DNA of 64,000 nt from Pseudomonas pisciculturae (GTDB taxonomy: Bacteria; Pseudomonadota; Gammaproteobacteria; Pseudomonadales; Pseudomonadaceae), in NCBI RefSeq assembly GCF_015461805.1, contig NZ_JACVZE010000001.1:62001-126000 (forward strand). Reading direction: 5' to 3'. Positions 1-64,000 of the stretch are shown here, in pieces (within the stretch, counting starts at the first letter, position 1; each line of letters starts with the position of its first letter). Both the position numbers and the translations under genes were made by a program. Below the pieces are notes generated by a model. It made no database searches, was not told where the DNA came from, and saw only the letters and a list, made by a program, of their open reading frames with translations.

Positions 1-364
1 TCTGTTCTTCCAGCAGCGCTTCCGGGGAGGTCGCCTCGTAGCGGCCCTGATTGGCCACTTCCAGGCTCACTTGCCCAGGTCGACCGGTCAGGCGCGCCGC
101 GCCGCGCCCCAGCGGGCCAGAGAGGCGAATGTCGTAGTAGTCCTGGCGTTGCAGCCAGAACAAGGTGCCGCTGCCGGAATCTTTCGGCGCGCGTACTCCC
201 ACTTTGCCTTCGATCTGCCAGCCGTCGATGCTGCTGAGCTGGTCCTTGTGCTGTTTCCATTGCGCCGGGTTGCCCTGGCCTTCAACGGATTCACGGGCAC
301 CGAAGCCCGCACAACCGGCGAGCAGGGCGATAAGACTGAACACTACAACGTGGCGCAAGAACAT
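1..364 (-). CDS. lolB: Outer-membrane lipoprotein LolB (partial, C-terminus outside window)
   Basis: The N-terminal 121 codons are present; the gene runs off the left edge. The protein begins [18 protein letters not shown], a lipoprotein signal peptide ending in an LLAGC lipobox, so the mature protein should start at Cys18. The following residues (a [10 protein letters not shown]-type strand, then [20 protein letters not shown]) match the start of the LolB beta-barrel fold. LolB takes lipoproteins from periplasmic LolA and inserts them into the inner leaflet of the outer membrane. It lies a few bases downstream of the TPR lipoprotein gene on the same strand and is probably co-transcribed with it, as in other pseudomonads. 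Confidence 0.93.
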
Positions 365-368
365 AAGC

Positions 369-2093
369 TTAAAGGGTCTCGGAACCGGTCAGGCGCTTGA
401 TGGTGCCGCGCAGGATGGGGCTTTCGGGTTGTTCCTTGAGGAATTTTTCCCAGATTTGTCGCGCTTCGCGCTGCTTGCCATTGGCCCACAGCACTTCACC
501 CAGGTGGGCGGCGACTTCCTGGTCGGGGAAGCGTTCCAGTGCCTGGCGCAGCAAGCGCTCGGCTTCGTCCAGGTTGCCCAGGCGGTAATTCACCCAGCCC
601 AGACTGTCGAGTACAGCGGGGTCTTCCGGGTTGAGCTTGTGGGCTTGTTCGATCAATACCTTGGCTTCGTCATAGCGCGTGGTGCGGTCAGACAAGGTGT
701 AGCCCAAGGCATTGAGGGCCATGGCGTTATCCGGGTCGCGCTTGATGATCAGGCGCAGGTCTTTTTCCATCTGCGCCAGGTCATTGCGTTTTTCCGCCTG
801 CATGGCGCGGGTGTAGAGCAGGTTCAAATCGTCGGGGAATTGCAACAAGGCTTGTTGCAGCAATTTCCAGGCGCGCTCGCCCTGATTGTTGGCCGACAAG
901 GTCTCGGCCTGAATCAGGTAAAGCTGGATCGCGTAATCCGGTTCAGCGTCCCGCGCCGCCGTCAGGCGCTTTTCTGCCTCATCGGTGCGGCCGTTGCTCA
1001 TCAGGATATCGGCCTGGCGCAATTGGGCTGGCAGGTAGTCATTGCCGGGGCCGACCTGGGCGTATTCGAGCAGGGCGGCCTGCGGGTCGTTTTTCTCTTC
1101 AGCAATGCGGCCCAGGTTCAGGTGCGCCGAGTCCACATGGCTTTCGCGCTGGATCAGCTCTTCAAGGTAACCCTTGGCCTCGTCCCAGGCCTTGGCTTCC
1201 AGGCACACCAGCGCCAGGGAGTAACGCAGTTCGTCGTCGTCCGGGTATTGCTGGACCAGGTTGGCGAACTGCACTTTGGCGTCCTCCATGCGGTCCTGCT
1301 CTACCAACATGCGCGCATAGGTGAGGCGCAGGCGTTTGTCTTCCGGGTACTTCTTGATGCTTTTTTCCAGCAGCGGGATCGCTTCCTTGCCGCGATTGAG
1401 GTTTTGCAGCAGGCGGGCGCGCAGCAGGATCGGCGCGATTTCGCCTTCTTCCGGCGGGTTCTGCTCCAGCAACTTGAGCGCGGCATCCGCTTCATCGTCC
1501 TGTTGCAGCAGCAGCGCCTTGCCGAAAATCAGCTGGCTGTTCTTGGGGTGCTTTTGCAGCAGGCGATCAAAACTCTTCATCAGGCCATTGCGGGTGTCCT
1601 GATCGGTGTCGGCGGCCGACAGCGCGAGGAAGTCGAAATGGGTGTCGCCCTTGCCCTGCAAAACCTTCTCCATATAGACCATGGAGTCGTCATAGCGCCC
1701 GGCACGGGCCAGTTGAATGGCCGCCGCACGCTGCGCTTCGAGGTCGTCCGGCGCGTTTTTCGCCCAAATCAGCGACGTGTCCAGCGCGGCCTGGTCGGCC
1801 CCCAGGTACTCGGCGATGCGAAACGCCCGCTCGGAAATCCCCGGGTCCTGGGTGTTGATGGCCTGGGTCACGTAGTTATCCAGGGCAATATCGAAACGAT
1901 TGCGCTGGCCGGCCAGCTCTGCACTGAGCAGGCTGAACACCGTTTCTTCACTGAACGAGGAATAAACCTTGGGCTTTTCAGGGGCGGGAGTGTTGTCTTC
2001 CACCGGCGGCGTACCGTCCGGCGACACGGGGGCCATAGCCTGGCAGCCGCTGAGGAAAACAAGAGCAAGGAGCAACGCGGAGGATCTATTCAT
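369..2093 (-). CDS. Tetratricopeptide-repeat lipoprotein
   Basis: A 574-residue protein starting [17 protein letters not shown], a short signal peptide with a lipobox and lipidated Cys17. A Pro-rich linker (about residues 20-40) is followed by an almost continuous array of TPR helices, e.g. the [11 protein letters not shown] and [22 protein letters not shown] repeats near residues 460-510. Such repeats bind protein partners; no catalytic motif is seen. It is the conserved neighbour of hemA in Pseudomonas, divergent from it with about 180 bp between, and lies just upstream of lolB, which suggests an envelope role that I cannot specify. No clear Shine-Dalgarno precedes the ATG, but the signal peptide fixes the start. 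Confidence 0.9.
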
Positions 2094-2275
2094 ATAGGAA
2101 GAGGACGACTAACCTGCGGTCGGATCATCATGACACAAGCCTTCGGCCAAACATAACCGAGTCTCAGTTGGCGCCTTTATAGACACAAGGCATTAGGACA
2201 ATAGCTTACGGTGGTTGTTCTGAATCTTTCGAAGTAGGACAATTGTCGGCTTCCCGACATCATCAGCGATATTGA

Positions 2276-3565
2276 ATGGCCTTCCTCGCACTCGGTATTA
2301 ACCACAAGACTGCCTCTGTAGACGTGCGCGAGCGCGTGGCGTTTACGCCTGAGCAGTTGGTTGAGGCCTTGCAGCAGCTCTGCCGGCTCACCGACAGCCG
2401 CGAAGCTGCGATCCTTTCGACCTGCAATCGCAGCGAGCTTTATATAGAGCAGGAACATCTTTCAGCGGATGTCGTACTGCGCTGGCTGGCCGATTATCAC
2501 CATTTGAGCCTCAACGAGCTGCGTGCGTGCGCTTATGTGCACGAAGAGGATGCGGCAGTTCGTCACATGATGCGTGTGGCGTCCGGTCTCGATTCGCTGG
2601 TGTTGGGTGAACCGCAGATTCTCGGTCAGATGAAGTCCGCCTACGCCGTTGCGCGTGAAGCCGGCACCGTTGGCCCGCTGCTGGGGCGCTTGTTCCAGGC
2701 CACGTTCAATTCGGCCAAGCAGGTGCGCACCGATACGGCCATCGGTGAAAACCCGGTGTCGGTGGCGTTTGCCGCCGTCAGCCTGGCCAAGCAGATTTTC
2801 AGTGACTTGCAGCGCAGCCAGGCCTTGTTGATCGGCGCCGGCGAGACCATCACTCTGGTCGCCCGCCACCTGCACGACCTGGGGGTCAAGCGTATCGTCG
2901 TCGCCAACCGTACCCTGGAGCGCGCGAGCATCCTCGCCGAACAGTTCGGTGCCCACGCCGTGCTGCTGGCGGATATCCCGGCCGAACTGGTGCGCAGCGA
3001 TATCGTCATCAGCTCCACCGCCAGCCAATTGCCGATCCTCGGCAAAGGTGCGGTGGAAAGCGCGTTGAAACTGCGCAAGCACAAGCCGATTTTCATGGTG
3101 GATATCGCCGTTCCCCGGGATATCGAGCCCGAAGTCGGCGAGTTGGACGACGTTTACCTCTATAGCGTCGACGACCTGCACGAAGTGGTGGCCGAAAACC
3201 TCAAGAGCCGCCAGGGCGCTGCCCAGGCCGCCGAGGAAATGGTCAGCACCGGCGCCGAAGATTTCATGGTGCGCCTGCGTGAGCTGGCGGCGGTGGATGT
3301 GCTCAAGGCGTATCGTCAGCAGGGCGAACGCCTGCGCGACGAAGAGTTGATCAAGGCCCAGCGGTTATTGGCCAACGGCAGCAGCGCCGAAGACGTGCTG
3401 ATGCAACTGGCCCGCGGCCTCACCAACAAACTGCTGCACGCACCCAGCGTACAATTAAAAAAGCTTACCGCCGAAGGCCGCCTCGATGCGCTGGCCATGG
3501 CCCAGGAACTCTTTGCCCTCGGTGAGGGCGCGTCAGAAAGCTCTTCGGATAAAAAACCGCAATGA
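2276..3565 (+). CDS. hemA: Glutamyl-tRNA reductase
   Basis: HemA reduces glutamyl-tRNA(Glu) with NADPH to glutamate-1-semialdehyde, the first committed step of C5 tetrapyrrole synthesis. The 429-residue product has the N-terminal GINHKTA motif and the nucleophilic Cys50 in STCNRSELY, a Rossmann domain near residues 180-300 ([15 protein letters not shown], then VANRT), and the C-terminal helical dimerisation domain. The length is normal. The gene overlaps prfA by 4 nt (ATGA) and begins a five-gene rightward run hemA-prfA-prmC-moeB-murI. HemH, the last haem enzyme, is encoded at 18.9 kb in the same window. Confidence 0.97.
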
Positions 3566-4644
3566 AAGCGTCACTGCTCAATAAACTGGACGTGCTCCAG
3601 GACCGTTTCGAAGAACTGACCGCCTTGCTTGGCGATGGCGAAGTCATCTCCGATCAGACCAAGTTCCGCACTTATTCCAAGGAATACGCGGAAGTTGAGC
3701 CGATTGTGACCACCTATGGCCAATGGCTGAAAACCCAGGCCGACCTCGAAGGCGCTCAGGCGCTGCTCAAGGACAGCGACCCGGACATGCGCGAAATGGC
3801 CGTGGAAGAAGTCCGCGAAGCCAAAGATAAACTCGTCGCGCTGGAAGGCGACCTGCAACGCATGTTGCTGCCCAAAGACCCGAACGACGGGCGCAACGTG
3901 TTCCTCGAAATCCGCGCAGGCACCGGCGGTGATGAGGCGGCGATCTTCTCTGGCGACCTGTTCCGCATGTATTCGCGTTACGCCGAGCGTCGTGGCTGGC
4001 GGGTGGAGATCCTCTCTGAGAACGAAGGCGAGCATGGCGGCTATAAAGAAGTCATTGCGCGGGTTGAAGGCGACAACGTCTACGGCAAGCTGAAGTTCGA
4101 GTCTGGCGCGCATCGCGTACAGCGGGTTCCCGCCACCGAATCCCAGGGTCGCATCCACACCTCCGCCTGCACCGTGGCCGTGTTGCCCGAGCCGGACGAG
4201 CAGGAAGCCATCGAGATCAACCCGGCCGACTTGCGGGTCGACACCTACCGTTCGTCGGGCGCTGGCGGTCAGCACGTTAACAAGACCGACTCCGCTATCC
4301 GTATCACCCACTTGCCGTCGGGCATTGTGGTGGAGTGCCAGGAAGAACGCTCCCAGCACAAGAACCGTGCGCGGGCCATGTCCTGGCTGTCGGCCAAGCT
4401 CAACGACCAGCAGACCAGCGCCGCCGCCAACGCGATTGCCAGCGAGCGCAAGTTGCTGGTGGGCTCGGGCGACCGCTCCGAACGCATCCGTACTTATAAC
4501 TTTGCCCAGGGCCGGGTGACCGACCACCGGGTCAACCTCACCCTGTATTCCCTGGACGAAATCCTTGCCGGTGGCGTCGACGCGGTGATCGAGCCGTTGC
4601 TCGCCGAATACCAGGCCGATCAGTTAGCGGCGATAGGTGAATAA
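3562..4644 (+). CDS. prfA: Peptide chain release factor 1
   Basis: RF1 recognises UAA and UAG in the ribosomal A site and triggers peptide release. At 360 residues it has the family length. The catalytic GGQ loop is visible ([17 protein letters not shown], about residues 230-246), as is the [10 protein letters not shown] segment near residue 115 and the [12 protein letters not shown] segment preceding the anticodon-like region. It overlaps hemA by 4 nt and is followed without a gap by prmC, the methyltransferase that modifies the Gln of this GGQ motif, so substrate and modifier are translationally linked. Confidence 0.97.
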
Positions 4645-5475
4645 ATGACCATCATCGCCAGCCTGCTGCGCGCCGCCGACCTGCCCGACTCGCCCACTGC
4701 GCGCCTGGATGCCGAGCTTCTACTGGCGGCGGCTTTGGGCAAGTCCCGCAGTTACCTGCACACCTGGCCGGAAAAGATCGTTACCAGCGAAGACGCGCTG
4801 ACCTTTGCCAGCTACCTGCAACGCCGCCGTGGCGGTGAGCCGGTGGCGTATATCCTTGGCCAGCAGGGCTTCTGGAAGCTCGACCTGGAGGTCGCGCCTC
4901 ACACGTTGATTCCGCGCCCAGACACCGAATTGCTGGTGGAAGCCGCGCTGGAATTATTGCCGGCCACGCCCACCCAGGTGCTTGACCTTGGCACCGGCAG
5001 CGGTGCTATCGCCTTGGCGCTGGCCAGCGAGCGCCCAGCCTGGAAGGTCACCGCCGTCGACCGAGTACTGGAAGCTGTTGCCCTGGCCGAGCGCAATCGC
5101 CAGCGCCTGCACCTGAACAACGCCACGGTACTCAGCAGCCACTGGTTCAGCGCCCTGCAAGGCCGTACCTACGACCTGATCATCAGCAACCCGCCGTACA
5201 TTGCCGCCAACGACCCACACCTGGCGGCCGGCGATGTACGCTTCGAACCGGCCAGCGCGCTGGTGGCGGGGCAGGATGGCCTGGACGACCTGCGCCACAT
5301 CATCAAAGAGGCGCCGGCCCATTTGAAGGTCGGTGGCTGGCTGCTGCTCGAACACGGTTACGACCAGGCGCCGGCCGTGCGTGAGCTCTTACTGAAAGAA
5401 GGTTTCGAAGAGGTTCACAGCCGCATCGACCTCGGCGGCCACGAACGCATCACCCTGGGGCGCCGGCCGTGCTGA
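4645..5475 (+). CDS. prmC: Release-factor glutamine methyltransferase PrmC
   Basis: PrmC N5-methylates the glutamine of the GGQ motif in RF1/RF2 using S-adenosylmethionine. The 276-residue protein carries the SAM-binding motif VLDLGTGSGAIALALA (about residues 112-127) and the NPPY substrate-binding signature (IISNPPYIAA, near residue 185), both diagnostic for the HemK/PrmC family. Its ATG follows the prfA stop directly, and its last codons overlap the GTG start of moeB. Confidence 0.96.
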   Translation: MTIIASLLRAADLPDSPTARLDAELLLAAALGKSRSYLHTWPEKIVTSEDALTFASYLQRRRGGEPVAYILGQQGFWKLDLEVAPHTLIPRPDTELLVEAALELLPATPTQVLDLGTGSGAIALALASERPAWKVTAVDRVLEAVALAERNRQRLHLNNATVLSSHWFSALQGRTYDLIISNPPYIAANDPHLAAGDVRFEPASALVAGQDGLDDLRHIIKEAPAHLKVGGWLLLEHGYDQAPAVRELLLKEGFEEVHSRIDLGGHERITLGRRPC

Positions 5476-6224
5476 CCGATCAGGAGCTGTTGCGCTATAG
5501 CCGACAGATTCTGTTGCAGCATGTCGACATCGATGGCCAATTGCGCCTGAAGAACGGCCGCGCCCTGATCATCGGCCTCGGTGGCCTGGGCGCGCCGGTG
5601 GCGTTGTATCTGGCGGCGGCAGGCGTCGGCGCGTTGCACCTGGCAGATTTCGACACCGTCGACCTCACCAACCTGCAACGCCAGATCATCCATGACACCG
5701 ACAGCGTCGGGCAGACCAAGGTCGATTCGGCTCTGCGCCGCCTTACCGCGATCAACCCCGAGATCCAACTGATTGCCCATCGCACCGCGCTGGATGCCGA
5801 TTCGCTCGCGGCGGCGGTAGCGGCGGTGGACGTGGTACTCGATTGCAGCGACAACTTCTCCACCCGCGAAGCCGTCAACGCGGCCTGTGTGGCTGCTGGC
5901 AAACCGTTGATCAGCGGCGCGGCGATTCGTCTTGAAGGGCAACTGTCGGTATTTGATCCGCGTCGCGCCGAGAGCCCGTGTTACCACTGTTTATACGGCC
6001 ATGGCAGCGACACCGAACTCACCTGCAGCGAAGCCGGCGTGGTCGGCCCGCTGGTGGGCGTTGTCGGCAGCTTGCAAGCCTTGGAAGCCTTGAAGCTACT
6101 GGCCGGTTTCGGTGAGCCGTTGGTGGGCCGTTTGTTGCTGATCGATGCCTTGACCACACGTTTTCGCGAATTGCGCGTCAAGCGCGACCCCGGTTGCAGT
6201 GTGTGCGGGCCCTTGCATGGTTAA
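5469..6224 (+). CDS. moeB: ThiF/MoeB-family adenylyltransferase (molybdopterin-synthase adenylyltransferase)
   Basis: An E1-like enzyme that adenylates the C-terminal glycine of a ubiquitin-like sulfur carrier (MoaD, or ThiS-type). The 251-residue product has the nucleotide-binding [19 protein letters not shown] loop (about residues 37-55), the DLTNLQRQ signature and two zinc-binding Cys pairs (CYHC near 175 and CSVC near 244). The chosen start is a GTG overlapping the prmC stop, giving an N-terminus ([13 protein letters not shown]) typical of the family. ThiF and MoeB are hard to separate from sequence alone; MoeB is preferred from the conserved position beside murI. Confidence 0.92.
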
Positions 6225-7011
6225 GGACGCGCCCATCGGTGTGTTCGATTCCGGCGTTGGCGGCTTGTCGGTGCTGGATGAAATCCAGCAATTGCTGCCC
6301 CACGAATCGCTGCTGTATGTGGCCGATTGCGGGCATATCCCTTATGGCGAGAAAAGTCCGGCGTTTATCCTTGAGCGTTCGCGGCAAGTCGCCGGGTTTT
6401 TCCGCGAAAAGGGCGCCAAGGCGTTTGTGATCGCCTGCAACACGGCGACCGTCGCGGCCGTTGCTGATTTACGCCAGGATTTCCCAGAGTGGCCGTTGGT
6501 GGGCATGGAGCCCGCCGTTAAACCCGCCGCCGCTGCCACCCGCAGTGGTGTAGTCGGCGTGCTCGCCACCACCGGCACCCTGCAAAGCGCCAAGTTCGCA
6601 GCCCTGCTCGACCGTTTTGCCACCGATGTGCGGGTGATCACCCAGCCGTGCCCAGGGCTGGTGGAGCTGATTGAAACCGGCGATCTGAACAGCCCGGCCC
6701 TACGCGTGATGTTGCAGGGCTATATCGAACCGCTGCTCAGCGCCGGTTGCGACACCATCATCCTCGGCTGCACCCATTACCCCTTTCTCAAGCCGCTCCT
6801 GGCGCAGATGCTGCCCCCCAGCATCATCCTCATCGACACCGGCGCCGCCGTGGCTCGCCAGCTCAAGCGGCTGCTGGGCGAGCGCGACCTGTTGGCCGCC
6901 GGCGAGGCTGAACCCGCCCAGTTCTGGACCAGCGGCGATGTGTGTCACCTAAGCAATATCCTGCCGACGCTATGGAAGTATCCCGGCGTCGTGCGAAGTT
7001 TCGGTGCGTGA
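6217..7011 (+). CDS. murI: Glutamate racemase
   Basis: MurI interconverts L- and D-glutamate, supplying D-Glu for peptidoglycan. The 264-residue protein has the [10 protein letters not shown] signature and the two catalytic cysteines, in ACNTATV (near residue 75) and GCTHYPF (near residue 185). An upstream in-frame start at 6199 would add six residues (MCAGPC) lying inside moeB; the ATG at 6217, which overlaps the moeB stop by 8 nt, gives the normal N-terminus [13 protein letters not shown]. It is the last gene of the hemA operon. Confidence 0.96.
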
Positions 7012-7123
7012 AAAATTCGTGAAATACCGGTGTTATTAGCTGGAACTTCTGACTATTTGCCAGCTTCTATAGCGAGTTAGCTTGTACAAAACCCTATAAC
7101 TTCGTTCGGCAAGGATGTTTCTT

Positions 7124-7642
7124 ATGAAGCGCTTGTTCTGTTTGGCTGCGATTGCGGCCGTCGTAGTAGGACACTCTGTTTTGGCCCAGGCCGCCGGCCT
7201 GGAATTGGGTGTGGGGAGCACCAGTGATTCGACCATGACCTATCGGCTGGGGCTGACATCGGATTGGGACAAAAGCTGGTGGCAGAGCGATACCGGCCGA
7301 TTGACCGGTTACTGGAGCGGCGCCTACACCTATTGGGACGGTGACAAGCGCGCCAGTGCCAGCAGCCTGTCGTTCTCGCCTGTGTTTGTGTATGAATTTG
7401 CCGGTGAGAGGGTCAAGCCCTACATCGAGGCAGGGATTGGCGTGGCAGTATTTTCCCGCACCAAGCTTGAAGACAACAACATCGGCCAGGCCTTCCAGTT
7501 CGAAGACCGCTTGGGTGTCGGCCTGCGCTTTGCCGGTGGGCATGAAGTGGGGATTCGTGCGATGCACTACTCCAACGCCGGCATCAGCAGCAATAACGAC
7601 GGGGTAGAAAGCTACTCGCTGCACTACACCCTGGCGCTATAG
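7124..7642 (+). CDS. pagL: Lipid A 3-O-deacylase, PagL family
   Basis: An outer-membrane beta-barrel esterase that removes the R-3-hydroxyacyl chain at position 3 of lipid A. The product (172 aa) has a signal peptide ending AQA, then alternating aromatic/polar strands. The PagL catalytic residues are recognisable: the HYS motif (MHYSNAGIS, near residue 147) supplies His and Ser, and a downstream Glu (GVESYS) completes the triad. An AAGG Shine-Dalgarno at 7111-7114 favours the ATG at 7124 over the one at 7115, which lies too close. The gene stands alone between murI and a REP doublet. Confidence 0.88.
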   Translation: MKRLFCLAAIAAVVVGHSVLAQAAGLELGVGSTSDSTMTYRLGLTSDWDKSWWQSDTGRLTGYWSGAYTYWDGDKRASASSLSFSPVFVYEFAGERVKPYIEAGIGVAVFSRTKLEDNNIGQAFQFEDRLGVGLRFAGGHEVGIRAMHYSNAGISSNNDGVESYSLHYTLAL

Positions 7643-7651
7643 CCCTTCTCC

Positions 7652-7744
7652 AATGTGGGAGGGGGCTTGCCCCCGATAGCTGAGTGTCAGTTAGCCCATC
7701 TGGTACTGATACACCGCCATCGGGGGCAAGCCCCCTCCCACATT
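7652..7744. repeat. REP doublet (short-arm GTGGGAGGGGGCTTGCCCCC type)
   Basis: Two perfect 26-nt inverted arms (7652-7677 and 7719-7744) flank a spacer of about 40 nt. The arms contain GTGGGAGGGGGCTTGCCCCC, the same core as the copies at 38.6 and 50.4 kb. It sits between the convergent ends of pagL and the cysteine-cluster gene. Such paired palindromes are typical Pseudomonas REP elements, mobilised in trans by RAYT transposases; none is encoded here. Confidence 0.95.
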
Positions 7745-7765
7745 TGGATCTCTACTCTCTTGGAA

Positions 7766-8071
7766 TCAGCGGTAAGCAGTGGCAATCCCCTGCCGTTCTT
7801 CCAGGCACTCCGGCGCGCCCATCTCGAACTCCCGGCAAATCAACGGGCGTCGCTCATAGATCGTGCACATCATCGTGTCCCGATCCAGCGCCGCGCACCA
7901 GCCGTCGTCCAGGCGCAGCATGACTTCGCCGCCCCAATCGTCGGTGTCGATGTAACGCTCTGGCACGCCGGTGTCGGTGATCAGCATCACTTCCAGCTGG
8001 CAGCAGCAGGCCGCGCACGTCGAGCAGGTGACGGCGGGTTCGGCGATTTGGGTATGGGGGATGTTGGTCAT
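7766..8071 (-). CDS. YkgJ-family cysteine-cluster protein
   Basis: A 101-residue protein with an N-terminal CSTCAACCC motif (about residues 16-24) and further cysteines at WCAAL, MMCTIY and ICREFE, the pattern of the YkgJ/UPF0153 Fe-S or zinc cluster family. The specific function is unknown. It lies just downstream of the DUF2878 gene at the end of the long leftward operon, about 55 bp away, and could be read with it, but the operon structure is not certain. Confidence 0.85.
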   Translation of the reverse strand: MTNIPHTQIAEPAVTCSTCAACCCQLEVMLITDTGVPERYIDTDDWGGEVMLRLDDGWCAALDRDTMMCTIYERRPLICREFEMGAPECLEERQGIATAYR

Positions 8072-8125
8072 AGGCGCGCAGTGTAAGGCAAGCCGGTGAT
8101 GTGCGTATGGTTGCGCTGACGGGCG

Positions 8126-8617
8126 TCAGTGCCCAAGTTGGTCGGCGATCCAGTGCAGCAGGGGAAACAGCAGGGCCCAGAGCACGCTCAGGCCGATCAA
8201 GGTCGGCGTCGTGGCATAGCCGAAACTCACACCCGCCAACTGGCTGCCCGCGTAATACGACAGCGGCCCGCCTACGGCGCCCAACAGGCTGGCGCGCCAC
8301 CAGGGCTGGGCGCTCCAGGCCAGGCAATGGCGCAGCGTCGTCGCCAGCACCGCCCACAGCAGTATCAGCCACATCGGAATCAGCGGCCCCGGCATGCTGA
8401 AATGAAACACACCAAACGTACGCAACGACGTGTCGATCACCGTCCCCAACAAGGTGATGGCGAGGATCACCTGCCCCTCCTTGGACCAGGCACTTACCCA
8501 CAGCAGGTGGATGGCCAGCACGGCGACACCCACCAACAGCCATGGGCTATTGCCCCCCAACACACAGGCAAACCAGCCGCACTGGAACAGCACGGCGTTG
8601 GCCAGTGGTTTAAGCAT
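8126..8617 (-). CDS. DUF2878 family integral membrane protein
   Basis: A 163-residue, strongly hydrophobic protein starting MLKPLANAVLFQCGWFACVL. It has about five predicted membrane segments, the conserved WSKEGQ turn after the second and a TLIGLSVLWALLFPLLHW segment at the end, matching DUF2878. The ATG overlaps the stop of the Cfa-like gene by 8 nt (ATGCTTAA region), so it is translationally coupled to it. It is the last gene of the proposed light-responsive operon. Its function is unknown; the company of lipid-modifying enzymes suggests a membrane-lipid role (inference). Confidence 0.85.
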   Translation of the reverse strand: MLKPLANAVLFQCGWFACVLGGNSPWLLVGVAVLAIHLLWVSAWSKEGQVILAITLLGTVIDTSLRTFGVFHFSMPGPLIPMWLILLWAVLATTLRHCLAWSAQPWWRASLLGAVGGPLSYYAGSQLAGVSFGYATTPTLIGLSVLWALLFPLLHWIADQLGH

Positions 8618-9881
8618 TGAAGCGCCCGAGCAGCGGCGGGTTGAGGGCGGCCGGTTTGGCCAGCAGTAATTGCGCGGTGCCAATGGTGCGCTCCATAAAC
8701 CCACCCTCGCAGTAGCACAGGTAAAACTCCCACAAACGCAGGAAGTACTCGTCGTAGCCCAACTCCCCAAGGCGGCCATGGGCTCGGCGAAAGTTCTCAT
8801 GCCACAGGCGCAGGGTGCGTGCGTAATGCAGGCCGAAATCCTCCATGTGCATCAGGTTCATGTCGGTGTCGCGGCTGACGATCTCCAGCATCTTCTGCAT
8901 GCAGGGCAGGGCGCCGCCGGGGAAGATATACCGCTGGATAAAATCGACGTTGTGCTTGGCCTGCTCGTAGCGCTGGTCACGAATGGTGATGGCTTGCAGC
9001 AGCATCAGGCCATCGCTCTTGAGCAACTGCGCGCATTGCTTGAAGTAGGTGGGCAGGAAGCGATGGCCCACCGCTTCGATCATCTCGATAGACACCAGCT
9101 TGTCGTAGTAGCCGGTGAGGTCGCGGTAGTCCTGCAATAGCAGCGTCACCTGGCCCTTCAAGCCCAGCGCCTCGATGCGTTTTTCGGTGTAGGCGAACTG
9201 CTCTTTCGACAGGGTTGTAGTGGTGACCTTGCACCCATAGTGCTGCGCTGCATACAGCGCCATGCTGCCCCAGCCGGTGCCGATTTCCAGCAGGTGATCG
9301 TCGGGCTTGAGCGCGAGTTTCTGGCAGATGCGCTCCAGTTTGTTCAATTGCGCCTGTTCCAGCGTGTCGTCGGGGGTCAGAAATTGCGCCGCCGAATACA
9401 TCATGGTGGGGTCGAGGAATTCTTCGAACAGGTCATTGCCCAGGTCGTAGTGGGCGGCGATGTTTTTCTGCGAGCCTTTGCGCGTATTGCGGTTCAGCCA
9501 GTGCAGGCCTCTGGTGATGGGGCGTGCCACGCGCGCCAGGCCGCCTTCCATCGCGTCGAGTACGTCGAGGTTACTGACCATCACGCGCACTACGGTGGTC
9601 AGGTCCGGGCTGCTCCAGTAACCGTGAATATACGCCTCGCCGGCGCCGATGGAACCATTGGCCGCCACCATCCCCCACACTGCCGGGTCGAGAATCTGGA
9701 TTTCTCCCAGCAACTGCGCTTCCCGTGCGCCAAACACCCGGCGCTCGCCGTCCTCGATCACCACCAGTTGACCGTGGCGAAGCTGGCCGAGTTGACGCAG
9801 CACCGCCTTGCGCAGCAGTGCAGTGGTCATGCCGTTGACGTTCAGGCGGTTGGCCTTGACCGATAAGCTAGGGGTTTTCAT
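8610..9881 (-). CDS. Cyclopropane-fatty-acid-synthase-like SAM methyltransferase
   Basis: The 423-residue product belongs to the CFA synthase family, which methylates unsaturated acyl chains of phospholipids at the membrane. The SAM motif LLEIGTGWGSMALYAA lies near residue 200, preceded by the family segment NIAAHYDLGNDLFEEFLDPTMMYS. The start chosen is ATG 9881 (MKTPSLSVK), which overlaps the DUF1365 stop by 14 nt; an upstream start at 9926 would lie deep in that gene. It follows an FAD oxidoreductase and DUF1365, the arrangement known from furan-fatty-acid loci, where the Cfa-like enzyme (UfaM) adds a methyl branch rather than making a ring. UfaM-type activity is therefore as likely as cyclopropanation. 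Confidence 0.88.
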   Translation of the reverse strand: MKTPSLSVKANRLNVNGMTTALLRKAVLRQLGQLRHGQLVVIEDGERRVFGAREAQLLGEIQILDPAVWGMVAANGSIGAGEAYIHGYWSSPDLTTVVRVMVSNLDVLDAMEGGLARVARPITRGLHWLNRNTRKGSQKNIAAHYDLGNDLFEEFLDPTMMYSAAQFLTPDDTLEQAQLNKLERICQKLALKPDDHLLEIGTGWGSMALYAAQHYGCKVTTTTLSKEQFAYTEKRIEALGLKGQVTLLLQDYRDLTGYYDKLVSIEMIEAVGHRFLPTYFKQCAQLLKSDGLMLLQAITIRDQRYEQAKHNVDFIQRYIFPGGALPCMQKMLEIVSRDTDMNLMHMEDFGLHYARTLRLWHENFRRAHGRLGELGYDEYFLRLWEFYLCYCEGGFMERTIGTAQLLLAKPAALNPPLLGRFNA

Positions 9882-10677
9882 GGCGGCGATCCTTGGTATA
9901 CCCGACTGCAGTGCTGGAGACGCCATCGGCGGCCTGGTGGGAAAAAATCGGTGTGCGTTTGAGTAACAGGCGAAGCGCCTGCCAGTAAATCGCGAGGCAG
10001 GTCTTGGCGGTCATCCACGGAAAGCGCCACAGGTAGCGATGCAGGCTGGCGCGATTCAGTGCTTCTTTTTCAAGGCTCAAGGTGGCATCGAAGACTTTTT
10101 GCGCACCCTGCCAGTCGGCCATATGCACGCCGAGACGGGCGGCGGGTGGGCTGAAGCTCATGCGGTATTCCAGGTCGCGAGGCAAAAACGGCGACACATG
10201 AAACGCCTTGGCCACGGCGAAATGCTGGTGTTCATCGGCATCCAGCGCCTGGGCGGGAAGCACGTAGTGGTAGCGCTCGCGCCATGGGGTGTTGGTCACT
10301 TCACACAGGATCGCAGCCAGTTGCCCATCGGCCTCGAAGCAGTAGAAGAAACTCACGGGGTTAAAAGCCAGGCCCCAACTGCGGGCCTGGGTCAGCAGGC
10401 AGATAACGCCCTGGGGTGTACGCCCCAAGGCCTTGCCGACTTCCTGGCGCACGGCATCGCTCAAGCTCATGCCGGTGCGCGTCAATTCACGCAGGTAATC
10501 CTGCTGGCGAAACCCGAAGGGCGCAAAACGACTGCGCCCGGCGAGGGGCGAGAGCCCCAGCACGAGGTGTTCTTCGCTTAAATCCAGGTACAGCAGGCCG
10601 ATGCGGTAGCGAAAGGCGTGGGCCTTGGGCGTAAATCGGCGATGGGCAATCCAGCCGCTGTACAGGGCGCTGTTCAC
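9868..10677 (-). CDS. DUF1365 family protein
   Basis: A 269-residue protein starting MNSALYSGWIAHRRFTPKAHAFRYR, the conserved DUF1365 N-terminus, followed by NPVSFFYC near residue 107 and EVTNTPWRERYHYVL near 127. There is no signal peptide and no known catalytic motif. In many bacteria it lies between an FAD-dependent amine-oxidase-like gene and a Cfa-like gene, exactly as here, and it overlaps both by a few bases. A role in the same lipid modification is a fair inference; the biochemical activity is not known to me. Confidence 0.88.
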   Translation of the reverse strand: MNSALYSGWIAHRRFTPKAHAFRYRIGLLYLDLSEEHLVLGLSPLAGRSRFAPFGFRQQDYLRELTRTGMSLSDAVRQEVGKALGRTPQGVICLLTQARSWGLAFNPVSFFYCFEADGQLAAILCEVTNTPWRERYHYVLPAQALDADEHQHFAVAKAFHVSPFLPRDLEYRMSFSPPAARLGVHMADWQGAQKVFDATLSLEKEALNRASLHRYLWRFPWMTAKTCLAIYWQALRLLLKRTPIFSHQAADGVSSTAVGYTKDRRHENP

Positions 10678-11921
10678 AGGCTTTCCCCAAAGGCTTGGGC
10701 GACGCGCAGAGCGCTGACCACGCCGTCTTCGTGAAAACCGTTGGCCCAGTAGGCGCCGCAGTAAAAGGTGTTGCGCACGCCAGAGACTTCTTCCCAGCGC
10801 CCTTGGGCTGCTACCGCCGCCAGGCTGTATTGCGGGTGAGCGTAGGTGTAGCGGGCCAACACTTTGAGCGGGTTGATTGCTGATGTTTGGTTAAGGCTGA
10901 CGCAAAACGTGGTGGCGCTGTCGATGCCTTGCAGGATGTTCATGTCGTAGGTCACGGCCGCCTGGGCCTGCGCATTGCCGCTGAGCCGGTAATTCCAGCT
11001 CGCCCAGGCCAGTTTACGGTCGGGCAACAGGCGGGTGTCGGTGTGTAGCACCACGTCGTTATCGGCGTAGGGCATAGCGCCGAGGATCTCGTGTTCGGCC
11101 TGGGTCGGGTCGGCGAGCAAGGCCAGGGCCTGGTCGCTGTGGCAGGCGAACACCACGCGGTCGAAGGTCTCTGCGCCCATGGCGCTGTGGATAACCACGC
11201 TGTCGTCGGTGCGCTCAACTTTATCCACAGGGCAATTGAGGCGAATCTGCTCGCGAAAGCTGTGGGTCAGCGGTTCGATGTAGCGGCTGGAGCCGCCCTC
11301 GATCACGCACCACTGCGGGCGATTACTCACCGAGAGCAGGCCGTGGTTCTTGAAGAAGCGCACAAAGAACTGCAACGGAAAGCCCAGCATGTCGGCCAGG
11401 GACATCGACCAGATCGCCGCGCCCATCGGCACGATGTAATGCCGGATAAACCGCTCGCCGTAACCGCCCGCCGCGAGGTAGTCGCCCAAGGTCATGTCGG
11501 CGCTGATGCGCTGCTCTTGCAGGTCCAGCGGCGCCTGGCGGTTGAAGCGCAGAATGTCACGCAACATCCCCCAGAACCCCGGCGACAGGATGTTGCGCCG
11601 CTGGGCAAACAGGCTGTTGAGGTTATTGCCGTTGTACTCAAGGCCAGAGTTTTCATCGCACACCGAAAAACTCATTTCGGTGGGTTTAAACGTCACCCCG
11701 ATCTGCCCCAGCAAGCGGATGAAGTTGGGGTAGGTCCAGTCGTTGAACACGATAAAACCCGTGTCCACCGCATAGCTTTTGCCCTCGACGGTCACATTGA
11801 CCGTATGGGTATGCCCGCCGATGCGGTCGCCCGCTTCAAACACGGTGATCTCGTGCTGGCGACTGAGCAGATAGGCACTGGTAAGCCCGGCAATGCCGCT
11901 GCCGATAATGGCGATCTTCAC
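10674..11921 (-). CDS. FAD-dependent (amine-oxidase-like) oxidoreductase
   Basis: A 415-residue flavoprotein. The N-terminal dinucleotide-binding motif IAIIGSGIAGLTSAYLLS (from residue 3) is followed by EAGDRIGGHTHTV, the second FAD motif of the amine-oxidase/desaturase fold. I place the start at GTG 11921, which overlaps the upstream SDR stop in a GTGA junction; an open frame reaching 12008 would intrude into the SDR gene and add an unlikely N-terminus. It resembles the desaturase-like flavoproteins of furan-fatty-acid and Cfa loci. Substrate unknown, probably an acyl chain of a membrane lipid (inference from its operon partners). Confidence 0.87.
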   Translation of the reverse strand: MKIAIIGSGIAGLTSAYLLSRQHEITVFEAGDRIGGHTHTVNVTVEGKSYAVDTGFIVFNDWTYPNFIRLLGQIGVTFKPTEMSFSVCDENSGLEYNGNNLNSLFAQRRNILSPGFWGMLRDILRFNRQAPLDLQEQRISADMTLGDYLAAGGYGERFIRHYIVPMGAAIWSMSLADMLGFPLQFFVRFFKNHGLLSVSNRPQWCVIEGGSSRYIEPLTHSFREQIRLNCPVDKVERTDDSVVIHSAMGAETFDRVVFACHSDQALALLADPTQAEHEILGAMPYADNDVVLHTDTRLLPDRKLAWASWNYRLSGNAQAQAAVTYDMNILQGIDSATTFCVSLNQTSAINPLKVLARYTYAHPQYSLAAVAAQGRWEEVSGVRNTFYCGAYWANGFHEDGVVSALRVAQAFGESL

Positions 11922-12700
11922 AGGTCGTCCTTTTTCGGCGGTGGGCTGCGCAGCATGCGCTTGCCGATGATCAGTTGCGCACGGGCGGGCAGCTTCGACA
12001 GAGGCCACAGGGTGGCGATAAACAGCGCCGGAAAGGCGATTTCAAGTGGGCGTTTATGCAGCTTGGCAAAGATATGTTTAGCGGCTTTATCTGCCGGCCA
12101 GCTCAGTGGCATGGGAAAGTCGTTGCGCTCGGTCAGTGGCGTGTCGACAAAGCCTGGGCTGATCACCGTCACGTCGATATTTTCTGTCGACAGGCTGATG
12201 CGCAGGGATTCGAACAGGTAACGCAGGCCCGCCTTCGATGCGCCGTAGGCCTCGGCGCGGGGCATCGGCAGGTAGGTCACCGCGCTTGCGACGCCGACCA
12301 AGTGCGGCGTGTGGCCCGCGCGCAAAAGCGGCAGGGCGGCTTCGATGCAGTAACTGCTGGCCAGCAGGTTGGTGCGCACCACGTGTTCGATGATGGAGGC
12401 GTCAAATTGCTTGGCGTCCACATATTCGCAGGTGCCCGCGTTGAGGATCACGGTGTCCAGCGCCCCCCATTCGGTCGCGATCTGTTCACCGATTTCACGT
12501 ACCGTCTGGCTGTTGGTCAAATCGCCAGCCACCACCAGGACTTGCCCTGGATAGTGTTCGGCCAGGGTGTCCAGCGGGGCTCTTGAGCGTGAGCTGACGG
12601 CAACGTGTGCGCCGCTTTCAAGCAGCTCGATCGCCAGTGCGGCACCAATGCCACTGCTGGCACCGGTCAACCAATAACGACGGGGAGACACTGTGTTCAT
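11918..12700 (-). CDS. Short-chain dehydrogenase/reductase
   Basis: A 260-residue SDR enzyme. It has the cofactor loop TGASSGIGAALA (about residues 13-24), the NAG segment (VILNAGT, near 90), and the active-site YGASK motif (near residue 155) preceded by the catalytic Ser of VASAVTY. NADP preference is suggested by SSRSR after the second strand. The C-terminus is basic and hydrophobic, which may anchor it to the membrane. It overlaps its neighbours on both sides by 4 nt and is the fifth gene of the operon. Substrate not predictable. Confidence 0.88.
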   Translation of the reverse strand: MNTVSPRRYWLTGASSGIGAALAIELLESGAHVAVSSRSRAPLDTLAEHYPGQVLVVAGDLTNSQTVREIGEQIATEWGALDTVILNAGTCEYVDAKQFDASIIEHVVRTNLLASSYCIEAALPLLRAGHTPHLVGVASAVTYLPMPRAEAYGASKAGLRYLFESLRISLSTENIDVTVISPGFVDTPLTERNDFPMPLSWPADKAAKHIFAKLHKRPLEIAFPALFIATLWPLSKLPARAQLIIGKRMLRSPPPKKDDL

Positions 12701-13119
12701 CCCACTCTCCTTTTCAGCCAGCCGACGACGCCGCCCAGCACGGGCAGGTGTTCATAGAGCATGGCGCCGGCATCGAAATAGTCGCGATGGCGGTAGACCT
12801 TGTCGCGCCATAGCAAGTGCGAGCAGCCTTCCACCCGGATAACCTTGCCGCCGGCCAGGCGCGGGTGGCAAAAGCTCATCTTCCAGCGCAGGTAACCCTC
12901 GCCCTCGGCCACTTGATCAAACCCGTGGAAGTCGAAGCGCAGCTGGGTGACATTGCTGTAGAGCTCTGCGAAATAACTGTGCAGGGCGGTGAGCCCGTGC
13001 ACCTCATGCAGCGGGTCGGTAAACGCGATGTCTTTGCTGTAGAGGCTGTCGAGCAGGTGCAAGTTGTGCTTGTCCAGCGTGGCAAAGGCCTGGGCGAAGC
13101 GCTGCAAGAAGTCACTCAT
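12697..13119 (-). CDS. SnoaL-like / nuclear transport factor 2 fold protein
   Basis: A 140-residue protein beginning MSDFLQRFAQAFATLDKHNLHLLDSLYSKDI, followed by FTDPLHEVHG and ending with the aromatic-rich YRHRDYFDAGAMLYEHLPVLG. This is the pattern of the NTF2-like SnoaL superfamily, a cone-shaped fold that binds hydrophobic ligands or acts as a small isomerase or hydrolase. Its ATG overlaps the phrB stop by 8 nt. A gene of this family follows phrB in other pseudomonads. No specific reaction can be assigned. Confidence 0.83.
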   Translation of the reverse strand: MSDFLQRFAQAFATLDKHNLHLLDSLYSKDIAFTDPLHEVHGLTALHSYFAELYSNVTQLRFDFHGFDQVAEGEGYLRWKMSFCHPRLAGGKVIRVEGCSHLLWRDKVYRHRDYFDAGAMLYEHLPVLGGVVGWLKRRVG

Positions 13120-14557
13120 GTTCACCTCCGGCCGCTTCCCGTGACGGCAGGCTGCGGAAGGCTGCCAGGGCACGCTCGCGGGATTTCTTCAGGTCGACAA
13201 TCGAGCGCGGGTAATCCGCTACGCCGAACAGGCCGCCGACAGCTTCGGGGTTGTGGACTTCTTTTTTGTTCAGTGCGGCCAGCTCTGGCAGCCAGCGTTT
13301 GATAAACACGCCTTCACCATCGAATTTTTCCGACTGGCTCAACGGGCTGAAAATCCGGAAATACGGCGCCGAATCGGTACCGGTGGACGAGCTCCACTGC
13401 CAGCCGCCGTTGTTGGCCGCCAGGTCGCCGTCGATCAGGTGGCGCATAAAGAAACGCTCGCCCTCACGCCAGTCGATCAACAGGTTCTTGGTCAGGAACA
13501 TCGCCACCACCATGCGCAGGCGGTTGTGCATCCAGCCGGTTTCGAGCAACTGGCGCATGGCGGCGTCGATGATCGGTAGGCCGGTGCGCGCCTCCTGCCA
13601 GGCGGCCAGGTCCTTGGGGGCGTTGCGCCACGCCACGGCTTCGGTTTCAGGGCGGAACGCACGGTGGCGCGACACCCGTGGGTAGCCCACCAGAATGTGT
13701 TTGTAGAACTCTCGCCACAGCAGCTCGTTGATCCAGGTGATGGCGCCCATGTCGCCACTTTCGAACTCGCCCTGGTTGGTTTGCAGCGCGGCATGCAGGC
13801 ACTGGCGTGGCGAAACCACGCCCGCCGCGAGATACGCTGAGAGCTGGCTGGTGCCGGGTTTGGCCGGGAAGTCGCGCTCGTCCTTGTAGTAGCTGATCTG
13901 CTGATCGGCAAAGGTATCGAGGCGACGCCGCGCTTCGTCTTCACCGGCAGGCCACAGGGCGCGCAGGGTTTCGCTAGGGGGCTCAAAGCCATCAACGGTG
14001 TGCGGGATGGGATCGCTTTTAAGCTTGATCGCAGCCTGCGCTTTCGGCGCTGCCACCAAGCGCGGCAGGCTGCTGTGCAAGCGGGTGTAGCAGACCTTGC
14101 GAAACTGGCTGAACACCTTGAAGTAGGTGTCGGTTTTGGTCAGCACGCTGCCGGGCTGGAAAAACAATTGATCCAAGTAGCTATGGAAGGTCACGCCGTC
14201 GGCTTCCAGCGCTTTGGACACCGCTGCGTCACGACGGCTTTCGTGGATGCCGTATTCTTCGTTGACGTGCACCGACTCCACCGACAGTTCGCGGCACAGT
14301 TGGCTCAACACGGCGGGCGCATTGTTCCAGGTCGGGGCAGTGCGGATCAGCAGTGGAACATTCAGTTCAGCCAACGCCTTGCTCAGGTGTTGCAGGTTGC
14401 GCAACCAGAAGTCCACTTTGCACGGCGCATCGTCGTGGGCCCGCCACTGCTCGGGTGTGATCAGGTACACAGCCGCCATCGGACCCCGCTGGCTCGCGGC
14501 GGTCAGGGCGGTGTTGTCGTGTAGGCGCAGGTCGGTGCGCAGCCAGATCAGATGCAT
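13112..14557 (-). CDS. phrB: Deoxyribodipyrimidine photolyase
   Basis: PhrB uses blue light, FAD and an antenna pigment to split cyclobutane pyrimidine dimers. The 481-residue product starts MHLIWLRTDLRLHDNTAL, the canonical photolyase N-terminus for the antenna domain. The C-terminal FAD domain carries TGLPIIDAAMRQL, WMHNRLRM and the signature WQWSSSTGTDSAPYFRIF (about residues 380-397). Length and motifs fit a class I CPD photolyase. It directly follows the MerR-type regulator and continues into the SnoaL/SDR/lipid genes, so repair and lipid genes should share one transcript. Confidence 0.96.
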   Translation of the reverse strand: MHLIWLRTDLRLHDNTALTAASQRGPMAAVYLITPEQWRAHDDAPCKVDFWLRNLQHLSKALAELNVPLLIRTAPTWNNAPAVLSQLCRELSVESVHVNEEYGIHESRRDAAVSKALEADGVTFHSYLDQLFFQPGSVLTKTDTYFKVFSQFRKVCYTRLHSSLPRLVAAPKAQAAIKLKSDPIPHTVDGFEPPSETLRALWPAGEDEARRRLDTFADQQISYYKDERDFPAKPGTSQLSAYLAAGVVSPRQCLHAALQTNQGEFESGDMGAITWINELLWREFYKHILVGYPRVSRHRAFRPETEAVAWRNAPKDLAAWQEARTGLPIIDAAMRQLLETGWMHNRLRMVVAMFLTKNLLIDWREGERFFMRHLIDGDLAANNGGWQWSSSTGTDSAPYFRIFSPLSQSEKFDGEGVFIKRWLPELAALNKKEVHNPEAVGGLFGVADYPRSIVDLKKSRERALAAFRSLPSREAAGGEHE

Positions 14558-15490
14558 TTAAACGATTCCACGCTGGATCAGTAGCTGATGGGCCGACAAC
14601 GGGTCTTCGGCCACGAACAATTGCGGGGTGTCACGGGTTAATACCGAGAACTCGTCCTGATGGATGCACACCGTTGGTCCGGCAATTAACGTTGGGCAAC
14701 CCACACCGCTCAGAAGTTTTGTGAGTGCCGACAAGTGGAGGGCTTTGCTGGAATACAGCAGCACGGCACGCGGTTTCAGGTGTTCCACTGCCAAGGCCAG
14801 TTCGCCGGCTGGCAGCGGCCAATCGAACACTTCCACCGGGCAGTCGGCACTGCTGGCCAGCCAGGCGCTGAGCCACAGGTGCGGCTCAAGGGGCAGGTCG
14901 GAATGGTTGACCAGCAGCAGCGGCGCGCCGTGGAGTTGGCGATTGTTGTGGTAGATGCGCGCGCCAAACTTGCTGCGCAGCCATGACAGGAAAAACACCC
15001 GTTCCATCTGCGCGCCAAACTGGCCTTGCCAGCGCTGTTCGAGGTCGTTGAGCAGCGGCAGCATGAGTTGCTCGCACAAAGTGCGCGGCGGGTACAGCGC
15101 CATGGCCTGGTTGAAGGCATCGTCGACCCGGCGTTCGGCCAGTTCGCTGATGGCGTTCACCAGGGTCTGGCGCAGGGCGTGCCATTCATTTTCGACGGCA
15201 TCGGGAATCGGTTGGGCGGAGTCGATCAGGCCTTTGACCTGGCTGACCGGCACGCCGCGATTGAGCCAGGTGAGGATGGTGTGGATGCGTTGCACGTGTT
15301 CGGCACTGAACAGGCGATGGCCCTTGGGCGTGCGCTGCGGCACGATCAGGCCATAGCGGCGCTCCCAGGCGCGCAGCGTCACGGCGTTGACGCCGGTCTG
15401 GCGCGCCACTTCGCGAATCGGCAGCCAGCCTTCTTCAAGGGCTTGGGCGAGGTCTTCGCCGGGTTCTTCCAGCAGGGCAGGGGTCATCAT
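14558..15490 (-). CDS. MerR-family regulator, class II LitR-like (light response)
   Basis: A 310-residue regulator. An N-terminal MerR helix-turn-helix and wing (WLPIREVARQTGVNAVTLRAWERRYGL, residues about 22-48) is followed by a helical region and a Rossmann-like half of the CarH/LitR type. In B12-binding CarH proteins the helical bundle carries W-x9-EH; here the aligned segment is W154...E163-R164, so the His is missing, and no DxHxxG cobalamin motif is seen in the last domain. This fits class II LitR proteins, which respond to light without binding B12 themselves. It sits between the DUF523 fusion gene and phrB, and the TGTACA-N12-TGTACA boxes at 16.5 kb are its probable targets. P. putida PplR1 is, as I recall, the characterised homologue. 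Confidence 0.87.
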   Translation of the reverse strand: MMTPALLEEPGEDLAQALEEGWLPIREVARQTGVNAVTLRAWERRYGLIVPQRTPKGHRLFSAEHVQRIHTILTWLNRGVPVSQVKGLIDSAQPIPDAVENEWHALRQTLVNAISELAERRVDDAFNQAMALYPPRTLCEQLMLPLLNDLEQRWQGQFGAQMERVFFLSWLRSKFGARIYHNNRQLHGAPLLLVNHSDLPLEPHLWLSAWLASSADCPVEVFDWPLPAGELALAVEHLKPRAVLLYSSKALHLSALTKLLSGVGCPTLIAGPTVCIHQDEFSVLTRDTPQLFVAEDPLSAHQLLIQRGIV

Positions 15491-16450
15491 CTAGATCGCA
15501 TTTCGCAGGCTGAGGTTTTCCGGGTGCGGCTGCAGGTAGGCCTGCTGCGCGATGTAGCGGTCCGGGTGTTGACGAAAGTGGTGTTTGAGCAAGGTCAGCG
15601 GCACTACGAGAGGTACGACACCGTGGCGGTATTGGCCGATGACAGTCTGCATTTCCTGTTTGTCATCGGCGCTGATGACCTGCTTGAGGTAGCCGCTGAT
15701 GTGTTGCAGCACATTGGTGTGGGTGCCACGGGTGGCGCATTGCGTCAGGCCAGTCATCAAGTCGCTGAAATAGCAGGCGGCGAGTTCGTCGAGTTGGGTG
15801 CCCTTGCTCATGCTGCCCAACAGCTGCCCGAGGCTTTTGTAGTGCGCTGGACTGTGGGCCATCAGCAGGTATTTGTAGCGTGAGTGAAAGGCCAGCAGGC
15901 GGTGGCGGGTCAGGCCTTCGGCGAGCAGTTGTTGCCAGCTGGCATAAACAAACACGCGGGTGAGGAAGTTTTCCCGTAGCACCGGGTCATTCAGCCGGCC
16001 GTCTTCTTCCACCGGCAAATTGGGGTGACGTGAGCAGAACGCCTGGGCGTAGATACCCCGCCCGCCACCGTCCACTGGCGTACCGTTGTCGCGGTAGACC
16101 TTGACCCGTTCCAGGCCGCAAGAGGGCGACTTTTGCATAAAGATGTAACCGCACAGATCGGTGTGCTCTGCGGCCATTTGCTGACCGTAGTCGTCCAACG
16201 GTTGGGTCACGTTGAGTTCGCGGTGCACGGTGCCGACCGCCTGCGGGTGGGCGGGGTCACCCACCAGGCGAATCGGTTCACGAGGAATGCCTAGGCCGAT
16301 GGCGACCTCGGGGCACAGTGGCACAAAGTCGAAGTAATCGGCGAGGGTTTGGCTGCACAGCAGGGATTGTTTATGTCCGCCGTTGAAGCGCACGTTCTCG
16401 CCCAACAGGCAGGCGCTGATGGCGATCTTCGGTTTGCGGGTGTTGGACAT
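15491..16450 (-). CDS. DUF523 (TudS-like Fe-S desulfidase) fused to DUF1722 (YbgA)
   Basis: A 319-residue two-domain protein. The N-terminal DUF523 domain shows the three conserved cysteines of TudS-type enzymes: C14 in SACLLGEN, C46 in LCPEVAIGLG and C111 in SPSCGLERVKVY. These hold an Fe-S cluster that removes sulfur from thiouracil or 4-thiouridine monophosphate in characterised members. The C-terminal half (about 195-310) is DUF1722: LLAFHSRYKYLLMAHSP, then the YRHGVVPLVVPLTLLKHH segment. It is the first gene after the tandem LitR boxes. E. coli has the DUF1722-containing ybgA next to its photolyase gene, so the link with light repair is conserved. The true substrate here is unproven. Confidence 0.88.
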   Translation of the reverse strand: MSNTRKPKIAISACLLGENVRFNGGHKQSLLCSQTLADYFDFVPLCPEVAIGLGIPREPIRLVGDPAHPQAVGTVHRELNVTQPLDDYGQQMAAEHTDLCGYIFMQKSPSCGLERVKVYRDNGTPVDGGGRGIYAQAFCSRHPNLPVEEDGRLNDPVLRENFLTRVFVYASWQQLLAEGLTRHRLLAFHSRYKYLLMAHSPAHYKSLGQLLGSMSKGTQLDELAACYFSDLMTGLTQCATRGTHTNVLQHISGYLKQVISADDKQEMQTVIGQYRHGVVPLVVPLTLLKHHFRQHPDRYIAQQAYLQPHPENLSLRNAI

Positions 16451-16472
16451 GGGCGAACCTCTGCAAGATTCC

Positions 16473-16496
16473 TGTACAAGATAGTGATCTTGTACA
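16473..16496. promoter_or_regulatory. LitR-type box 1 (TGTACA-N12-TGTACA)
   Basis: TGTACA at 16473-16478 and 16491-16496 are separated by exactly 12 nt and form a perfect palindromic pair. This matches the consensus T(G/A)TACA-N12-TGTA(C/T)A that I recall for P. putida PplR1. It lies 23 nt upstream of the DUF523/DUF1722 start codon, downstream of the predicted -10 element, a position suited to repression. Confidence 0.85.
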
Positions 16497-16506
16497 ACTA
16501 AATCTC

Positions 16507-16534
16507 ATCATAGGTTCGATGCTGTACAAGTCAA
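16507..16534 (-). promoter_or_regulatory. Predicted sigma-70-like promoter of the light-response operon
   Basis: Read on the minus strand, TTGACT (complement of 16529-16534) is followed after 16 nt by TATGAT (complement of 16507-16512). The -35 hexamer lies inside LitR box 2 and the -10 lies between the two boxes, so regulator binding would cover the promoter. Both hexamers are close to consensus. The transcription start has not been mapped. Confidence 0.55.
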
Positions 16535-16546
16535 ATTATTTGTACA
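16523..16546. promoter_or_regulatory. LitR-type box 2 (TGTACA-N12-TGTACA)
   Basis: A second perfect pair, TGTACA at 16523-16528 and 16541-16546, again with a 12-nt spacer. Its centre is 50 bp from that of box 1, about five helical turns, so proteins on both boxes would lie on the same DNA face and could interact. Confidence 0.85.
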
Positions 16547-16561
16547 AGTATTTTGCAGTGG

Positions 16562-17790
<1,229 letters not shown>

Positions 17791-17809
17791 CTACGCCGAC
17801 ACCAATAGC

Positions 17810-17833
17810 TGTACAATATTGTTTTTTGGTATA
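17810..17833. promoter_or_regulatory. Candidate LitR-type box 3 (TGTACA-N12-GGTATA)
   Basis: TGTACA at 17810-17815, then 12 nt, then GGTATA at 17828-17833. This matches the T(G/A)TACA-N12-TGTA(C/T)A consensus at 11 of 12 defined positions. It lies between the divergent FAD oxidoreductase and TIGR01777-hemH genes and overlaps a TATAAC (17831-17836) that could be a rightward -10 element. Weaker evidence than for boxes 1 and 2. Confidence 0.55.
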
Positions 17834-17971
17834 ACTTTTGGCGTTCCTGTTCTAACGGCGTAGCCTATGGTTAAAGCTGAGGCTTAAACCAACGTTACGC
17901 CCGGGTACCAATGATCCCTGCTTATAAAATAGACCAGTGATCGGCGGCGAACGTTACATGAGGAGCGTCCC

Positions 17972-18871
17972 ATGCATATTTTGCTGACCGGCGGTACGGG
18001 GTTGATCGGCCGTCAACTGTGCCAACACTGGCTCGCGCAGGGCCATCGCCTGACGGTGTGGAGTCGCCACCCGGAACAGGTCGCCAAGGTATGCGGCGCT
18101 CAGGTGTCGGGAGTCGACCGCTTACAACAGGTTATCGGCCCGGTGGACGCAGTCGTTAACCTGGCCGGCGCGCCCATTGCAGACCGGCCCTGGACCCACA
18201 AGCGTAAAGCCTTGCTGTGGAGCAGCCGCATCGGCCTCACTGAAACCTTGCTGGCGTGGCTCGAAGGCCTTGAGCAAAAACCGGCGGTGCTGGTTTCCGG
18301 TTCGGCCGTGGGGTGGTACGGCGACGGCGGCGAGCGCGAATTGACCGAGGCCAGCGGCCCGGTGCAAGACGACTTCCCCAGCCAGCTCTGTATTGCCTGG
18401 GAAGAAACCGCCCAACGCGCCGAAGCCTTGGGCATCCGCGTGGTATTGGTGCGTACCGGCCTTGTGCTCGCGGCTGAGGGCGGCTTTTTGTCGCGGCTGT
18501 TGTTGCCGTTCAAACTGGCGCTGGGCGGGCCTATCGGCAATGGTCGCCAGTGGATGCCGTGGGTGCATATCAAGGATCAAATCGCCCTGATTGATTTTCT
18601 TCTGCACAAGCCTGACGCCAGTGGTCCTTATAATGCCTGCGCGCCACACCCGGTACGTAACCGCGAGTTTGCCAAGACGCTCGGCCAGGTGCTGCACCGT
18701 CCGGCGTTCATGCCGATGCCGGCCTTCGCGTTGAAGGTGGGCCTGGGCGAGTTGTCCGGCCTGTTGTTGGGCGGGCAGAAGGCATTGCCCGAGCGCTTGC
18801 TGGCCGCCGGTTTCACTTTTCAGTTCACTGAGTTGCGTGCGGCTCTGGACGACTTGTCCAGCCGCCTCTAG
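17972..18871 (+). CDS. TIGR01777 family NAD-dependent epimerase/dehydratase-like protein
   Basis: A 299-residue extended-SDR protein. The [20 protein letters not shown] start is the TGGTGxIG cofactor loop; [17 protein letters not shown] (about residues 63-80) and [13 protein letters not shown] (near 109) are signatures of TIGR01777 (YfcH-like) proteins, followed by PWVHIKD and a C-terminal DUF1731-type segment ending [13 protein letters not shown]. Its reaction is not established. It is 14 nt upstream of hemH and likely co-transcribed with it, downstream of candidate LitR box 3. Confidence 0.9.
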
Positions 18872-18885
18872 AGATAGGATGTTGC

Positions 18886-19911
18886 ATGACGGATCACGCG
18901 TTGTTACTGGTCAACCTGGGTTCACCGGCGTCCACTTCGGTGGCCGATGTGCGCAGCTACCTCAATCAGTTTCTGATGGACCCTTATGTGATCGACCTGC
19001 CGTGGCCGGTGCGGCGCTTGTTGGTGTCGCTGATCCTGATCAAGCGCCCCGAGCAGTCGGCGCATGCCTACGCGTCCATCTGGTGGGATGAGGGCTCGCC
19101 GCTGGTGGTGCTCAGCCGTCGCCTGCAACAGCAGATGACCACGCAGTGGACCCAAGGCCCGGTGGAGCTGGCGATGCGCTACGGCGAGCCGTCTATCGAA
19201 ACCGTGCTAACCCGTCTCGCCGCGCAAGGCATTCGCAAAGTGACCCTGGCACCGCTGTACCCGCAGTTCGCCGACAGCACCGTGACCACGGTGATCGAAG
19301 AAGCCAAGCGCGTGGTGCGCGATAAAAAGCTCGATGTGCAGTTCTCGATCCTGCAACCGTTCTTTGATCAGCCCGAGTACCTCGACGCGTTGGTAACCAG
19401 TGCACGGCAGTACGTGGAGCAGGATTACGATCACTTGCTGCTGAGTTTCCACGGCTTGCCCGAGCGTCACCTGACCAAGCTCGACCCCACCGGCCAGCAT
19501 TGCTTCAAGGACGCTGACTGCTGCAAGAACGCATCGGCCGAAGTGCTCAAGACGTGCTACCGCGCGCAGTGCTACAGCGTTGCCCGCGACTTTGCCGAGC
19601 GTTTGGGCTTGCCGGACGGCAAATGGTCGGTGGCGTTCCAGTCACGCCTGGGCCGAGCGAAGTGGATCGAACCCTATACCGAAGCGCGCCTGGAGGCCCT
19701 GGCCCAGCAAGGCGTGAAAAAGCTGCTGGTGATGTGCCCGGCGTTTGTGGCCGATTGCATTGAGACGCTCGAAGAGATCGGCGATCGCGGGCTGGAGCAG
19801 TTCCGCGAAGCGGGGGGCGAGGAGTTGGTGTTGGTGCCGTGTTTGAATGATGACCCGCAATGGGCGGTGGCGCTTAATACCTTGTGCGAACGGGCGCCAG
19901 CGACGCTGTAA
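18886..19911 (+). CDS. hemH: Ferrochelatase
   Basis: HemH inserts Fe2+ into protoporphyrin IX, the last step of protohaem synthesis, at the inner face of the cytoplasmic membrane. The 341-residue protein starts [16 protein letters not shown] and contains [13 protein letters not shown] (about residues 184-196), with the catalytic His, and the Glu-bearing [17 protein letters not shown] segment near residue 283. A Cys-rich stretch ([19 protein letters not shown], about 206-224) is present. An intact, full-length gene ending just before a REP doublet. Confidence 0.96.
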
Positions 19912-19929
19912 TCTAGCCAAGTGAAGATC

Positions 19930-20026
19930 AAAATGTGGGAGCGGGCTTGCTCGCGAATGCGGTGTATCAGTCACAGGTATTTTGACTGACCCGACGCATT
20001 CGCGAGCAAGCCCGCTCCCACATTTT
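19930..20026. repeat. REP doublet (GTGGGAGCGGGCTTGCTCGCG type)
   Basis: Two perfect 32-nt inverted arms, 19930-19961 and 19995-20026, around a 33-nt spacer. The arm core GTGGGAGCGGGCTTGCTCGCG is a different subtype from the GGGGGCTTGCCCCC copies. It separates the convergent ends of hemH and the TonB receptor gene. Confidence 0.95.
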
Positions 20027-20034
20027 TAACCGCG

Positions 20035-22125
20035 TTACAAGTTTAGGGTCAGGCTGACCGTGAGGTTGCGCGGCTCACCGGGGTTCACCCAATAATTGCT
20101 GTAAGACCGCTCGTAGTACTTCTCATCAAACAGGTTATTGAGGTTCAGGCCCACGGTGACATTCTCCGTGGCCTTGTAATGCGCCAGCAAATCCACCGTG
20201 TGGTACGCCGGTAGCTCAAAGCTTTTGCCCGCCTCACCCGAACGATCGCCTACATACGTGAACGCCGCCCCCAGGTCGGAACCACGCAACATCCCATCCT
20301 GAAACTCATACACCCCTAACAGACTGCCACTGCGCTTGGCCACACCCAGAATTCGGCTGCCGGCGGGGATGGTTTCATCACCCTTGGTCACTTCGGCGTC
20401 AATGTAGGCAAAGGCACCAATCACCCGCACGGCATCTGTCACTTGCCCGCTCAATTGCAGGTCTACACCCTGACTGCGGGCCTTGCCCACCGCACGGTTG
20501 AGGTTGGTGGCCGGGTCGAGGGTGAGGACGTTTTCTTTTTCGATATGGAACGCGGCAATGGTGGCGCTTAGGCGTTCGTCGAACAGCTCGGTCTTGACAC
20601 CCACTTCATAGCCCACGCCTTCTTCCGGCTTGAAGGTTTTGCGGTTGGCGTCCTGCCCGCTGTTGGGTTTGAACGAAGTGGAGGCGTTGGCGAACACGCC
20701 GATTTCTGGGGTGAGCTGGTAGAGCAGGCCGGCGCGTTGGGTAAAGGCGTCGTGAGTCTGGTGGCTCTTGGGCGCACCGGTGAAGTCCTCGATGCTCTGG
20801 TCGAAATGTTCAAAGCGCGCGCCGATCATGCCGCGCAGACGGTCGGTGAAGACGATCTGGTCTTGCAGGTTCAACGCGTGGCTTTTGGTTTGCTCGAAAA
20901 AGTCGGTGCCGCTGCGCAGGCCGTTGGGTTTGGGTTGGCCGTAGACCGGGTTGTAGAGGTCGATGGCGTAGGGGCCGGCGATGGCGGTCACGCGTTCTTT
21001 CTTGCGGTAGTCCTCGTATTCGGTGCCGATCAGCAGTTCATGCTGCCAGCTGCCAATGTCGAACAGGCCGCGCAGTTCAAACTGGGTGATGCTGTCATGC
21101 CAACCCACGGAGCGTTCGCGGTAGCGGCGGTTGAGGGTGTGGCCGTCGGCGTTCAGTGCACGGTTTTCCGAGGCGTCGCCCCACAGGCTGCCTTGTTTGT
21201 AGTGGCTGGCCAGGCGCAGTTTCCAGGCGTCGTTGAGGTGATGTTCGAGGGTGGCTTGGATGCGATTGTTGTGGTTGTCGATATCGCCGTCGTTGGGCTC
21301 GCCGAGGAAGGTTGAGCGCGAGACGCCGGGCGCGTCGACGATGCCACGGTCGAAGGTGGAGCTGTGGCGCACGAATTCGCTTTCCACCAGCAGGCTGGTG
21401 TCCGGGTTCAACTGCCAGCTGAACGAAGGCGCGACGAACACGCGTTTGCTCTGCACGTGATCGCGGAAACTGTGGTTGTCTTCCACCGCCAGGTTGACCC
21501 GCGACAGCACGTAGCCGTCGCTGTCCAGCGGGGTGTTGACGTCGAGGGCGGTGCGATAGCGGTCCCAACTGCCAGCGCTGGTTTGCAGGGTGGTGAAAGC
21601 TTCGGGTTGTGGCTTCTTGGTGACGATGTTGACGGTGCCGCCGGGGTCACCACGGCCATACAGGCTGGCGGCGGGGCCCTTGAGCACTTCGATGCGTTCA
21701 ATGTTGGCCGCGTCCGGCGTGCTCGGGTAGCCGCGATTGGCGCTGAAACCGTCCTGATAAAACTCTGACGTTGTGAACCCACGCACGCTGTATTCATACA
21801 GGGTGAGGCCGCCGAAGTTGTTTTGCTTGGACACGCCGCCAGCAAATTCCAGGGCACGTTCCACGTTGGTGCTGCCCAGGTCCTTGAGGACGGTGGCGGG
21901 GATCACGCTGATGGACTGTGGGATATCACGCAGTGCGGTGTCAGTCTTGGTCGCGCTGGCGGAGCGCGTGGCGCGGTAGCCGGTGACCGGGCTGGTGGCG
22001 GACTCATAGGCGTCGGTGGTGACGCTGATGGTCTCCAGCTCTACGGTATTATCTTCGGCGAAGGCGGGGTCGAGCAACAACCCCAGGGCCAGGCCAGCCA
22101 TGGGGGCAATTCTTCGAGACGGCAT
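20035..22125 (-). CDS. TonB-dependent siderophore receptor
   Basis: A 696-residue outer-membrane receptor. A signal peptide (MPSRRIAPMAGLALGLLLDPAFA) precedes a TonB-box-like ETISVTT, a plug domain (DIPQSISVIPATVLKDLGSTNVE..., with IERIEVLKGPAASLYGRGDPGG near residue 150) and a 22-strand barrel ending NLTVSLTLNL. Length and motifs fit the ferrichrome/hydroxamate (TIGR01783) group; the exact ligand cannot be read from sequence. The ATG at 22125 is preferred to upstream starts because it gives the signal peptide. The start codon lies within a 47-bp palindrome, and a partial Fur-like sequence lies upstream near 22165-22185. No sigma/anti-sigma pair accompanies it. Confidence 0.93.
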   Translation of the reverse strand: MPSRRIAPMAGLALGLLLDPAFAEDNTVELETISVTTDAYESATSPVTGYRATRSASATKTDTALRDIPQSISVIPATVLKDLGSTNVERALEFAGGVSKQNNFGGLTLYEYSVRGFTTSEFYQDGFSANRGYPSTPDAANIERIEVLKGPAASLYGRGDPGGTVNIVTKKPQPEAFTTLQTSAGSWDRYRTALDVNTPLDSDGYVLSRVNLAVEDNHSFRDHVQSKRVFVAPSFSWQLNPDTSLLVESEFVRHSSTFDRGIVDAPGVSRSTFLGEPNDGDIDNHNNRIQATLEHHLNDAWKLRLASHYKQGSLWGDASENRALNADGHTLNRRYRERSVGWHDSITQFELRGLFDIGSWQHELLIGTEYEDYRKKERVTAIAGPYAIDLYNPVYGQPKPNGLRSGTDFFEQTKSHALNLQDQIVFTDRLRGMIGARFEHFDQSIEDFTGAPKSHQTHDAFTQRAGLLYQLTPEIGVFANASTSFKPNSGQDANRKTFKPEEGVGYEVGVKTELFDERLSATIAAFHIEKENVLTLDPATNLNRAVGKARSQGVDLQLSGQVTDAVRVIGAFAYIDAEVTKGDETIPAGSRILGVAKRSGSLLGVYEFQDGMLRGSDLGAAFTYVGDRSGEAGKSFELPAYHTVDLLAHYKATENVTVGLNLNNLFDEKYYERSYSNYWVNPGEPRNLTVSLTLNL

Positions 22126-22167
22126 GTTATATTGTTCCAAATCGATATTGAAACAATATAACATGCC
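22121..22167. promoter_or_regulatory. Long palindrome spanning the TonB-receptor start codon
   Basis: Perfect 16-nt inverted arms (22121-22136, GGCATGTTATATTGTT, and 22152-22167) flank a 15-nt centre that is itself partly symmetric (22138-22140 with 22148-22150). The receptor start codon is the CAT within the left arm; the right arm carries the mirror ATG on the plus strand. It could be an operator or an mRNA hairpin that hides the start codon. It differs in sequence from the REP elements. Confidence 0.7.
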
Positions 22168-22236
22168 GAATGAGAATGGATCGCTCTGAAATATATATAA
22201 ACAGGTGTCCATGAGCGGACACCTGGGCGAGGGCGC

Positions 22237-23391
22237 TTATTCCTCTTCTTTCACCGGCGCAGGTGGCGGGCGCAGGCCGATTTCTGCTGAGAGCTTGATC
22301 TCTTTGCCGTTGCGCATCACCAGGATCGTCACCTTGTCGGTCGGCTTGATGCGCGCTACCTGGTTCATCGACTTGCGGCCATCGCCCGCGGGTTCACCGT
22401 CGATGCTCAGGATCACGTCGCCCAGTTGCAGGCCCGCTTTCTGCGCCGGGCCGTCACGGAAGATGCCGGCGACCACAATGCCTGGGCGCCCGGTCAGGCC
22501 AAACGACTCGGCCAGGTCTTTGGTCAGCGGCTGCACTTCAATCCCCAGCCAGCCGCGAATCACTTGGCCGTGTTCGATGATCGACTTCATCACTTCCGTC
22601 GCCAGCTTCACCGGGATCGCAAAACCGATGCCTTGGGAGCCGCCGGATTTGGAGAAAATCGCCGTGTTGATGCCCGTCAGGTTGCCATTGGCATCCACCA
22701 GCGCCCCACCAGAGTTGCCCGGGTTGATCGCTGCGTCGGTCTGGATGAAGTCTTCGTAGCTGTTGAGCCCCAACTGGTTGCGCCCGGTGGCGCTGATGAT
22801 GCCCATGGTCACCGTCTGGCCGACCCCAAAAGGGTTGCCGATGGCCAGCGCCACGTCACCTACCCGCAGGCCGTCGGAGCGGCCGAGGGTGATGGAGGGC
22901 AGGCTCTTGAGGTCGATCTTCAATACCGCGAGGTCGGTTTCCGGGTCGCTGCCGACCACACGAGCCAAGGTTTCACGGCCATCACGCAAGGCCACCACAA
23001 TTTGGTCGGCGCCGGTGGTCACGTGGTTGTTGGTGAGGATGTAGCCTTCCGGGCTCATGATCACGCCCGAACCCAGGCTGGATTCCATGCGCCGCTGCTT
23101 GGGCCCGTTGTCGCCGAAGTAACGGCGAAACTGCGGGTCTTCAAACAGCGGGTGCGCCGGTTTGTTGATGACCTTGGTGGTGTACAGGTTGACCACGGCC
23201 GGCGCGGCAATCACCACGGCATCGGCATAGGTCACCGGCCCTTGCACCACCGCGTTGGTTTGCGGGGCCTGCTGCATGTTCACATCCAGGCTCGGTAGGC
23301 CCACCAACTGGGGGAAACGTTGAATGATCAACATCGCGATCAGCACGCCAGCCAACAATGGCCATCCAAAAAAACGCAGCGCCTTGAGCAT
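22237..23391 (-). CDS. algW: Periplasmic S1C serine protease AlgW (DegS-type)
   Basis: A 384-residue membrane-anchored protease. One N-terminal transmembrane segment (ALRFFGWPLLAGVLIAMLII) is followed by a trypsin-like domain with the catalytic His in LTNNHVTTG, Asp in ETDLAVLK and Ser in NPGNSGGALV (near residue 227), then a single PDZ domain (about 275-365). One PDZ domain and a membrane anchor point to the DegS/AlgW group, which cleaves the anti-sigma factor MucA and releases AlgU, rather than two-PDZ MucD/DegP. The first ATG, 23391, follows an AGGA at normal distance. It is divergent from the Nif3-like gene. Confidence 0.93.
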   Translation of the reverse strand: MLKALRFFGWPLLAGVLIAMLIIQRFPQLVGLPSLDVNMQQAPQTNAVVQGPVTYADAVVIAAPAVVNLYTTKVINKPAHPLFEDPQFRRYFGDNGPKQRRMESSLGSGVIMSPEGYILTNNHVTTGADQIVVALRDGRETLARVVGSDPETDLAVLKIDLKSLPSITLGRSDGLRVGDVALAIGNPFGVGQTVTMGIISATGRNQLGLNSYEDFIQTDAAINPGNSGGALVDANGNLTGINTAIFSKSGGSQGIGFAIPVKLATEVMKSIIEHGQVIRGWLGIEVQPLTKDLAESFGLTGRPGIVVAGIFRDGPAQKAGLQLGDVILSIDGEPAGDGRKSMNQVARIKPTDKVTILVMRNGKEIKLSAEIGLRPPPAPVKEEE

Positions 23392-23492
23392 CAAGTAAGT
23401 CCTGACAGGTTGCAGGGGGCGGGAGAGCGCCCATAATGTCGCGCATTATACGAGGCTGCGAGCGCCTCGAACGGGATATTTAGGAGTCTTTT

Positions 23493-24251
23493 ATGGCCGT
23501 TGCCCTGAGCACATTAGTCGACGAAGCTGACCGCTACTTGAACAGCGCTAAAATTGCCGATTACTGCCCCAATGGCCTGCAAGTGGAGGGGCGCCCGCAG
23601 GTGATGCGCATCGTCAGCGGCGTCACTGCAAGCCAAGCCCTGCTGGACGCGGCTGTCGAAGCCCAGGCGGATTTGATCCTGGTGCACCACGGCTATTTCT
23701 GGAAGGGGGAAAACCCCTGCGTCACCGGCATGAAGCAGCGTCGCCTCAAAACCCTGCTCAAGCACGACATCAGCTTGCTGGCCTACCACCTGCCGCTGGA
23801 CCTGCATCCCGATGTGGGCAACAACGTGCAACTCGCCCGCCAACTGGACATCACCGTCGAAGGCCCGCTCGACCCGAGCAACCCCAAGGTCGTCGGCCTG
23901 GTCGGCTCCCTCGCCGAGCCTCTGTCGCCTCGCGACTTTGCCCGCCGCGTGCAGGAAGTCATGGGCCGTGAGCCGCTGTTGATCGAAGGCAGCGGGATGA
24001 TCCGCCGCGTCGGCTGGTGCACCGGCGGTGGCCAGGGTTATATCGACGATGGGGTTGCGGCCGGGGTTGATCTGTTCCTCAGTGGAGAAGCCTCCGAGCA
24101 AACGTTCCACAGTGCGCGGGAAAACGACATCAGCTTCATCGCCGCCGGCCACCATGCCACTGAGCGCTATGGCGTGCAGGCCTTGGGCGATTACCTGGCG
24201 CGGCGCTTTGCATTGGAACACCTGTTCATCGACTGCCCCAACCCGATCTAA
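23493..24251 (+). CDS. Nif3-like dinuclear metal-centre protein
   Basis: A 252-residue member of the Nif3/YbgI family, which forms hexameric toroids with a two-metal site. Metal-ligand motifs are visible: LILVHHGYFWKG (near residue 63), YHLPLDLHPDVGNN (near 97), and the C-terminal GHHATERYGVQALG (about 218). YbgI-type proteins are often annotated as GTP cyclohydrolase 1 type 2, but that activity is poorly supported. Monocistronic, divergent from algW; REP doublet downstream. Confidence 0.92.
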   Translation: MAVALSTLVDEADRYLNSAKIADYCPNGLQVEGRPQVMRIVSGVTASQALLDAAVEAQADLILVHHGYFWKGENPCVTGMKQRRLKTLLKHDISLLAYHLPLDLHPDVGNNVQLARQLDITVEGPLDPSNPKVVGLVGSLAEPLSPRDFARRVQEVMGREPLLIEGSGMIRRVGWCTGGGQGYIDDGVAAGVDLFLSGEASEQTFHSARENDISFIAAGHHATERYGVQALGDYLARRFALEHLFIDCPNPI

Positions 24252-24269
24252 CCAACACCGCAGAGCAAA

Positions 24270-24356
24270 TGTGGGAGCTGGCTTGCCTGCGATAGCATCA
24301 CCTCGGTATCACTGAAAGACCGAGGTGCCTGCATCGCAGACAAGCCAGCTCCCACA
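24270..24356. repeat. REP doublet (GTGGGAGCTGGCTTGCCTGC type)
   Basis: Arms 24270-24293 and 24333-24356 pair with one mismatch; between them a second hairpin (CACCTCGGT/ACCGAGGTG, about 24299-24327) fills the spacer. It lies upstream of cysD, between it and the Nif3-like gene. Confidence 0.93.
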
Positions 24357-24495
24357 GAAAGCCCAAACTTGGGGGCATATTCATATACCGTTTCGATCTA
24401 GCCCGCTCCCTGAATAGAAGCAGGTGCTGTGCTAGCATGCCCCGCTCGAACACGGCCCGAAGGCCGTCCATAAGATCGTTTTTCCGTGAGTAACC

Positions 24496-25413
24496 ATGGT
24501 CGACAAACTGACGCATCTGAAACAGCTGGAGGCGGAAAGCATCCACATCATCCGCGAGGTCGCCGCCGAGTTCGACAACCCGGTGATGCTCTACTCGATC
24601 GGTAAAGACTCCGCCGTGATGCTGCATCTGGCACGCAAGGCCTTCTTTCCGGGCAAACTGCCGTTCCCGGTGATGCACGTCGACACCCGCTGGAAATTCC
24701 AGGAGATGTACACGTTCCGCGACAAAATGGTCGAAGAACTGGGCCTGGACCTGATCACCCACGTCAACCCTGATGGGGTAGCGCAGGGCATCAACCCGTT
24801 CACCCACGGCAGCGCCAAGCACACCGATATCATGAAGACCGAAGGCCTCAAGCAAGCCCTCGATAAGCATGGTTTCGACGCAGCATTCGGCGGTGCCCGT
24901 CGCGATGAAGAGAAATCCCGTGCCAAAGAGCGCGTGTACTCGTTCCGCGACAGCAAACACCGCTGGGACCCGAAGAACCAGCGCCCGGAGCTGTGGAACG
25001 TCTACAACGGCAACGTCAACAAGGGTGAGTCCATCCGTGTGTTCCCGCTGTCCAACTGGACCGAGCTGGACATCTGGCAGTACATCTACCTCGAAGGCAT
25101 CCCGATTGTGCCGCTGTACTTCGCCGCCGAGCGCGACGTGATCGAGAAGAACGGCACGTTGATCATGATCGACGACGACCGCATCCTTGAGCACTTGTCT
25201 GACGAAGACAAAGCCCGAATCGTCAAAAAGAAAGTACGTTTCCGTACCCTTGGCTGCTACCCGTTGACGGGCGCGGTGGAGTCCGAAGCCGAGACGCTGA
25301 CGGACATCATTCAGGAAATGCTCCTGACGCGAACTTCCGAGCGCCAGGGCCGTGTCATCGACCACGATGGCGCAGGCTCGATGGAAGATAAAAAACGTCA
25401 AGGCTATTTCTAA
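24496..25413 (+). CDS. cysD: Sulfate adenylyltransferase subunit 2
   Basis: CysD forms adenosine 5'-phosphosulfate from ATP and sulfate; GTP hydrolysis by its partner CysN drives the reaction. The 305-residue product has the PP-loop ATPase motif [18 protein letters not shown] (about residues 34-51), the [16 protein letters not shown] segment (near 130) and a C-terminal [13 protein letters not shown]. Length normal. It precedes cysNC by 9 nt in the sulfate-assimilation operon. Confidence 0.97.
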
Positions 25414-25422
25414 GGGGCTGTC

Positions 25423-27321
25423 ATGTCGCATCAATCTGATTTGATCAGCGAGGACATCCTCGCCTACCTGGGCCAGCACGAGCGCAAAGAGATGTTGCGC
25501 TTCCTGACCTGCGGCAACGTCGACGACGGCAAGAGCACCCTGATCGGGCGCCTGCTGCACGACTCCAAGATGATCTACGAAGATCATCTGGAAGCCATTA
25601 CCCGCGATTCGAAAAAATCCGGCACTACCGGTGACGATATCGACCTGGCGTTGCTGGTCGACGGCTTGCAGGCCGAACGTGAGCAGGGCATCACCATCGA
25701 TGTCGCTTATCGCTATTTCTCTACCGCCAAGCGTAAATTCATCATCGCCGATACCCCAGGCCATGAGCAGTACACCCGCAACATGGCCACCGGTGCGTCC
25801 ACCTGTGACCTGGCGATCATCCTGATCGACGCCCGCTACGGCGTGCAGACCCAGACCCGTCGCCACAGCTACATCGCCTCGTTGCTGGGCATCAAGCACA
25901 TCGTGATTGCCGTCAACAAGATGGACATCAACGGCTTTGACCAAAGCGTATTCGAGTCGATCAAGGCCGATTACCTGAAGTTCGCCGAAGGCATCGCGTT
26001 CAAGCCGAGCACCATGGCGTTCGTGCCGATGTCGGCGCTCAAGGGCGACAACGTGGTGAACAAGAGCGAGCGCTCGCCTTGGTACACCGGCCAGTCGCTG
26101 ATGGAGATCCTCGAAACCGTCGAGATCGCCAACGACCGCAACTACACCGATCTGCGTTTCCCGGTGCAATACGTCAACCGTCCGAACCTGAACTTCCGTG
26201 GTTTCGCCGGCACCCTGGCCAGCGGCATCGTGCACAAGGGCGACGAAGTCGTGGTGTTGCCGTCGGGCAAGAGCAGCCGCGTCAAATCCATCGTCACCTT
26301 CGAAGGTGAGCTGGAGCACGCCGGCCCAGGCCAGGCTGTGACGCTGACCATGGAAGACGAGATCGACATCTCCCGTGGCGACCTGTTGGTGCATGCCGAC
26401 AACGTGCCGCAAGTGACCGACGCCTTCGACGCCATGCTGGTGTGGATGGCCGAAGAGCCGATGCTGCCGGGCAAGAAATACGACATCAAGCGCGCCACCA
26501 GCTACGTGCCGGGTTCCATCACCAGCATCGTGCACCGTGTGGACGTGAACACCCTGGCCGAAGGCCCGGCAAGTTCGCTGCAATTGAACGAGATTGGCCG
26601 CGTCAAGGTCAGCCTCGACGCCGCCATCGCCCTGGACGGTTACGACAGCAACCGCACCACCGGTGCGTTCATCGTCATCGACCGCTTGACCAACGGCACC
26701 GTGGCTGCGGGCATGATCATCGCGCCGCCGGTTACCCACGGCAGCTCGGCGCAGCACGGCAAGTTGGCTCATGTGGCCACCGAAGAACGTGCCCAGCGCT
26801 TCGGCCAGCAACCGGCCACCGTGCTGTTCAGCGGCCTGTCGGGCGCTGGCAAGAGCACCTTGGCCTACGCGGTTGAGCGCAAGCTGTTCGACCTGGGCCG
26901 TGCGGTGTTCGTACTGGACGGCCAGAACCTGCGTCACGACCTGAACAAGGGCTTGCCGCAAGACCGTGCCGGTCGCACCGAGAACTGGCGTCGTGCCGCC
27001 CACGTGGCGCGCCAGTTCAACGAAGCGGGCCTGCTGACCCTGGCAGCGTTTGTCGCACCGGATGCCGAAGGCCGTGAACAGGCCAAGGCGTTGATCGGCG
27101 GTGACCGTCTGCTGACCGTTTACGTGCAAGCGTCGCCGTTGGTGTGCGCCGAGCGTGATCCGCAAGGTCTGTATGCGGCTGGTGGGGATAACATCCCTGG
27201 CGAATCCTTCCCGTACGACGTGCCGCTGAATGCCGATCTGGTGATCGACACCCAGGCGTTGTCGCTGGAAGAGAGCGTCAAGCAAGTGCTGGAGCTGTTG
27301 CGTCAGCGCGGCGCGATCTAA
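25423..27321 (+). CDS. cysNC: Bifunctional sulfate adenylyltransferase subunit 1 / APS kinase
   Basis: A 632-residue fusion. CysN (about 1-440) is an EF-Tu-like GTPase with P-loop [15 protein letters not shown] (residues 30-44), [18 protein letters not shown] and the NKMD specificity motif. CysC (about 455-632) has its own P-loop [17 protein letters not shown] and [13 protein letters not shown], and phosphorylates APS to PAPS. The fusion is the usual Pseudomonas form. A strong terminator follows 18 nt after the stop. Confidence 0.97.
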
Positions 27322-27339
27322 CCCTCGCCGCCAAAAAAA

Positions 27340-27374
27340 GCCCGCCACCGATCACTCGGTGGCGGGCTTTTTTA
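27340..27374 (+). terminator. Rho-independent terminator of cysD-cysNC
   Basis: A perfect GC-rich 12-bp stem (GCCCGCCACCGA/TCGGTGGCGGGC) with a 4-nt loop, preceded by an A-run and followed by TTTTTT. Confidence 0.92.
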
Positions 27375-27399
27375 CTTCCTCAAGACCGGACTCGGTCAA

Positions 27400-27488
27400 T
27401 GTGGGAGCTGGCTTGCCTGCGATAGCTGCCTGCCAGTTGATACATGTGTAGCTGACCCACCGCTATCGCAGGCAAGCCAGCTCCCACA
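27400..27488. repeat. REP doublet (GTGGGAGCTGGCTTGCCTGC type)
   Basis: Perfect 27-nt arms at 27400-27426 and 27462-27488, same subtype as the copy at 24.3 kb; together the two bracket the cysD-cysNC operon. It lies between the convergent cysNC and acyltransferase genes. Confidence 0.94.
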
Positions 27489-27494
27489 GTTTGA

Positions 27495-28394
27495 TCACTT
27501 TTTGTCTGGAAATTCGGTGTGCAGCTTGTCTAGCAGTGCATCCTTGTCTTCCCACAGCTTATTGATCCAACCTTGGAACGCCGTCCGGTACTCCCCATCC
27601 TGCTCATAATTCTTGCCGATGAATTCGGCCGGGATCTGCACCTCTTCAAACTGCACCACTACATCCTGCACATTCCCGCACAGCAAATCCCAATAGCCAG
27701 GGCGCCCGCCGGGATAATGGATGGTCACGTTCACCAATGACTTCAACTGCTCACCCATCGCATCCAACACAAACGCAATGCCACCCGCCTTGGGTTTGAG
27801 TAGGTAGCGGAACGGCGACTTCTGCTGTGCATGTTTGCCAGGGGTAAACCGCGTGCCTTCGGCAAAGTTGAAAATGCCCACCGGGTTGTCGCGAAACTTC
27901 GCACAGGTCTTGCGGGTGGTTTCCAGGTCTTTGCCTTTCTTCTCCGGGTGCTTTTCCAGGTACGCCTTGGAATAGCGCTTCATAAACGGGAAGCCCAGCG
28001 CCCACCACGCCAGGCCGATCACCGGCACCCAGATTAGCTCCTGCTTGAGGAAGAACTTGAGCGGGCGAATGCGGCGGTTGAGCACGTATTGCAGCACCAT
28101 GATGTCGACCCAGCTTTGGTGGTTGCTGGTCACCAGGTACGAGTGTTGGTAGTCCAACCCCTCCAGGCCCGTCAGGTGCCAACGGGTGCGGCGCACCAGG
28201 TTCATCCAGCCCTTGTTGTTGGTTACCCAAGCCTCATGGGTGTGGTTCATCAGCCATTCGCTGAAACCCTTGGCGAACGGCAGTGCCTTGAACAACGCCA
28301 CGATAAACAGGAATGAACACAACAGGATCGTGTTCAACGCCAACAACAGCGATGCGATCACGCCACGCACGGCGGCAGGTAGAAAAGCCAGCAT
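27495..28394 (-). CDS. PlsC-family lysophospholipid acyltransferase (YihG/PatB-like)
   Basis: A 299-residue membrane acyltransferase. Two N-terminal hydrophobic segments (residues about 8-40) precede the catalytic NHQSWVD (NHx4D motif, near residue 91) and the glycerophosphate-binding FAEGTRFTPGKH (near 178). Members acylate the sn-2 position of lysophosphatidic acid or other lysophospholipids. It resembles E. coli YihG and the second acyltransferase (PatB) of P. fluorescens more than the essential PlsC. Its ATG follows the pta stop codon directly, so the two share an operon that joins acetyl-phosphate metabolism with phospholipid synthesis. Confidence 0.9.
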   Translation of the reverse strand: MLAFLPAAVRGVIASLLLALNTILLCSFLFIVALFKALPFAKGFSEWLMNHTHEAWVTNNKGWMNLVRRTRWHLTGLEGLDYQHSYLVTSNHQSWVDIMVLQYVLNRRIRPLKFFLKQELIWVPVIGLAWWALGFPFMKRYSKAYLEKHPEKKGKDLETTRKTCAKFRDNPVGIFNFAEGTRFTPGKHAQQKSPFRYLLKPKAGGIAFVLDAMGEQLKSLVNVTIHYPGGRPGYWDLLCGNVQDVVVQFEEVQIPAEFIGKNYEQDGEYRTAFQGWINKLWEDKDALLDKLHTEFPDKK

Positions 28395-30494
28395 TTAGAT
28401 ATCCATCGGTCGGTTGGCGGCTTGGATCGCAGTGAGTGCGATGGTGTACACGATGTCGTCCACCTGGGCGCCACGCGGCAGGTCGTTGACCGGTTTGCGC
28501 AGGCCTTGGAGCATCGGCCCCAGGCTCACGCAGTCGGCGCTGCGTTGCACGGCCTTATGCGTGGTGTTGCCGGTGTTGAGGTCGGGGAACACGAATACCG
28601 TAGCCTTGCCGGCGACCTGGCTGTTGGGGGCCAGTTGACGGGCAACGGTCTCGTTGGCGGCGGCGTCGTATTGCAGTGGGCCGTCGATCAGCAGCGAGCT
28701 TTGCTGTTCGTGGGCGAGCAGGGTGGCTTCGCGGACTTTTTCCACTTCTTCACCGCTGGCCGAGTCGCCGCTGGAATAGCTGATCATCGCCACTCGTGGC
28801 GTGATGCCGAATGCTGCGGCCGAGTCGGCGCTTTGCAGAGCGATTTCCGCCAGTTCCGCCGCGCTCGGGTGCGGGTTCATCACGCAGTCGCCGTATACCA
28901 GCACTTGCTCGGGGAACAGCATGAAGAACACCGACGACACCAGCGTGCAGCCCGGCGCGGTTTTAATCAGCTGCAGGGCCGGGCGGATGGTGTTGGCGGT
29001 GGAGTGGATGACGCCGGAGACCAGGCCGTCCACTTCATCCAGCGCAAGCATCATGGTGGCGATCACCACAGTGTCTTCCAGTTGCTGCTCGGCCATTGGC
29101 GCGTTGAGGCTTTTGCTTTTGCGCAGGGCCACCATCGGCTCGACGTAGCGTTGGCGAATCAGGTCAGGGTCGAGAATCTCAAGGCCTTCGGGCAATTCGA
29201 TGCCCTGGGCGCGGGCGACCGCTTCCACTTCCTCAGGCTTTGCCAGCAACACGCAGCGGGCAATGCCGCGGGCCTGGCAAATGGCCGCAGCTTGTACGGT
29301 CAGCGGCTCGCTGCCTTCTGGCAAGACGATGCGCTTGTTGGCCGCTTGGGCGCGTTGGATCAACTGGTAGCGGAACACCGCCGGCGACAGGCGCATCTCC
29401 CGTGGCGTGCCGCAGCGTTGGTGCAGCCAGCGTGCGTCGAGGTGGCTGGCGACAAAATCGGTAATGATTTCGGCGCGCTCGCGGTCGTCGATGGGGATTT
29501 CTTTGTTAAGGCTGTTGAGCTGGTTGGCGGTGTCGTAGGAGCCGGTGCTCACCGACAGCACTGGCAGCCCCGCCTGGAACGCGCCACGGCACAGATCCAT
29601 GATGCGCGGGTCGGGCAGGGTGTCACTGGTCAGCAACAGGCCGGCCAGGGGCACGCCGTTGATGGCGGCCAGGCTGACGGCGAGGATGATGTCGTCGCGA
29701 TCGCCCGGCGTCACCACCAGCACGCCGGGCTTGAGCAGTTCCACGGTGTTGCGCATGGTGCGGGCGCAGATGATGATTTTGGTCATGCGCCGGGTTTCGT
29801 AATCGCCGGCATTGAGGATCTGCGCGCCCATCAGGTCGGCGACGTCACGGGTGCGCGGGGCGTTGAGTTCCGGTTGGTACGGAATGCACCCCAGCAGGCG
29901 GAAATCACCGCTGCGCAACAGCGGCGAATGCTCTTTCAAGCGTGCCGAAAAGGCATCCATGCTTTCGTCGGTGCGCACTTTGTTGAGGATCACGCCGAGC
30001 ACTTTCGGGTCTTTCGGGCCGCCGAACAGTTGGGCTTGCAACTCCACGCGGCCGGAGAGCTCAGTGAGCACTTCGTTTTCCGGGGCTGAGACCAGAATCA
30101 CTTCCGCATCCAGGCTCTTGGCCAGGTGCAGGTTGACCCGGGCTGCATAGCTGGCGTTGCGGGTCGGCACCATGCCTTCGACGATCAGCACGTCCTTACC
30201 CACGGCGGCTTGTTGATACAGGGTGATGATTTCTTCCAGCAGCTCGTCGAGCTGGCCGTCGCCGAGCATGCGCTCTACGTGGGCCAGGCCCAAGGGCTGT
30301 GGCGGCTTGAGGCCGTGGGTGCGCGCCACCAGCTCGGTGGAGCGTTCGGGGCCGGTGTCACCTGGGTGTGGCTGGGCAATCGGCTTGAAGAAGCCGACTT
30401 TCAGCCCGGCTCGCTCAAGGGTGCGCACCAGCCCGAGGCTGATGGAGGTCAGACCCACACCAAAATCGGTGGGCGCGATAAAAAAAGTCTGCAT
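28395..30494 (-). CDS. pta: Phosphate acetyltransferase, long form
   Basis: Pta interconverts acetyl-CoA and acetyl phosphate. The 699-residue product is the long type: an N-terminal P-loop-like (dethiobiotin-synthase-like) domain starting MQTFFIAPTDFGVGLTSISLGL, a central DRTGG domain (about 215-330) and the C-terminal catalytic domain from about residue 375 (RFRYQLIQRA-like start, SYSSGDSASGEEVEKV near 590). I chose ATG 30494 over 30515 because MQTFFIAP is the family N-terminus. No acetate kinase gene adjoins it. Confidence 0.94.
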   Translation of the reverse strand: MQTFFIAPTDFGVGLTSISLGLVRTLERAGLKVGFFKPIAQPHPGDTGPERSTELVARTHGLKPPQPLGLAHVERMLGDGQLDELLEEIITLYQQAAVGKDVLIVEGMVPTRNASYAARVNLHLAKSLDAEVILVSAPENEVLTELSGRVELQAQLFGGPKDPKVLGVILNKVRTDESMDAFSARLKEHSPLLRSGDFRLLGCIPYQPELNAPRTRDVADLMGAQILNAGDYETRRMTKIIICARTMRNTVELLKPGVLVVTPGDRDDIILAVSLAAINGVPLAGLLLTSDTLPDPRIMDLCRGAFQAGLPVLSVSTGSYDTANQLNSLNKEIPIDDRERAEIITDFVASHLDARWLHQRCGTPREMRLSPAVFRYQLIQRAQAANKRIVLPEGSEPLTVQAAAICQARGIARCVLLAKPEEVEAVARAQGIELPEGLEILDPDLIRQRYVEPMVALRKSKSLNAPMAEQQLEDTVVIATMMLALDEVDGLVSGVIHSTANTIRPALQLIKTAPGCTLVSSVFFMLFPEQVLVYGDCVMNPHPSAAELAEIALQSADSAAAFGITPRVAMISYSSGDSASGEEVEKVREATLLAHEQQSSLLIDGPLQYDAAANETVARQLAPNSQVAGKATVFVFPDLNTGNTTHKAVQRSADCVSLGPMLQGLRKPVNDLPRGAQVDDIVYTIALTAIQAANRPMDI

Positions 30495-30573
30495 GCGAAT
30501 TCTCTGGAGGTGCATGGCTTCGGTGGCGCTCTATGGTTGAGTGCCTACCGGGAATCAGGCGCCAAGGTTAGCG

Positions 30574-30864
30574 TTATTCGAGCGCTTGCGCACACCAGCC
30601 GCAGGCAAAGGGCTGGCCTATTTTTTCACGGCGTTGTGCGGGGTCGAGCACCCAGGTGCGGGACTGCCATGGCGGCTGGTGGCGCAGATGCTGGGTGTGG
30701 CCGCAGGAGAGCTCGGCAACCCAGTGCTGTTCGTCGTCCAGATGAAAACCGGTGATCGTCGAGTCGCTTGTTCGACCCCGTCCGTCCGGGTTCTGTTCGC
30801 TTTCGGGCAAATCCTTGTTTAGACTTGTCCGTTCTTCATTCTTATGCAAAAGGTCTCGCCCCAT
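30574..30864 (-). CDS. DUF3565 domain protein
   Basis: The core ITGFHLDDEQHWVAELSCGHTQHLRHQPPW...WVLD...RREKIGQPFACGWC is the full DUF3565 signature, with a CGH and a terminal CxxC that may bind zinc. The real N-terminus is uncertain: the ATG at 30864 overlaps the slyD start codon on the other strand, and no ATG or GTG lies between it and the domain (a TTG near 30816 is possible). Function unknown; it is divergent from slyD and upstream of pta. Confidence 0.75.
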   Translation of the reverse strand: MGRDLLHKNEERTSLNKDLPESEQNPDGRGRTSDSTITGFHLDDEQHWVAELSCGHTQHLRHQPPWQSRTWVLDPAQRREKIGQPFACGWCAQALE

Positions 30865-31348
30865 GACGATCGCCGCTAACAAGGCTGTCTCCATCGACTA
30901 TACCCTGACCAACGACGCTGGTGAGGTCATCGACAGCTCCGCCGGCGGCGCGCCGCTGGTCTACCTGCAAGGCGCAGGTAACATTATCCCAGGCCTGGAA
31001 AAGGCTCTGGAAGGCAAGGCAGTTGGTGATGAACTGACCGTTGCCGTAGAACCTGAAGATGCCTACGGCGAGTACTCGGCCGAACTGGTCAGCACCCTGA
31101 GCCGCAGCATGTTCGAAGGCGTTGACGAGCTGGAAGTGGGCATGCAGTTCCACGCATCCGCGCCGGACGGCCAAATGCAGATCGTGACCATCCGTGATCT
31201 GGACGGCGACGACGTGACCGTCGACGGCAACCACCCGCTGGCTGGCCAGCGCCTGAACTTCCAAGTGAAGATCGTTGCCATCCGCGACGCTTCCCAAGAA
31301 GAAGTGGCTCACGGCCACGTTCACGGCGAAGGCGGTCACCAGCACTGA
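30863..31348 (+). CDS. slyD: FKBP-type peptidyl-prolyl isomerase SlyD
   Basis: SlyD is a cytoplasmic prolyl isomerase/chaperone and nickel-binding protein. The 161-residue product has the FKBP core with the inserted IF domain: VSIDYTLTNDAGEVIDSS at the N-terminus, LVYLQGAGNIIPGLEKALEG near residue 35, DAYGEYS near 70 and NHPLAGQRLNF near 120. The tail (HGHVHGEGGHQH) is the metal-binding His-rich extension, shorter than in E. coli. Start at 30863; an open frame extends further upstream but without family similarity. Confidence 0.94.
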   Translation: MTIAANKAVSIDYTLTNDAGEVIDSSAGGAPLVYLQGAGNIIPGLEKALEGKAVGDELTVAVEPEDAYGEYSAELVSTLSRSMFEGVDELEVGMQFHASAPDGQMQIVTIRDLDGDDVTVDGNHPLAGQRLNFQVKIVAIRDASQEEVAHGHVHGEGGHQH

Positions 31349-31376
31349 TTGATGTATTGATCGGTTGCTAGCAAAA

Positions 31377-31404
31377 CGCCCCGACTGGCTCGGGGCGTTT
31401 TTTT
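31377..31404 (+). terminator. Rho-independent terminator of slyD
   Basis: Stem ACGCCCCGA/TCGGGGCGT (some asymmetry at the CTGGC loop) followed by a run of T, 28 nt after the slyD stop. Confidence 0.88.
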
Positions 31405-31423
31405 GCCTGAAAATTCACTGGGG

Positions 31424-31554
31424 TCAAAATGTGGGAGGGGCGGTGCGACGATTCGACTTGCCCCCGATAGCGGTGTGTCAGTGAAAGTATTTCTCACTGA
31501 TCTGCCGCCATCGGGGGCAAGTCGAATCGTCGCACCGCCCCTCCCACATTTTGA
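31424..31554. repeat. Long-arm REP doublet with 16-nt insert in each arm
   Basis: Perfect 45-nt inverted arms (31424-31468 and 31510-31554). Each arm is GTGGGAGGGG, then CGGTGCGACGATTCGA, then CTTGCCCCCGAT; the 16-nt middle block replaces the single G of the short-arm form. Together with the flanking terminators it accounts for the 312-bp gap between slyD and rpsT; I see nothing else there. Confidence 0.93.
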
Positions 31555-31583
31555 TCTGTGTATCTTGGCTATGACGCACAAAC

Positions 31584-31620
31584 AAAAATGCCCCGGACCT
31601 TTCGGTACGGGGCATTTTTT
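31584..31620. terminator. Bidirectional terminator downstream of rpsT
   Basis: AAAAATGCCCCG, a 12-nt centre, then CGGGGCATTTTTT; it has U-runs in both directions and lies about 40 nt after the rpsT stop (minus strand). Confidence 0.88.
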
Positions 31621-31660
31621 AACTGTTACACAACCTGGGTTGCGATCCAGTTGTTACCAC

Positions 31661-31939
31661 TTAGGCTGCAGCAGCGACGCTCAGAGCCTTGATGTGGCCA
31701 TTCAGACGGCTCTTATGGCGAGCGGCCTTGTTCTTGTGGATGATGCCTTTATCGGCCATACGGTCGATAACTGGCACAGCCAGAACGTAAGCTGCTTGAG
31801 CTTTTTCAGCGTCTTTGGTGTCGATGGCTTTAACTACATTCTTGATGTAGGTACGAACCATGGAACGCAGGCTGGCGTTGTGGCTGCGACGCTTCTCAGC
31901 CTGTTTTGCACGTTTTTTGGCGGAAGGTGTGTTGGCCAC
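31661..31939 (-). CDS. rpsT: 30S ribosomal protein S20
   Basis: A 92-residue, highly basic all-helical protein starting [27 protein letters not shown] and ending in an Ala tail, the typical S20 sequence. It binds the 5' and 3' minor domains of 16S rRNA early in 30S assembly. It is monocistronic, divergent from murJ with about 250 bp between the starts, and ends at a strong bidirectional terminator. Confidence 0.97.
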
Positions 31940-32192
31940 CGTCGAGCTCCTCGAAAGACTTTTTAGGAAATAGCAAACAAAATAGGCCGCGAATCATGCC
32001 GATGACTTGATGGGTTGTCAAGGGCGGCTGATGCGAACTGCTGAGTGGTCGATCTGAAGAGGCGGGTGATTTATTTCCGGCGCTTGACCTGTAAACTCGC
32101 GAGCTTTGGCTCTGTGCTGTTGCAGGCGCGCAGTATCGCATAAGTAGGCGCTTTGTTCGCCTGCTGTTTATCTAAAGGCGCAATCTCTTTCA

Positions 32193-33731
32193 ATGAATCT
32201 GCTCAAATCGTTGGCCGCCGTCAGCTCTATCACCATGATTTCCCGGGTTTTGGGGTTTGTGCGTGACACCCTGTTGGCACGCATTTTTGGTGCAAGCATG
32301 GCCACGGATGCGTTCTTTATTGCCTTTAAATTGCCAAATCTGCTGCGACGGATCTTCGCTGAAGGCGCGTTTTCCCAGGCATTCGTGCCGATTTTGGCCG
32401 AATACAAGACCCAGCAGGGTGAGGAAGCGACTCGCACCTTCATTGCCTACGTATCGGGCCTGCTGACCCTGGTGCTGATGCTGGTAACTGTCCTCGGCAT
32501 GCTCGCCGCTCCCTGGGTGATCTGGGCCACGGCCCCCGGTTTTGCCAACACGCCGGAAAAATTCGCGCTGACCACCGACCTGTTGCGGGTGACGTTCCCT
32601 TATATATTGCTGATTTCCCTGTCGTCGCTGGCCGGGGCAATCCTCAACACGTGGAACCGTTTCTCGGTGCCTGCGTTCGTGCCGACCCTGCTGAACGTCA
32701 GCATGATCATCTTCGCGCTTTTTCTTACACCGTATTTCGATCCTCCCGTCATGGCCCTGGGTTGGGCCGTGCTGGCTGGCGGCCTGGCGCAATTGCTCTA
32801 CCAACTGCCGCACCTGAAAAAGATCGGCATGCTCGTGTTGCCCCGCCTGAACCTCAAAGACACCGGCGTATGGCGCGTGATGCGCAATATGCTGCCCGCG
32901 ATCCTGGGCGTGTCGGTGAGCCAGATTTCCCTGATTATCAACACGGCGTTCGCCTCGTTGCTGGTTTCGGGCTCGGTCTCGTGGATGTACTACGCCGACC
33001 GCCTGATGGAATTGCCATCCGGCGTGCTAGGCGTGGCGCTGGGCACCATTTTGCTGCCAACCCTGGCGCGTACCTACGCCAGCAAGGACCGCCAGGAATA
33101 CTCGCGCATCCTCGATTGGGGCCTGCGCCTGTGCTTTGTGCTGGTATTGCCATGCGCCCTGGCCCTGGGGATTCTGGCCGAGCCGCTGACCGTGTCGCTG
33201 TTCCAGTACGGCCAATTTGATGCGCATGACGCATTGATGACTCAGCATGCGCTGGTCGCTTATTCCGTCGGCTTGCTTGGCATCATCGTGATCAAAGTGC
33301 TGGCGCCGGGCTTCTATGCGCAGCAAAACATCCGTACTCCGGTAAAAATCGCGATCTTCACGCTGATCGTCACGCAACTGCTCAACCTGGTGTTTATTGG
33401 CCCGTTGGCCCACGCCGGCCTGGCGCTGGCGATCAGTGCGGGCGCGTGCATCAATGCGGGCCTGCTGTTTTACCAACTGCGCAAGCAGCAGATGTTCCAG
33501 CCGCAGCCGGGCTGGGGCCTGTTTTCCCTCAAATTATTAGTGGCAGTGGCGGCGATGTCGGCGGTATTGCTGGGCCTGATGCACTTTATGCCCGCCTGGG
33601 ATGAAGGCCATATGCTGGAGCGCTTCATGCGCCTGGGTGTATTGGTAGTGGCGGGCGTGGTGGTGTACTTCGGGATGTTGCTGCTGCAAGGCTTCCGCCT
33701 GCGGGATTTCAATCGCAAGTCCATAGGCTAG
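32193..33731 (+). CDS. murJ: Lipid II flippase MurJ
   Basis: MurJ moves lipid II across the inner membrane for peptidoglycan synthesis. The 512-residue polytopic protein starts [34 protein letters not shown], the conserved family N-terminus, with [19 protein letters not shown] (near residue 48) that includes the functionally important Arg residues, and about 14 hydrophobic segments. It is followed by ribF on the same strand about 120 nt downstream. Confidence 0.96.
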
Positions 33732-33850
33732 AGAGTTTGCCGCGATAAAACCGTTGTTTTATCGATTCGACCCATTTGGCCTGTTCTGTTGCCTGTCGTC
33801 CGGGGCCGGGTGTGGTTATAATCGACCACTTTATGAGCAAGAAGCGCGTT

Positions 33851-34789
33851 ATGCAGCTGGTTCGAGGTCTCCACAACCTGCGCCCCCAGCATCGGGGCTG
33901 CGTCGCCACTATTGGCAACTTTGACGGTGTTCACCGTGGCCACCAGGCTATCCTGGCCCGGCTGCGCGAGCGCGCGGTCGAGTTGGGCGTGCCCAGCTGT
34001 GTGGTGATTTTTGAGCCACAGCCGCGGGAATACTTTACCCCCGAAACGGCCCCGGCTCGCCTGGCCCGCCTGCGGGACAAGCTGCAACTGCTGGCCGAAG
34101 AAGGTGTGGACCGCGTCCTCTGCCTGGCCTTCAACCAGCGTTTGCAAAGCCTCAGTGCTGCCGAGTTCGTCGACCGTATCCTGGTGGATGGCCTGGGCGT
34201 GCAGCACCTGGAGGTCGGCGACGACTTCCGTTTTGGTTGCGACCGCGTAGGCGATTTCGATTTCCTGCAACACGCCGGCGTCAATCAGGGTTTTACCGTC
34301 GAAGCCGCGCAAACCGTCGAGTTGGACGGGCTGCGCGTGAGCAGTACCCAGGTGCGTAACGCCCTGGCCGCTGCCGACTTCGCCTTGGCCGAGCGGTTGC
34401 TCGGTCGCCCGTTCCGTATTGCCGGGCGGGTATTGCACGGCCAGAAGCTGGCGCGCCAATTGGGCACGCCAACCGCCAACGTGCAACTCAAGCGCCGTCG
34501 TGTGCCACTCACCGGGGTTTACCTGGTGAGTGTCGACATCGACGGCCAGCCGTGGCCAGGAGTCGCCAACATAGGCGTCAGGCCCACGGTTGCAGGTGAT
34601 GGCAAGGCCCACCTGGAAGTTCACCTTTTGGATTTTGCCGGTGATCTGTATGACCGGCGTTTGACGGTGGTTTTCCACCAGAAGCTGCGTGAAGAGCAGC
34701 GTTTCGCCTCGCTTGAGGCGTTGAAAACGGCGATCAATGCGGATGTCGCCGCCGCCCGTGCACTAGCCGCACCTAGCGCCCATCGCTAA
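33851..34789 (+). CDS. ribF: Bifunctional riboflavin kinase / FAD synthetase
   Basis: RibF makes FMN and FAD. The 312-residue protein has an N-terminal nucleotidyltransferase domain (CVATIGNFDGVHRGHQAIL, near residue 17; VSSTQVRNALAAADF near 160) and a C-terminal kinase domain (GRVLHGQKLARQLGTPTANV, near 193; GVANIGVRPTV near 236). Start ATG 33851 (MQLVRGLHNLRP) is the family start; 33833 is in frame but less typical. It precedes ileS by 14 nt. Confidence 0.95.
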   Translation: MQLVRGLHNLRPQHRGCVATIGNFDGVHRGHQAILARLRERAVELGVPSCVVIFEPQPREYFTPETAPARLARLRDKLQLLAEEGVDRVLCLAFNQRLQSLSAAEFVDRILVDGLGVQHLEVGDDFRFGCDRVGDFDFLQHAGVNQGFTVEAAQTVELDGLRVSSTQVRNALAAADFALAERLLGRPFRIAGRVLHGQKLARQLGTPTANVQLKRRRVPLTGVYLVSVDIDGQPWPGVANIGVRPTVAGDGKAHLEVHLLDFAGDLYDRRLTVVFHQKLREEQRFASLEALKTAINADVAAARALAAPSAHR

Positions 34790-34803
34790 CCGAAGAGCCT
34801 TAA

Positions 34804-37635
34804 ATGACCGACTATAAAGCCACGCTAAACCTTCCGGACACCGCCTTCCCAATGAAGGCCGGCCTGCCACAGCGCGAACCGCAGATCCTGCAGCGCTGGG
34901 ACAGTATTGGCCTGTACGGAAAGTTGCGCGAAATTGGCAAGGATCGTCCGAAATTCGTCCTGCACGACGGCCCTCCTTATGCCAACGGCACGATTCACAT
35001 CGGTCATGCACTGAACAAGATTCTCAAGGACATGATCCTGCGCTCGAAGACCCTGTCGGGCTTCGACGCGCCGTACGTGCCGGGTTGGGACTGCCACGGC
35101 CTGCCGATCGAGCACAAGGTCGAAGTAACCCACGGCAAAAACCTGGGCGCCGATAAAACCCGCGAACTGTGCCGTGCCTACGCCACCGAGCAGATCGAAG
35201 GGCAGAAGTCCGAATTCATCCGCCTGGGCGTGTTGGGCGAGTGGGACAACCCCTACAAGACCATGAACTTCAAGAACGAGGCCGGTGAAATCCGCGCCTT
35301 GGCCGAGATCGTCAAGGGCGGTTTCGTGTTCAAGGGCCTCAAGCCCGTGAACTGGTGCTTTGACTGCGGTTCGGCCCTGGCTGAAGCGGAAGTCGAGTAC
35401 GAAGACAAAAAGTCCTCGACCATCGACGTGGCTTTCCCGATTGCCGATGAGGCCAAGCTGGCCGAGGCGTTTGGCCTGGCATCGCTGGCCAAGCCTGCCG
35501 CCATCGTGATCTGGACCACCACCCCGTGGACCATCCCGGCCAACCAGGCGCTGAACGTGCACCCGGAGTTCACCTACGCCCTGGTAGACGTCGGCGACCG
35601 CCTGCTGGTGCTGGCTGAAGAGATGGTTGAGGCCTGCCTGGCCCGTTATGAGCTGCAGGGTTCGGTCATCGCGACCACCACGGGTAGCGCGCTGGAACTG
35701 ATCAACTTCCGTCACCCGTTCTATGACCGTCTGTCGCCGGTGTACCTGGCTGACTACGTGGAACTGGGCTCGGGTACCGGTATCGTTCACTGCTCGCCTG
35801 CTTACGGCGTAGATGACTTTGTCATCTGCAAGAAGTACGGCTTGGTCAACGATGACATCATCAATCCGGTGCAAAGCAACGGCGTCTACGTGCCGTCGCT
35901 GGAATTTTTCGGTGGCCAGTTCATCTTCAAGGCCGACCAGCCGATCATCGAGAAGCTGCGTGAAGTCGGTGCGCTGATGCAAACCGCGGCCATCCAGCAC
36001 AGCTACATGCACTGCTGGCGCCACAAGACTCCGCTGATCTACCGCGCTACCGCGCAGTGGTTCATCGGCATGGACAAAGAACCGACTCAGGGCGACACCC
36101 TGCGTAACCGCGCGATCAAAGCCATCGAAGACACCAAGTTCGTCCCGGCCTGGGGCCAGGCGCGCCTGCACTCGATGATCGCCAACCGCCCGGACTGGTG
36201 CATCTCCCGCCAGCGCAACTGGGGCGTGCCGATCCCGTTCTTCCTGAACAAGGAAAGCGGCGAGCTGCACCCACGCACTGTTGAGCTGATGGAAGAAGTG
36301 GCCCTGCGCGTCGAACAGGAAGGCATCGAAGCCTGGTTCAAGCTGGACGCTGCTGAGCTGCTGGGCGATGAAGCGCCGCAGTACGACAAGATCAGCGACA
36401 CCCTCGACGTATGGTTCGATTCGGGTACCACCCACTGGCACGTGCTGCGTGGCTCCCACCCGATGGGCCATGAAACCGGTCCGCGCGCTGACCTGTATCT
36501 GGAAGGCTCCGACCAACACCGTGGCTGGTTCCACTCGTCCCTGCTGACCGGTTGCGCCATCGACAACCACGCGCCGTACCGCGAACTGCTGACCCACGGT
36601 TTTACCGTCGATGAGACGGGCCGCAAGATGTCCAAGTCGCTGAAAAACGTGATCGAGCCGAAAAAGATCAACGACACCCTGGGCGCCGACATCATGCGTC
36701 TGTGGGTTGCGTCGACCGACTATTCGGGTGAGATCGCGGTATCGGACCAGATCCTGGCCCGTAGCGCCGATGCCTACCGTCGTATCCGCAATACCGCACG
36801 CTTCCTGCTGTCGAACCTGACCGGTTTCAACCCGGCCACCGACATCCTGCCGGCCGAGGACATGCTCGCCCTGGACCGTTGGGCCGTGGACCGTACTCTG
36901 TTGCTGCAACGCGAGTTGCAGGAAAACTACGGTGAATACCGCTTCTGGAATGTCTACTCGAAGATCCACAACTTCTGCGTGCAGGAGTTGGGTGGTTTCT
37001 ACCTCGACATCATCAAGGACCGCCAGTACACCACCGGCGCCAACAGCAAGGCCCGCCGTTCGGCCCAGACCGCGCTGTTCCACATCTCCGAAGCGCTGGT
37101 GCGCTGGATCGCCCCGATCCTGGCCTTCACCGCCGACGAACTGTGGGAATACCTGCCGGGCGAGCGTAACGAGTCCGTGATGCTCAACACCTGGTATGAA
37201 GGCCTGACCGAACTGCCGGCCGACTTCGAACTGGGCCGCGAGTACTGGGAAGGCGTAATGGCCGTCAAGGTTGCGGTGAACAAGGAGCTGGAAGTTCAGC
37301 GTGCGGCCAAGGCCGTCGGTGGCAACCTGCAAGCCGAAGTCACCCTGTTTGCCGAGGAAGGCCTGACCGCCGACCTGGCCAAGCTGAGCAACGAACTGCG
37401 CTTCGTGCTGATCACCTCCACCGCGAGCCTGGCGCCTTTCGCCCAGGCTCCGGCAGACGCGGTCGCCACCGAGGTGCCGGGCCTGAAGCTCAAAGTGGTC
37501 AAGTCGGCCTTCGCCAAGTGCGCCCGTTGCTGGCACTGCCGTGAAGATGTCGGCGTAAACCCTGAGCACCCGGAAATCTGCGGTCGTTGCGTCGACAACA
37601 TCAGCGGTGCTGGCGAGGTTCGCCACTATGCCTAA
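34804..37635 (+). CDS. ileS: Isoleucyl-tRNA synthetase
   Basis: A 943-residue class Ia synthetase that charges tRNA(Ile). The HIGH motif is in [12 protein letters not shown] (near residue 62), the CP1 editing domain includes [14 protein letters not shown] (near 240), and KMSKSLKN (near 609) completes the ATP site. The C-terminal zinc site CARCWHC...CGRC (about 906-930) marks the type 1, mupirocin-sensitive form. It overlaps lspA by 8 nt. Confidence 0.97.
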
Positions 37636-38137
37636 TGCCGGCCGTTTCGGACGTCTGGGCTGGCTCGTATTGAGTTTGCTGGTCCTGGTCATTGACCAGG
37701 TCAGCAAGGCTCATTTCGAAGGCTCCCTGCAGATGTTCCAGCAGATCGTGGTGATCCCCGATTACTTCAGCTGGACCTTGGCCTACAACACGGGCGCCGC
37801 TTTCAGTTTCCTGGCGGATAGTGGCGGTTGGCAGCGTTGGCTGTTTGCCCTGATCGCCGTGGTGGTCAGCGCAGTGTTGGTAGTGTGGCTCAAACGCCTG
37901 GGCCGCGATGACACCTGGCTGGCTATCGCTTTGGCGCTAGTGTTGGGCGGCGCATTGGGCAACCTGTACGATCGCATTGCCCTGGGCCATGTGATCGATT
38001 TCATCCTCGTGCATTGGCAGAACCGCTGGTATTTCCCGGCATTCAACTTTGCCGACAGCGCCATCACCGTCGGTGCAATCATGCTGGCGTTGGACATGTT
38101 CAAGAGCAAGAAAACCGGAGAGACCGTCAATGACTGA
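37628..38137 (+). CDS. lspA: Lipoprotein signal peptidase (signal peptidase II)
   Basis: LspA cleaves signal peptides of diacylglyceryl-modified prolipoproteins (such as LolB and BamD encoded here). The 169-residue product has four membrane segments and both catalytic aspartates, in [15 protein letters not shown] (near residue 118) and [11 protein letters not shown] (near 139). ATG 37628 overlaps the end of ileS; the last codons overlap fkpB by 8 nt. Confidence 0.96.
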
Positions 38138-38582
38138 TCAGGTATTGGCTGAGCAACGCATCGGCCAGAACACGGAAGTCACTTTGCATTTTGCACTGCG
38201 CCTGGAGAACGGCGACACGGTCGACAGCACGTTCGACAAAGCCCCAGCCACCTTCAAGGTCGGCGACGGCAACCTGCTGCCAGGCTTCGAAGCGGCCCTG
38301 TTCGGTTTCAAGGCGGGCGACAAGCGCAACCTGCAGATCCTGCCGGAAAACGCCTTCGGCCAGCCCAACCCGCAAAACCTGCAGATCATCCCGCGCTCGC
38401 AATTCGAAGGCATGGACCTGTCGGAAGGCTTGCTGGTGATCTTCAATGATGCGGCGAATACCGAGCTGCCTGGTGTGGTGAAAACCTTCGATGACACCCA
38501 GGTGACTATCGACTTCAACCACCCGTTGGCCGGTAAAACCTTGACCTTTGACGTTGAAATCATCGACGTTAAAGCGCTCTGA
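38130..38582 (+). CDS. fkpB: FKBP-type peptidyl-prolyl isomerase FkpB (SlpA-like)
   Basis: A 150-residue SlyD-like FKBP without the His-rich tail. It has VTLHFALRLENGDTVDSTFDK at the start, FKVGDGNLLPGFEAALFGFKAGDK near residue 45 and FNHPLAGKTLTFDVEI at the end. The ATG overlaps the lspA stop; the ileS-lspA-fkpB-ispH order is the common proteobacterial one. A REP doublet separates it from ispH. Confidence 0.93.
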   Translation: MTDQVLAEQRIGQNTEVTLHFALRLENGDTVDSTFDKAPATFKVGDGNLLPGFEAALFGFKAGDKRNLQILPENAFGQPNPQNLQIIPRSQFEGMDLSEGLLVIFNDAANTELPGVVKTFDDTQVTIDFNHPLAGKTLTFDVEIIDVKAL

Positions 38583-38604
38583 TTAACGACGCGGTTTAAA
38601 AAAT

Positions 38605-38691
38605 GTGGGAGGGGGCTTGCCCCCGATAGCGGTGGGTCATTAGATAAATCTTTGACTGATACACCGCCATCGGGGGCAAGCCCCCTCCCAC
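38605..38691. repeat. REP doublet (short-arm GTGGGAGGGGGCTTGCCCCC type)
   Basis: Perfect 23-nt arms 38605-38627 and 38669-38691, extended imperfectly inwards by AGCGGTG/CACCGC. It lies inside the fkpB-ispH intergenic gap of a same-strand gene run. Confidence 0.94.
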
Positions 38692-38761
38692 CTTTGATCT
38701 TCATTGTCAGTTGGGTTAGCGTCATACCTGACCCAAATAGCTGCAAGACACGAGGCACAGC

Positions 38762-39709
38762 ATGCAAATCAAACTCGCCAACCCCCGTGGCTTCTGCGCC
38801 GGCGTGGACCGGGCGATCGAAATCGTCAACCGCGCCCTGGAAGTCTTCGGGCCACCGATTTATGTGCGCCATGAAGTCGTCCACAACAAATTCGTGGTCG
38901 AAGACCTGCGCGCACGCGGCGCTATCTTCGTCGAAGAGCTAGACCAAGTGCCTGACGACGTTATCGTAATCTTCAGCGCCCACGGTGTATCCCAGGCCGT
39001 GCGTACCGAAGCGGCAGGCCGTGGCCTGAAAGTCTTCGATGCCACCTGCCCGCTGGTCACCAAAGTGCATATCGAAGTTGCACGCTATAGCCGTGACGGC
39101 CGCGAGTGCATCCTGATCGGCCACGCCGGTCACCCGGAAGTCGAAGGCACCATGGGCCAGTACGACGCCAGCAACGGCGGTGCGATCTACCTTGTGGAAG
39201 ACGAAAACGACGTCGCCAACCTGCAAGTACACAACCCCGAGCGCCTGGCATTCGTGACCCAGACCACGTTGTCCATGGACGACACCAGCCGCGTGATCGA
39301 CGCGCTGCGCAGCCGATTCCCCGCCATCGGCGGGCCGCGCAAGGATGACATCTGCTACGCCACCCAAAACCGCCAGGATGCGGTCAAGCAACTGGCCAAT
39401 GAGTGCGACGTAGTCCTGGTGGTCGGCAGCCCTAACAGCTCCAACTCCAACCGCCTGCGCGAATTGGCTGAGCGCATGGATACGCCGGCGTACCTGATCG
39501 ACGGTGCCGAAGACATGCAGCGCAGTTGGTTCGATGGCGTTGAGCGTATCGGCATCACAGCAGGTGCCTCGGCCCCGGAAGTGCTGGTGCGCGGTGTGAT
39601 CCAGCAACTGCACGCCTGGGGGGCAACCGGCGCTGACGAACTGGCCGGCCGCGAAGAGAACATCACGTTCTCGATGCCCAAGGAACTGCGGGTTCGCTCT
39701 CTGCTCTGA
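38762..39709 (+). CDS. ispH: 4-hydroxy-3-methylbut-2-enyl diphosphate reductase
   Basis: IspH makes IPP and DMAPP, the last step of the MEP pathway. The 315-residue product holds the three cysteines for the Fe-S cluster, in [10 protein letters not shown] (C12), [11 protein letters not shown] (near 96) and [10 protein letters not shown] (near 197), plus the [11 protein letters not shown] substrate motif (near 222). Its 3' end overlaps the convergent fimT-like gene by about 47 bp. Confidence 0.97.
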
Positions 39710-40244
39710 GCGTCAGTGTGCCGGAGCCACTCCGGCACAACGCCTGCTCGGCTTTGTCGCTGCGCAGGCTGATGCGCCCGCTGGGCGCCAGCACGACTTG
39801 GTACAGGCTTTGAGCCTGATCCGTGGCGCACACATGCACGGTGCCGGCACGAAATCCCCCGCCTGAAAATATCGGCTCGCCCAAGCCGCTGAAACGGACC
39901 TGACTCTTTACGGGGCCATTGCCCACGACCGACACCTGCCCACTGGCCTGGCGCTCCAGCAGCACCGGATTGTCGTCATCCAGGTGGCCACGCCCACTCA
40001 CATCCAGGATCACCCGCCAGCCGTTACTCCACTCTTCGTCCAGCGCGTGGATAACCACCGGCCCGTTGCGCGTGATGGCTTCTGTGCGTGCATAGCGCAA
40101 CCCCTGCGCCACAGATTGAGCTGCAGTTTGCTGGCGTTGTAACTCCAGCAGCCCCTTGAAACCAGGCACTGCGAGGTGAGCCAAGATACTGCCCAGCATC
40201 AGCCCGAGCAGCAGTTCGATCAGGGTAAAACCGCGTTGCCGCAT
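39663..40244 (-). CDS. fimT: GspH/FimT-family minor pseudopilin
   Basis: A 193-residue pseudopilin. The prepilin leader MRQRG is followed by the cleavage site [18 protein letters not shown] with Glu at mature position 5, then a globular GspH domain with [12 protein letters not shown] (near residue 55). Processing by PilD (encoded at 54.7-55.5 kb) is expected. Convergent overlap with ispH is unusual but small. In P. aeruginosa both fimT and fimU are found near here; only one such gene is present in this window, and which of the two it corresponds to is uncertain. Confidence 0.88.
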
Positions 40245-40439
40245 GGGGCGCTCCTCCTTGGATGTGGGTACAGCCATAGGTATAGCGCCCGGTCCGTGAT
40301 GCCGAGTGATGGCCTTTATGTCCAAAGTATTTCCCTTTGTTCCTGGAGCAGCACAGGTAAAAAACCGACGCTAGTCTTGGGCCGCGTAGCAGGGTTTTCC
40401 TGCATATTTTTTGGGCCTTCGACACGGACGACGACGGTA

Positions 40440-40913
40440 ATGCTTGTATACCCCGCCACATTTTTCCCTCGCGCTACAACGCGCTCTGAAGCCGGCATGA
40501 CGCTGATCGAGGTGCTGGTGACGGTGCTGATTCTCGCCGTCGGGCTACTGGGCGCGGCGGTGATCCAGCTCAGTGCGCTCAAGTTCACCGACAGCTCAAG
40601 GATGACCAGCCAGGCCAGTTTCATCGCTTACGACATGCTCGACCGAATTCGCGCCAACTCTGCCGTGGATTACGGCTGGGGCCGGGCCGCGGGCGCCTCT
40701 GCAAGCCCCACGGCCGCCAGTGTGCGTGACCTGGACCTACGTGATTTCGATGCCAATATCCTCGGTTTTGCCGGGGCGAGTGCCAAAGGTTCGGTGGTGG
40801 TCAGTGGCGACGAGGTGACCGTCAGTATCAGTTGGGATGACAGTCGGGGAGCTCACGCACCTGGCGCGTGGGAAACCTTTACCTTGACCAGTCGTAAGGA
40901 GGGCGCGCAATGA
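40440..40913 (+). CDS. pilV: Type IV pilus minor pilin PilV
   Basis: A 157-residue minor pilin. A 19-residue leader ends SEAG, followed by MTLIEVLVTVLILAVGLLGAAVIQL, the PilV class III-type N-terminus (Met at mature position 1, Glu at 5). The start codon is not supported by a clear Shine-Dalgarno, so the leader could be shorter. The 195 bp between it and the divergent fimT-like gene should hold both promoters. It overlaps pilW by 4 nt. Confidence 0.87.
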   Translation: MLVYPATFFPRATTRSEAGMTLIEVLVTVLILAVGLLGAAVIQLSALKFTDSSRMTSQASFIAYDMLDRIRANSAVDYGWGRAAGASASPTAASVRDLDLRDFDANILGFAGASAKGSVVVSGDEVTVSISWDDSRGAHAPGAWETFTLTSRKEGAQ

Positions 40914-41614
40914 AGCGCTTTGCCCGCGGCTTCACTCTGGTGGAAGTGCTGTTGGCCCTGGCAGTGGGGCTTGTGTTGATACTTGGCGTGAGCCAGGTAG
41001 CGATCGGCTCGCGGGCTACCCAGGCCAGTCAGCAGGCCGCTATGTTGTTGCAGGACGATGCTCGGTTTGCCCTCGGGAAGATGATTCAGGATATCCGCCA
41101 AGCGGGCATGTTTGGCTGCTTGGCCACGACTGTTATCGACAATGCCCCGCCGGCCTTTGATCAGCCCATCAGTTGGCGCGCTGGAAGCGGTTCAAAGGCA
41201 TTAACGTTGGTGGCTGCCGAGGTCGGCGGCGCAGGCAAGCCTGACTGGACAGTGTTGTCCGATTGCACGGGGGCTGCCCAGGCTTACGCCGGCAGCTCGC
41301 CTGTACCTGCTCCTGGGCAAATCCGTTTTGCGATACGCCAACTCACCTACACCTTCGAAGCCGGCCAGCTGAAACTCAGTACGCCTGCAACGCCCGCCAA
41401 GGCGGTGCTGGTGGATAACGTGCGGGCGTTCGATATCAGTTTTGGCATGGCGGCCAAGCCGACATCGACCTCAGTGGTGCGCTACGACGCTAACCCGGTC
41501 GACGCGTCCTTGATTCGTAGCGTGCGCATCCTGATGACGCTGCAAGACCCGAGCGGGCGCGTACAGGATCAAACCTACAGCGTCGTGGCGGCGCTGCGAA
41601 ACCGTTTGGGGTAG
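40910..41614 (+). CDS. pilW: Type IV pilus minor pilin PilW
   Basis: A 234-residue protein starting MKRFARGFTLVEVLLALAVGLVLILGVSQV, a prepilin leader with cleavage after Gly7 (G/FTLVE). The large soluble domain contains two or more Cys (MFGCLATTV, LSDCTGAA) likely to form a disulfide. PilW belongs to the tip/priming complex of minor pilins. ATGA overlap with pilV; pilX follows 7 nt later. Confidence 0.88.
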   Translation: MKRFARGFTLVEVLLALAVGLVLILGVSQVAIGSRATQASQQAAMLLQDDARFALGKMIQDIRQAGMFGCLATTVIDNAPPAFDQPISWRAGSGSKALTLVAAEVGGAGKPDWTVLSDCTGAAQAYAGSSPVPAPGQIRFAIRQLTYTFEAGQLKLSTPATPAKAVLVDNVRAFDISFGMAAKPTSTSVVRYDANPVDASLIRSVRILMTLQDPSGRVQDQTYSVVAALRNRLG

Positions 41615-41621
41615 GGCGGCC

Positions 41622-42152
41622 ATGGTGCATTTCGACGGCGGTTACAAGCGCCAGGGCGGCATGGTCCTGCTGATGGGGCTGGTGTTTTTGCTGATGTTGT
41701 CGCTCATCAGCCTTTCATCCATGCAAGGCGCGATCGCTCAACAAAAAGTCGCCGGTAGTCTCTGGCATCGCAATCAGTCGTTTCAAAGTGCCGAGAGTGG
41801 CCTGAGGTTGGGGGAGGCTAGCGTGCGACGGGCATTTGCGACCTTGCCGATGTGCCAATCCGTAAGCGCTTGTGCGCCACCGGACGAGGCGTATTCAGTG
41901 ATGGGCGCGGGTACGAACCCTGTTTCCGGCGTTGCGTGGGCTGCTCTGAAAGGCGGTCTCCATGGGGTGCAATTCCTGGGGCCGGCTTTAGGGTTGGCGC
42001 ATTTGCCAGCGCAAACCCCGGCCGCGCTGTATCGAGTCACGGCGGTCGGGCTCAGCGGTCAGTCGCGCACGGTGCTGGAAAGTCTGTATGCACGGGTAGA
42101 GGAGGAGGGCGGCTCGCGATTTCGGCGAGTGGCGTGGCGACAACTTCAATAA
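41622..42152 (+). CDS. pilX: Type IV pilus assembly protein PilX
   Basis: A 176-residue protein with the short leader ending KRQGG, followed by MVLLMGLVFLLMLSLISLSSMQGAIAQQKVAG, the PilX_N domain that lacks the usual Glu5. A Cys pair (MCQSVSAC) lies mid-protein. In P. aeruginosa pilX is followed by the large adhesin gene pilY1; here pilE follows after 11 nt. Confidence 0.86.
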   Translation: MVHFDGGYKRQGGMVLLMGLVFLLMLSLISLSSMQGAIAQQKVAGSLWHRNQSFQSAESGLRLGEASVRRAFATLPMCQSVSACAPPDEAYSVMGAGTNPVSGVAWAALKGGLHGVQFLGPALGLAHLPAQTPAALYRVTAVGLSGQSRTVLESLYARVEEEGGSRFRRVAWRQLQ

Positions 42153-42163
42153 GGAGCAGTGAA

Positions 42164-42565
42164 ATGCGCATGGACAGCAGGGGCTTTACCCTGATCGAGT
42201 TACTGGTCGCCGTGGCGATCATCGCGCTGTTGGCCGGGATCGCATACCCCGGTTATACCGGCCATATGAAAAAGGTGTATCGCACGGAAATTGCCGCACT
42301 GCTGATCGAGCAAGCGCAGCACCTGGAGCGCTTTTATACGAGGAACGGCACTTTTATTGATGCAAGCGACGTCAGTGCAGGCAATGATCGCTATAGAATC
42401 ACCGCAGCATTGACCCCTCAGGGTTTCTATCTGGTCGCTACGCCTGCCGTTGAGTCGGTAATGGCGGGTGACCCTTGCGGCGAGTTCAGCCTGACCAGCA
42501 CCGGTGTGCGGGCCAATCCGGGCGCGGCCCCTGAAATGTCGCGCGTGCAGTGCTGGGGGCAATGA
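42164..42565 (+). CDS. pilE: Type IV pilus minor pilin PilE
   Basis: A 133-residue pilin-like protein, [37 protein letters not shown], with the canonical cleavage site and Glu5. The ComP/PilE-type domain continues with TEIAALLIEQAQHLERFYTRNGTF and a C-terminal Cys pair (DPCGEF...VQCWGQ). An AAGGAG ribosome site at 42151-42156 fixes the start. It ends the minor-pilin operon and is followed by thiO. Confidence 0.9.
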   Translation: MRMDSRGFTLIELLVAVAIIALLAGIAYPGYTGHMKKVYRTEIAALLIEQAQHLERFYTRNGTFIDASDVSAGNDRYRITAALTPQGFYLVATPAVESVMAGDPCGEFSLTSTGVRANPGAAPEMSRVQCWGQ

Positions 42566-42627
42566 TGAGAGTGCTGGATGGCTGGGCGCCGGGTGCGCTT
42601 GTTCCTATTTATCGGCTGGATCAAATG

Positions 42628-43737
42628 ATGGCTAAGCAACAGCAGGTAGTGATTGTCGGTGGCGGAGTCATCGGCTTGTTGACGGCGTTCAACCTCGCGT
42701 CCCAGGGGCAGGCGGTTGTGCTGCTGGAGCGTGCGGGGTTGGGGCAGGAGTCGTCGTGGGCTGGCGGTGGCATTGTTTCGCCGTTGTATCCGTGGCGCTA
42801 CAGCCCGGCAGTCACTGCATTGGCCCATTGGTCCCAGGATTTTTATCCACAGCTGGCTGAGCGTCTGTTTGATGCTACCGGTGTCGACCCGGAAGTTCAC
42901 ACCACGGGGCTGTATTGGCTAGACCTGGATGACGAAGCCGAAGCGCTTGCCTGGGCTGCTCGTGAAGGGCGGCCGTTGAGCAAAGTGGATGTGTCGGCGG
43001 CCCACGATGCGGTTCCGGTGCTGGGTGGTGGGTACTCTCAGGCGATCTACATGGCCAACGTGGCCAATGTGCGCAACCCGCGCCTGGTCAAGTCCCTCAA
43101 GGCTGCGCTGCTGGCATTGCCGGGCGTCACTATTCACGAGCAGTGCGAAGTGACCGGGTTCGCTCTGGATGGCGGCAATGTGGTCGGAGTGAACACGGCG
43201 GACGGTCCGATTTTCGGCGATCAGGTCGTATTGGCGGCAGGCGCGTGGAGTGGTGACTTGCTCGGCACATTGGGCCTGGCATTGCCGGTGGAGCCGGTCA
43301 AAGGCCAGATGATCCTGTACAAGTGCGCTTCGGACTTTTTGTCGAGCATGGTCCTGGCCAAAGGGCGTTATGCGATCCCTCGGCGTGACGGTCACATCCT
43401 GATCGGAAGCACCCTGGAGCATGAGGGCTACGACAAGACGCCGACCGAATCGGCACTGCAAAGCCTCAAGGCGTCTGCAGTAGAGTTGATTCCGGCCCTC
43501 GCTGACGCGCAAGTAGTAGGGCATTGGGCCGGGTTGCGGCCGGGTTCGCCAGAAGGTATTCCGTATATCGGCCCGGTGCCAGGCTTCAACGGGTTGTGGC
43601 TCAACTGCGGGCATTACCGCAATGGCCTGGTGCTTGCGCCGGCATCCTGCCAGTTGTTTGCCGATTTGTTACTGGGGCGCAGGCCGATTATCGACCCCGC
43701 ACCTTATGCGCCAGCAGGTCGGATCAACGCTGGATAG
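42628..43737 (+). CDS. thiO: Glycine oxidase ThiO
   Basis: An FAD-dependent D-amino-acid-oxidase-family enzyme that converts glycine to the imine needed for the thiazole ring of thiamine. The 369-residue product starts MAKQQQVVIVGGGVIGLLTAFNLASQG (FAD motif) and has ESSWAGGGIVSPLYPWRY (near residue 45) and a C-terminal GHWAGLRPGSPEGIPYIGPVPG and NCGHYRNGLVLAP. ATG 42628 (or the adjacent 42625) is preferred; longer in-frame starts would extend into pilE. Convergent 14-nt overlap with the next gene. Confidence 0.93.
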   Translation: MAKQQQVVIVGGGVIGLLTAFNLASQGQAVVLLERAGLGQESSWAGGGIVSPLYPWRYSPAVTALAHWSQDFYPQLAERLFDATGVDPEVHTTGLYWLDLDDEAEALAWAAREGRPLSKVDVSAAHDAVPVLGGGYSQAIYMANVANVRNPRLVKSLKAALLALPGVTIHEQCEVTGFALDGGNVVGVNTADGPIFGDQVVLAAGAWSGDLLGTLGLALPVEPVKGQMILYKCASDFLSSMVLAKGRYAIPRRDGHILIGSTLEHEGYDKTPTESALQSLKASAVELIPALADAQVVGHWAGLRPGSPEGIPYIGPVPGFNGLWLNCGHYRNGLVLAPASCQLFADLLLGRRPIIDPAPYAPAGRINAG

Positions 43738-43957
43738 ACTTCGGGCCCTGCTCCAGGTGTGCCTGGGTGCAATACCACTGTTGGCCTGAACTCAGTGCGT
43801 GATTCTGTGGCAGATGTACGCCGCAGTGGGCGCAGCGCACCATCAGTGCGGCGCCTGGCTCGCTGGCACGTTGCTGCTTGGCGGCTGGGCTTTTGAATTT
43901 GCGCCAGAACCATACCGCGGCAGCAATAACGGCAATCCAGAACAGTAGACGAACCAT
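43724..43957 (-). CDS. PP0621 family small membrane/zinc protein
   Basis: A 77-residue protein: an N-terminal membrane segment (MVRLLFWIAVIAAAVWFWRKFKS), then a small CxxC...C domain (MVRCAHCGVHLPQNHALSSG, then WYCTQAHLEQG) that probably binds zinc. Conserved in pseudomonads; function unknown. Confidence 0.85.
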   Translation of the reverse strand: MVRLLFWIAVIAAAVWFWRKFKSPAAKQQRASEPGAALMVRCAHCGVHLPQNHALSSGQQWYCTQAHLEQGPKSIQR

Positions 43958-44038
43958 GATGGGTAGTTTCTCGACGAGTAATGCGCCAGTTTAGCCAAGG
44001 ACATCACAGGCGCACAGCGCAATAATGCTCGCCCATAA

Positions 44039-44068
44039 AAAAGGGAGCCTCGAAGGGCTCCCTTTTTT
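44039..44068. terminator. Bidirectional terminator downstream of bamD
   Basis: AAGGGAGCC-TCGAAG-GGCTCCCTT with A-run before and T-run after, about 18 nt beyond the bamD stop (minus strand). Confidence 0.88.
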
Positions 44069-44085
44069 GCGTTGCGTCGACTGAA

Positions 44086-45111
44086 TCAGTCAAACACACC
44101 GAAGGTCATGTAGCTGAACCACGAGCGGTCCTGGTTGTTGCCCAGGGCTTGCGGCTCTTCTTCTTCGATGACGTCGCCGTTTTCGTCGTGTGGCTTGAGG
44201 TCCGAAGGGATGGCCTCTTTGGCGTCCTGGAACTGCTTCATCACGTCTTGGTTGGCGCGGGTTTCGCCCGGCGGCAGCGGTGGACGGGACTCGATCAGGC
44301 CCAAGGTGTACTTGCTCAGCCACGAACGGTTGTCGGCTTCGGCAACCTGCGGCACGAACTGGCCGTCTTTCAGGCTTGGGTGGTCCGGGTAGTTGAGTTT
44401 GAGGGTTTCCAGGCTGGTGTTAGCCAGGTCGTCCAGGTGCAGACGCTGATAAGCCTCGGTCATCACAGCCAGGCCATCACCGACGGATGGGGTTTCCTGG
44501 AAGTTTTCCACTACATAGCGACCACGGTTGGCGGCGGCTACATAGGCCTGACGGGTCAGGTAGTAGTGAGCCACGTGGATTTCGTAGGACGCCAGCAGGT
44601 TGCGCAGGTAGATCATGCGCTGCTTGGCATCAGGCGCGTAGCGGCTGTTGGGGTAGCGGCTGGTCAGCTGGGCGAACTCGTTGTAGGAGTCGCGGGCAGC
44701 ACCCGGGTCACGCTTGGTCATGTCCAGCGGCAGGAAGCGCGCCAGCAGGCCAACGTCCTGGTCGAACGAGGTCAGGCCCTTCATATAGTAGGCGTAGTCG
44801 ACGTTCGGGTGCTGCGGGTGCAGGCGGATGAAGCGCTCTGCGGCAGACTTGGCGGCTTCCGGCTCGGCGTTCTTGTAGTTGGCGTAGATCAACTCAAGTT
44901 GGGCCTGGTCGGCGTAGCGCCCGAACGGATAGCGTGACTCCAGCGCCTTCAGCTTGGCTGTGGCGCTGGTGTAGCTATTGTTGTCCAAGTCTTTCTGAGC
45001 CAGTTGGTACAACTCGACTTCGCTCAGGTTTTCGTCGACGACTTCCTTTGTTGACGAGCAAGCAGCAGTCATGGCGAGGATGGCGATCAGCAGCAGGTGT
45101 TTCACTTGCAT
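44086..45111 (-). CDS. bamD: Outer-membrane assembly lipoprotein BamD
   Basis: A 341-residue lipoprotein of the BAM complex that inserts beta-barrels in the outer membrane. The signal peptide [18 protein letters not shown] ends at a lipobox Cys18; five TPR-type repeats follow, with [23 protein letters not shown] (near residue 53) as the family signature. An acidic Pro-rich tail follows the repeats. It is divergent from rluD (149 bp between), an arrangement common in gammaproteobacteria. Confidence 0.95.
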
Positions 45112-45260
45112 GGCGGCTTGCGTCCCTATGACGGCCGCTGTCTTGGGCGGGGCCGTCCTGTTATGATGAGCGCCCCGTTGAAAGCCTCGGGGCAAAAGAC
45201 GCCGTATTTAACCACAAGCGCGCAGCCGAAACCAAAGGCTGTGCCACGCCTAGTCTGAGC

Positions 45261-46223
45261 ATGTCCGATAAAATTGAACTTCGCGCAGAGGTGCCGTCCG
45301 AATTGGGCGGCCAACGCCTCGATCAAGTCGCCGCACAATTATTCGCTGAGCACTCGCGCTCGCGCCTTTCCGCCTGGATCAAAGACGGCCGCCTGACTGT
45401 GGATGGAGCGGTTATCCGCCCGCGAGACATAGTCCATGGCGGTGCGATTCTTGAGCTGACTGCCGAGCAGGAAGCCCAGGGAGAATGGATCGCCCAAGAC
45501 ATCGAGCTGGACATCGTCTATGAAGACGACGACATCCTGGTGATCAACAAACCCGCAGGCCTGGTGGTTCACCCGGCTGCCGGGCACGCTGATGGCACCT
45601 TGCTCAATGCCCTGCTGCACCACGTGCCGGACATCGTCAATGTCCCGCGCTGCGGCATCGTGCACCGTCTGGACAAGGACACCACCGGCTTGATGGTGGT
45701 CGCCAAGACCATTCAGGCGCAGACGCAGTTGGTCACACAATTGCAGAGCCGCAGCGTCAGCCGTATCTACGAGTGCATCGTGATCGGCGTCGTGGTGGCG
45801 GGTGGCAAGATCAACGCGCCTATCGGTCGTCACGGCCAGCAGCGCCAGCGTATGGCGGTGATGGAAGGCGGCAAGCAAGCCGTCAGCCACTACCGTGTGC
45901 TGGAGCGTTTCCGCTCCCACACCCATGTGCGGGTCAAGCTGGAAACCGGCCGTACCCACCAGATTCGTGTGCATATGGCCCACATCAACTTCCCGTTGGT
46001 CGGCGATCCGGCCTACGGTGGTCGCTTCCGCATTCCGCCTGCGGCCAGCCAAACCATGGTTGAGTCGTTGAAGTCGTTCCCGCGCCAGGCGCTGCATGCA
46101 CGCTTCCTGGAACTGGATCATCCGACGAGCGGTAAGCGCATGAGCTGGGAATCGCCTCTGCCAGACGATTTGGTCTGGTTGTTGTCGCTGCTCAAGCAGG
46201 ATCGCGAGGCGTTCATCGGATGA
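45261..46223 (+). CDS. rluD: 23S rRNA pseudouridine synthase RluD
   Basis: RluD forms pseudouridines 1911, 1915 and 1917 in helix 69 of 23S rRNA. The 320-residue protein has an N-terminal S4 domain (QRLDQVAAQLFAEHSRSRLSAWIKDGRL, from residue 18) and the catalytic HRLDKDTTGLMVVAK (near residue 135) with the active Asp. It overlaps pgeF by 4 nt. Confidence 0.95.
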   Translation: MSDKIELRAEVPSELGGQRLDQVAAQLFAEHSRSRLSAWIKDGRLTVDGAVIRPRDIVHGGAILELTAEQEAQGEWIAQDIELDIVYEDDDILVINKPAGLVVHPAAGHADGTLLNALLHHVPDIVNVPRCGIVHRLDKDTTGLMVVAKTIQAQTQLVTQLQSRSVSRIYECIVIGVVVAGGKINAPIGRHGQQRQRMAVMEGGKQAVSHYRVLERFRSHTHVRVKLETGRTHQIRVHMAHINFPLVGDPAYGGRFRIPPAASQTMVESLKSFPRQALHARFLELDHPTSGKRMSWESPLPDDLVWLLSLLKQDREAFIG

Positions 46224-46945
46224 GTGACTGGCTGATTCCTGACTGGCCTGCGCCGGCTCAGGTGAAAGCCTGCGTCACCACCCGTGCGGGCGGCGTCAGT
46301 CTGGCGCCGTTCGACAGCCTCAACTTGGGCGATCATGTCGAGGACAGCCTGGAAGCTGTGCTTGAAAATCGTCGCCGTCTTAGCGATGCCTTCAATATTC
46401 AGCCGGCCTGGCTGCGTCAGGTTCACGGGGTAACTGTGGTCGAAGCCGACCCCAGTCGCACCGCCGAAGCGGATGGCAGTTGGACCAGCACCCCAGGCGT
46501 TGCCTGCACCTCAATGACTGCCGATTGCCTGCCCGCGTTGTTCTGCAACCGCGCAGGCACGCGTGTAGCGGCCGCTCACGCCGGTTGGCGTGGGTTGGCA
46601 GGTGGCGTGCTGGAAGCCGCTTTGGATAGTCTGGGTGCCGAGCCCGCGGATGTTCTGGTCTGGCTCGGCCCGGCCATCGGCCCGCAAGCCTTTGAAGTCG
46701 GCCCGGAAGTGCGTGAAGCCTTCATGCAGCAACTGCCGATCACCGCCGAAGCCTTCGTGCCCAGCCGCAACCCCGGCAAGTTCATGGCCGACATCTATAA
46801 GCTGGCCCGCCTGCGCCTTGCTGAGCAAGGAGTCACCGCTGTTTATGGTGGCGGTTTCTGCACCGTGAACGACCCGCGCTTCTTTTCTTACCGCCGCAGT
46901 GCTCGCACGGGTCGGTTTGCCTCCCTTATCTGGCTCGAACGCTAG
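46220..46945 (+). CDS. pgeF: Peptidoglycan editing factor PgeF (YfiH, laccase-domain)
   Basis: A 241-residue DUF152 protein. Metal-site motifs are visible: RQVHGVTVV (near residue 71), TADCLPALFCN (near 100) and AAAHAGWRGLAGGVLEA (near 117). Family members have been described as polyphenol oxidases, purine nucleoside phosphorylases and as editing peptidoglycan stem peptides. Translationally coupled to rluD. Confidence 0.92.
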   Translation: MSDWLIPDWPAPAQVKACVTTRAGGVSLAPFDSLNLGDHVEDSLEAVLENRRRLSDAFNIQPAWLRQVHGVTVVEADPSRTAEADGSWTSTPGVACTSMTADCLPALFCNRAGTRVAAAHAGWRGLAGGVLEAALDSLGAEPADVLVWLGPAIGPQAFEVGPEVREAFMQQLPITAEAFVPSRNPGKFMADIYKLARLRLAEQGVTAVYGGGFCTVNDPRFFSYRRSARTGRFASLIWLER

Positions 46946-46975
46946 ACTCTCCTGACTTGGGTCAACTGTCTGACG

Positions 46976-47001
46976 CTTGAAACTTCCAGAATCCACCCCA
47001 T
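46976..47001 (+). promoter_or_regulatory. Sigma-32-type heat-shock promoter of clpB
   Basis: CTTGAA (46976-46981), 14 nt, then CCCCAT (46996-47001) followed by CTATAAG. Both elements match the RpoH consensus (CTTGAAA-N13-15-CCCCATNT) and lie 75 bp upstream of the clpB start. Confidence 0.85.
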
Positions 47002-47075
47002 CTATAAGGGTATCTGGCAGGTTTCTTCATTCAGGATGTTTTATAGCTCCGGCCTGCTCAAAAGGAAGGTGACTA

Positions 47076-49640
<2,565 letters not shown>

Positions 49641-49663
49641 GACCTGCAACTGGCGTAATAAAA

Positions 49664-49693
49664 GAGGGCCCCGCATCGCGGGGCCTTTTTTTT
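49664..49693 (+). terminator. Rho-independent terminator of clpB
   Basis: GGCCCCGC-ATC-GCGGGGCC stem followed by eight T residues. Confidence 0.92.
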
Positions 49694-49825
49694 CGATAGG
49701 GCGTTGAACTGTAAGGAAAAGGCTAGTAAAGTGCGCCCCGCAACAACGTCAGCCCACGGGTTTCTTCTCCCCAAGAAGAAATCAGAAACAAGCGCAAATC
49801 ATTGTCTTAAAAGCAATTTAAAGGG

Positions 49826-49853
49826 TTGACAGGGGTTTTTAAGATTGTAGAAT
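49826..49853 (+). promoter_or_regulatory. Sigma-70 promoter of the tRNA cluster
   Basis: TTGACA (49826-49831), 16-nt spacer, TAGAAT (49848-49853), then a GC-rich discriminator (GCGCGCC), the usual form of a strong, stringently controlled stable-RNA promoter. It is about 90 nt upstream of tRNA-Asn. The rest of the 49694-49942 gap shows nothing else. Confidence 0.82.
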
Positions 49854-49942
49854 AGCGCGCCTCAGACATGACAACGTAGCGATACGGAAGACTCGAAGAG
49901 AAGGTTACACCGCAGTAGAAGTTGTACTTTGAAATATGTAGT

Positions 49943-50018
49943 TCCGTGATAGCTCAGTCGGTAGAGCAAATGACTGTTAATCATTGGGTCCCAGGTTCGA
50001 GTCCTGGTCACGGAGCCA
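49943..50018 (+). tRNA. tRNA-Asn (GTT)
   Basis: Full cloverleaf: acceptor TCCGTGA/TCACGGA, D arm GCTC..GAGC, anticodon loop CTGTTAA with GTT, T arm CCAGG TTCGAGT CCTGG, discriminator G and encoded CCA. Confidence 0.97.
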
Positions 50019-50027
50019 ATTTCAAGC

Positions 50028-50104
50028 CGGGGTATAGCGCAGTCCGGTAGCGCGCCTGCTTTGGGAGCAGGATGTCGGGAGTTCGAATCCCCCTACCCCG
50101 ACCA
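50028..50104 (+). tRNA. tRNA-Pro (TGG), copy 1
   Basis: Acceptor CGGGGTA/TACCCCG, anticodon stem CCTGC/GCAGG with loop TTTGGGA (anticodon TGG), TTCGAAT T loop, encoded CCA. T-stem pair 49-65 is G-C in this copy. Confidence 0.96.
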
Positions 50105-50109
50105 TATTT

Positions 50110-50185
50110 GGGTCGTTAGCTCAGTTGGTAGAGCAGTTGGCTTTTAACCAATTGGTCGTAGGTTCGAATCCCACACGACCCACCA
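50110..50185 (+). tRNA. tRNA-Lys (TTT)
   Basis: Acceptor GGGTCGT/ACGACCC, anticodon loop CTTTTAA with TTT, T loop TTCGAAT, encoded CCA. Five nt after tRNA-Pro copy 1; one transcript with Asn and Pro is likely. Confidence 0.97.
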
Positions 50186-50250
50186 TTTTTGAGACCAGTT
50201 AACGCTGGAATCGAATCTTAAGATCAGAGGCCAAAAGCGCTGATCGAAGA

Positions 50251-50277
50251 AGGCGACTGAAAGGTCGCCTTTTTTTT
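50251..50277 (+). terminator. Rho-independent terminator between tRNA-Lys and tRNA-Pro copy 2
   Basis: AGGCGAC-TGAAAG-GTCGCCT stem followed directly by seven T. It ends 2-3 nt before tRNA-Pro copy 2. Confidence 0.85.
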
Positions 50278-50279
50278 AC

Positions 50280-50356
50280 CGGGGTATAGCGCAGTCCGGT
50301 AGCGCGCCTGCTTTGGGAGCAGGATGTCAGGAGTTCGAATCCCCTTACCCCGACCA
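50280..50356 (+). tRNA. tRNA-Pro (TGG), copy 2
   Basis: Differs from copy 1 only at two positions, a compensatory change that converts T-stem pair 49-65 from G-C to A-T. Complete with CCA. It follows a terminator with only 2 nt between, so its transcription depends on read-through or on a promoter inside upstream sequence. Confidence 0.96.
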
Positions 50357-50362
50357 TATTAA

Positions 50363-50397
50363 AAATCCTCGTATCGAAAGATACGGGGATTTTTTTT
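50363..50397. terminator. Terminator downstream of tRNA-Pro copy 2
   Basis: AAATCCTCGTATC-GAAA-GATACGGGGATTT (one T/G pair) followed by a run of T; the stem tetraloop is GAAA. Confidence 0.88.
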
Positions 50398-50429
50398 GTC
50401 TGTGAAAATCTGAAAAGCACCGCAGGACA

Positions 50430-50537
50430 AATGTGGGAGGGGGCTTGCCCCCGATGGCAGTGTGTCAGTCAACAAATCAGTGACTGATCTACCGCAATCG
50501 GGGGCAAGTCGAATCGTCGCACCGCCCCTCCCACATT
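50430..50537. repeat. Hybrid REP doublet: one short arm, one long arm
   Basis: The left arm (50430-50455) is the 26-nt short form; the right arm (50497-50537) is the 41-nt long form with the 16-nt block TCGAATCGTCGCACCG. The outer and inner parts still pair, so the block would bulge from the hairpin. It lies between the tRNA cluster and the ndh stop. Confidence 0.92.
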
Positions 50538-50563
50538 GACCGAGCCCGACTTGGGCCCCGTTG

Positions 50564-51862
50564 TTAGTGCAGCTTGAGACGCGGCTCAGTCCCACGCCCA
50601 ATCTTGCTCCCCAGCATCAACATCGCCGTGCGGAAGAAGCCATACAGCGCCATCTGGTGCATCCGGTACAACGACACATAAAACATCCGCGCCAACCAAC
50701 CCTCCAGCATCACGCTACCGGTGAGGTTACCCATCAAGTTACCCACAGCAGAAAAACGCGACAGCGAAATCAGCGAGCCATAGTCGGTGTACTTGTAGCT
50801 CGGTAGGTCCTTGCCTTCGATACGCAATTTCAGCGACTTGGCCAGCAACGATGCCTGCTGGTGAGCGGCCTGGGCGCGTGGCGGTACGTTGCGGTCGGTG
50901 CCCGGTTGCGGGCAGGCGGCACAGTCGCCGAAGGCGAAGATGTTCTCGTCGCGGGTGGTTTGCAGTGTCGGCAACACCTGCAATTGGTTGATACGGTTGG
51001 TTTCCAGGCCATCGATTTCCTTGAGGAAGCCCGGTGCACGAATCCCGGCCGCCCAAACCTTGAGGCTGGCGGGAATCACCTGGCCGCTGCTGGTGATCAG
51101 CGCATCGGCCGTCACTTCGCTTACAGCCGAGTTGGTCAACACGGTTACGCCGAGTTTCTCCAGGGTTTTATGCACAGGCCCGCCAATACGCTCCGGCAGG
51201 GCAGGCAGCACCCGTGGGCCGGCTTCGATCAGGGTGATGTGCATGTTTTCTGGCTTGATGCGATCCAGGCCATAGGCTGCCAGTTCATGGGCGGCGTTGT
51301 GCAGTTCAGCAGCCAGTTCGACCCCGGTGGCGCCAGCGCCGACGATAGCTACGCTGATCTGCTCGACAGCGTCAGTCTGCCCGGCATGGGCGCGTAGATA
51401 GTGGTTGAGCAATTGCTGGTGGAAGCGCTCGGCCTGTTTGCGGGTATCGAGGAACAGGCAGTGTTGCGCCGCGCCCTCAGTGCCGAAGTCGTTGGTGGTA
51501 CTGCCAACTGCTATCACCAGGCTGTCATAGCCCAGCACGCGCGCGGGCACCAGTTCGCGGCCTTCTTCGTCGAGAGTGGCGGCCAATTGGATTTTTTTCT
51601 GCTCACGGTCAAGCCCACTCATGCGCCCCAGTTGAAACTCGAAGTGGTTCCATTTGGCTTGGGCGACGTAATTGAGCTCATCTTCCGAAGAGTTCAGCGA
51701 GCCGGCAGCGACTTCGTGCAGCAGCGGCTTCCAGATATGGGTCAGGTTGGCGTCCACCAGCGTGATGCTGGCGGTACCGCGCTTGCCCAGAGTCTTACCC
51801 AGGCGGGTAGCCAACTCCAGGCCGCCGGCGCCGCCGCCGACGATAATAATACGATGGGTCAT
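50564..51862 (-). CDS. ndh: Type II NADH dehydrogenase
   Basis: A 432-residue single-subunit NADH:quinone oxidoreductase that does not pump protons. FAD motif IIIVGGGAGGLELATRLG (from residue 5), LLHEVAAGSLN (near 50), a second Rossmann NAD motif VAIVGAGATGVELAAELH (near 170), and IFAFGDCAACPQPG (near 305). The amphipathic C-terminus (YVSLYRMHQMALYGFFRTAMLML) attaches it to the membrane. ATG 51862 gives the normal N-terminus. Confidence 0.94.
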   Translation of the reverse strand: MTHRIIIVGGGAGGLELATRLGKTLGKRGTASITLVDANLTHIWKPLLHEVAAGSLNSSEDELNYVAQAKWNHFEFQLGRMSGLDREQKKIQLAATLDEEGRELVPARVLGYDSLVIAVGSTTNDFGTEGAAQHCLFLDTRKQAERFHQQLLNHYLRAHAGQTDAVEQISVAIVGAGATGVELAAELHNAAHELAAYGLDRIKPENMHITLIEAGPRVLPALPERIGGPVHKTLEKLGVTVLTNSAVSEVTADALITSSGQVIPASLKVWAAGIRAPGFLKEIDGLETNRINQLQVLPTLQTTRDENIFAFGDCAACPQPGTDRNVPPRAQAAHQQASLLAKSLKLRIEGKDLPSYKYTDYGSLISLSRFSAVGNLMGNLTGSVMLEGWLARMFYVSLYRMHQMALYGFFRTAMLMLGSKIGRGTEPRLKLH

Positions 51863-51922
51863 GGGGATATCTCGCAAGGCTAAAAGAAATCGGAGCAGTT
51901 ACCCCCGCGAGCGCCAGGCAGC

Positions 51923-52096
51923 TCATAGCGTCAGGTAACTCAAAAGGCGGCTCAGCAGACCGAGCCCGATCACCACTACCAGCACCACACAGAGGAGCAG
52001 CCACGGCCGGAAAGGCTTGCGCTCGACTCTGTTCTGGGAGAGTTGCAGGTACTCTTCGACATGCTGTTGGTCATCGGGGTTCAGGCGGCTGGTCAT
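51923..52096 (-). CDS. DUF3094 family small membrane protein
   Basis: A 57-residue protein MTSRLNPDDQQHVEEYLQLSQNRVERKPFRPW followed by one transmembrane segment (LLLCVVLVVVIGLGLLSRLL) at the C-terminus. Matches DUF3094, conserved in Pseudomonas; function unknown. It lies 60 nt upstream of ndh on the same strand. Confidence 0.87.
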   Translation of the reverse strand: MTSRLNPDDQQHVEEYLQLSQNRVERKPFRPWLLLCVVLVVVIGLGLLSRLLSYLTL

Positions 52097-52151
52097 AAAT
52101 GGCCTCGTCAGGTAGACGTTGCAAAAGGGCGCCACGTTACAGTCCGGGGGC

Positions 52152-52781
52152 TCAGAGGCTGATGCCCACGTCGAACACTATGCTGCGGCCCAGGTTGTTG
52201 CGCAAGAAATCCGGTGCGTCCGGATGGGCAAACAGCACCCGTGCAAAGGTCGGCCCCACCAACGACAGCGAGCGCCAGCCTTGGCGCAGGTATTCGGTCG
52301 GTGGTGGGAAGTGGCTGTTGAGATCGAGCACTTCGCGCTTGAGGCTGGTGAAGGCGATGAGATCGAGCTCCCCCAAGTCCATCCCACGTTCTTTATAGTT
52401 GTGGGCCTTTTTGCGCAGTGTGGGTGCCAGGCGCAGCAGGAACTCATGGGCCGGGATGCGCCGGGGCTTGGCTTCGCGTCTTACCAATTGGCTCAGGGAG
52501 AATGCGCTGCGGCGACGCAGCAGTTCGTCGCGCCATTCGTCGTTCAGGCGCCGGCCTTCATCCAGTACGAAAAACACTTCGAAACTGGCATCGCGAAACA
52601 GCACGTCCGGAGGCTCTTGGCCGGCCGGGTGAAACTCTTCGGCACGGTAGGGCACGTTCAAGCCTTGCAGCAGGCGCTGGCAGACCCAACGCTCACGCTC
52701 CCACTTGCGGGCATTGGACAAAAACGCGTTGGCTTGTTCGGCCGCTACGGTGAGCAGGCGCAAGTAATCTGAGTCATCCAT
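52152..52781 (-). CDS. DUF1780 family protein
   Basis: A 209-residue soluble protein starting MDDSDYLRLLTVAAEQANAFLSNARKWERERWVC, with EEFHPAGQEPPDVLFRDASFEVFFVLDEGRRLNDEW (an endonuclease-like E...PDV...F pattern) and a C-terminal RSLSLVGPTFARVLF. This is DUF1780, found next to ndh/coaE regions in pseudomonads. A nuclease-fold relation is a guess from the PDV segment; no function is established. Confidence 0.85.
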   Translation of the reverse strand: MDDSDYLRLLTVAAEQANAFLSNARKWERERWVCQRLLQGLNVPYRAEEFHPAGQEPPDVLFRDASFEVFFVLDEGRRLNDEWRDELLRRRSAFSLSQLVRREAKPRRIPAHEFLLRLAPTLRKKAHNYKERGMDLGELDLIAFTSLKREVLDLNSHFPPPTEYLRQGWRSLSLVGPTFARVLFAHPDAPDFLRNNLGRSIVFDVGISL

Positions 52782-52896
52782 AGTTGCAGCTTAGCGTTCA
52801 AATGATGACCGCAGGAAGTCCCGCTGCAAAAGGTCGGTGTAGACTGGCGATCCGGCCATTAATCAAGAATGAGATTCGAAAATAAGGAGTGCCGCC

Positions 52897-53586
52897 GTGA
52901 TCAGTGCTGCCGTGCTCGCACCGCAAACCCTCAGTGTTGGCTGGCTGTTGTATGCGCCGCTGGTGCTGTGGGCGATCCTGCGTTCGCCGTGGGTCGAGCT
53001 ATTCGCCGACCGGCGGCGCCAGCATCTGTTGTTCGGCACTGTATTCGCGCTGTTTGTGCTGTGGTTGGTGCGGCGGGATTTCGATACCGGGGTGTCCTAT
53101 CACTTTATCGGCATGACCGCCGTGACCCTGCTGTTGGACTGGCCTTTGGCAGTCGTCGGGGGCTTTGCCGCACAGATGGGCTTGATGTTGCTCGGGCGCC
53201 AGGACCTGGCCGCAGTCGGTATCAACGGCTTGCTGCTGATCGGGCTGCCGGTACTGGTCACCGAAGGCTGCGCGTTGCTGGTGGAGCGTGCCCAGCCGAA
53301 AAATCCCTTTGCGTATATCTTCTGCTCCGGCTTTTTTGCCGCCGCGCTGTCGGCGTTGCTCTGCCTGCTGTTCGGGCTGGGGCTACTGTGGTTCGACGGT
53401 ATTTTTGCCATGCCCGAATGGCTGGAAGATTTCGTCGGCTACCTGTGGCTGATCATCTTCCCTGAAGCTTTTATCAACGGCATGGTGATCAGCGCGCTGG
53501 TGGTGTTTAGCCCGGAATGGCTGGAAACCTTCAACCGCACCCGCTACCTCTCGGCACCCTGGAAGGACGACGATTCACAGCGTTGA
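52897..53586 (+). CDS. CbiM/ECF-type permease-like membrane protein
   Basis: A 229-residue protein with about six to seven membrane segments, often annotated as energy-coupling-factor ABC transporter permease. GTG start 52897 is supported by AAGGAG at 52884-52889. Features include an N-terminal SAAVLAPQTLSVGW, an acidic/basic loop RDFDTGVSYHFIGMT, and a FPEAFINGMVISALVVFSPEW segment. It lacks the His-rich N-terminus of true CbiM, and no CbiO/CbiQ genes lie nearby, so transport of cobalt or nickel is uncertain. Confidence 0.82.
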   Translation: MISAAVLAPQTLSVGWLLYAPLVLWAILRSPWVELFADRRRQHLLFGTVFALFVLWLVRRDFDTGVSYHFIGMTAVTLLLDWPLAVVGGFAAQMGLMLLGRQDLAAVGINGLLLIGLPVLVTEGCALLVERAQPKNPFAYIFCSGFFAAALSALLCLLFGLGLLWFDGIFAMPEWLEDFVGYLWLIIFPEAFINGMVISALVVFSPEWLETFNRTRYLSAPWKDDDSQR

Positions 53587-53651
53587 TCCAAATCAAATCC
53601 TGGGCGCACCAGCAGGCCCATGCTCTGCAAAATTTTTCAGGAGCACGGATC

Positions 53652-53867
53652 ATGAGTGTGTACGAATGGGCACGGCAGGAGTTGCGCAGAAGCCAGGACG
53701 CGGCCCAGGAAATCGGCTTTGACCCAGGCCTGACCCTGCGCGCGATGCTCAGTGCGGTGGTGCAGCAGAGCAAGGGCGTGCGCAGTTTTGAAGACTTGGC
53801 CGACGAGCTGCAATACCTTGCAGAAAACCTCGACGACCAGCAGGAATACGCCTTTATGCGCCCCTAG
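53652..53867 (+). CDS. Small conserved hypothetical protein
   Basis: A 71-residue acidic helical protein, [33 protein letters not shown], ending in a [24 protein letters not shown] tail. No domain recognised. It follows the permease-like gene after about 65 nt with a GGAGC ribosome site upstream, and its stop overlaps the convergent yacG stop by 4 nt. Confidence 0.75.
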
Positions 53868-54064
53868 TGGCGCGGTGTCAGGTCTTCGGAAAACAGCTCG
53901 TCTTCGGCATCCGGGGCTACCGGAATCTTGTGTTCTTCAGCGGCCCAGGCACCCAGGTCGATGAGTTTGCAGCGGTCCGAGCAGAACGGCCGGTTGAGGT
54001 TGGTCGCTTTCCATTCCACGGGTGCGCCGCAGGTTGGGCATTCGACGGTCAAGGGTTGGCTCAT
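53864..54064 (-). CDS. yacG: DNA gyrase inhibitor YacG
   Basis: A 66-residue zinc protein with [11 protein letters not shown] and [18 protein letters not shown], the C-x2-C-x15-C-x3-C pattern and the LIDLGxW motif of YacG, which binds the GyrB C-terminus. ATGA overlap with coaE. Confidence 0.94.
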
Positions 54065-54684
54065 GATCGGCCTCCACGCAAAGTAAGGTAAAAGTGGTGC
54101 AGTCGCTCGACCTCGCTGTGCAGCCAGGCGAGGTCCTTGTCATTGATCAGCACGTCATCGGCATGTGCCAGGCGGTCTTCACGGCTCGACTGGGCCTTGA
54201 GAATCGCCTGCACCTGCTGTTCGCTGATGCCGTCGCGCTGCAGGGTACGCTGAATTTGCAGCGATTGCGGCACGTCGATCACCAGGATGCGCTGGGTCAT
54301 GCTGGACTGGCCGGACTCGATCAGCAACGGCGATACCAGTATCGCGTAAGGCGAACGGGCCCGTGCCAGGTGGCTGCGAATCTCTTCGCCAATCAACGGG
54401 TGCAGCAGCGCTTCGAGCCAGCGGCGCTCTTCGGGCACTTCAAAGATCAAGTTGCGCAACGCGGCGCGGTCTAACTGGCCGTCGGGTTGAAGCACGTCGT
54501 CGCCAAAATGTTCGGCGATGCGGGCAAGTGCCGGTCGCCCCGGCTCGACGACCCAACGGGCAGCATGATCGGCGTCCACCAGGTCGATGCCCTGGTCGAT
54601 AAAGTGTTGGGCCGCCGCGCTTTTACCGCTGCCGATGCCGCCGGTAAGGCCGAGAATCCAGGGTGTTGCAACAGAAGTGGTCAT
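54061..54684 (-). CDS. coaE: Dephospho-CoA kinase
   Basis: CoaE phosphorylates dephospho-CoA in the last step of CoA synthesis. The 207-residue protein has P-loop [17 protein letters not shown] (near residue 12), [13 protein letters not shown] (near 37) and SPLLIESG (near 117). Four-nt overlaps with pilD and yacG place it in the pilC-pilD-coaE-yacG operon. Confidence 0.95.
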
Positions 54685-55547
54685 TTGAAACCGACAGACT
54701 GCAAATAGAAGTCGGTTATTTGACCACCCCAGAGCAATGCAATCCAGCCGGCAATTGCCAGATACGGCCCAAACGGCATTGGCGCCGACGCCTGGGTCTT
54801 GCGCACACGCATCATGATCAACCCAATAAACACCCCTACCAGCGACGACATCAGCAGCGTCATCGGCAGTATCTGCCAGCCGCCCCAGGCCCCGAGCAGC
54901 GCCATTAGCTTGAAGTCACCGTAGCCCATGCCGTCCTTGCCGGTGGCCAGCTTGAACAGCCAGAACACACTCCACAGGCTCAGATACCCAATCACCGCGC
55001 CCCACAGGGCGTCGGGCAACGGCGTCAGCAGGTCGAAGCCGTTGACGATCAGCCCCAGCCACAACAGCGGCAGCACCAGTACATCGGGCAACAATTGGTG
55101 GTCGGCATCAATCAGGCTCATCGCTAGCAACCCCCAACTCAATAGCATCACTGCGCCCGCTTGCCAGCTGAAACCGAAATGCCAGGCCACGAACGCCGAG
55201 ATCAACCCGCACGCCAGCTCAGTTAACGGGTAGCGGGCGCTGATCGCTCCCTGGCAATGGGCGCAGCGGCCCCGAAGTATCAGGTAGCTGAGCAGTGGGA
55301 TATTTTCCCACGGGCGAATCGGGTGATTGCAGTGCGGGCAGCAGGAGTTGGGGTGCATCAGGTTGTAGGTCGGCTCGGCGGGGGCTGCGGGTAGGCCAAG
55401 CACCTCATGGGCCTGGGCGCGCCACTCCCGTTCGAGCATTTTTGGCAAGCGCCAAACCAGCACGTTGAGAAAGCTGCCGACGATCAGCCCCAGCACCAGT
55501 GCCAGCCAAGTAAAGGCCATCGGGTGTTCACTCAACAGCAGGCTCAA
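54681..55547 (-). CDS. pilD: Prepilin peptidase / N-methyltransferase PilD
   Basis: PilD cleaves leaders of type IV pilins and type II pseudopilins and methylates the new N-terminus. The 288-residue membrane protein has the zinc-type CPHCN...CAHCQ tetracysteine loop (about residues 70-97) and both catalytic aspartates, in [12 protein letters not shown] (near 146) and [19 protein letters not shown] (near 210). I propose TTG 55547 as start, since it forms a TTGA overlap with pilC and restores the normal N-terminal segment; ATG 55520 is the alternative. Confidence 0.93.
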
Positions 55548-56752
55548 AATGCGCTCCCTAACTGAAATACCGGCAGGTACATGGCGATCACCAGTGTGCC
55601 GACAATGCTCCCCAGCAGCACCATGATCAGCGGCTCCATCAGGCTGGTGAGGTTGTCGACCTGGTTGTCTACCTGCGCCTCGTAGTGGCTGGCGACTTTT
55701 TCCAGCATGTGTTCCAGAGTGCCGGACTCTTCACCAATCGCCGTCATCTGGATCGCCATGCCGGGAAACAGGCCGCTGCTGGCCATGGATTGATTCAGTT
55801 GCATGCCGGTGGATACATCGTGACGCATATGCTCGATTGCCTGTTTGAACGGCCCATTGCCCGCTGCGCCCGCGACTGAAGCCAGTGCCTGCACCAACGG
55901 AACACCCGCCGCGAAGGTGGTGGACAGTGTGCGGGCGTAGCGGGCCACGGCCGAATTTTTCAGCAGTTTGCCTGCCAGGGGCGCTTTCAACAAACAGGCG
56001 TCCAGCCAATGGCGAAAATTGGGTCGCACCCGATAGGCCTGGCGAAATCCTGCAGCCCCTGCGCCGACGCCGAGTACCAGCATCCACCAGGCCTTCTGCA
56101 TGAACTCGGACAGGGCAATGACCTGCAAGGTGAGCCCCGGCAGTTTGCCGTTCGCACCGGTAAACAGAGTCTGAAATTGCGGTACCACGTGGATCAACAG
56201 CACGCCGGTGACAAGGCTGGCGACCACCAGGACGGCGAGCGGGTAGGTCATGGCCTTTTTGATCCTGGCCTTGAGCTGTTCGCTTTTTTCCCGATGGACC
56301 GCCACGCGCTCCAGCAATGTTTCAAGGGCCCCAGACTGTTCGCCGGCGGCCACCAGGTTGCAATACAGTTCATCAAAATAGCGCGGCTGTTTGCGCAACG
56401 CTTCGGCCAGGTTGGTGCCGCTGGCGACCGCCTGTTTGAGCCCTTGCACCAGCTCACGTACAGGGCGGTTGTCGAAACCTTCGCTGATGATGTCGAACGC
56501 TTGCAGCAGCGCAACCCCGGCCCGAAGCAAGGTGGCCAGTTGGCGCGTGAACAGGGTGATATCCGACGCTTTGATCGGCGAGGTCAACCTCGGCAGCGTT
56601 GGCAGCTGCCTATGCACACGCTTTGGGCTGATACCCTGCTGGCGCAGTTGTGCCTTGATCAATGCAGGGTTGTGGCCCCGGGCTTGCCCGAATACGCGGC
56701 GGCCTTTGCGGTTGATGCCTTCCCAGGCGTAAATCATTGAAGCGTTGTCCAT
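55544..56752 (-). CDS. pilC: Type IV pilus inner-membrane platform protein PilC
   Basis: A 402-residue GspF-family protein with two duplicated GspF domains (about 65-190 and 270-395), e.g. FTRQLATLLRAGVALLQAFDI and YARTLSTTFAAGVPLVQALASVAG, each with membrane helices. It is the platform on which PilB and PilT ATPases act. No pilB gene precedes it: the upstream neighbour is pilA in divergent orientation. Confidence 0.94.
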   Translation of the reverse strand: MDNASMIYAWEGINRKGRRVFGQARGHNPALIKAQLRQQGISPKRVHRQLPTLPRLTSPIKASDITLFTRQLATLLRAGVALLQAFDIISEGFDNRPVRELVQGLKQAVASGTNLAEALRKQPRYFDELYCNLVAAGEQSGALETLLERVAVHREKSEQLKARIKKAMTYPLAVLVVASLVTGVLLIHVVPQFQTLFTGANGKLPGLTLQVIALSEFMQKAWWMLVLGVGAGAAGFRQAYRVRPNFRHWLDACLLKAPLAGKLLKNSAVARYARTLSTTFAAGVPLVQALASVAGAAGNGPFKQAIEHMRHDVSTGMQLNQSMASSGLFPGMAIQMTAIGEESGTLEHMLEKVASHYEAQVDNQVDNLTSLMEPLIMVLLGSIVGTLVIAMYLPVFQLGSAF

Positions 56753-56951
56753 GTCACGGTTCCGCGCAGAGGTCGTTGAAGATTTATAGCTTAGTCAGAT
56801 GAAAGATTCGGGCCGGCCGGTGGCCAACGATAAAATGTCAGAATGTGCGACATGCAGGCGCTCGTTCGCGTGCGGATGAGTACACTGGCGCCGCTGCACA
56901 ACACGGGGCGCAGGACGTGCCTTGTCATGAGTTCTATCCTGGAGAGTGAAT

Positions 56952-57371
56952 GTGATACGTCAAAAAGGTTTTACCCTGATCGAGCTGTTGATCGTCGTGG
57001 CAATCATCGGCATCTTGGCCACCATCGGCCTGCCCATGTACACCACGCACCAGGCGAAGGCCAAGTTCACTGCCGGCTTGGCAGAAATCACGGCGTTGAA
57101 GGCCGGTTATGAGTCCACCATCAACCAGGGCACAGTACCCACCCTGGCGTTGATCGGCGCCACTGGCGACACCACATCCAATTGCAAGATCGGCGTGACA
57201 GGCGATGTGGCCACCGGCGCGGGTACCCTCAGTTGCGAAATACTCGACGCTCCCGCGCCAGTGTTAAGCAAGGTCATCACCCTGACACGCAGCGCCACCA
57301 CCGGTTGGAAATGCACGACAACCGCTGAAGAAAAATACGTCGCCAAGGGCTGCGGCACCGACGGGGCATAA
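56952..57371 (+). CDS. pilA: Major type IV pilin PilA
   Basis: A 139-residue pilin. Leader MIRQKG, cleavage [34 protein letters not shown] with Glu5, then a pilin globular domain with Cys in SNCKIG, LSCEIL, WKCTTT and KGCGTDGA, the last pair probably forming the C-terminal D-loop disulfide. GTG 56952 is chosen over GTG 56946 because GGAG at 56941-56944 has proper spacing only to the former. It is divergent from pilC and followed 30 nt later by an O-antigen-ligase-like gene. The C-terminus ends in Ala, not in the Ser glycosylated by P. aeruginosa TfpO. Confidence 0.92.
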   Translation: MIRQKGFTLIELLIVVAIIGILATIGLPMYTTHQAKAKFTAGLAEITALKAGYESTINQGTVPTLALIGATGDTTSNCKIGVTGDVATGAGTLSCEILDAPAPVLSKVITLTRSATTGWKCTTTAEEKYVAKGCGTDGA

Positions 57372-57401
57372 GGGCTAAACCATCCACGTTAGAGGCGGCC
57401 G

Positions 57402-58802
57402 ATGTCGTTATCCGTACAGCAGCGCGGCAGTCTTTTCCTGATAGTGACGGTATGCCTGCTGATTGTTGGGGTGTGTGCGCCGTTCAGCGGGCACGACCTG
57501 CAGCGCGTGATGCAGACTGCGATCGGGCTTTGCGCGGTGCTGTACGGGCTGTCGGTCACCCCCGGTGAGCGCTTGGTCGACCGGCCCACCGCGCTGGGCC
57601 TGGCTTTGATCATTGCGCTGGGGCTGGTGTCATCGGCTCGGGCGCACCAGCCGCTCTGGGCGTTCACCGAAGTCGCGTTGTTTATCGGCTGTGGGGCGAT
57701 CACGGTGGCGTTTGCCTTGCTTCGGCGTCACGGCGGCGAGCCTTTGGACCGGGCCCTGATGCTCACTGTGGTGTTGCTCTGCCTGATCAAGTCGATCCAA
57801 TACCTGTACGCAGGAGCGCTGGCATTCACCAGTGGCGAGCGAACCCTGGATACGGACCTGCTGCTGTCCAGCTTTTCCAACAAGCGTTTCTACGGCCAGT
57901 TCCAGACATTTACCCTGCCTCTTTTGGCGCTCCCTTTACTGATGCCGACTGTCTCGCGAACCTTGCGCGGTGCGGTGTTCGCATTGCTGTGCGCCTGGTG
58001 GTTGATCGCCGTCAGCGGCGGCACGCGCGGTACCTGGCTTGGCATGGGGGTGGCGTGCGCGGTGCTGGCACTGCTTGGGCCTTGGGGGCGTCGCTGGCTG
58101 GGTTGGCAACTGGCGGCCGTGTTTGGCGGGATCGTGCTGTATTGGCTGATATTCACGGTACTGGCGGGCTACCTCGGCATCGCGATTTCTGCGGACGCCA
58201 GTGATCGGCTGACCACCACCCTGTCGGGTCGTGGCCCGATCTGGTGGCAAGGCTGGCAGATGCTCGTCGAGCGGCCCTGGTTGGGCTTTGGGCCGATGCA
58301 TTTTGCCGATATTGCCAACAGGGTCGCCGCCCATCCTCATCAGGCAGTCCTGCAATGGGCCGGTGAATGGGGTGTGCCATCGGCGGTGTGTGTCGCACTT
58401 TTAGCCTGGCGAGGCGGTTGGGCCACCTTGTGTGTGATACGCGCGCGAAGGCTGTCCACCGAGCGAGCGGACCTGCTGCGGTTGTGCCTGTTCGCCGCTT
58501 TGATCGGCGCGCTGGTGCAGTCGATGGTCGACGGCGTAATCGTGATGCCCAACTCCCAAGTATGGCTGGCGCTGGTGGTGGGCTGGCTGATGGCGCTGCA
58601 TGTGTGGCAGGCTCCGGCGAAGCCTGTACGGCCTTTGCTCTGGACGCTGTGGAAAACATCGAGTGTGTTAGCCGTTGGTCTGTTGATAGTTATTGCCGTG
58701 CGCGACGTGCCACACATCAAGCAAGCCCAGCAGCAGTACCTCGACACCCATGACAACTTGCTGCAACCGCGCTTCTGGGCTCAGGGCGTGATCGCCCGCT
58801 GA
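57402..58802 (+). CDS. Wzy_C O-antigen-ligase-family protein, possible pilin glycosyltransferase
   Basis: A 466-residue polytopic protein with about 11-12 membrane segments and the Wzy_C core: VSGGTRGTWLG (near residue 204), GRGPIWWQGWQMLVERPWLGFGP (near 277) and AHPHQAVLQWAGEWGVPS, the last holding the functionally important His. It lies between pilA and tRNA-Thr, exactly where P. aeruginosa group I strains carry tfpO (pilO), which glycosylates PilA. A pilin oligosaccharyltransferase is therefore the best guess; an LPS O-antigen ligase or polymerase is the alternative. Confidence 0.82.
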   Translation: MSLSVQQRGSLFLIVTVCLLIVGVCAPFSGHDLQRVMQTAIGLCAVLYGLSVTPGERLVDRPTALGLALIIALGLVSSARAHQPLWAFTEVALFIGCGAITVAFALLRRHGGEPLDRALMLTVVLLCLIKSIQYLYAGALAFTSGERTLDTDLLLSSFSNKRFYGQFQTFTLPLLALPLLMPTVSRTLRGAVFALLCAWWLIAVSGGTRGTWLGMGVACAVLALLGPWGRRWLGWQLAAVFGGIVLYWLIFTVLAGYLGIAISADASDRLTTTLSGRGPIWWQGWQMLVERPWLGFGPMHFADIANRVAAHPHQAVLQWAGEWGVPSAVCVALLAWRGGWATLCVIRARRLSTERADLLRLCLFAALIGALVQSMVDGVIVMPNSQVWLALVVGWLMALHVWQAPAKPVRPLLWTLWKTSSVLAVGLLIVIAVRDVPHIKQAQQQYLDTHDNLLQPRFWAQGVIAR

Positions 58803-58851
58803 AGGCCACAAGTTGCCGGACGCCCAATGCGGTGCTAGCTTTAGCCCACCG

Positions 58852-58924
58852 CCCGTGTAGCTCAGTTGGTAGAGCAGCGCACTCGTAACGCGAAGGTCGC
58901 AGGTTCGATTCCTGTCTCGGGCAA
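58852..58924 (+). tRNA. tRNA-Thr (CGT), 3' CCA not encoded
   Basis: Acceptor GCCCGTG/CTCGGGC, D arm GCTC..GAGC, anticodon loop CTCGTAA (CGT), T loop TTCGATT and T stem GCAGG/CCTGT. Non-canonical pairs are 6-67 (T/T), 27-43 (G/A) and 31-39 (A/C). The discriminator A is followed by AAA instead of CCA, unlike the four other tRNAs of the window. It occupies the same place (pilA-tRNA-Thr-nadC) as in P. aeruginosa. Confidence 0.85.
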
Positions 58925-59075
58925 AAAGGCAACACCGTTCCAAAGGCAATGTTTTCAGATGATCCCAAGAATGGTTCTGAAGGCCAGACGAGCCGGCATC
59001 CAAGCCTGTTCTTTTGTATCTGCGCAACCTTGATGTCCCAGATGCATCCCCATTCCTCGATCCAAAGAGAACAAC

Positions 59076-59381
59076 ATGACCACGACTGAAATGACCCAGG
59101 AAGTTCGGCATCAAATAGCCCTCGAGAAATACCTTGAGGAATCGCCGCAGCTTAAAGAAGAGATCAAGGATCTAAGCGCCGATGATCAGCGCGACCAGAT
59201 CCAGTGGGCATTCGAGGACGAGGCTGAAAGCCAGGGCCTTCAGCCTTGGGAACTGACCCTTAAGTACACCTCGACACCGGAAGAATTCGAATCAGCACGG
59301 TTGGTTTTGCACAAAGAGGCGGCCGAAGTGCTGGGCGTCGAATGGGACGAGTATTGCGAGATGAATAACCTCGTCGTCTAA
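59076..59381 (+). CDS. Small acidic hypothetical protein (possibly DUF6388)
   Basis: A 101-residue, very acidic, helical cytoplasmic protein: MTTTEMTQEVRHQIALEKYLEES, PQLKEEIKDLSADDQRDQIQWAFEDEAE, then a C-terminal AAEVLGVEWDEYCEMNNLVV. No catalytic motif. I have a weak recollection of similar Pseudomonas proteins called DUF6388, not verified. It lies 151 nt after tRNA-Thr, a typical place for an accessory cargo gene, before a REP-like hairpin. The 58925-59075 gap shows nothing else. Confidence 0.7.
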   Translation: MTTTEMTQEVRHQIALEKYLEESPQLKEEIKDLSADDQRDQIQWAFEDEAESQGLQPWELTLKYTSTPEEFESARLVLHKEAAEVLGVEWDEYCEMNNLVV

Positions 59382-59400
59382 CCACTGCGACGGGCTTACT

Positions 59401-59429
59401 GTGGTGAGTGGGGCAAGCCCGCTCACCAC
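59401..59429. repeat. Single REP-like hairpin
   Basis: GTGGTGAGTGGG-CAAGC-CCGCTCACCAC: a stem of about 12 bp with one G/T pair, related in its GGGCAAGCCCGC core to the larger REP elements. It lies between the convergent ends of the acidic protein gene and nadC, with no T-run on either strand. Confidence 0.65.
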
Positions 59430-59447
59430 AACACCATCACCTGCGTT

Positions 59448-60296
59448 TTAGATGCTCAGGCGCATGGACAAATCCACCGCCTTTACATCCTTGGTCATCG
59501 CGCCGATGGAGATGTAATCCACGCCGGTTTCAGCGATGGGTAGCAGGGTGCTTTCGTTGATCCCGCCGCTGGCTTCCAGCTTGGCCTTGCCGCCGTTCAG
59601 GCGCACGGCTTCACGCATGTCTTCCAGGCTCAATTCGTCGAGCATGATGATATCGGCGCCCGCTTCTAGCGCTTCGCGCAGTTCATCCAGGCTTTCCACT
59701 TCGATTTCCACCGGCTTGCCGGGGGCGATTTTGTGGGCGGCCGTAATGGCCTGGGCGATGCCACCGCAGGCGGCGATATGGTTTTCCTTGATCAGGAACG
59801 CGTCATACAAACCGATGCGATGGTTGTGGCAACCGCCGCAGGTCACCGCGTATTTTTGCGCCAGGCGCAGGCCGGGCAGGGTCTTGCGGGTGTCCAGCAA
59901 CTTGACCTGAGTGCTCGCGACAAAATCCGCCAGGAACTGCGCGCGTGTGGCAACGCCAGACAGCATCTGCAGAAAATTCAACGCACTGCGTTCGCCGCTG
60001 AGCAGCGACCGCGCGGGGCCTTCGAGGCGAAACAGCACCTGATTGGGGCTGACACGTTCACCGTCGGCCACCTGCCAATGCACGGCAACCCGTGGGTCCA
60101 GTTGGCGGAACACCGCGTCCACCCAGGCCGTACCGCTGATAACGGCCGCATCGCGGGTGATGATCGTGGCCGTGGCTAGCCGTTCGGCCGGGATCAACTG
60201 CGCGGTGATGTCGCCGCTGCCGATGTCTTCCAGCAGTGCGCGGCGCACGTTGGCTTCGATTTCGGCGGTGAGGTCGGCAAGACGGAGGTTCGGCAT
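59448..60296 (-). CDS. nadC: Nicotinate-nucleotide pyrophosphorylase (carboxylating)
   Basis: NadC (quinolinate phosphoribosyltransferase) makes nicotinate mononucleotide. The 282-residue protein has [41 protein letters not shown] (about residues 138-178), [11 protein letters not shown] and [14 protein letters not shown] 60296 gives the family N-terminus [21 protein letters not shown]. Divergent from the DUF1631 gene. Confidence 0.96.
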
Positions 60297-60485
60297 AACA
60301 GGCTCCATAAACAAGGTGCTCCGATTATAGGGGCTGCGTGCGTTTGAACCCAGTGACCTACTCATTTACGAGCACATGACAGAGTGTGCTGGCGCAAACA
60401 CCCCTGTTTGCAAGATAATCTCGCGCCTTGCAATTGACGTCATAGCTTTGACGTACGCCCATTACCGCCGTTTCAGGAGGCCAGG

Positions 60486-62636
60486 ATGCACAATGACGGA
60501 AAGGTGGTGCCAATCAATAAGGCGCATGTCACGCCTTCGCCGCTGGCCCGACTGCCGGTGGTATTGCTGCAAGTACGCGATAAGGCCGCGCAACAGTTGC
60601 AGCAAGGTCTGCAGGAACTGTTTGATAACGCTGATGACACCCTGTTCGAGATGGCCGACAAGGCCCGCAATAACCTCGACCACCATATTTTCTTTGAAGC
60701 CATGCGTGACCTGCGCCTCAAGCGCAAGAATTTCGAGCGCGTGTTCATGGAGCGGCTTTTCGAAGCCTTTGCCTGCCTGGGCCAGGCCGGGCGCGGCGAG
60801 CGCCTATTGGTGCCCGTGGTGTCCTATGAAGCGCAACCGGGCACGTCCAGGGACGACCTGGAAAAAGCCCTGGCCCTTGAGGCCATGCTGGTTCGGGTGC
60901 GTCACCGCGACGGCCTGGCTCTGGGGCAGCTCACTTCGCGTTTGAGCGCCCTGCTGGGCAACCGCCTCCACGACGGCGAAAACCCCTTGGGCCCGGCGCT
61001 GCTGTGCGAGTTCTTCTTGCGGGCAGGACGCAGCCTGGGGGTAGAAATCCGCGTCAAGTTGATCATGCTCAAGCTTTTTGAAAAATACGTGCTCAGCGAT
61101 GCCGATCAACTGTACAGCGAAGCCAATCAATTACTGGTGGCGACCGGCGTGCTTGCGGAACTCAAGGCGGTGCCGCCGCGCCGTCCTGGTGGGCGTGCTG
61201 CCCGCGACCCTCAGCGCGAAGACCCATTGCCGGCGGCAGACCCGCCGGTCGATGAGAGCGGCCAGCAAGCATTCGTCGCATTGCAGGCTTTGCTCACCAC
61301 TGTGCGCGGAAGCATCGCGCCGACCCTTGAGGCCAGCGCAGAACCCCTGCCCATTACTACGCGAGACTTGCTGCGCCTGCTCTCTCACTTGCAGCAATAC
61401 GTGCCCGAGCCTAACGCCGAAGACGACTTTGACCTGCGCAACCAGCTTGGGCAGTTGCTCACCCGCGTCAGCGTCAAGAGCGGCAAGTCGCGGGTCGTGG
61501 AGGCGGCAGACGAAGACGTGATCAATTTGGTCGCGATGCTGTTCGAATTTATCCTCAGCGACCGCGCCATTCCGAACGCCTTCCAGGCGTTGATTGGCCG
61601 CCTGCAGATCCCGATGCTGAAGGTGGCAGTGCTGGACAAAAGTTTTTTCAGTCGCCCCAACCACCCGGCGCGATGCCTGCTCAATGAAGTCGCGGCCGCC
61701 GTCATGGGCTGGAGCCTGCGCGATGATTATCAGCGCGACAACCTGTACCTGCGCATCGAGCAGGTGGTGCAGCGCTTGCTCAATGAGTTTGGCGAAGACC
61801 CGGCGATTTTTCCCCTGTTATTGGCAGAGCTGCGCACGTTTACCGCCGATGAGCGGCGGCGCAGTGAACTGCTGGAGCAACACACTCGCGATTCCGAGGA
61901 GGCACGCCTGCGTACAGAAGCGGTGCGCCAACGGGTGGCCGAGGTACTGAATCGACGTTTGTTGGGTAAGGTGCTGCCGCGCTCGGTGGTGTTGTTTGTG
62001 CAACAAGCCTGGAGCCAGGTGCTGTTGCTCGCCAACCTCAAGCACGGTGAGCAGTCGGTGCAATGGCAGGCGGGGCTGCGCACCCTGGACGAATTGGTCT
62101 GGAGCGTCAGCCTGCAAGACGACGCCGAATCGGGGCAGCATTTGTTGGAGCACGTGCCGGGTCTACTCAAGGCCCTGCGCGATGGTTTGACCAGTGCCGC
62201 GTTCGACCCTTTCAGTACCCGTGAATTTTTTGTGCGCTTGCAGGCCCTGCATATCCATGCACCCGAGGACGTCGATGAGTTGATTCACGTGCGTGAGCCT
62301 TTTGTGCTCAGCGCCGTATCGAACGAACACGTCGAATGCCTGCCGCACAATGACCCTGATCTGCTCAAGGCCCACCAGTTGCGGGTGGGTGGCTGGGTTG
62401 CGTTTGAAGAGGGCGAAGTCAATGCCCAGCGTTGCAAGCTCACCGCAATCATGGGGCCTGCCCACACCTATATATTTGTCAGCCACACGGGGCTCAAAGT
62501 GCTGGAGCAAAGCGTCGGCCAGTTGGCGTTGGCGTTCAAGCGCGGCGCGCTGCACACCCTCGACGACGGGCCATTGTTCGAGCGGGCGCTGGTGGCGGTG
62601 GTGAGCAGGCTGCGACAACTCAATCGCGGCAAGTGA
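60486..62636 (+). CDS. DUF1631 family protein
   Basis: A 716-residue, mostly helical cytoplasmic protein covering the whole DUF1631 family length: KVVPINKAHVTPSPLARLPVVLLQVRDKA at the start, the MRDLRLKRKNFERVFMERLFEAF segment (near residue 74) and a C-terminal region (about 620-700, RVGGWVAFEEGEVNAQRCKLTAIMG) of beta-rich PilZ-like look. A PilZ-type c-di-GMP site (RxxxR) is not evident. Conserved between nadC and ampD in Pseudomonas; function unknown. Confidence 0.87.
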   Translation: MHNDGKVVPINKAHVTPSPLARLPVVLLQVRDKAAQQLQQGLQELFDNADDTLFEMADKARNNLDHHIFFEAMRDLRLKRKNFERVFMERLFEAFACLGQAGRGERLLVPVVSYEAQPGTSRDDLEKALALEAMLVRVRHRDGLALGQLTSRLSALLGNRLHDGENPLGPALLCEFFLRAGRSLGVEIRVKLIMLKLFEKYVLSDADQLYSEANQLLVATGVLAELKAVPPRRPGGRAARDPQREDPLPAADPPVDESGQQAFVALQALLTTVRGSIAPTLEASAEPLPITTRDLLRLLSHLQQYVPEPNAEDDFDLRNQLGQLLTRVSVKSGKSRVVEAADEDVINLVAMLFEFILSDRAIPNAFQALIGRLQIPMLKVAVLDKSFFSRPNHPARCLLNEVAAAVMGWSLRDDYQRDNLYLRIEQVVQRLLNEFGEDPAIFPLLLAELRTFTADERRRSELLEQHTRDSEEARLRTEAVRQRVAEVLNRRLLGKVLPRSVVLFVQQAWSQVLLLANLKHGEQSVQWQAGLRTLDELVWSVSLQDDAESGQHLLEHVPGLLKALRDGLTSAAFDPFSTREFFVRLQALHIHAPEDVDELIHVREPFVLSAVSNEHVECLPHNDPDLLKAHQLRVGGWVAFEEGEVNAQRCKLTAIMGPAHTYIFVSHTGLKVLEQSVGQLALAFKRGALHTLDDGPLFERALVAVVSRLRQLNRGK

Positions 62637-62697
62637 TCGCAACCACGGGGTCGAACGCGGCATACTGGTCACATTCTGTCTCGCTCAAGGAACCTGT

Positions 62698-63261
62698 ATG
62701 CAGTTGGACCCCGCCAGCGGTTGGTGTGAGGGCATCCGTCATTGCCCGTCGCCCAACTTCAACGAGCGCCCCACAGGCGAAATCTCACTGTTGGTGGTGC
62801 ACAACATCAGCCTGCCACCGGCGCAGTTCGCCACTGGTAAGGTGCAGGAGTTCTTCCAGAATCGCCTGGATGTCACGGAACATCCCTACTTTGAAGGGAT
62901 CGCCGACCTACGAGTGTCCGCGCATTTTCTGATAGAGCGCGATGGCGCGGTGACGCAGTTTGTGTCGTGTACCGATCGAGCCTGGCATGCCGGGGTCTCG
63001 CGCTTCGAGGGGCGTGAGACCTGTAATGACTTTTCCTTGGGGATCGAGTTGGAAGGTACTGATGATCTGCCATTCACCGATGCTCAATACACGTCACTGA
63101 TCGACCTGGCCCGCCAGTTGCTCGCGGCCTACCCGCGCATCACGGTCCAACGGATTTGTGGCCACAGCGATATCGCGCCGGGACGCAAGACCGATCCCGG
63201 CCCGGCTTTTGATTGGATGCGCTTTCGCAGCGCCCTGCAGGATGGAGGACATGCACGATGA
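62698..63261 (+). CDS. ampD: 1,6-anhydro-N-acetylmuramyl-L-alanine amidase AmpD
   Basis: A cytosolic zinc amidase that recycles muropeptides and so keeps the AmpR regulator of beta-lactamase silent. The 187-residue product has its zinc ligands in LLVVHNISLP (His near residue 34) and CGHSDIAPGRKTDPGPAFDW (His and Asp near 154-164), plus the catalytic Glu region IELEGTDD. ATGA overlap with ampE. Confidence 0.95.
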   Translation: MQLDPASGWCEGIRHCPSPNFNERPTGEISLLVVHNISLPPAQFATGKVQEFFQNRLDVTEHPYFEGIADLRVSAHFLIERDGAVTQFVSCTDRAWHAGVSRFEGRETCNDFSLGIELEGTDDLPFTDAQYTSLIDLARQLLAAYPRITVQRICGHSDIAPGRKTDPGPAFDWMRFRSALQDGGHAR

Positions 63262-64000
63262 GTTTCCTGGTGTTGGTGCTGGCGGTGTGGATCGAAAAAT
63301 TCTCGGCCCTGCGCCAGCGGTTGCAACGTGACAGCGGGTGGCTGCGTGAGTTGGCCAAGCTGGAATCGAGCCCGCGTTTGGGCAAGCGGCCTTGGTTGGT
63401 CCTGACGCTGCTGGTGTTGTTGCCGGTGGCGTTGTTGGCACTGTTGCTGTTGGTGCTGGAGCCGGTGGCCTATGGCTTGCTGGCCCTGCCAGTGCACCTG
63501 CTGGTGGTGATTTATAGCCTGGGCCGTGGTGATCTCTTGGCCGGCCTTGGCCCCTTTCGCGATGCCTGGCGGCGTGGTGACTTGCAAGCCGCCGAGCACG
63601 TGGCCGAACGTGACCTGAACCTCGGTGCCGACAGCGGTGAGCAACTGCTTGAGCGCGTCCAGGGCCATCTGCTGTGGCAGGCCTACCAAAGCTTTTTCGC
63701 GGTGATCTTCTGGTACTTCCTGCTGGGCCCTGTCGCTGCACTGGCTTATCGCTTGCTGGCACTGGCCAGTGAGCATAGCCAGAACCCACTGGTGGCCGAA
63801 CGCGCCGCGCAACTGCGCCACGCATTTGACTGGTTGCCCGTGCGTTTGCTGGCAGCGAGCTTTGCCCTGGTGGGCAACTTCGTTGCGGTCAGCCGCGTGA
63901 TGCTCCACGAACTGCTGAGCTGGGACATCAGCGCTGCCCAATTGGTGGAGAAAGTCGGCCTGGTCGCCGCCGAAATCCCACCGCCGGTGGTGGGTGCCGA
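63258..64000 (+). CDS. ampE: Inner-membrane regulatory protein AmpE (partial)
   Basis: Starts MSFLVLVLAVWIEKFSALRQRLQRDSGWL, with membrane segments at about residues 45-90 and 130-160, and continues past the right edge of the window. AmpE is a polytopic protein of the AmpD-AmpE system linked to beta-lactam sensing; some homologues are cobalamin-biosynthesis-CbiB-like. The first 247 codons are present without interruption. Confidence 0.93.
   Translation, partial: MSFLVLVLAVWIEKFSALRQRLQRDSGWLRELAKLESSPRLGKRPWLVLTLLVLLPVALLALLLLVLEPVAYGLLALPVHLLVVIYSLGRGDLLAGLGPFRDAWRRGDLQAAEHVAERDLNLGADSGEQLLERVQGHLLWQAYQSFFAVIFWYFLLGPVAALAYRLLALASEHSQNPLVAERAAQLRHAFDWLPVRLLAASFALVGNFVAVSRVMLHELLSWDISAAQLVEKVGLVAAEIPPPVVGA

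Follow-up and report, generated by a model that had tools for sequence, protein, structure and literature searches.

The gene at 15491-16450 of the window (the whole stretch of Pseudomonas pisciculturae DNA that was analysed, 64,000 nucleotides in length) is rudS, and the core of this finding is already known, having been in print since 2024 (PMC11417400). In the reading we favour, and in which we have considerable confidence, the gene encodes an eraser of 4-thiouridine (s4U) in tRNA and belongs to a LitR-repressed, light-induced operon that also contains a photolyase, so that the near-UV chromophore is removed before the tRNA is cross-linked. The gene is the first of nine closely packed genes on the minus strand, whose junctions are 0 nt or overlapping (some starts are assumed), and is preceded by a promoter and two regulatory boxes:

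16523..16546, no strand: LitR/PplR box TGTACA-N12-TGTACA over the -35 hexamer, equivalent to Site 1 (consensus of PMC9758184)
16507..16534, minus strand: sigma-70-type promoter TTGACT-N16-TATGAT (hexamers and spacing as in P6650 of P. mendocina, PMC9758184)
16473..16496, no strand: LitR/PplR box TGTACA-N12-TGTACA lying between promoter and start codon, equivalent to Site 2 (consensus of PMC9758184)
15491..16450, minus strand: rudS, fusion of TudS (DUF523) and DUF1722 (ORF list, Pfam, residue check against RudS_KT)
14558..15490, minus strand: litR, LitR-like MerR regulator (MerR HTH and B12-binding_2) in the position of PplR1/PmlR1 (ORF list, Pfam)
13112..14557, minus strand: phrB, DNA photolyase (ORF list, Pfam)
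12697..13128, minus strand: operon gene 4, SnoaL-like protein, internal start assumed (ORF list, Pfam)
11918..12700, minus strand: operon gene 5, short-chain dehydrogenase (ORF list, Pfam)
10674..11927, minus strand: operon gene 6, FAD-dependent oxidoreductase, start assumed (ORF list, Pfam)
9868..10677, minus strand: operon gene 7, DUF1365 protein (ORF list, Pfam)
8610..9926, minus strand: operon gene 8, CMAS-family methyltransferase, ufaM-like by position (Pfam, gene order of PMC9758184)
8126..8617, minus strand: operon gene 9, DUF2878 protein

A preliminary description had placed rudS directly beside phrB. The two do share an operon, but litR, in which both MerR_1 and B12-binding_2 score above their Pfam cut-offs, sits between them with a stop-to-start distance of 0 nt at either junction, and phrB is not the immediate neighbour.

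The rudS product has 319 aa. Pfam assigns residues 9-150 to the 2-thiour_desulf/DUF523 (TudS) domain (E 1.6e-36), which is N-terminal to the tRNA-binding domain DUF1722 at residues 193-310 (E 8.8e-43). A residue check against RudS_KT, which is PP_0741 of P. putida KT2440 (PMC11417400), found all three cluster cysteines (C14, C46, C111) and also the catalytic E48, R57, S108 and S110 of RudS_KT, seven of seven in total; the fusion and its cysteine pattern, as first described, are confirmed. Mutants of P. putida RudS in the cluster cysteines and in the corresponding Glu, Arg, Ser and Ser had their activity abolished (PMC11417400). The Fe-S desulfidase chemistry on 4-thio compounds that had been proposed is in print in that paper, while the anatomy was checked here. 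Tables 1 and 2 of that paper list 36 positions; comparing these by the printed residue numbers, offset by 3, we find the window protein equal to RudS_KT at 23 and different at 13. Three of the differing residues lie where mutation lowered the activity of RudS_KT (N202, N203 and S243, which are H199, S200 and T240 in the window protein). Residues in contact with tRNA whose mutation lowered RudS_KT activity and that are kept here comprise R21, N23, G24, R61, E149, R152, C238, R241 and T243; F22 stands where RudS_KT has Tyr25, and RudS_KT stayed fully active upon exchange of this tyrosine for Phe (PMC11417400).

Fusions of TudS and DUF1722 were named RudS by authors who reported a lowering of tRNA s4U by these proteins, both in vivo and in vitro, binding of tRNA by P. 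putida RudS, and a UVA growth delay shortened from ~105 to ~60 minutes upon its overexpression in E. coli (PMC11417400); the connection between near-UV and s4U that had been suspected from the sequence is thereby in print. RudS_KT and the window protein have in common not only the domain order and the cluster and catalytic residues but also an operon with litR and phrB, a genomic ThiI and a second, stand-alone TudS. From these likenesses we infer that the window protein probably acts as its published relatives do.

An alternative is that RudS recycles 4-thiouracil, 4-thiouridine or 4-thio-UMP set free by tRNA turnover, as stand-alone TudS does, and a role on released thio-nucleotides had indeed been suggested for this gene. 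The catalytic residues are common to both proteins, and overexpressed P. putida RudS allowed an E. coli uracil auxotroph to grow on 4-thiouracil, albeit with a long lag (PMC11417400). Stand-alone TudS (PDB 6z92; PMC10611767), the only solved structure that a sequence search with an E limit of 1 gave (E 2.2e-7), shares the catalytic domain with the window protein, but consists of a single DUF523 domain, lacks DUF1722 and prefers 4-thio-UMP over tRNA; its active-site Lys98 is replaced by Met108 in RudS_KT and by M105 in the window protein. From knockouts in P. putida it was suggested that use of 4-thiouracil and 4-thiouridine involves the stand-alone TudS (PP_5158) but not RudS (PP_0741) (PMC11417400), and deletion of tudS abolished growth on these compounds while s4U in tRNA was virtually unchanged (PMC10611767). 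The genome from which the window is taken has a stand-alone TudS gene of its own (164 aa), located elsewhere, as well as the s4U maker ThiI (C14:412115-412690, E 2.0e-60), which is present in 94% of species with DUF1722 (PMC11417400). Use of thio-nucleotides and erasure in tRNA thus appear to be split between two genes, with the window gene as the tRNA eraser, and we consider salvage very unlikely.

The second alternative concerns the consequences of irradiation. Near-UV joins s4U8 to C13, which hinders charging of the tRNA (review, PMC7694415). RudS and the photolyase might jointly repair cross-linked or otherwise photodamaged tRNA, a view with which the photolyase linkage in two gene orders, described below, would agree. 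The s4U8-C13 photoadduct, however, has already lost its sulfur, and so prevention of tRNA photodamage fits better than repair. The citation of 'The tRNA repair hypothesis', an older paper, in PMC11417400 would also speak for it, but the activity published in PMC11417400 is on s4U in tRNA, DNA is a sufficient substrate for the photolyase, and the literature examined yielded no direct test of joint repair. We regard joint repair as highly improbable, and the processing of photodamaged s4U that had been envisaged for the gene is likewise unsupported, given the same published activity and the same loss of sulfur. The best reading is that RudS averts photodamage to tRNA and does not repair it.

A third view holds that light-induced erasure of s4U serves regulation (tRNA stability, or ppGpp and the stringent response) more than protection. 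Alarmones are discussed in PMC11417400, where two tRNAs were less abundant after RudS overexpression, yet (p)ppGpp left the activity of the enzyme unchanged in vitro. The company of the photolyase points instead to photoprotection, although the two readings are not exclusive; a mainly regulatory role is in our opinion unlikely, but clearly less so than salvage or joint repair. It cuts against erasure being simply protective that Salmonella mutants lacking s4U were reported to be more sensitive to killing by near-UV (cited in PMC11417400; similarly PMC7695249). In Enterobacter cloacae, where rudS and a MerR gene are close together, s4U was reported to fall under UVA (discussion of PMC11417400); s4U is also dethiolated by UVA itself (PMC7695249).

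That the operon is controlled by light is indicated by its upstream region. Two exact TRTACA-N12-TGTAYA boxes precede rudS, and a chance origin of this pair was ruled out, as none occurred in 100 shuffles of the window. In P. mendocina, a nine-gene unit from PME6650 to PME6610 is induced by blue light, and its promoter P6650 carries Site 1 across the -35 hexamer, with Site 2 lying after the transcription start and before the start codon, both footprinted and both TGTACA-N12-TGTACA, with 16 bases between the hexamers (PMC9758184). The window shares the two sites, the promoter hexamers and the spacing, and its nine genes follow an order compatible with PME6650-PME6610, as in the class II LitR/short-LOV operon of Pseudomonas (PplR1-3, PmlR1/2; PMC9758184); judged by position only, PME6650 would be rudS. 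The placing of the gene under light boxes in the preliminary description therefore holds, and the light control itself is in print (PMC9758184).

Among named Pseudomonas, the best 80 of 238 relatives found were inspected. All 80 have at least one box in the 250 bp that precede the rudS match, and 71 of these 80 have two or more, while no box was found elsewhere in the same loci (1,294,109 bases); the 80 loci are close relatives and not independent cases.

The box pattern occurs at four places in the whole genome. Besides the two upstream of rudS, one (C20:181324) falls within an ORF of 727 aa (L090 3045-5228) that looks to us like a molybdenum-type dehydrogenase, and was taken as chance. At the other (G000:C1:784324-784347), far from the operon, a box precedes a DUF3833 gene by about 50 bp (L089:2751-3272, minus strand); this box may be real, and the gene a further one under light control.

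A paralogue of LitR is encoded elsewhere in the genome (L088:1393-2385, minus strand); it is the only one at E up to 0.001, and Pfam gives MerR only. About 0.7 kb away is a PAS/LOV-like ORF of 155 aa (L088:259-726, plus strand), a candidate LOV protein by its CRFLQ motif and its PAS matches. The two form a probable light sensor pair. In the published class II LitR systems of relatives, for which anti-repression of LitR by LOV has been demonstrated, a LitR paralogue and a LOV protein are likewise encoded close together, but there the two genes are directly adjacent whereas an ORF of 201 aa lies between them here, and P. putida has three PplRs against the single paralogue in our genome (PMC9758184).

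RudS genes were described as often occurring in light-responsive operons (PMC11417400); counts of the photolyase linkage and the occurrence of two gene orders are what is added here. Among 398 Pseudomonadota genomes, 103 have DUF1722, and all 111 matches were taken with their flanks (109 loci, some ended by contig ends); 96 are fused RudS and 15 are not fused. Of the 96 fused rudS genes, 60, spread over 13 of 24 families, have a photolyase gene on the same strand at most 1.5 kb away, so that the recurring tie between DUF1722 and photolyase suggested earlier stands up in a survey; in the fetched flanks of the other 36, no photolyase was found. rudS comes first in 53 loci and the photolyase in 7, all of the latter in a single family (f39) outside the class to which the window belongs.

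Chance neighbourhood, with rudS and phrB in one operon but without a functional tie, could draw on the fact that linkage is inherited within families, the 60 loci being far from 60 independent events. A rough expectation of about 0.4 in 96 (from assumed round numbers) nevertheless compares with 60 observed, and the opposite gene orders (53 vs 7 loci) also speak against it; we give this explanation hardly any weight. It is presumably fitness in sunlight that keeps rudS and phrB together.

Family f39 holds a further arrangement. In five loci (L129, L132, L137, L138, L200), a frame of 236-298 aa that matches DUF1722 weakly precedes a stand-alone TudS frame of 159-187 aa on the same strand, the reverse of the order in the fusion, and in L131 and L180 such a cluster also contains a fused RudS.

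The survey agrees with the published link between DUF1722 and s4U synthesis (PMC11417400): a strong ThiI match (best E at most 1e-30, a cut-off set after the match list had been seen) is present in 81 of 103 genomes with DUF1722 vs 58 of 295 without. The 22 remaining DUF1722 genomes lack such a match, several of them being incomplete (e.g. 67, 74 and 78%). Together with the 36 of 96 genes without a photolyase, this means that the light link is not universal, and nor is s4U.

The fused proteins differ according to this division. Among 75 from genomes with strong ThiI, a photolyase is near in 59, Lys105 is found in 13 and Arg241 in 61, whereas the respective numbers for the 21 from genomes without strong ThiI are 1, 20 and 2. 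All seven catalytic and cluster residues are kept in each of these 21, while S110 is Thr in 12 of the 75. We had considered a statistical link between ThiI, photolyase, Lys105 and Arg241, but in spite of strong raw counts it was rejected, as shared descent explains it as well: on the tree, Lys105 changes once, and there are only 3 independent pairs for ThiI. Since the traits are largely inherited together, no p-value is claimed, and RudS without ThiI is treated as a lead only. One locus (L182, genome G193) combines a RudS-photolyase neighbourhood with the lack of a strong ThiI match in its genome, and has Pro in place of Arg241; here the cassette has possibly outlived its modification.

The ybgA-phr pair of E. 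coli had been cited in support of a functional tie. The position is as claimed, ybgA (169 aa) being next to phr on its upstream side and overlapping it by 4 nt, but YbgA has no desulfidase, and its overexpression left s4U unchanged (PMC11417400), a combination that speaks for shared ancestry more than for shared function. Positions 9-165 of the 169 in the NCBI YbgA model align to residues 161-317 of the window protein, and no TudS match was found in the E. coli ybgA stretch. YbgA hence corresponds to RudS minus its TudS half, with the linker kept, and shares with RudS the place before phr.

The pair was followed in 198 enterobacterial genomes, 114 of which gave 119 matches. Neighbourhoods were taken for 40 matches, 20 mainly with short or odd frames and 20 others, with 10 more from the phylum survey. 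In the 20 loci picked mainly for short frames, there were 18 with DUF1722 but no TudS match at E 1e-5 (12 of the 18 beside phr), one whole RudS and one with a shrunken TudS half, the share of stand-alone genes in such a sample not being an estimate of their frequency; of the 20 further loci, with fused RudS, 19 are beside phr. The shrunken half (L250:4479-5282, plus strand) is in frame and lies directly before a photolyase gene. Pfam scores it below the TudS cut-off; the first cysteine is kept but the CPE and SPSC motifs, two of the three cluster motifs, are gone. In the tree this protein groups with the intact L260 (100/99).

Two other loci have altered frames. In an enterobacterium (L244:4310-5108, plus strand), DUF1722 extends over two overlapping frames and looks frameshifted. 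In the genus of the window (L212:5776-6459, minus strand), a DUF1722 frame by phr has only 228 aa with no TudS half found, and is perhaps a broken rudS.

The tree comprises 66 domains (L244 and L271, which have partial domains, were left out). Its best version places E. coli YbgA among phr-linked RudS (90/78, the branch not being starred). AU tests rejected neither a position of all stand-alone phr-linked rows outside the enterobacterial RudS (p 0.093) nor that of the E. coli group alone (p 0.18), nor stand-alone YbgA as one clade (p 0.18). The origin of stand-alone YbgA takes 4 changes on the best tree, of which starred branches force 1, and the bootstrap has not settled the number. We asked whether the state of Arg241 (R244 of RudS_KT) marks a loss of tRNA binding in YbgA; all 28 of the fused phr-linked proteins from enterobacteria (L250 included) have this residue vs 7 of 13 stand-alone phr-linked ones, but it was rejected as not diagnostic, as 0 of 13 fused proteins in f39 have it.

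The authors of RudS suggested that it had been split into two genes (PMC11417400), but loss of one half fits the enterobacterial loci studied here better. In E. coli, ybgA-phr has the look of a former rudS-phr pair whose desulfidase half may have been lost, with a half-ruined intermediate (L250) in another genome, though the tree tests give no proof. A wider proposal, which we put forward tentatively and hold to be rather doubtful, would make rudS-phr an old photoprotection cassette that decayed in Enterobacteriaceae, perhaps more than once, to ybgA-phr, with YbgA a tRNA-binding remnant whose job has changed; the RudS-like proteins left in ThiI-less genomes (with a TudS-type Lys at 105 and without a photolyase beside them) would have a different substrate. 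A search of titles and the beginnings of abstracts, with most subscription journals outside it, on YbgA together with photolyase or DUF1722 and on 4-thiouridine together with photolyase gave only PMC11417400 on the subject.

For the window operon, we envisage the following course. Without light, LitR would sit on the two boxes and repress the nine genes; in blue light, a short LOV protein would take LitR off, and eraser and photolyase would be made together. The photolyase would mend pyrimidine dimers in DNA. The DUF1722 domain of RudS would hold the tRNA while the TudS domain, with a [4Fe-4S] cluster on the three cysteines, would exchange the C4 sulfur of s4U8 for oxygen and leave U8, so that the near-UV chromophore would be taken away before the tRNA is cross-linked and growth stalls.

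In the literature examined, we found neither a rudS deletion with a UVA phenotype nor a light-dependent fall of s4U tied to rudS by mutation in a native host. It is in this missing native-host test, together with the lead on YbgA, that the interest of the finding lies, and the window operon makes a test of a rudS-dependent fall of s4U in the native host direct. Preliminary claims about the gene were in sum partly supported. The operon would represent a clean case of light-switched tRNA de-modification, which both mends DNA and disarms the near-UV chromophore of tRNA. Should the proposal for Enterobacteriaceae be true, it would explain the orphan gene beside phr of E. coli, and the organism usually employed to study the s4U-driven growth delay under UVA would be one that has lost its own eraser.
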